Origin: a virus | IMG/VR virus record: IMGVR_UViG_3300027801_002360 | Span: 1-23,388 of that record | Reading direction: 5' to 3' (one strand) | Length of the DNA: 23,388 nucleotides | Part shown: piece by piece, positions 1-23,388 of the stretch | Layout: every line of letters starts with the position of its first letter | Position numbering within the stretch: position 1 is the stretch's first letter | Made by a program: the position numbers and the translations under genes | The notes under the pieces: generated by a model | Seen by the model: only the letters and a program-made list of their open reading frames with translations | Told to the model about the DNA's origin: nothing | The model's database searches: none

Positions 1-2019
1 TTTGATAATTCCGGCCATCCATTAATGTCATATTCAATCATTGATGATGTGCTTCCAAACTTAGATGCACAGACAGGTGGATATGGATTATTACGTGTAC
101 AAAATAAATTTAATGCGGATGGGTACATTGCAAACAATAGTCCAGGAGGCGGCCGAACGTTTACATTCTCAGATGAAGCAGAGTTAGCTAGACCTAAAAT
201 TAATCCAAGCTCTGCAAAAATTGATGCACGAGGAGAATCGATAATTGAGAAGGGTCTGGAACAGGTAACTGGTGCAGGTGCACCTTATTTAGAAAGTCAT
301 TCGCCTGCACAAAATAAAACTAAAAGAGATGGACTTTCTGATAGCCCAGGAGGTGGAAGATATACTGGTACATCAACAGATGCATCTGAAGAAACTCATA
401 CAAGGACCCTTGATGTGTCAGGAGAAGATATATTAGAAGCTGCTCATAAATACCATGTATATCAAAATAGAGGTGATGATTACCCTGAGGGATATTATAG
501 TTTAATGAATTCGAGTGGTGGCCCAAGAGGAAAGCCATCCGGGGCCTCAGTACATAATATATTCCGTACAATAGAAGCTGAACAAGCACAAGTCCGTACA
601 CAAGTAAATGGTAAAAAGATACATGAACATGTGCATTCATTTCTATATGGAGCAAGTGCGACTTCTGTATCAACAGCTGTTATCAATACTATAAAACTTG
701 GTTATAATGCTAACTGGTTAAATTCAACTCAGGTTGATGGTAGTGATTGGGATACTGCTGATAGGACTAATTTGCATATGCGGTTGGATCCAGCTTCCAT
801 AGATGTAAGTGCCGCAAATACACCACAAATAAGAAAGTCTGCCGAAAGAGTATTTGAACCAGGCTTTTCAGTAGACCCGAAAGGCCAACATGTTATAACA
901 TCACCATCGGATATGGGTCTAATCTCTAATGCATTAGGATCTACAAAGTCCGGTGATAACATCTTTAATTATTTTACACCTGATTTAAAATATTTTAGTA
1001 GTGTTACACGTATTCAATTAGATGATGGAGATGCAGGGCATGACTATAATAGCATTGGAATGCGAGCTCATGACAGGCAACCGCTGGATATATTAACATA
1101 TAACGGAAAAGATTATTCACCAAAATATACCGCCGGTAATCCAAAAGTAGGACCAAGTCCTGATGTCGGACAACAAGCCATACCAGACCAAACTTCTCAG
1201 CCTCTTACTAAAGTAGATGTATCTATAAAAATAAAACTAGATCCACTTAAAAATGGCAAATTACCAAATTCGGTAGGGCCTCGTATCATTGGAGGCCTGC
1301 CTGATGCAAAAGCAGGCACACCAGTTGTATATAGTTATATGGACTATACAAAACTCAGGAGCCAAGAATCTGCAATTAATAACCCAAAACGAGTTAATGA
1401 ATTCCGTCAAAATGTACTTGGCGAAGTAGCTGCAGAGATTAAAAGCCGAAGCCGTGGAATATTAGGATATGGTGGTGCAAAAACAGCTGATATGATTAAT
1501 GTGACAATGCCGGGTGAATCGCCTGGAACAGAAGATATGGTCCCATTTTATATTTCAGAACTTGGAGGTGCACAAACTTTATACTTTAGGGCAGGAATTA
1601 ATTCAATTGGTGATTCATTTTCACCGAGTTGGTCTCAGTTAGCTGAGATTGGTAGAGCTGATCCAAAGGTAGTCCTTGAAGGTTGGGCTAGATCATTTTC
1701 TTTAGATCTGACATTAGCGGCTGGTTCGGAAGGAGAATTAAACCCTATGTGGGAAAAATTAAATGTATTGGGTAGCTGGACTGCACCTGATTATTCTAAA
1801 GGAAATGGATATACAGGTACATTTATAGAATTGACATTAGGAGATTTATATCAACAAGTACCATGTTACTTAACTGGATTTTCTGTTGATATTGATTCTG
1901 AGACGCCATGGGAAATAACAGCCGGCAAGAGAAGACCTAAGTATGCAAGCATTAGTTTAGACCTCACCTACTTAGGAAAAGAAAGGCCACAGAAAACATC
2001 TAACTTCTTCGGATTATAA
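1..2019 (+). CDS. Baseplate tail-tube cap-like structural protein (5' partial)
   Basis: A large structural protein, probably at the junction of baseplate and tail tube. The frame is open from the first base to the stop at 2019. The first ATG is at 25, but it has no ribosome binding site and the upstream codons read as normal protein, so the true start is probably outside the window. The last ~150 residues carry the pattern I associate with T4 gp48/gp54-type tube cap proteins: a PMWEKLNVLGSWTAPDY stretch, then a GTFIELTLGDLYQQVPCYL stretch, then PWEITAGKRRPKYASISLDL. The N-terminal two thirds are low-complexity and Gly/Ser/Pro-rich, with SPGGGR occurring twice, and I do not recognise them. The next gene is a gp53-like LysM protein, which supports a baseplate role. 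It could also be a tube initiator or another hub-proximal protein. Confidence 0.55.
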   Translation, partial: FDNSGHPLMSYSIIDDVLPNLDAQTGGYGLLRVQNKFNADGYIANNSPGGGRTFTFSDEAELARPKINPSSAKIDARGESIIEKGLEQVTGAGAPYLESHSPAQNKTKRDGLSDSPGGGRYTGTSTDASEETHTRTLDVSGEDILEAAHKYHVYQNRGDDYPEGYYSLMNSSGGPRGKPSGASVHNIFRTIEAEQAQVRTQVNGKKIHEHVHSFLYGASATSVSTAVINTIKLGYNANWLNSTQVDGSDWDTADRTNLHMRLDPASIDVSAANTPQIRKSAERVFEPGFSVDPKGQHVITSPSDMGLISNALGSTKSGDNIFNYFTPDLKYFSSVTRIQLDDGDAGHDYNSIGMRAHDRQPLDILTYNGKDYSPKYTAGNPKVGPSPDVGQQAIPDQTSQPLTKVDVSIKIKLDPLKNGKLPNSVGPRIIGGLPDAKAGTPVVYSYMDYTKLRSQESAINNPKRVNEFRQNVLGEVAAEIKSRSRGILGYGGAKTADMINVTMPGESPGTEDMVPFYISELGGAQTLYFRAGINSIGDSFSPSWSQLAEIGRADPKVVLEGWARSFSLDLTLAAGSEGELNPMWEKLNVLGSWTAPDYSKGNGYTGTFIELTLGDLYQQVPCYLTGFSVDIDSETPWEITAGKRRPKYASISLDLTYLGKERPQKTSNFFGL

Positions 2020-2041
2020 ACCCATTTGATTGATAGAAATA

Positions 2042-2347
2042 ATGAATAGATATAAATATATAATAAACAAACGATTAGATACCACCCGGAACCGAGAAAG
2101 GTTTAACTCTAATTTACCACCAGAGATTAAAAAATTAGAATCTGATGTATATATAATTTCTCGTGATGGAGATAGATTGGACATGTTAGCATATGAATAT
2201 TATGGGGACCAAGCACAGTGGTGGGTAATCGCACAAGCAAACCATATAGGAAAGGGGACATTTGCAATTAAACCAGGCATTAGAATTCGCATACCATCTA
2301 TACGTGAATACCATGAAGTAATCAAGCAATATAATAATGAAAGGTAA
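2042..2347 (+). CDS. LysM-domain baseplate wedge protein, gp53-like
   Basis: A 101-residue protein with a single LysM-like fold. T4 gp53 is a larger LysM-containing baseplate wedge protein that helps join wedges around the hub; this is a short version. The N terminus (MNRYKYIINKR) and the core with GDRLDMLAYEYYGDQAQWW, then VIAQANHIG and KPGIRIRIP, match the gp53/tail-LysM pattern: a short basic lead, then the LysM repeat ending in IRIP. I chose ATG 2042 over an in-frame TTG at 2030 because ATG is stronger and gives the usual short start. No clear Shine-Dalgarno is visible. It lies 22 bases after the tube-cap-like gene and 2 bases before the next large tail gene, so the three are likely co-transcribed. 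Confidence 0.75.
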   Translation: MNRYKYIINKRLDTTRNRERFNSNLPPEIKKLESDVYIISRDGDRLDMLAYEYYGDQAQWWVIAQANHIGKGTFAIKPGIRIRIPSIREYHEVIKQYNNER

Positions 2348-2349
2348 TA

Positions 2350-4233
2350 ATGGGGATATTTTACTCAGGCGCACAACAATTTGTATTAGATGAACTTTCA
2401 GCAAGAAAGTCTAAGGGGTATGTAGACAGTCGAAGGCAAAAGGGTGTTTATGTTAAAATGGCCTCACCTTCTTCAGGTGGAACCTTAGATGCATTAAATT
2501 CTACGTCTCTTGCAAGTAGATATTCAAGATCTACCGGAAAGCCAACGCCGGCCTTACAAAACTTAAACATAGAAATGTCAGGTGATTATGGCTCATTAAA
2601 AAAGGGCAATGCCACAGTTAAATGTTTTGATAAGCCATCATTCGAAAAATTTGAACAAGAGTTTTTAATACCCGGAACGGAAATTGAAATTAAATATGGG
2701 AGAGTTGATACACCAGGACAAGCAAATAATGGAGAATTTTCTGGTGTAGTATATGATTACTCATTCAAATTAAATAATCAGTTAGGATATGATTGTGAAC
2801 TTAAATTTATTTCAAAAGGAAGTATGGTAACTGAAATGAACGTTAATTCCAAATTGGAATCCGGTAAGACATTTACATCTAATTATGATGGGTGGAACGC
2901 CATTTCAGACGTTATAAATATATGCGATGTATTTGATTATGATGTGCAAAATGATATGGATGACCAAGTAGATTTAGACGAAGATGAATCATTTTCATAT
3001 CCATCAAAAAAATATCCATCCGCTCATGTGGCCGGCACAGATTGCCCAGACGCTGCACCAGAACCTACGGAGGATGGCATGGTAGGTGGAAATATAGTAT
3101 ATTGTTCTCTTGGTTATATTGTTAATAAGTTAATTAATGATGATCTCTTGACAAAAAATGCAGAAGCAGACTCCACGACTCGCAAGGGTAGATTAGATAT
3201 GAAGTACATTTGTAATAATGTCGTTACAATTGGTCGAAATTATCCACTTATATTCTCCGCAAATCCAATGAAGGTGTTAATTACATCTGGTAATAAGCGC
3301 AATGAAAAATATGGAGGTGAAGGGGCAGGAATGTTCGGTGCATGCAAATGGTGGGGAAAAGGATTCGAGTCTTCCGCCGAATCTCCAGTACTAACAGGAA
3401 GAAAGACTGCACATTTAGCTAACATATTAATTAGCAGAGATGTATTACGAAAATGTGCAGGAGCAGGAGCTTCAGGTGATGAAGGAAGTAAAACTAGCAT
3501 AAATAGTTTTTTAGGAGAAATATTCAAAGAGATATATACTAATTCTGCAGGAGCCTGGGATTTGACAGCAACACTGTTGACAGAAGTACAAGCTCGCGAG
3601 ATGGATACAAAATGGGAACGAGATTCTATGTACATTGTTGATAGGAACTGGGCTCCCGGATCAGATGCTGAAAAGATACATTTAAATGCATTAAATGCAT
3701 CATCATTTGATAATTCGACTAGGAATGTTGCTATAACAGGTAAAGTTCCAAAAGATATGGCAGCAGCTGCATTTGTAGGAGGAACAGGTACTGTATCTGG
3801 AAAGAAAGGAACGGTGGTATCAGAGATCCTTAAAGGAACAGTAGGCGGCTCAGTGAGCAGACTAGAAGCTTTTAGTGAAGCCGCAAAGCTTCAAAAAGCC
3901 TTACTAACTAATAGAGAACTTATACATGATAATGGATATAGCGAAGAAGAAATATCATCAGCTAAGACAAATCTTAAAGCATATGTAGAGGGAGGAACAA
4001 CTCCAACCGAAAAGGCCGAATTTAGAAAGGACATGTACCCATTATCATTATCAGCAACAGTAGATGGGATAAATGGAATACAGTTTGGAAATGCATGTCA
4101 ATCTGATCTTGTACCTAGTAGGTATTTCTTAGGATCACCAAAAGTATGTTTCACTGTGATCAAGACATCACATTCTATATCTGGTAATGATTGGATAACT
4201 GATATAGAAACAATTTGTAGAGCGGAACCTTAA
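2350..4233 (+). CDS. Putative baseplate hub/tail structural protein, 627 aa
   Basis: A large protein between two virion genes, probably a baseplate hub or hub-associated component. Near residues 75-115 it has a pattern (LNIEMSGDYGSLKKG, then a stretch ending EFLIPGTEIEIKYG) resembling the start of the gpD/gp27-like hub fold in many phage tail proteins, where a beta-barrel follows a phrase like PG-x-x-hydrophobic-x-x-x-(W/Y)G. The middle is acidic (residues ~195-220) and the C terminus ends in a beta-rich segment (VCFTVIKTSHSISGNDWITDIETI) typical of hub proteins. No lysozyme or protease motif is evident. It starts 2 bases after the LysM gene and ends 2 bases before the next ORF. The hub assignment is inference from motif shape and position; virion location is more secure. 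Confidence 0.45.
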   Translation: MGIFYSGAQQFVLDELSARKSKGYVDSRRQKGVYVKMASPSSGGTLDALNSTSLASRYSRSTGKPTPALQNLNIEMSGDYGSLKKGNATVKCFDKPSFEKFEQEFLIPGTEIEIKYGRVDTPGQANNGEFSGVVYDYSFKLNNQLGYDCELKFISKGSMVTEMNVNSKLESGKTFTSNYDGWNAISDVINICDVFDYDVQNDMDDQVDLDEDESFSYPSKKYPSAHVAGTDCPDAAPEPTEDGMVGGNIVYCSLGYIVNKLINDDLLTKNAEADSTTRKGRLDMKYICNNVVTIGRNYPLIFSANPMKVLITSGNKRNEKYGGEGAGMFGACKWWGKGFESSAESPVLTGRKTAHLANILISRDVLRKCAGAGASGDEGSKTSINSFLGEIFKEIYTNSAGAWDLTATLLTEVQAREMDTKWERDSMYIVDRNWAPGSDAEKIHLNALNASSFDNSTRNVAITGKVPKDMAAAAFVGGTGTVSGKKGTVVSEILKGTVGGSVSRLEAFSEAAKLQKALLTNRELIHDNGYSEEEISSAKTNLKAYVEGGTTPTEKAEFRKDMYPLSLSATVDGINGIQFGNACQSDLVPSRYFLGSPKVCFTVIKTSHSISGNDWITDIETICRAEP

Positions 4234-4235
4234 TT

Positions 4236-5042
4236 ATGGCACAAAGATATTATCCTAAATCACAAAGACATTTAGGCCAGTTCACTTCTGGCCAGGAATG
4301 GATGCATCCTATTAGTTTCGAAGAATATAAAGGACCTTATCATTATTATGGAAAATATGATATAGTATTTACCGGAGCATCAAAAACTGCAACCTCTAAA
4401 TTATTAATTCCTTATATTAATGTAGCTACAGATCCACAAAATTTTCTATACAATCGCATTACGGATATATCATTAGGAGAATATATAGCACCTATCTCCA
4501 AAAAGCCTGTACCGACATCTGCAGATATTAGTACTGGATATATGATGCGGTATTTTATAAAAAAATCAAATGATGTTTCTGCTCCGGTTATCGAAATAGA
4601 TATGAAGCAATATAGAAAATGCATCGCAAGACCAGGCCGACATATCAACGGAGCCTTATTTAACAAGATCTCATTGAGGTGGAAGATACGAGGTATAAGA
4701 AGAGATCTAGATAATGTCAAGGGCGTAGAAGATACAAATCGCAGAACTGTATATGCTAAAAATATATTATTCAACGGCCTTGCGGACCTCTTAAGAGATT
4801 TAACTAGGTATACTGAATATGATCAAATTGCGGTTCAGAATGGCCCAGGTATATTCATTCCTGATTTCTATGAAACAAATGGATCGGAATTTGTATTTAC
4901 TGATGGATCGCCATATACTGGATTCTATCATATACATCCAACATATGGTGCATTAGTAGGAAAGAAACATAGTAATACATTTCGCCAAGATAAATTATTA
5001 TCCTTTTCGGAATATGCAATTATCCAGGCCAGCGCAAAATAA
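4236..5042 (+). CDS. Putative virion structural protein, 268 aa
   Basis: Not assignable to a named family. The last ~50 residues contain GSPYTGFYHIHPTYGALVGK followed by KHS, and end with a LLSFSEYA stretch. I have the impression that similar Y-x-G-x-Y-H-x-H segments occur near the ends of other marine phage structural proteins, but this could not be checked here. The rest is mixed alpha/beta and rich in Tyr, Lys and Arg, without signal peptide, membrane segment or catalytic motif. It starts 2 bases after the hub-like gene and is the last member of the tail block; the following gap holds a promoter-like sequence. A baseplate or tail-associated role is inferred from position only. Confidence 0.45.
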   Translation: MAQRYYPKSQRHLGQFTSGQEWMHPISFEEYKGPYHYYGKYDIVFTGASKTATSKLLIPYINVATDPQNFLYNRITDISLGEYIAPISKKPVPTSADISTGYMMRYFIKKSNDVSAPVIEIDMKQYRKCIARPGRHINGALFNKISLRWKIRGIRRDLDNVKGVEDTNRRTVYAKNILFNGLADLLRDLTRYTEYDQIAVQNGPGIFIPDFYETNGSEFVFTDGSPYTGFYHIHPTYGALVGKKHSNTFRQDKLLSFSEYAIIQASAK

Positions 5043-5055
5043 AGCTACTAAATAA

Positions 5056-5088
5056 TTAGGTTATTTGTAGAATTTTCATTATAATTAT
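5056..5088 (+). promoter_or_regulatory. Predicted promoter (TTAGGTT-N16-TTATAATTAT)
   Basis: The gap after the tail block holds TTAGGTT at 5056-5062, 16 bases, then TTATAATTAT at 5079-5088. Order and spacing match four stronger copies elsewhere in the window. The downstream box includes a perfect TATAAT (5080-5085) only six bases before the ATG at 5092, so the transcript would start at or next to the start codon. Confidence 0.55.
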
Positions 5089-5091
5089 ATA

Positions 5092-6438
5092 ATGAAGATT
5101 GTAGAAGATGATATTCGGTTACAAGAGTTGCAAGCCTCTTTAAAGTTATCTGATAGCTTTTGGATTCCTATATTTTCTGATATATATCGACATTATGTAA
5201 ATAATGAAATAAGTTTTGTTTATATTTACATATTTGATACCAAAACGGAATATATAGTCCCATACCGTCATAAGGATTGCTTATGCCTGGAATCCGAACA
5301 TCTAAACCACCTTACAAGTAACGCTAATATCTTTGTACTCGGCAAGAAACGCTTTGTAAATTCTTACCATCATAAGACGTTTGACGCAGATTTAGTAGAG
5401 TATTTCCAAAGCAATAAGATGTTACAGTTAGATGATACAGATACCAATGCACATGACTGGTATAACAAATGGTATTACAATGAAACTAATGTAAATGATT
5501 ATATTCCTATTGTTAAACACTTTGAAAGATGTTCTGCAATGAAGGATAAATTTGTAGAATCTTATAATACATTTAAGATGTCTGATTCATTTGAATATTA
5601 TAATGAATTGTTTATAGATAATTTATATGCAATAGAAAGGAACGGATTAAAAGTTGATTATGCTAAGTTTGTAGAAAAGTTTCATACAAATAATTTAATT
5701 AATTCAACCGCATATACAGAGTATAATATTTATACATCCACCGGTCGTCCTTCTAATAAACATGGCGGTGTAAATTATGCTGCAATTAATAAAGAAAACG
5801 GCTCTAGAGAATCATTTATTTCAAGGCATGAATATGGCATGTTAATTGAATTTGATTATGATTCATATCATTTACGGTTAATAGGAGATCTAATAGATTA
5901 TAAATTACCAGAAACCTCTGTACATACATATTTAGGTAAACAATATTTTGGTAAAGAGGAATTATCAGAAGAAGACTATAATCAAAGCAAGACAATATCC
6001 TTTAGATTATTATATGGAGGAGTAGATAAAGATTTTGCAAAGATTCCATATTTTGGAAAGGTAAGAGAGTATACTTATAAGCTTTGGGATATATTTCAAG
6101 AGCAAGGTTATATTGAAACTGCAATTCTAAAAAGAAAGTTATTTAAAACAGCAATGACGGATATGAATCCAAGTAAATTGTTTAATTATTATTTACAAAG
6201 TATGGAGACGGAATATAATATGGGTGTTATAAATAAAATTAATGCATTGTTAGGTCCATATGAAACTAAATTGATCTTATATACATATGACTCGTTGTTA
6301 TTTGATTTTGCAATTAAAGATGGTAAACAATTGATACTAGATATTAAAAATACCATGACATCTAATAAATTTCCAGTTAAGATTAAAGCCGGTAAGACAT
6401 TGCAAGACCTACAAAATATGACCGATAAAATTAGTTAG
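5092..6438 (+). CDS. DNA polymerase I-like (family A) protein with altered active site
   Basis: A 448-residue protein whose C-terminal ~250 residues follow the order of family A polymerase motifs: TSTGRPS (215-221, like TxTGRLSS), GGVNYAAIN (225-233, like PNLQNIP), motif A FDYDSYHLR (254-262, like DYSQIELR), motif B SKTISFRLLYG (299-309, like AKxINFGxxYG), a GYIET helix at 339-343, and motif C LYTYDSLLF (396-404, like VHDEL). The metal-binding Asp of motifs A and C (D255, D400) and the motif B Lys (K300) remain. However the steric-gate Glu is His (H260), the motif B Arg is Tyr (Y296), the Gly after the motif B Phe is Arg, and HDE has become YDS. The ~180-residue N terminus may be a worn 3'-5' exonuclease domain, but I see no catalytic acids. 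The gene lies between tail and accessory genes, far from the family B replicase at 21559. It may be a specialised or inactive polymerase. Confidence 0.75.
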   Translation: MKIVEDDIRLQELQASLKLSDSFWIPIFSDIYRHYVNNEISFVYIYIFDTKTEYIVPYRHKDCLCLESEHLNHLTSNANIFVLGKKRFVNSYHHKTFDADLVEYFQSNKMLQLDDTDTNAHDWYNKWYYNETNVNDYIPIVKHFERCSAMKDKFVESYNTFKMSDSFEYYNELFIDNLYAIERNGLKVDYAKFVEKFHTNNLINSTAYTEYNIYTSTGRPSNKHGGVNYAAINKENGSRESFISRHEYGMLIEFDYDSYHLRLIGDLIDYKLPETSVHTYLGKQYFGKEELSEEDYNQSKTISFRLLYGGVDKDFAKIPYFGKVREYTYKLWDIFQEQGYIETAILKRKLFKTAMTDMNPSKLFNYYLQSMETEYNMGVINKINALLGPYETKLILYTYDSLLFDFAIKDGKQLILDIKNTMTSNKFPVKIKAGKTLQDLQNMTDKIS

Positions 6439-6440
6439 AG

Positions 6441-6450
6441 TATATTTATA
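6441..6450 (+). promoter_or_regulatory. AT-rich box TATATTTATA, possible promoter element
   Basis: This 10-mer fills the 16-base gap before the 582-aa gene and recurs exactly at 8225-8234 before the 130-aa gene, with a one-base variant at 15422-15431. No TTAGGAT element lies upstream. It could be the core of a different (late?) promoter class. Base composition makes chance occurrence possible. Confidence 0.3.
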
Positions 6451-6454
6451 TTAA

Positions 6455-8203
6455 ATGAAAAGAAGCGTAACAGATATATTAAATGAGTGGTTCTATAGAT
6501 TACCTAATGGGTATGCAATACCACCATATAATGACATGGAACTACAAGTTCTATCTAAGATTTTAACAGAAAATTCTATAGACCCTAAGCCTATTCTAGA
6601 AAGTTTACGTGGCGACACAAGGCCAGCTGAAAAATTAAAAAGACCATCAATTAACGCAACTGATTTAAAAGAAGGCCTCGTATGTATTGCAATACAGACA
6701 TTTGAGAATCATAAAAATATCATCTATAAAATAGCTGACCAACTATCCAGACCTAGTTCTGATCAATCAATGAAGGAGATATTAGGAGAAAAGGCTTTAT
6801 CTCCATTTCTAAATGATGCTATGTTAGCAGCAGATGAGCCATCATATCGAATGAAAGGAGGTTCACAGTGGCTAAACTGGTTTTTTAATACTCCTATATC
6901 ACAAGCAAAGACCAGTAAAAAAACATTCATGAATGGATTTTCAGCTGGTAATGCAATATTAAATACTAGTGAATTCAAATTTCCACCATCAGCTACTGTT
7001 AATAGAGGAACAGATCTAGATGATATAAAAAAATATGCATCTAAGGCCATTGAAAATGGTTGGCAAGGTGATGCAAAGTTAGAATTTGGACCTGATAGAT
7101 GGAATCCATCTGATATAATGATTTTCAAAGAAGGAAGGATTCCTAGTTATAAAAAATTAGCTGCCCCAGGAGCTCCTACAATGGAAGGCCAAGAATCTTT
7201 AAATGGAATTTTTCATAATGAGCCTGGATCAGATAGAGAGATTATTGGAATATCATTGAAAGAGAGTAATGCCCAAGGAGGTAAGGCTACTCAACTTGTA
7301 AAAACTATAAACCCAAATGATCAATGGCCAGAAGGAGTGACAGCGGAAATTTCAAAAGAACAAAAAGATCAGTTACGTACATTATACCTAGTAACAAAGG
7401 AAGCAGGACAAAAAGTCCCAGCAATTGCAAAATATGGCGATCATACCGGCCCATATAGCCAAGAAGTGGGAATGAACATAACACCTAAAGTTTTTAAGAA
7501 TAATCGTGGTGAAGAATATTATTCTAAAAAATGGACCGAAAGTACAAGAGAACTGCAGAATAGTCTTAAGACTGATAAATTAGCCGAATCATTATTTGGT
7601 AGTGAGATAAATGAAAAATGGTTTAATGTAGCAGTCCATGCCAAATATAAACAAACAGTTAGGCAAACATTGATTAAGGAGTATACAGCCCAAAGAAGTT
7701 CATTTGCATCCAACCTTAAGAAATATACATCTATCAACTTCCAAGACAAATCTAATGAAATAAATGATTTATCAGAAATTAACATGATGCGGAAACTTAC
7801 AGTTGCAAAATACTTTAATTATGTAATTGCAAATTTTAATACTGGAGACTTCAAAGGAACAGTACTAAAACAGTTAGCAGTCGCTTCAGGACCACTTGTT
7901 GCATTAACTATGATGGCAGTTGGCCAGTCAGGTGCAAGTCCTACATTTTATAAAACATATGGATCTCCAAAATCACTTGATGGAGGCAAGGTTGAAATAT
8001 TCCATGGAGATGGAGAACTAAGATTATCTGAGGACAATGACTTAATTTTAAATGATAGCCTTGATTACGGTGGATATAATATAGCATATAACGTAGATGT
8101 GTTTAATGGCAATACAAAACATTCAACTCATGCAACACAGTTAGATTTAAGATTTGATAAATGGTCTCTTAGAGTTGAAATTGGTAAGTATAGTCAAATA
8201 TAA
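6455..8203 (+). CDS. Putative head-packaged protein, 582 aa, possible nuclease-like core
   Basis: Function unknown. The N terminus (MKRSVTDILNE) is a short basic leader ending in L-N-E, matching the L/I-x-E cleavage rule of T4-type prohead proteases, and is followed by an aromatic/Pro-rich segment (WFYRLPNGYAIPPY). The centre has E210, then WNPSDIMIF (216-224) and IIGISLKES (263-271). The order acid ... P-x-D ... (I/V)-x-x-S-x-K resembles the core of PD-(D/E)XK nucleases, but this is only a pattern reading. A hydrophobic stretch near residues 475-495 (ASGPLVALTMMAVG) is followed by a beta-rich C terminus. The gene starts 16 bases after the polymerase-like ORF, with no visible ribosome binding site. 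Head packaging and nuclease activity are both inference. Confidence 0.4.
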   Translation: MKRSVTDILNEWFYRLPNGYAIPPYNDMELQVLSKILTENSIDPKPILESLRGDTRPAEKLKRPSINATDLKEGLVCIAIQTFENHKNIIYKIADQLSRPSSDQSMKEILGEKALSPFLNDAMLAADEPSYRMKGGSQWLNWFFNTPISQAKTSKKTFMNGFSAGNAILNTSEFKFPPSATVNRGTDLDDIKKYASKAIENGWQGDAKLEFGPDRWNPSDIMIFKEGRIPSYKKLAAPGAPTMEGQESLNGIFHNEPGSDREIIGISLKESNAQGGKATQLVKTINPNDQWPEGVTAEISKEQKDQLRTLYLVTKEAGQKVPAIAKYGDHTGPYSQEVGMNITPKVFKNNRGEEYYSKKWTESTRELQNSLKTDKLAESLFGSEINEKWFNVAVHAKYKQTVRQTLIKEYTAQRSSFASNLKKYTSINFQDKSNEINDLSEINMMRKLTVAKYFNYVIANFNTGDFKGTVLKQLAVASGPLVALTMMAVGQSGASPTFYKTYGSPKSLDGGKVEIFHGDGELRLSEDNDLILNDSLDYGGYNIAYNVDVFNGNTKHSTHATQLDLRFDKWSLRVEIGKYSQI

Positions 8204-8224
8204 CCAGGTTAAAGTAGCTAAGCT

Positions 8225-8234
8225 TATATTTATA
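8225..8234 (+). promoter_or_regulatory. AT-rich box TATATTTATA, possible promoter element
   Basis: An exact second copy of the box at 6441-6450, 29 bases before the ATG of the 130-aa gene. That ATG has the clearest Shine-Dalgarno of the window, GAGG at 8251-8254 with 9 bases of spacing. A promoter here could drive the run from 8264 to 10841, which has no other internal gap with such a signal. Confidence 0.35.
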
Positions 8235-8263
8235 ATAGATTAATAACAACGAGGAATGAATAG

Positions 8264-8656
8264 ATGGCCAGGACAAATTTATTATGTACATTTGCACATA
8301 AGAAAGATTTAAGTATCATAATAGATTATGTCAAACAGAGCTATACTATTGTTGAGAAAAAACTATTTGTATTCAATGACACATCAAAACCAAATGATGT
8401 GTATGTTACATATAATGTAGATCCATCTGAAGATTATAAAAAAATTCCAAATACAATATTAATACATAGAAAGAAAGATACAAATACATTATATACAGTC
8501 AATGCATTAAATTGTATTATATTGAAAGCTAATAATGGCATTCTAGATAAGAAATTTATAATCAAATGGCCAAATTATAAAAATTCGTTGTTACTAACAG
8601 ATGGAGATGAGTTAAGACATATTCATTTAAATTTGCATAAAAGAATAGACTTATGA
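8264..8656 (+). CDS. Conserved-looking hypothetical phage protein, 130 aa
   Basis: Function unknown. The sequence (MARTNLLCTFAHKKDL at the start, TLYTVNALNCIIL in the middle, IIKWPNYKNSLLLTDGDEL near the end) is an evenly ordered alpha/beta protein without membrane segments, signal peptide or catalytic motif. I have an impression of similar short proteins with an N-T-L-Y-T-x-N-A-L-N phrase in marine T4-like phages, but could not check. Start chosen at ATG 8264 because GAGG sits 9 bases upstream; an out-of-frame ATG at 8256 gives only 18 codons. Its stop overlaps the next start (ATGA, 8653-8656), suggesting translational coupling with the metallopeptidase-like gene. Unlike its neighbours it lacks a leader with an early L/I-x-E motif. 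Confidence 0.6.
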   Translation: MARTNLLCTFAHKKDLSIIIDYVKQSYTIVEKKLFVFNDTSKPNDVYVTYNVDPSEDYKKIPNTILIHRKKDTNTLYTVNALNCIILKANNGILDKKFIIKWPNYKNSLLLTDGDELRHIHLNLHKRIDL

Positions 8657-9324
8657 TTAAATTAAAAAAATTATTATCCGAAAGTGAATATGCCCCAATC
8701 ACAAAAAAGGAAGTTGGGAAAATAGGATTTGGCTCACCTGAGGAAGTAGAGGACTTATCGTTTAAGTTTAAAGTTAGACGTATGCCTAAAAAAGATGGCA
8801 TATTGTTACATCAAGTTATAACATTTGAAGTATTTGATCTACCAGATAATTATCGAATGGCCGTTAAGCTCCGTCCATATCATCTTATATTTGGTGAAAG
8901 TAGCCTATCCATTTTTACTGCATTTGGACTCAATTCAATTGCCGGCCTAAATAAAAAGGATTGTGAAGCACATTTAGCTAAATTGGCAGCAGATGGCAAG
9001 ACAGAGAAAGATGATGCATTCATCGCCGGCCTAGTAAATTATGCTGGAGCTGAACTCTTTCAATTCTTTAACGCAGAACGAATATCAAAGCCTGGATGGT
9101 CTAATAGAGTAATTCCTCATGAAGGCGTACATATAGCACGAAATTTAATATCACTCTTTGAAAACCCATCTATTGACACTAGCGCATCTGAATGGTGGAA
9201 AGATGCTCCCGAATTTACTAAAATGGAAGACGCCTCTGAAGAGTTTTTTGCTGAAGTGCAAGAAAGAGCATCAGGTGTAGCATTAGATAGATGGGATAAA
9301 ATAAAAGGCCAACTAAAAAAGTAG
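8653..9324 (+). CDS. HEGVH-motif zinc metallopeptidase-like protein, possibly head-packaged
   Basis: A 223-residue protein with PHEGVHIARNL, giving the HExxH motif of zinc metallopeptidases at H156-E157-G-V-H160. In gluzincins two His bind zinc, the Glu activates water, and a Glu further on is the third ligand; here a run DASEEFFAEVQE (193-204) lies about 35 residues downstream and offers E196, E197 or E201. The surrounding helices fit a small zincin fold, but no named family is recognised. The N terminus MIKLKKLLSE is short and basic and ends in L-S-E, a possible prohead-protease site, so the protein may be packaged in the head and delivered with DNA. It overlaps the upstream gene by 4 bases. 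Its last codons (KGQLKK-stop) lie inside the repeat that recurs at 9991. Confidence 0.55.
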   Translation: MIKLKKLLSESEYAPITKKEVGKIGFGSPEEVEDLSFKFKVRRMPKKDGILLHQVITFEVFDLPDNYRMAVKLRPYHLIFGESSLSIFTAFGLNSIAGLNKKDCEAHLAKLAADGKTEKDDAFIAGLVNYAGAELFQFFNAERISKPGWSNRVIPHEGVHIARNLISLFENPSIDTSASEWWKDAPEFTKMEDASEEFFAEVQERASGVALDRWDKIKGQLKK

Positions 9325-9371
9325 GAAACAGAAATGAAATTACAAGAACAATACAAAAGATTATTTAAAGG
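9302..9371 (+). repeat. 70-bp direct repeat, copy 1
   Basis: Matches 9991-10060 at 68 of 70 positions by my count (differences at 9325 and 9330), with an offset of 689 bases. It spans the last codons and stop of the metallopeptidase-like gene, the 9-base gap, and the first 12 codons of the 219-aa gene. Similarity continues more weakly to about 9400. Confidence 0.95.
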
Positions 9372-9993
9372 TAAACCTAGAAGTAATGATGGAGTCTTAT
9401 TAACAGAAAATGATGACAAGATCAGATTAGCAAAAGCATATTTACCAATAGTAAAGGCAAATGCTAAACTAAAACAATTAGGATTGAAGAAAGCGGAAAT
9501 AACGTCTGACAACCGACTTAAAATGACATTTAATAAATATTTAGAGGACAGAGACGTCCTTGATGATATAATACCTATTGAAGTAAGGTGGGCAGGAATA
9601 GGAATGGATAATGATTTTGATAAAGATATCTACAATATTTACATTGTGTTTAATCTAAAGAACAGACCAGCTTCAGCAAAAAGTCCTTTAGAAGATATAG
9701 ATTGGGACTATAATAAAGAAGGAAAAACAATTTCTGTTGGAGATACATCTGATGATGGTAGAGGAACTATGGAAGCAGTAGGAACTGTTGAAATTAATGG
9801 AGTAGAATATGAATGGGCATGGACAAAAGACACAGAAAATGTAGAGGACGATGACCCAGATAGAGAAGAAGGAGCTTCCTTTTCAAATGTAACAATAGAC
9901 CCAAATGGAGAAGCAATAGATGCAATGGAAGTTGATGATGGGCTATTTGATGCTATTCATACTAATGTTTTAGCAGAATTAGGATTAGAATAA
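9334..9993 (+). CDS. Putative head-packaged protein A, 219 aa, duplicated leader
   Basis: Function unknown. The first 25 residues (MKLQEQYKRLFKGKP, then RSNDGVLLTE) form a basic amphipathic leader ending in L-T-E, which fits the L/I-x-E rule of T4-type prohead proteases. Nearly the same leader opens the next gene at 10023. The middle (residues ~65-110) is mixed alpha/beta. The last ~75 residues are very acidic and resemble the end of the 272-aa neighbour: both have (E/F)xG-T-x-x-x-N-G, then an A-x-F-x-x-V segment, D-x-x-G-E, D-A-I and a final G-L-(E/D). ATG 9334 was chosen because the repeat and the shared leader begin there. I infer an internal head protein delivered to the host; the body matches no family I know. 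Confidence 0.5.
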   Translation: MKLQEQYKRLFKGKPRSNDGVLLTENDDKIRLAKAYLPIVKANAKLKQLGLKKAEITSDNRLKMTFNKYLEDRDVLDDIIPIEVRWAGIGMDNDFDKDIYNIYIVFNLKNRPASAKSPLEDIDWDYNKEGKTISVGDTSDDGRGTMEAVGTVEINGVEYEWAWTKDTENVEDDDPDREEGASFSNVTIDPNGEAIDAMEVDDGLFDAIHTNVLAELGLE

Positions 9994-10060
9994 AAGGCCA
10001 ACTAAAAAAGTAGTAAACGGAAATGAAATTACAAGAACAATACAAAAGATTATTTAAAGG
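9991..10060 (+). repeat. 70-bp direct repeat, copy 2
   Basis: The second copy of 9302-9371. Its first three bases form the stop of the 219-aa gene. The next ~20 bases are a non-coding copy of the end of the metallopeptidase-like gene, and the rest gives the start of the 272-aa gene. Carrying a fossil of another gene's 3' end shows that a block was duplicated, not just a conserved leader retained. Confidence 0.95.
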
Positions 10061-10841
10061 CAAGCCAATGTCTAATGATGCAATCCTAATCAACGAAATA
10101 GTTTCATTTGTGAAACACAGACCTGGCAGGGTAAACCCAAAATATATACCAGGAGTAGAGGACGTTGAGGTACATAGTCATGAGCCCCATTCCACTTCTG
10201 GAAAAGATTCTAAACGAATGGCGTATAAAGGAGTAATAATTATAAATGGTGAGAAGAGACCATTTAAGACCGGTTTCGGAATTATACCACATATACCATT
10301 TTTCATATACACAGCTAAAAATGAAGAAGTTACTGATCCTTATACTGAAAAAACAGATGAGAAAGCAAAACGTGACGGAAAGAATCTTCCGGCTGATGAT
10401 TTTTGGATTATGGTTTATCGTACTTTAGCATCATATGCTTTGAGGAAGAATTTAGATGATAGTGTGACCGATAAGTGGGGTGCCGGCAGCTTGTTCGGAC
10501 GACATCCACATATTGTGAAAGGTGGCGTCGGAGGTTATGAGATAGAGATAGATAAGGCAGCAGCTAAAAAAGCAGCAGGATCAGCTAAAATACAAGTGTT
10601 AGATCACGATGATATGAGAGAGACTTCGGACAATGATTCAGGATTTGAAGGAGAATTAACTTTTGAAGGTACTTACAATGGAGAAAAATGGACCGCAACT
10701 AAAGAATATTTAGGTGATGGTGCAATATTTACATCAGTCTATGATGCAGATGGAGAAAATATGGAAGATGATAGAGAAGAGGTATATGAAGAGATTATAG
10801 ATGCTATTAATGAATATATAGGAAAAGAAGGCTTAGATTAG
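10023..10841 (+). CDS. Putative head-packaged protein B, 272 aa, duplicated leader
   Basis: Function unknown. The leader (MKLQEQYKRLFKGKP, then MSNDAILINE) is almost identical to that of the 219-aa gene and ends in I-N-E, again an L/I-x-E site. The body between residues ~30 and 190 has no counterpart in its neighbour: it includes a basic/His-containing segment (VEVHSHEPHS), a hydrophobic IIPHIPFFIY stretch and a Lys/Ala-rich run near residues 178-190. The last ~70 residues are acidic and look paralogous to the end of the 219-aa protein. The stop overlaps a promoter-like TTAGGAT element. A packaged effector with a shared targeting leader and shared C-terminal domain is my inference; the central domain may hold the specific activity. 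Confidence 0.5.
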   Translation: MKLQEQYKRLFKGKPMSNDAILINEIVSFVKHRPGRVNPKYIPGVEDVEVHSHEPHSTSGKDSKRMAYKGVIIINGEKRPFKTGFGIIPHIPFFIYTAKNEEVTDPYTEKTDEKAKRDGKNLPADDFWIMVYRTLASYALRKNLDDSVTDKWGAGSLFGRHPHIVKGGVGGYEIEIDKAAAKKAAGSAKIQVLDHDDMRETSDNDSGFEGELTFEGTYNGEKWTATKEYLGDGAIFTSVYDADGENMEDDREEVYEEIIDAINEYIGKEGLD

Positions 10842-10870
10842 GATAATTGAAATATATTCTTTATATTAAA
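10838..10870 (+). promoter_or_regulatory. Predicted promoter P1 upstream of ssb
   Basis: TTAGGAT at 10838-10844 overlaps the stop codon of the preceding gene, then 16 bases, then TTATATTAAA at 10861-10870. Motif and spacing are the same as at 10925, 13985 and 18324. It is the first of two tandem copies before the single-strand binding protein gene. Confidence 0.65.
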
Positions 10871-10924
10871 TAAAAATTAACAAATAACAAATAAAAACTT
10901 TTTTGTAACTTTTTTCGATAATCC

Positions 10925-10957
10925 TTAGGATAAATGAAATAAAGTTATTATATTAAT
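10925..10957 (+). promoter_or_regulatory. Predicted promoter P2 upstream of ssb
   Basis: TTAGGAT at 10925-10931, 16 bases, TTATATTAAT at 10948-10957. A transcript from here would have a leader of roughly 25 bases that is almost pure A (about 10971-10988) up to the ATG at 10989. Confidence 0.65.
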
Positions 10958-10988
10958 AATTATTAACCATTAAAAAAAAAGAAAAAAA

Positions 10989-11765
10989 ATGGCAATTAAC
11001 TTAGACGCGATTAAGGCAAAGCTTAATCAATTACAAACGACGAATAATAGATCGTCAAACTTATGGAAACCTGAACCAGGCAAACAAATAATCAGGATCG
11101 TACCATACCAGCACAATAAAGATAATCCATTCAGTGAATTGTATTTTCATTATGACTTAGGTAAGAAAAACTTTCTATCACCGATAACGCATGGCCATCC
11201 AGATCCTGTAGTAGAATTTTCCGAAAAATTGAAATCTTCTGGTAATTCGGATGAATGGAAATTGGGGAAGAAGATGGAACCTAAAATGAGATGTTATGCA
11301 CCGGTACTTGTAAGAGGTGCTGAATCAGAAGGTGTTAAGTTTTGGGGATTCGGTAAACTAGTTTACCAAGAATTGTTAGGAGTGATCGCTGATCCAGATT
11401 ATGGAGATATTACAGACCCAATGAATGGTAGAGACATCTTAATAGAATTTACGCCAGCAGAAGGTGCAGGATCATATCCTAAAACAGCTATTAGAGTAAA
11501 GCCAAACGTCTCTGCAATATCAGATGATACCAATGTTTCTACAGCAGCACTTAGTAGTCAGCCAGATTTGAAGGATATCTTTAAAGAGCCATCATATGAT
11601 GAATTGAAAGATGCATTAGCACTTTGGTTAGATCCAGAAGGTGGTGACGCAGTAGATCCAGCATCAACGGCTCCAGAAAAGGCCACTTCTCAAGTAGCTA
11701 CTCCGGCAGGAGTTAACAAAGTAGATGACGTTTCAACGGCATTTGATACATTGTTTAACGAGTAA
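10989..11765 (+). CDS. 32: Single-stranded DNA-binding protein, gp32-like
   Basis: The T4 gp32-type protein that coats single-stranded DNA during replication and recombination and works with UvsX, the helicase and the polymerase. The 258-residue protein has a Lys-containing N-terminal helix (MAINLDAIKAKLNQLQ), an OB-fold core (GKQIIRIVPY, then FHYDLGKKNFLSP) and a short acidic C-terminal tail ending FDTLFNE, in the gp32 order. Length is slightly below T4's ~300. In T4 a zinc-binding loop reads roughly THG ... CPVC; here the matching place reads ITHGHPDPVV (66-75), so the two Cys are absent. It starts after an A-rich leader with two upstream promoter-like copies and is followed 11 bases later by uvsX. 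Confidence 0.85.
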   Translation: MAINLDAIKAKLNQLQTTNNRSSNLWKPEPGKQIIRIVPYQHNKDNPFSELYFHYDLGKKNFLSPITHGHPDPVVEFSEKLKSSGNSDEWKLGKKMEPKMRCYAPVLVRGAESEGVKFWGFGKLVYQELLGVIADPDYGDITDPMNGRDILIEFTPAEGAGSYPKTAIRVKPNVSAISDDTNVSTAALSSQPDLKDIFKEPSYDELKDALALWLDPEGGDAVDPASTAPEKATSQVATPAGVNKVDDVSTAFDTLFNE

Positions 11766-11776
11766 TATAGATATAC

Positions 11777-12931
11777 ATGGCAAAGAAAAGTAAAGCTGAA
11801 CAAGCGGACGAGCTTGCAACAGCGTTAGGAGAGAGTATTAGAGAAGGCCTTAATAAGAAATTCAAACATACTAACTATAAAGTTGCATATTTCCTAGATG
11901 GAGATACAGACTCCCCATCTGAAGTGAAAGGCTGGGTAGGCTCTGGATCGTCTATGTTAGACCTAGCCATTGCAAATAGACCAGGAGGAGGATTTCCAGT
12001 TGGTAGAATAACTGAGATAACAGGATTAGAAGCATCAGGTAAATCATTATTAGCAGCTCATGCTTTAGCGGATACGCAGAAGCAAGGAGGGCTAGCGGTT
12101 TATATTGATACAGAAAATGCTGTTAGTAGAGAATTCCTTGAAGCAATTGGATTAGATTTAGAAAAAATGCTTTATGTTCCATTAGATACCATTGAAGATA
12201 TCTTTGAAGCAATTGAAAGTATTATTGAGTCGGTTAGAAAATCTAGTAAGGACCGATTGGTGACAATCGTAGTAGATTCAGTAATGGGAGCTTCAACAAA
12301 GATTGAGCAAGCGGATGATTATGATAAAGCAGGTTGGGCAACATCCAAAGCTATTATATTATCAAAAGGTATGCGGAAGATTACAAATCTTCTCGGTAGA
12401 CAAAAGGTTGCTCTATTGTTTACTAATCAGCTTCGGTCAAGGTTAGGAGTAGCATTTGGTGATCCATGGACAACTAGTGGAGGAAAGGCAATTCCATTTC
12501 ACTCATCAGTACGGTTACGATTGAAATCAGTAGGACAGATCAAAGTCAAGAAAGATGGAGTTGATCAAACTGTTGGTATCAAAACTAGGTGCCAAGTTAT
12601 TAAAAATAGAATGGGTCCACCATTAAAGACTATCGATTATGATATTTACTTTGAGAGTGGAATAGATAATTTTGGTGGCTGGTTAAATGTTATGAAACAA
12701 CATAAATTGGTGAGTACAGCAGGTGCGTGGTATACATATACAAAGGCAGATGGTACAGATGTAAAATTCTTGTCAAAGGACTTTCAAGGTAAACTTGAAG
12801 CAGATCCGGAATTGAAGGATGAGATATACAAAGGTATTTGTGATGCGTATATATTAACATACAAACCTGGTGATAATATTGGAATAGATGATGTTGAAAT
12901 TGATGAAGACTTTGTAGGTGAAGAATCATAA
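11777..12931 (+). CDS. uvsX: UvsX RecA-like recombinase
   Basis: A 384-residue ATP-dependent strand-exchange protein of the RecA/UvsX family, which pairs homologous DNA and starts recombination-dependent replication with gp32. Walker A is GLEASGKS (83-90), followed by the adenine-side VYIDTENAV strand with the conserved Glu, and Walker B is VTIVVDSV near residue 165. A LLFTNQLRSRLG segment (the RecA switch region with Asn-Gln) and a GGKAIPFHSSVRLRL segment follow in the RecA order. The acidic C terminus (DDVEIDEDFVGEES) is UvsX-like. Length is close to T4 UvsX (~390). It lies 11 bases after ssb, in the usual replication block. Confidence 0.93.
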   Translation: MAKKSKAEQADELATALGESIREGLNKKFKHTNYKVAYFLDGDTDSPSEVKGWVGSGSSMLDLAIANRPGGGFPVGRITEITGLEASGKSLLAAHALADTQKQGGLAVYIDTENAVSREFLEAIGLDLEKMLYVPLDTIEDIFEAIESIIESVRKSSKDRLVTIVVDSVMGASTKIEQADDYDKAGWATSKAIILSKGMRKITNLLGRQKVALLFTNQLRSRLGVAFGDPWTTSGGKAIPFHSSVRLRLKSVGQIKVKKDGVDQTVGIKTRCQVIKNRMGPPLKTIDYDIYFESGIDNFGGWLNVMKQHKLVSTAGAWYTYTKADGTDVKFLSKDFQGKLEADPELKDEIYKGICDAYILTYKPGDNIGIDDVEIDEDFVGEES

Positions 12932-12962
12932 ACAACTTCAGAAATTTTTCCAAGACGTTGTC

Positions 12963-13988
12963 ATGGAACATCAAGAAGGTAGACCATCGGATATTAATAG
13001 TAACATATTGATACTCGATGGTCTTAATACCTTTATTAGAGTATTCTCTGCAGTACCCGCATTGAATGATGACGGAGACCATATCGGAGGAGTAACAGGA
13101 TTCTTGAGATCATTAGCTGCTAATATTCGGTTATTAAAGCCGACTCGAGTTATTGTATGTTTTGATGGAAAGGGTGGCTCTAAGCGTAGAAAGAAGATGT
13201 TTCCAGAATATAAAGCAAATAGAGCTGTTAAGACTGCATTTAACAGATATAAAGAATTTGCATCACTAACGGACGAATCTGATTCTATGAAAAAGCAATT
13301 TGGTAGATTAATAGAATATCTAGACTGCCTCCCAATAACAATGTTATCAGTTGATAATATTGAAGCCGATGATGCAATCGCATATATTGCAAACGAGGTA
13401 TATACAGATCCGACTCAGAAAGTAAAAATTGTATCTACTGATAGAGACTTTTTACAATTAGTAAATGATAGAATTTCTGTTTGGAGTCCAATTAAAAAGA
13501 AAATGTATAATCCAAGATTGATGCATGAAGAATTTGGAATTAATGCTTCTAACTATTTATTATATAGGACATTCCTAGGTGACCCTTCAGATAATATTCC
13601 TGGGGTCAAGGGTGTTGCATTAAAATCACTTAAAAAGTTCTTTCCGATGATTACTGAAAATAGGTTAGTAGAGGTAAGTGAGATTTTAGATCATGCACGT
13701 GACGGCGTAACTGCCGGCCGCTACAAAATATTCAAGTCCGTGGTTGAATCAGAAGCCCAGGTAGACTTGAACTATAATCTTATGCAACTTAAACAGGTGG
13801 ATATAGCCGGATCTATTAAGCTAATGATACATGATAAGGTAAAGGAACCTGTTTTAAAGTTAAATACGTTCCAATTTAAGAAAATGTTTATGGCTGATAA
13901 GATGTATACTATTATAAAAGATTTGGATACATGGCTGTCAACTTCTTTTAATACTCTCAATGCATATATTCAGATGCAAAAAGATTAG
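12963..13988 (+). CDS. rnh: 5'-3' exonuclease / RNase H (FEN family)
   Basis: A flap/5'-nuclease that in T4 removes RNA primers from lagging strands. The FEN acidic residues appear in order: LILDGLN, VIVCFDGKGG with the arginine-rich KRRKK after it, VDNIEADDAIAYI, VSTDRDF and FLGDPSDNIPGVKG (a helix-turn-helix DNA-binding element). I chose ATG 12963: it puts the first catalytic Asp at residue 19, the same number as in T4 RNase H, and leaves a 31-base gap after uvsX. An in-frame GTG at 12918 would add 15 residues and overlap uvsX by 14 bases; it cannot be excluded. T4 RNase H is ~305 residues, so this one (341) has a longer C terminus. Confidence 0.9.
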   Translation: MEHQEGRPSDINSNILILDGLNTFIRVFSAVPALNDDGDHIGGVTGFLRSLAANIRLLKPTRVIVCFDGKGGSKRRKKMFPEYKANRAVKTAFNRYKEFASLTDESDSMKKQFGRLIEYLDCLPITMLSVDNIEADDAIAYIANEVYTDPTQKVKIVSTDRDFLQLVNDRISVWSPIKKKMYNPRLMHEEFGINASNYLLYRTFLGDPSDNIPGVKGVALKSLKKFFPMITENRLVEVSEILDHARDGVTAGRYKIFKSVVESEAQVDLNYNLMQLKQVDIAGSIKLMIHDKVKEPVLKLNTFQFKKMFMADKMYTIIKDLDTWLSTSFNTLNAYIQMQKD

Positions 13989-14017
13989 GATATTAGAAAA
14001 AAAATTATTATATTAAA
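13985..14017 (+). promoter_or_regulatory. Predicted promoter upstream of helicase
   Basis: TTAGGAT at 13985-13991 overlaps the nuclease stop codon, then 16 bases, then TTATATTAAA at 14008-14017, two bases before the helicase ATG at 14020. With TATATT at 14009-14014 as the core, transcription would begin about at the start codon, giving a leaderless message. Confidence 0.65.
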
Positions 14018-14019
14018 GT

Positions 14020-15372
14020 ATGACAGATAGACTAAGTTCCTATGGGTACGCATTTCAGATAAAAGTAATAACAGGGTTATTAGTAGATAGAGGATTCTTA
14101 CAACAGATATCCGACATCATGGTTCCATCATATTTTGAATCAGATGCAAATAGCTGGATAGTAGAGACTATATTAGATTACTTTACTGAGTATAAAGCAT
14201 CTCCAACTCTTGAGGTAATGAAAGTCAAACTTCAAGCCGTCGAGCAAGAGTTATTGAAGGAACAAGTAATTTCTCATTTAAAAGATGCATGGAAATATAC
14301 AGAGGCAACAGATTTAAATTATATTAAAGACCAAGCATTAGATTTCTGTAAAAATCAAGAAATCAAAAGAGCAATTTTAGCATCTGTAGAGTTATTAAAG
14401 AATGGTGATTATGAAGGAATTAAACATGCAGTAGATGATGCCTTAAAGGCCGGAGCAGATAAAGATATTGGACATGATTATATGGTCGAAATAGATGAAC
14501 GGTATACAGACGCAGTTAGAGATGTACAACCTACTCCATGGGATGTTATTAATGAATTAACAGATGGTGGGTTAGGTAAAGGTGAATTAGGAGTAATGGT
14601 TGCTCCTGCAGGAATTGGTAAGTCTTGGGCATTAATGAACGTAGGAGCCGATGCAATCAAGAAAGGAAAAACGGTAATACATTACACATTAGAGTTAAAT
14701 CAAGCATATGTAGGCTTGAGATATGATTCAGTTATTACAGGAATTGCAAATCAAAATTTAAAACATTACAAAGAAGATATTAAAGAACAATTATCTAAAT
14801 TGAAAGGAGAGTTGATTATTAAACATTATCCTACCAAATCAGTAGGTGTTATGGGCATAAGAGCTCATATAGAAAAATGTATAATGCAAGGTAAAAAGCC
14901 AGATGTTGTTATAGTAGATTATGCAGACCTTTTAAGGGGCCATGGTCAAGAAAAACGACATGAGTTAGAAGGTATATATGAAGACCTAAGAGGCATGGCA
15001 GGAGAATATGAAATACCAGTATGGACGGCATCTCAAGCAAATAGATCTGCATTAGAAGAAGATGTAATTGATGCAAGTAAGATATCAGAATCATATGGTA
15101 AAGTAATGGTTGCAGATTTTGTATTATCATTATCTAGAAAGGTTGCAGATAAATTGGCAGGTACAGGAAGATGGCATGTAATCAAGAATAGATTTGGACC
15201 TGATGGCATTACATTACCAAGTAAAATGAATACATCTAATGGCCAATTCCATATATATGCAGAAACATCTATAGGTGGTAAGGATACGCAAAAGCAAATG
15301 GATGGTGGCAATGAGCTTACAAGAAAGTTATTGGCACGTAAATACCAAGAAATTAATGATGGCTTTGAGTAA
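14020..15372 (+). CDS. 41: Replicative DNA helicase, gp41/DnaB-like
   Basis: The hexameric helicase that unwinds the fork ahead of the gp43 polymerase. The 450-residue protein has an N-terminal helical domain (~1-150, DnaB-N type) and a RecA-like C-terminal domain with Walker A APAGIGKS (195-202), Walker B VVIVDYADLL (near 296-305) and a following segment with Gln in WTASQANRS, as in DnaB/gp41 helicases. The final part (RKVADKLAGTGRWHVIKNRFGPDG) is the usual arginine-finger/sensor region. Length is close to T4 gp41 (475). There is no Shine-Dalgarno, and a promoter box almost touches the ATG. No separate primase gene is visible in the window. Confidence 0.92.
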   Translation: MTDRLSSYGYAFQIKVITGLLVDRGFLQQISDIMVPSYFESDANSWIVETILDYFTEYKASPTLEVMKVKLQAVEQELLKEQVISHLKDAWKYTEATDLNYIKDQALDFCKNQEIKRAILASVELLKNGDYEGIKHAVDDALKAGADKDIGHDYMVEIDERYTDAVRDVQPTPWDVINELTDGGLGKGELGVMVAPAGIGKSWALMNVGADAIKKGKTVIHYTLELNQAYVGLRYDSVITGIANQNLKHYKEDIKEQLSKLKGELIIKHYPTKSVGVMGIRAHIEKCIMQGKKPDVVIVDYADLLRGHGQEKRHELEGIYEDLRGMAGEYEIPVWTASQANRSALEEDVIDASKISESYGKVMVADFVLSLSRKVADKLAGTGRWHVIKNRFGPDGITLPSKMNTSNGQFHIYAETSIGGKDTQKQMDGGNELTRKLLARKYQEINDGFE

Positions 15373-15400
15373 AAAAGTAAAGACTTCGACATCAAAATCG

Positions 15401-15474
15401 TTCATGAACACAGCTGTGCTACATATTTATATATGAAAATAAGATGAAACGTGACAAATAAAGTTGCGTTTCAT
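15401..15474 (+). promoter_or_regulatory. Palindromes and 12-bp hairpin before the reductase gene
   Basis: The 136-base gap before the reductase contains perfect palindromes TTCATGAA (15401-15408) and CACAGCTGTG (15409-15418). It also holds a 12-bp hairpin: 15444-15455 pairs with 15463-15474 (ten Watson-Crick and two G-U pairs) around an AAATAAA loop. No T-run follows, so it is not a standard terminator. It is 34 bases upstream of the ATG and could act in the mRNA leader. It is far too small for a classical cobalamin riboswitch. Confidence 0.6.
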
Positions 15475-15508
15475 ACACAAAAGTTAAATTAATAAAGGAA
15501 AAATATCT

Positions 15509-17365
15509 ATGGATATATCAACAAAAATACTCTCAGAGATCACAGTATATATGAAGTACGCAAAATTCCTGCCGGACAAGAATAGGCGCGAGACTTGGAA
15601 GGAATTAGTTACAAGAAATAGGAAAATGCATCTTAAACATTACCCCGATCTTAAAGATGAGATTAAGGAAGTGTATAAATATGTATATGCTAAAAAGGTA
15701 TTACCATCAATGAGATCTATGCAATTTGCAGGTAAATCAATTGAAGTAGCCCCAAATAGAATCTATAATTGTGCATACCTTCCAGTAGATGATTGGAGAT
15801 CATTTTCAGAAATAATGTTTTTATTATTAGGAGGATCTGGCGTAGGATATTCTGTCCAGAACCACCATGTAGAGCAATTACCAGAAATACGAAAACCAAA
15901 TCCAGTAAGAAGTCGCCGGTACTTAATTGGTGATTCAATTGAAGGTTGGGCAGATGCAGTTAAGATATTAATGAAATCATATTTCTTTGATGGATCGACA
16001 ATAAAATTTGATTATACAGATATTAGACCTAAGGGTGCAAGACTTGTAACCTCAGGTGGTAAAGCTCCAGGGCCTCAACCACTTAAAGAATGTTTGGTAA
16101 AGGTTGAAGGAATATTAAGACAAAAAAATGATGGTGATAAGTTATCAACATTAGAAGTACATGACATTATCTGTCACATCGCTGATGCAGTTTTAGCAGG
16201 AGGAATTCGTAGAGCAGCATTGATTAGTCTATTCTCAGCCTCTGACCATAAAATGATTGGATGTAAAGCAGGCAACTGGTGGGAGCTGAATCCCCAAAGA
16301 GGTAGATCTAATAACTCTGCCGTCCTAATGCGACATAAAATTACTAAAGAGTTTTTTATGGACATTTGGAAGAGAGTTGAATTATCGGGTGCAGGTGAGC
16401 CTGGAATTTACTTATCAAATGACAAAGATTGGGGAACAAATCCATGTTGTGAGATAGCACTTAGACCATTCCAGTTCTGCAACCTTTGTGAAGTAAATGT
16501 TTCAAATATAGAATCCCAAGAAGATTTTGAATCAAGAGTAAAAGCAGCTGCATTTATTGGAACTCTCCAAGCCGGCTATACAGAATTCCATTATCTAAGG
16601 CCAGTTTGGCAAAGAACAACTGAAAAAGATGCGCTTATCGGAATATCAATGACAGGAATTGGATCAGGTATAGTGTTGGGATATGATATGAAATCTGCAG
16701 CTAAGGTAGTGAAAGAGGAAAATGCAAGAGTTGCCGAGTTAATTGGAATTAATAAAACGGCAAGATCAACAACTGTCAAACCTGCAGGAACAACTTCATT
16801 GACATTAGGAACATCATCAGGCATTCATGCATGGCATAATGATTACTATATTAGAAGAATTAGAGTTGGTAAAAATGAATCAATGTATAAATACTTAATG
16901 GAATACCATCCAGAGTTAATCGAAGATGAATATTTCAGGCCTCATGATACCGCAGTTATATCAGTACCACAAAAAGCTCCACCTGAGGCAATAATGAGAA
17001 CCGAATCGCCATTTCAATTATTAGAAAGAGTCAAGAAGGTTGCTCAAGAATGGATACGTCCAGGACATAGAACTGGATCTAATACTCATAATGTATCAGC
17101 TACAATCTCATTAAGAGATCATGAATGGGATGCAGCTGGAGAGTGGATGTGGGAGAATAGAAACCACTACAATGGACTGTCTGTTCTACCTTACAATGGA
17201 GGCACGTATATCCAAGCCCCATTTGAGGATATAGATAAAGAGACATATGAAAGAATGTTAGAGTCACTATCAAGTATCAATTTATCAGACATCATTGAAG
17301 AAGAAGATGAAACTGACTTAAAAGGTGAATTAGCATGTGCAGGAGGTAGTTGTGAGGTCATATAA
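15509..17365 (+). CDS. nrdJ: Class II (adenosylcobalamin) ribonucleotide reductase, RTPR-like
   Basis: Makes deoxynucleotides from ribonucleotides using adenosylcobalamin. The monomeric RTPR pattern is clear: IYNCAYLPVDDWRSFSE with active-site Cys (C88), LLGGSGVGYSVQ (allosteric/nucleotide region), and NPCCEI ... FQFCNLCEVN giving N311, C313 (thiyl radical), E315 and C324. PAGTTSLTLGTSSGIH comes later, and a terminal redox pair C610-x4-C615 (CAGGSC). At 618 residues it is shorter than bacterial RTPR (~740). The doubled Cys at 313-314 replaces the usual C-G. No partner subunit gene is present, as expected for class II. A weak AAAGGA lies ~10 bases before the ATG, downstream of the hairpin, and cysteine synthase follows after 39 bases. 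Confidence 0.92.
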   Translation: MDISTKILSEITVYMKYAKFLPDKNRRETWKELVTRNRKMHLKHYPDLKDEIKEVYKYVYAKKVLPSMRSMQFAGKSIEVAPNRIYNCAYLPVDDWRSFSEIMFLLLGGSGVGYSVQNHHVEQLPEIRKPNPVRSRRYLIGDSIEGWADAVKILMKSYFFDGSTIKFDYTDIRPKGARLVTSGGKAPGPQPLKECLVKVEGILRQKNDGDKLSTLEVHDIICHIADAVLAGGIRRAALISLFSASDHKMIGCKAGNWWELNPQRGRSNNSAVLMRHKITKEFFMDIWKRVELSGAGEPGIYLSNDKDWGTNPCCEIALRPFQFCNLCEVNVSNIESQEDFESRVKAAAFIGTLQAGYTEFHYLRPVWQRTTEKDALIGISMTGIGSGIVLGYDMKSAAKVVKEENARVAELIGINKTARSTTVKPAGTTSLTLGTSSGIHAWHNDYYIRRIRVGKNESMYKYLMEYHPELIEDEYFRPHDTAVISVPQKAPPEAIMRTESPFQLLERVKKVAQEWIRPGHRTGSNTHNVSATISLRDHEWDAAGEWMWENRNHYNGLSVLPYNGGTYIQAPFEDIDKETYERMLESLSSINLSDIIEEEDETDLKGELACAGGSCEVI

Positions 17366-17384
17366 AATGTGTTGGATAGAAAAA

Positions 17385-17394
17385 TTATATTATA
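17385..17394 (+). promoter_or_regulatory. TTATATTATA box before cysteine synthase (weak)
   Basis: This box resembles the downstream element of the TTAGGAT promoters and lies 10 bases before the ATG at 17405. No TTAGGAT is at the expected 16-base distance; GTTGGAT at 17371-17377 is only 7 bases away. It may be a partial or different promoter, or chance in AT-rich DNA. Confidence 0.25.
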
Positions 17395-17404
17395 AATTGT
17401 CAAT

Positions 17405-18298
17405 ATGAGACTATCACGGTATGTTGGTAATACACCATTAGTTCCAATCAGAGTAGGGAAATATACAGTATGGGGTAAGTGTGAATTCATGAACCCCGGA
17501 GGATCTGTTAAAGATAGGATGGCGACATATATCTTAAATGATGCCGAAGATAGAGGACTAATCAAAAAGGGTGATACTTTAATAGAAGCAACTTCGGGTA
17601 ACACTGGAATTGCTTTTGCAATGTTAGCAGCAGAGAGAGGATATAAGATGAAAATTGTTATGCCATCTAATATGAGCGAAGAGCGGAAGCAAATGTTAAA
17701 GTTTTATGGAGCAGGCCTTATACAAGTAGACCCAGGAGATTTTGATGGAGCAATAGAAATGAGAGATACTCTAGCAGAATCCTTTGGGTGGTTTAATTGC
17801 AATCAATTTCATAATCCCTTAAACATAGAGGCTCACTACAAAACAACCGGCCCTGAGATTGATATACAATTTAGAGATATGCACCGAGGTGAGGAAGAAT
17901 GGCAAGAAGTATTTATAGTAGGAACAGGTACTGGCGGAACGATAATGGGAGCCGGTCAATACCTTAAGGAACAAACTCCCGGAATAAAGCTAATTGCAGT
18001 TGAACCTGCCGAAAGTGCAGTGATGAGTGGATATGAACCCGGTCTACATGGTATACAAGGTATAGGTGATGGCAGTAAGTTCTTAGTTGATATAGAGGAG
18101 ATTGATGGGGTAGTAGCAGTACCGACAGAGTGTGCAAAAGCCACAGCAAGACATCTAGCAAAGAACTATGGATTGTTTGTAGGAATAAGTGCAGGCGCGA
18201 ATGTGTATGCATCATTCCAATGGCTAAGAGATAACGGGAAAACTAATGCCATTACAATATTATGTGATAGAGGCGAAAGATATTTAAGTTGTTTATAA
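17405..18298 (+). CDS. cysK: Cysteine synthase (O-acetylserine sulfhydrylase), PLP-dependent
   Basis: Converts O-acetylserine and sulfide into cysteine. All fold-type II PLP landmarks are present: YVGNTPLVPI at the start, NPGGSVKDR with the Schiff-base Lys K36, the substrate loop TSGNTG (63-68), the phosphate-binding loop GTGTGGT (173-179), and the CysK-type SGYEPGLHGIQGIGDG loop. CDRGERYLS is near the end. At 297 residues it is near-complete, slightly short compared with bacterial CysK (~310-320). It sits alone between the reductase and the que cluster, on the same strand. A phage-carried host metabolic gene is the natural reading; cystathionine beta-synthase-like enzymes share the fold, but the loop favours CysK. 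Confidence 0.9.
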   Translation: MRLSRYVGNTPLVPIRVGKYTVWGKCEFMNPGGSVKDRMATYILNDAEDRGLIKKGDTLIEATSGNTGIAFAMLAAERGYKMKIVMPSNMSEERKQMLKFYGAGLIQVDPGDFDGAIEMRDTLAESFGWFNCNQFHNPLNIEAHYKTTGPEIDIQFRDMHRGEEEWQEVFIVGTGTGGTIMGAGQYLKEQTPGIKLIAVEPAESAVMSGYEPGLHGIQGIGDGSKFLVDIEEIDGVVAVPTECAKATARHLAKNYGLFVGISAGANVYASFQWLRDNGKTNAITILCDRGERYLSCL

Positions 18299-18323
18299 AC
18301 TTTTCAAAAAAGCTGTCAAAAGA

Positions 18324-18356
18324 TTAGGATTTTTAATAAAAATTTGTTATATTTAT
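18324..18356 (+). promoter_or_regulatory. Predicted promoter upstream of the que cluster
   Basis: TTAGGAT at 18324-18330, 16 bases, TTATATTTAT at 18347-18356, then ATG at 18372. The downstream genes to at least 21559 are separated by at most a few bases or overlap, so this promoter could drive the whole run including the DNA polymerase. Confidence 0.65.
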
Positions 18357-18371
18357 TTAAAGTAAAAAGTT

Positions 18372-18674
18372 ATGGTAAAAGATGTGTCAAAAATTGTTAA
18401 AGGATTTCAATGGGATCGAGTCAGTTGGAAAGATCGAGAGTATCTCATTGGTATGGTAAATGATACCATTAATTCTAAGTCCGTAAGGGCTTCGGGAATT
18501 CCTTTTAGTACAAAGTATCAAGATGCTAATGAATTTGCATTGTTTAATGATGAATCTTCAAAGAATGAATATAAAGATGAATTCTATAATGCAGATGAAA
18601 CAGCTTCTCATTTATTAACACCCCACCCAAAAGGTAGAAAGTATTGGTTGGTATGGGCTTACAATAAAAGCTAG
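18372..18674 (+). CDS. Hypothetical protein, 100 aa, first gene of que cluster
   Basis: Not recognised. The 100-residue protein is mildly acidic with mixed charge, starting MVKDVSKIVKGFQW and ending with an aromatic-rich KGRKYWLVWAYNKS. There is no Cys, no membrane segment and no metal-binding cluster. It begins 16 bases after a promoter-like box and ends 2 bases before queD, so it is co-transcribed with the que genes. That may suggest a helper role there, but position alone does not show it. Confidence 0.55.
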   Translation: MVKDVSKIVKGFQWDRVSWKDREYLIGMVNDTINSKSVRASGIPFSTKYQDANEFALFNDESSKNEYKDEFYNADETASHLLTPHPKGRKYWLVWAYNKS

Positions 18675-18676
18675 TC

Positions 18677-19177
18677 ATGGGAAAATATCAATCAACAAAA
18701 GTATTCGATAACTACTCAGTAGCGTTAAGACAATGGAAAGCATCGCATTCACATTGCGAGTTATTGCATGGATATGCTTTAAAATTTAAAGTATGGTTCG
18801 AATCTAACGCACCCCTAGAAGGAGTTGGCTCGAACGATCAACTAGATGAGATGAATTGGATAATGGACTATGGAGGATTTAAATCTACAGACGCTAAGCC
18901 GACGCCCGGTAATGGGTTAAAAGATTGGATGAATTATATGTGGGACCATACATTACTAATTGAAAAGGACGACCCATATTTAGACTTCTTTCAATCGGCT
19001 GCAATGGAAGGTATTTGTGCATTGAGAGTGATGGATAAGATGGGAGCAGAGTCATGTGCTAAATTAGTATATGATAAATTTAATGATGTAATGTCTAAGA
19101 CCGGTGGAGGTAGAGTAAAAGTAGTAAAAGTAGAATGTTGGGAAGCAGATAGGAACTCATCAATATATAGAGGTTGA
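18677..19177 (+). CDS. queD: 6-carboxy-tetrahydropterin synthase, QueD-like
   Basis: Converts 7,8-dihydroneopterin triphosphate, the product of FolE, into 6-carboxy-tetrahydropterin, the second step of 7-deazaguanine synthesis. The family core is visible: ASHSHCELLHGYALKF with the catalytic Cys (C27) four residues before H31, a WIMDYGGFK segment (D64), WDHTLLIEKDDPYL (D90-H91) and a C-terminal KVECWEADRNSSIY with the conserved Glu. The usual zinc-binding H-G-H reads H-G-Y here. At 166 residues it is longer than E. coli QueD (~120). It ends 2 bases before queE and shares the run with folE, which supports the pathway assignment. Confidence 0.83.
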   Translation: MGKYQSTKVFDNYSVALRQWKASHSHCELLHGYALKFKVWFESNAPLEGVGSNDQLDEMNWIMDYGGFKSTDAKPTPGNGLKDWMNYMWDHTLLIEKDDPYLDFFQSAAMEGICALRVMDKMGAESCAKLVYDKFNDVMSKTGGGRVKVVKVECWEADRNSSIYRG

Positions 19178-19179
19178 TT

Positions 19180-19953
19180 ATGAATAAGAGACTAACAGAT
19201 TATAATAAAGTATTACCAGTACTAGAAGTGTACCGATGTGTGCAATCAGAAGGATCTCGATTCGGCCGTCCTACAATAGCAGTTAGGACTACTGGATGTA
19301 CTCATAGATGCTTTTTTGGTGAAGGTGGATGGTGCGACTCATGGTATACAAGTATACATCCAGAGAAAGGTACGTTTACCTTTAATGATATAGTTAAAAT
19401 ATATGACGAGAATCCGCATGTAAAAGAAATGATGTTAACAGGTGGATCGCCGACAATGCATCCAGCCTTGGTAAACGAATTAACACATTTTGCATTTAAG
19501 AGAGGAATTGTTGTTACCATTGAAACAGAAGGAAGTCATTTTGTTGAAACCGACTTTCCTATTGATTTAATATCAATTAGTCCGAAATTTGGTAATAGTA
19601 TTCCTGTTATTGGAGCTGTTACTCCTGGCGGAAAGGTGGTTGATGAAAGGATGGTTAAGACTCATAATAGGCTTAGGTTAAATACGGATGCAATTAAAAA
19701 GATGATTGCATTTCATAATGATTACCACTACAAGCCTGTATGGGATGGATCCGATCATAATTTAAATGAGATTGAACTATATAGGAAAGAATTAGGCATC
19801 CCAAAACATAAAACATACATAATGCCAGCTGGCGATACTAGAGAGACATTAATTAAAATGTATCCGATAGTATTTGAAATGGTAGCAGAGCATGGATATA
19901 ATATGACAGGCAGAGATCATATTATAGCATATGATACACAGCGAATGGTATAA
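19180..19953 (+). CDS. queE: 7-carboxy-7-deazaguanine synthase, QueE-like radical SAM enzyme
   Basis: Converts 6-carboxy-tetrahydropterin to 7-carboxy-7-deazaguanine through a radical SAM reaction. The N terminus has the QueE phrase VYRCVQSEGSRFGRPT and the iron-sulfur ligands in TTGCTHRCFFGEGGWCDS: C40-x3-C44-x7-C52, instead of the common C-x3-C-x2-C. MLTGGSPTMHP (86-96) takes the place of the radical SAM GGEP motif, and IDLISISPKF follows. I chose ATG 19180; an in-frame TTG at 19174 would add two residues and overlap queD. At 257 residues it is slightly longer than many QueE proteins. The stop overlaps the ATG of a 46-aa ORF (TAATG). Confidence 0.88.
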   Translation: MNKRLTDYNKVLPVLEVYRCVQSEGSRFGRPTIAVRTTGCTHRCFFGEGGWCDSWYTSIHPEKGTFTFNDIVKIYDENPHVKEMMLTGGSPTMHPALVNELTHFAFKRGIVVTIETEGSHFVETDFPIDLISISPKFGNSIPVIGAVTPGGKVVDERMVKTHNRLRLNTDAIKKMIAFHNDYHYKPVWDGSDHNLNEIELYRKELGIPKHKTYIMPAGDTRETLIKMYPIVFEMVAEHGYNMTGRDHIIAYDTQRMV

Positions 19954-20093
19954 TGAATAAAGAAGAAGTATTGCGACTATTAGATGAAATCGAATCAAAT
20001 GTAGGATCATGCTGCGCAATAACAATGGAACCAGAAGAAGTTTTGGTATTGATAGATAAGTTAAGAAAAGAATTAAAAATGGATAAATTATGA
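19953..20093 (+). CDS. Small hypothetical protein, 46 aa
   Basis: A short ORF that fits exactly between queE and the GroES-like gene. Its ATG overlaps the queE stop (TAATG, 19951-19955) and its stop overlaps the next start (ATGA, 20090-20093). Such double coupling suggests it is translated. The product is highly charged, with two helix-like halves (MNKEEVLRLLDEIESN and EEVLVLIDKLRKELKMDKL) around a central Cys-Cys pair. No family recognised; it could be a small binding or regulatory protein. Confidence 0.6.
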   Translation: MNKEEVLRLLDEIESNVGSCCAITMEPEEVLVLIDKLRKELKMDKL

Positions 20094-20395
20094 AAATGAA
20101 ACCAATGGGAGACCAATTATTACTTAAAGTGATAAAACAAGAAACTAAATCAGTTAGTGGAATAATATTATCTGCGGATGCATCAACGTTTGGAAAGGCG
20201 GAAGTGATTGCTACTGGAGATGGTGTACGTACAATGACTGGCGATTTAATTGAAATGACATGTAATGTAGGTGATACTGTAATAGCACCTACAAGTAAAT
20301 TGAGTGGCAAGAATGGAAATGAGATTACTCTAGAAGATGAAACTTATGTATTAGTAAGAGAGATGGATATTGCAATGGTCTCAATACATAACTAA
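20090..20395 (+). CDS. GroES-like co-chaperonin
   Basis: A 101-residue Cpn10 protein that would cap the host GroEL, as T4 gp31 does for folding of the capsid protein. Landmarks are KPMGDQLLLKVIKQE at the start, a mobile-loop-like segment (SVSGIILSADASTFGK, with S-G-I-I-L in the GroEL-binding place of the usual G-G-I-V-L), AEVIATGDG, and a VGDTVIAP strand before EDETYVLVREMDIAMV. Length and strand order agree with bacterial GroES (~97) more than with gp31 (111). It overlaps the 46-aa ORF by 4 bases and ends one base before the folE ATG. Its presence in a que cluster is probably operon convenience. Confidence 0.87.
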   Translation: MKMKPMGDQLLLKVIKQETKSVSGIILSADASTFGKAEVIATGDGVRTMTGDLIEMTCNVGDTVIAPTSKLSGKNGNEITLEDETYVLVREMDIAMVSIHN

Positions 20396-20396
20396 T

Positions 20397-21053
20397 ATGA
20401 AGGAATTAAATTTAGAACTAGTAAAGGAAGGATTTGCAAACGGTGTTGCAAAAGATCGACCTTTGACAGAACAAGAAAAGCTAGATATGATTTCTATGGC
20501 CGAACAGGCATTTGGAAAGTTTTTAGATGCACTGAAAGTTGATTGGAAGAACGATCCTAACTCAGATAAGACTCCTTATAGAGTTGCAAAGGCATATGTA
20601 AATGATCTATGGGCTGGCCGGTATGAAGCGCCGCCAACTATAACAACCTTTCCTAGTGATGGGTATGATGGTATGGTATTTGAAGGCGGCATTCCATTGA
20701 CGTCCATGTGTTCACATCATCATCAGACTATTATGGGAAAGGTGCATGTAGCATATATTCCAGGAAAGGATAGTCATGTAATAGGATTGTCAAAACTAAA
20801 TAGATTAGTAGAACATTTTGCTCGCAGAGGTGCCATTCAAGAACAATTAACTGTCGCCATTCATAATGCAATGGATACTATTATTGAAGATAATGCAGGT
20901 GTAGCAGTAATGATTGACGCAACTCATAATTGTGTACAATGTAGAGGTGTTAAACATGGAGGTGCGAGTATGAAGACTAGTAAATTGACTGGCGCATTTA
21001 AAGCTGATGCAGCTACAAGAAATGAATATTATGAATTTGTAAGAGGTTACTAA
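20397..21053 (+). CDS. folE: GTP cyclohydrolase I, FolE
   Basis: Converts GTP to 7,8-dihydroneopterin triphosphate, the entry step to both folate and 7-deazaguanine synthesis; queD and queE follow it in the pathway and lie just upstream. Motifs: DKTPYRVAKAYV, IPLTSMCSHHHQ with zinc ligands C105 and H107/H108, HVIGLSKLNRLVEHFARR, QEQLT, and ATHNCVQCRGV with the third zinc Cys near 179, then a TGAFKAD end. I chose ATG 20397 over an in-frame TTG at 20370 that overlaps the GroES gene. At 218 residues it is of normal length. The stop and next start share TAATG (21051-21055). Confidence 0.92.
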   Translation: MKELNLELVKEGFANGVAKDRPLTEQEKLDMISMAEQAFGKFLDALKVDWKNDPNSDKTPYRVAKAYVNDLWAGRYEAPPTITTFPSDGYDGMVFEGGIPLTSMCSHHHQTIMGKVHVAYIPGKDSHVIGLSKLNRLVEHFARRGAIQEQLTVAIHNAMDTIIEDNAGVAVMIDATHNCVQCRGVKHGGASMKTSKLTGAFKADAATRNEYYEFVRGY

Positions 21054-21559
21054 TGGAGATTTTAATACCAGAATATAAAATAGAAAGACGTGTTAGGGCA
21101 TTAGCCCATGCAATATCAGAAGAGCACAAGGCATCCGGGAGCTCCTTACCGCCAGTTATGATATGTGTACTCAATGGCGGCTATGCATTTTTTGCAGATC
21201 TAATGAAGGATATGGGAATCGATGTACAAATGGATTTCATTAGAGCTAAATCATATGTAGGAAAAGATAATTCGGGCGGAGTTACAATTACAAAGGATTT
21301 GGAAATTCATTGTAAAGGAAAGCGTGTTTATATTATTGATGATATAGTAGATACTGGTAAGACAATGTTTGAAATCCTATTAATAGTAAATGATATGAAA
21401 CCGGTAGACGTAAAAGTTGTTACATTACTCAAACGTAAAAAGGATAGTCCACCAGTAGATCATTTTTGTTTTGAAATAGATGATGAGTGGGTAGTAGGTT
21501 ATGGATTAGATGATAATTCATTGAAGAGAAATTATAGAAACATTTATAAACTAAATTAA
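21053..21559 (+). CDS. hpt: Hypoxanthine-type purine phosphoribosyltransferase
   Basis: Salvages hypoxanthine or guanine to the nucleotide using PRPP. The 168-residue protein has ICVLNGGYAFFADL (38-50), the PRPP-binding loop VYIIDDIVDTGKT (92-104) and the C-terminal base-recognition segment DEWVVGYGLDDN, as in bacterial Hpt (~180 residues). In this cluster it could feed GTP to FolE or recycle host purines. Attachment of PRPP to a 7-deaza base is a more speculative option, as the motif alone does not give base specificity. It starts within the folE stop (TAATG) and ends within the polymerase start (TAATG), so it is probably translated by coupling. Confidence 0.85.
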   Translation: MEILIPEYKIERRVRALAHAISEEHKASGSSLPPVMICVLNGGYAFFADLMKDMGIDVQMDFIRAKSYVGKDNSGGVTITKDLEIHCKGKRVYIIDDIVDTGKTMFEILLIVNDMKPVDVKVVTLLKRKKDSPPVDHFCFEIDDEWVVGYGLDDNSLKRNYRNIYKLN

Positions 21560-23388
21560 TGTATCAAGCAGTAGCATACCAAAGGCGTACCAATACCGTC
21601 CATATATGGGATGACGTAAAAGGTCACTTAAAGATAAAATATAAGCCATATGCATATGTAAAGAATCCATCTGGTGATTTAACAACATTAGATGGAACTC
21701 GAGTTGATAAAGTATGGAACCCAGACGAAAATGCTCCAGGACTTTATGAATCAGATCTGAATCCGGAGATGAGAACTCTAATAGATCAATATACCGATTC
21801 AGATGAGATCTCTACCGGCCATAGAACTTTATTTATTGATATCGAAGTAGATATTGAAAATGGATTTCCAACTCCAGAACAAGCTCAGAACGAGGTAACT
21901 GCAATTGCAATTTATGATGAAGCAGGTGATCAAAAACATGTTTGGATTTTAGATAAAGACTGTAAAGTTGCATCAACAAAAAAAGGTAATTTTGAAACAA
22001 CTTCTTGTCAAGATGAAGCCACTTTATTAAATAAATTCTTATTAAAATATTATGAGATACAGCCAACCTTAATTACAGGATGGAATATTGACTTTTTTGA
22101 TATACCATATCTTTATAATAGAATATGTCATGTGCTAGGGGAAACTCAGGCAAGAACATTATCACCTATTAAAGATGTAATTTGGTTAAAACATAGAGGT
22201 AGATATAGAATATCTGGAGTATCATGTTTAGATTACATGGCATTGTATAAAAACTTTACTTATAATGAAGAGTCTAGTTATTCATTAGAAGCTATATCTC
22301 AAAAAGAATTAGGTAAAGGTAAGATGAAGTACGAGGGCACCTTAGATGATTTGATGAAGAATGATATTCAAGGTTATATTGATTATAACATGAATGATGT
22401 TGATCTAGTATATGAAATAGATCAGAAAATGAAACTAATGGATCTAGCTCGTGGTATATGTCATAAAGGACATGTTCCATATGAAGATTTCTTATTTCCA
22501 ACTAGATATTTAGATGGAGCCGCATTAACATATATGAAACGGCTAGGTACAGTAGCACCTAATAAGCCTAGACATGATGAAATAAAGCATGTAGATTTAT
22601 TAGGAGCATTTGTAAAGGCCCCTAATCCAGGTAGATATAAATGGGTATATGACCTTGATTTAACGTCGTTATATCCTAGCATTATAATGACACTTAACGT
22701 TTCACCAGAAACCAAGATAGGCAAGATAGAAGGATTTGATAACCATAAATATCTTAAAGATATTCCAATGGAATATTCAATGGCCGAAGACGGTTGGGAA
22801 TCATCAATTGCATTACGATCTTATTTAACAGAAAATAAATATTCTATAGCAGCTAATGGAGTTATATATGATACTAAACAGAAAGGTTTTATATCATCTA
22901 TACTTGAAAAATGGTTTGCAGAACGAGTTGAATACAAGAACTTAAGAAAGAAATATGAAGCCGAAGGAGATGCAGCAAAGGCAGAATATTTTGATAGATT
23001 ACAATTAGTAACCAAGATTCTCTTGAATTCATTTTATGGAGTATTAGGGAATCCTACTTTTAGATTCAATGATCCGGATAACGCAGTTGCAATTACAAGT
23101 ACCGGCCAACAACTAATTAAATTTACAGCCGATATCGGTAACCAATTTTATGCAAAAGAGTTAGGAAAGAAAAAGGATTATTGTATTTACATTGATACAG
23201 ATTCAACTTTCTTTTCATCATTGCCGTTAATCAAAAGTCGTTATCCAGATTTTGATATCACTGATGAACCCTGGATGGCCGAAAAGACAATTGAGATTGC
23301 AGGCCAGGTTCAAGATTTTATTAATAGGTCATATGATATATACGCAGAAAGATTCCATAATGTAACTAATCATAAATTTGATATTAAA
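21559..23388 (+). CDS. 43: Family B DNA polymerase, gp43-like (3' partial)
   Basis: The replicative polymerase with 3'-5' proofreading. The frame is open from ATG 21559 to the end of the window, 610 codons of an expected ~850-900, so the end is missing. Exonuclease motifs: FIDIEVD (D94, E96), GWNIDFFDIPYL (D181) and DYNMNDVDL (Y276 to D280). Polymerase motifs: DLTSLYPSI (D367), KILLNSFYG (K486 to G494) and YIDTDST (D546, D548). All catalytic acids are present, so this is the active replicase. The ATG overlaps the phosphoribosyltransferase stop (TAATG, 21557-21561); no promoter is visible between them. Confidence 0.96.
   Translation, partial: MYQAVAYQRRTNTVHIWDDVKGHLKIKYKPYAYVKNPSGDLTTLDGTRVDKVWNPDENAPGLYESDLNPEMRTLIDQYTDSDEISTGHRTLFIDIEVDIENGFPTPEQAQNEVTAIAIYDEAGDQKHVWILDKDCKVASTKKGNFETTSCQDEATLLNKFLLKYYEIQPTLITGWNIDFFDIPYLYNRICHVLGETQARTLSPIKDVIWLKHRGRYRISGVSCLDYMALYKNFTYNEESSYSLEAISQKELGKGKMKYEGTLDDLMKNDIQGYIDYNMNDVDLVYEIDQKMKLMDLARGICHKGHVPYEDFLFPTRYLDGAALTYMKRLGTVAPNKPRHDEIKHVDLLGAFVKAPNPGRYKWVYDLDLTSLYPSIIMTLNVSPETKIGKIEGFDNHKYLKDIPMEYSMAEDGWESSIALRSYLTENKYSIAANGVIYDTKQKGFISSILEKWFAERVEYKNLRKKYEAEGDAAKAEYFDRLQLVTKILLNSFYGVLGNPTFRFNDPDNAVAITSTGQQLIKFTADIGNQFYAKELGKKKDYCIYIDTDSTFFSSLPLIKSRYPDFDITDEPWMAEKTIEIAGQVQDFINRSYDIYAERFHNVTNHKFDIK

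Follow-up and report, generated by a model that had tools for sequence, protein, structure and literature searches.

The open reading frame at positions 5092–6438 of a 23-kb environmental phage fragment (IMGVR_UViG_3300027801_002360; 23,388 nt, hereafter "the window") encodes a homologue of the family A DNA polymerases that, judged by aligned lengths and secondary structure, is thumbless, and that is additional to a full replisome. The protein is probably a working, specialised enzyme. Hundreds of T4-like phages, mostly environmental, carry this second conserved polymerase-like protein, contrary to the picture, adopted in the first-pass annotation of the window, in which such phages use gp43 alone.

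That annotation, whose coordinates, frame and length for the gene were correct, had described a Pol I-like protein with replaced catalytic residues. The family A likeness is not a chance one, since the product matches Pfam DNA_pol_A above the curated cut-off (5.7e-12, 45.7 bits; cut-off 34.3), a family profile retrieves Bst and Klenow Pol I from the PDB at 2-3e-6, and 98 full-length relatives show the same pattern. Among the PHROG models, phrog_17 ("DNA polymerase") was matched by 10 of 18 family members; the window member matched no PHROG model, nor did it match Pfam RNA_pol. The features discussed below are collected in Table 1.

Table 1. Positions of the polymerase homologue, its motifs and its neighbours in the window.
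Feature	Position	Strand	Basis or remark
Conserved 5' neighbour, tail-module gene	4236..5042	+	homologue at the same place in most loci
49-bp gap with AT-rich element TTCATTATAATTA at 5075-5087	5043..5091	+	kept in close relatives
Thumbless family A polymerase homologue, 448 aa	5092..6438	+	Pfam DNA_pol_A, AF2 model, superposition, 98 aligned members
N-terminal domain (about residues 1-164) at the place of the 3'-5' exonuclease	5092..5583	+	superposition from residue 1
Short linker at the thumb position (residues 186-216)	5647..5739	+	interval lengths vs. 14 family A polymerases
Motif 1 TSTGRPSN (Arg219 = Pol I Arg668)	5734..5757	+	Arg 98/98; alignment
Motif A DYDSYHLRL (Asp255 = Asp705; His260 at steric-gate Glu710)	5854..5880	+	Asp 98/98, His 98/98
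Motif B YNQSKTISFRLLYG (Tyr296 at Arg754; Lys300 = Lys758)	5977..6018	+	alignments
NYYLQSMET (Asn365 = Asn845, Gln369 = Gln849, family-specific Glu372)	6184..6210	+	alignments
Motif C Tyr-Asp-Ser (Y399-D400-S401; Asp400 = Asp882)	6286..6294	+	Asp 98/98, Tyr 98/98, Ser 88 / Ala 10
Frequent 3' neighbour, 582 aa	6455..8203	+	seen in about 70 loci
Constant 130-aa companion, candidate partner	8264..8656	+	HRKK.TNTLYTINALN motif (invariant core)
gp32-like single-strand binding protein	10989..11765	+	Pfam gp32 5.9e-14
UvsX/RecA-like recombinase	11777..12931	+	PHROG 97 9.5e-63
5'-3' exonuclease (Pol I 5' nuclease / T4 RNase H type)	12918..13988	+	Pfam 5_3_exonuc_N 1.8e-34
gp41/DnaB-like helicase	14020..15372	+	PHROG 19 1.1e-75
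gp43-like family B replicase, runs off the window	21559..23388	+	PHROG 262 1.5e-144

Structure prediction points to the same fold. An AlphaFold2 model computed from a 50-sequence alignment (pLDDT 93.2, pTM 0.90) ranked Pol nu and Klenow highest in Foldseek, and VIA-align superposed model residues 1-442 on Klenow-type Pol I (Z 27.8, 3.4 A, 409 residues). Palm and fingers are modelled with high confidence, and the proposed Pol I-like fold stands to that extent; of a complete palm-fingers-thumb arrangement, however, the thumb is missing. The interval from the IE..G motif to the motif 1 Arg, which would have to hold the two long antiparallel thumb helices, spans 19-37 residues in the family vs. 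121-213 in 14 other family A polymerases. Besides, there is a degenerate exonuclease-like domain at the N-terminus: as the superposition extends from residue 1 to 442, this part replaces the exonuclease domain in position, and in a weak profile alignment Pro26 and Phe28 fall at Asp355 and Glu357, so that the catalytic acids for proofreading are likely lost.

The active site combines strict conservation with a small set of replacements. Motif A aligns with that of Pol I without gaps (D255-Y-D-S-Y-H260-L-R vs. D705-Y-S-Q-I-E710-L-R), which bears out the claimed exchange of the steric-gate Glu for His; the exchanges of the motif B Arg for Tyr (Arg754 to Y296) and of HDE for YDS are present as claimed, and both metal-binding Asp and the motif B Lys are indeed retained. 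Motif B also holds Phe304 (Phe762) and Tyr308 (Tyr766). In 98 full-length members, whose identity goes down to about 27%, R219, D255, D257, H260, F304, Y308, Q369, E372, Y399, D400 and D405 are invariant, and the K300 position is Lys in 97 (X in one); the family A palm of RRM type with its two metal-binding Asp is thus found in all 98 and in the model. The RxxxK pattern of motif B is not: its Lys is kept, yet the Arg754 position holds Tyr in 86 members, Arg in just 11 and Met in one. The Glu883 position is Ser in 88 and Ala in 10.

In a joint alignment that also included T7 RNA polymerase, the gate Glu, Arg754 and His881 are all present in each of the 14 other family A DNA polymerases. The phage enzymes among them frequently have Ser or Ala in place of Glu883, however (HDS or HDA at motif C), so that only half of the YDS oddity persists: the change of His to Tyr is unusual, the loss of Glu883 common. 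Of the canonical active-site residues of Pol I, all nine (R668, D705, H734, K758, F762, Y766, N845, Q849 and D882) fall among the 29 invariant positions of the 50-sequence alignment (A2), which has a probability of 5e-12 by a simple hypergeometric count.

Three of these residues, R668, N845 and Q849, contact the minor groove of the primer-template, and Arg754 helps to hold the incoming nucleotide. How much the replacements may cost can be gauged from the Tt72 phage polymerase, an active enzyme with a natural Ser at 883, in which mutation of either Asp leaves 4% of activity, mutation of the gate Glu 35% and mutation of the Ser at 883 76% (PMC9324360). By these mutant data, the residues kept in the family are the essential ones, and two of the replaced ones (gate Glu and 883) are accessory. 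The kept residues support catalytic competence of the thumbless family, albeit without proving it. NG86 estimates of dN/dS between near relatives lie at 0.05-0.15, several pairs being close to saturation at synonymous sites, which indicates that the family is under purifying selection. Together with the invariant catalytic residues, this contradicts the idea, offered at first pass, of a DNA-binding relic.

Members of the family turn up widely in environmental contigs and almost never in culture. A plain IMG/VR search returned 39 loci and a profile scan at least 584, near-duplicates included, while the only carriers among 50,697 phage records were the immuto isolates (Flavobacterium), Microcystis phage Mel-JY01 and an uncultured 484-kb phage. 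Flavobacterium phage immuto (grown on Flavobacterium sp. LMO8), where the protein (QQO91680.1) is annotated as "DNA polymerase family A," and Mel-JY01, where it is a "hypothetical protein," are thus the cultured examples. No cellular homologue was seen among seven genome-contig matches, all of them from metagenome-assembled genomes and most with phage gene order. The PolA matches H7 and H8 from an Acinetobacter "phage" proved not to be close relatives: they are an ordinary 924-aa PolI beside chromosomal genes. The record in question (CAKLQH020000014.1, L218, "Acinetobacter phage MD-2021a") carries bacterial polA, tilS, accA and proC and resembles host sequence.

Phylogeny sets the family apart. 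In a maximum-likelihood tree of 262 columns it is monophyletic (UFBoot 97, stem 1.31) and lies outside the 13 family A lineages sampled (phage-labelled ones and E. coli); it thus belongs to none of the sampled phage polymerase clades, one of which might have identified it as a known active polymerase. T7 RNA polymerase forms a long-branch outgroup (node support 64).

The protein coexists with a separate replicase, as had been proposed. The gene at 21559, earlier called an intact gp43, is strongly gp43-like but runs off the end of the window, and full-length copies occur in relatives; of the 18 phage records tested, 14 carry a family B gp43. In immuto its place is taken by a full-size, 777-aa family A enzyme (MW353175.1 37898-40231, L044), i.e., its replicase is of family A where those of the window and Mel-JY01 are of family B, with the thumbless protein kept. 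Of 12 records, 7 have a DnaG-type primase, among them the two isolates with annotated complete genomes and the 484-kb phage, and the five records that lack one are fragments. With gp43 in most contigs and the second, full-size enzyme in immuto, a role as main replicase is ruled out; replacement of the primase is ruled out likewise by the DnaG-type enzymes of the same genomes. The thumbless protein hence substitutes for neither.

In gene order it lies between the tail module on one side and replication and recombination genes on the other. The first-pass annotation had placed the gene among tail and putative cargo genes, which holds for tail-module genes on the 5' side only; the conserved 3' neighbours form a gp32-UvsX-5' exonuclease-gp41 block. 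The order tail-module genes, polA-like gene, 6455-type gene (not always present), 8264-type gene, gp32, UvsX, 5' exonuclease, gp41 is kept across nearly all loci of sufficient length, those of the Flavobacterium phages, Mel-JY01 and the 484-kb phage included. In immuto the homologue of the immediate 5' neighbour follows the tail tape measure gene; the flanking tail-module genes gave no convincing PHROG match.

The 130-aa product of the 8264-type gene is a constant companion, occurring in the same isolates as the polA-like gene. When the 8264-type gene was searched separately, 58 of 72 new loci had a polA-like gene upstream and the remaining 14 had <1.9 kb of upstream sequence, i.e., the 58 loci with enough upstream sequence included no counter-example. 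Its structure is predicted with confidence (pLDDT 93), and comparison with PHROG, Pfam, the PDB and known folds gave nothing convincing (best Z 6.2, which is not meaningful). As the constant neighbour of the polymerase homologue, the companion is an immediate target for a partner search.

Joint regulation of the polA-like gene with the replication genes is possible. The promoter-like element claimed for the gene fared unevenly: sigma70-like sites number 15 vs. 12.6 +/- 4.0 in shuffles, i.e., not above chance, but the AT-rich element TTCATTATAATTA in the gap before the gene is conserved in close relatives and is a possible promoter. The related sequence TTATATTA has nine coding-strand copies in the window and none on the opposite strand (at 6446, 10948, 14008 and 17385, among others), several of them directly upstream of genes (the 6455-type gene, gp32, gp41 and the gene at 17405, for instance), and is possibly a phage promoter element. 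An Rfam scan of the window gave no matches.

Known systems resemble the family in part. With bacterial Pol I and its Klenow fragment it shares the palm and fingers fold, the motif 1 Arg, both metal-binding Asp, the Lys758, Phe762, Tyr766, Asn845 and Gln849 equivalents and an N-terminal domain at the exonuclease place; it differs in its length of 448 aa, in lacking a thumb, in the probable loss of the exonuclease acids, and in having His at Glu710, Tyr at Arg754 and His881, and Ser or Ala at Glu883. The phage family A replicases compared (T7 gp5, the T5-type, SPO1-type and N4-type enzymes, and those of P23-45, crAss and immuto, the last being the 777-aa enzyme) have a homologous polymerase core, and several likewise have Ser or Ala at 883, whereas thumb, gate Glu, Arg754 and His881 are all retained in them; moreover, none of them groups with the thumbless family in the tree, and the family accompanies a replicase. 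TV-Pol (Iyer, Abhiman, Aravind 2008; PMC2579912), whose published description gives it a thumb of two helices, an RxxxK motif and an association with D5 helicases or integrases/transposases, is similar in comprising small superfamily A relatives (400-600 aa) of viruses and mobile elements that have no nuclease fusion. The present family lacks the thumb, mostly has YxxxK and sits in a T4-type replication neighbourhood (gp32, UvsX, 5' exonuclease and gp41) rather than beside D5 helicases or mobile-element genes; membership is ruled out on thumb, motif and context, all taken from the published description (PMC2579912). A parallel in kind exists in the group 2.2 jumbo phages, which have a minimal Pol III alpha alongside a T4-type family B replicase (PMC7824862), i.e., a second minimal polymerase beside such a replicase, though one of Pol beta type fold and encoded in two split genes. 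We found no paper on the present family in the open-licence literature, and a thumbless small Pol I relative in T4-like phages is apparently undescribed so far.

Among the functions considered, an accessory polymerase for recombination or repair synthesis, catalytically competent, non-processive and derived from a Klenow-type family A enzyme, explains the sequences and the model best, though we would place it just short of probable. The "specialised polymerase" suggested at first pass still appears the best option: the Pol I-like fold, the replaced residues and the coexisting replicase are all supported. Without a thumb, the enzyme would add few nucleotides per encounter (distributive synthesis), working on 3' ends that gp32 and UvsX offer (in D-loops, at gaps that the 5' nuclease leaves behind, or at damaged ends) in recombination-dependent replication or repair, after which the main replicase would take over. 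The 130-aa companion could help it to hold DNA, and the His gate suggests an altered choice of nucleotides. We infer polymerase activity, distributive synthesis, altered nucleotide choice and help from the companion; DNA binding by the enzyme is an assumption, as we found no thumbless family A polymerase described in the open-licence literature. The recombination or repair step is taken solely from the neighbours, and a replication neighbourhood is no proof of a role there, given the tail-module genes on the other side; a further counterpoint to an accessory polymerase is that most members have Tyr at the Arg754 position.

A bolder version, which we consider speculative and somewhat unlikely, is that the thumbless polymerase with its rebuilt sugar gate, acting with the 8264-type product, makes ribonucleotide, mixed or untemplated products at recombination intermediates; if true, a large and uncharacterised clade of phages would have in it a second core polymerase, one that holds DNA in a novel way. 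Either way, 98 members with the core kept, a His gate and no thumb amount to an experiment of nature on the functions of thumb and steric-gate Glu in family A.

A polymerase that uses ribonucleotides, having lost the gate Glu, and makes RNA or mixed RNA/DNA (short transcripts or primers at special sites) is unlikely. The gate Glu is regarded as the residue that keeps ribonucleotides out (reviewed in PMC9324360), the family has His there throughout, and T7 RNA polymerase likewise lacks the Glu, with Gly aligned. However, a bulky His may still act as a gate beside the retained Phe304, the DnaG-type primases of the same genomes speak against a primase substitute, the tree does not firmly join the family to single-subunit RNA polymerases, and the Pfam and PDB profile matches are to DNA polymerases. 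Rather unlikely, too, is a non-catalytic DNA-binding or scaffold protein that has kept the polymerase fold: three active-site replacements and the lost thumb would fit it, but the two essential Asp and the Lys758, Tyr766 and Gln849 equivalents are fixed in a family this diverse, although a scaffold would not obviously require them. Without a thumb the protein lacks the main grip on duplex DNA but retains the catalytic Asp, as might be expected of a template-independent or end-modifying nucleotidyltransferase that extends 3' ends, an idea already raised at first pass; we regard this as improbable, since the invariant Tyr766 and the R668, N845 and Q849 equivalents point to templated synthesis.

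A virion component or injected enzyme, in keeping with the tail module on the 5' side, is very improbable, as the conserved neighbours on the 3' side are replication genes and a repeated N-terminal tag, likely a marker of head cargo, is found on none of the 98 members. This 25-aa tag (M[NK]LQE[QN]Y[KR]RLFKG..SND..L[LI]xE) is shared, with near-identical leader DNA, by two neighbouring, otherwise unrelated ORFs of the window (9334-9993 and 10023-10841), and recurs in other loci (L001, L003, L052, L057, L059, L061, L100), with [LI]xE at residues 24-25 in 14 of 16 copies. Because it resembles the capsid-targeting propeptides of T4, where the prohead protease cuts C-terminal to Glu (PMC9026906), the tagged products may be cargo proteins packaged in the head.

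The genes near gp43 merit a separate remark. QueD-, QueE- and FolE-like genes stand beside it (18677-21053 in the window; also in L044), which suggests a 7-deazaguanine pathway; immuto has QueC, QueF and a DpdA annotation as well, and DNA modification is possible. Between ribonucleotide reductase and the Que genes, positions 17405-18298 of the window encode a protein with the fold of PLP-dependent enzymes (PF00291, 9.8e-67).
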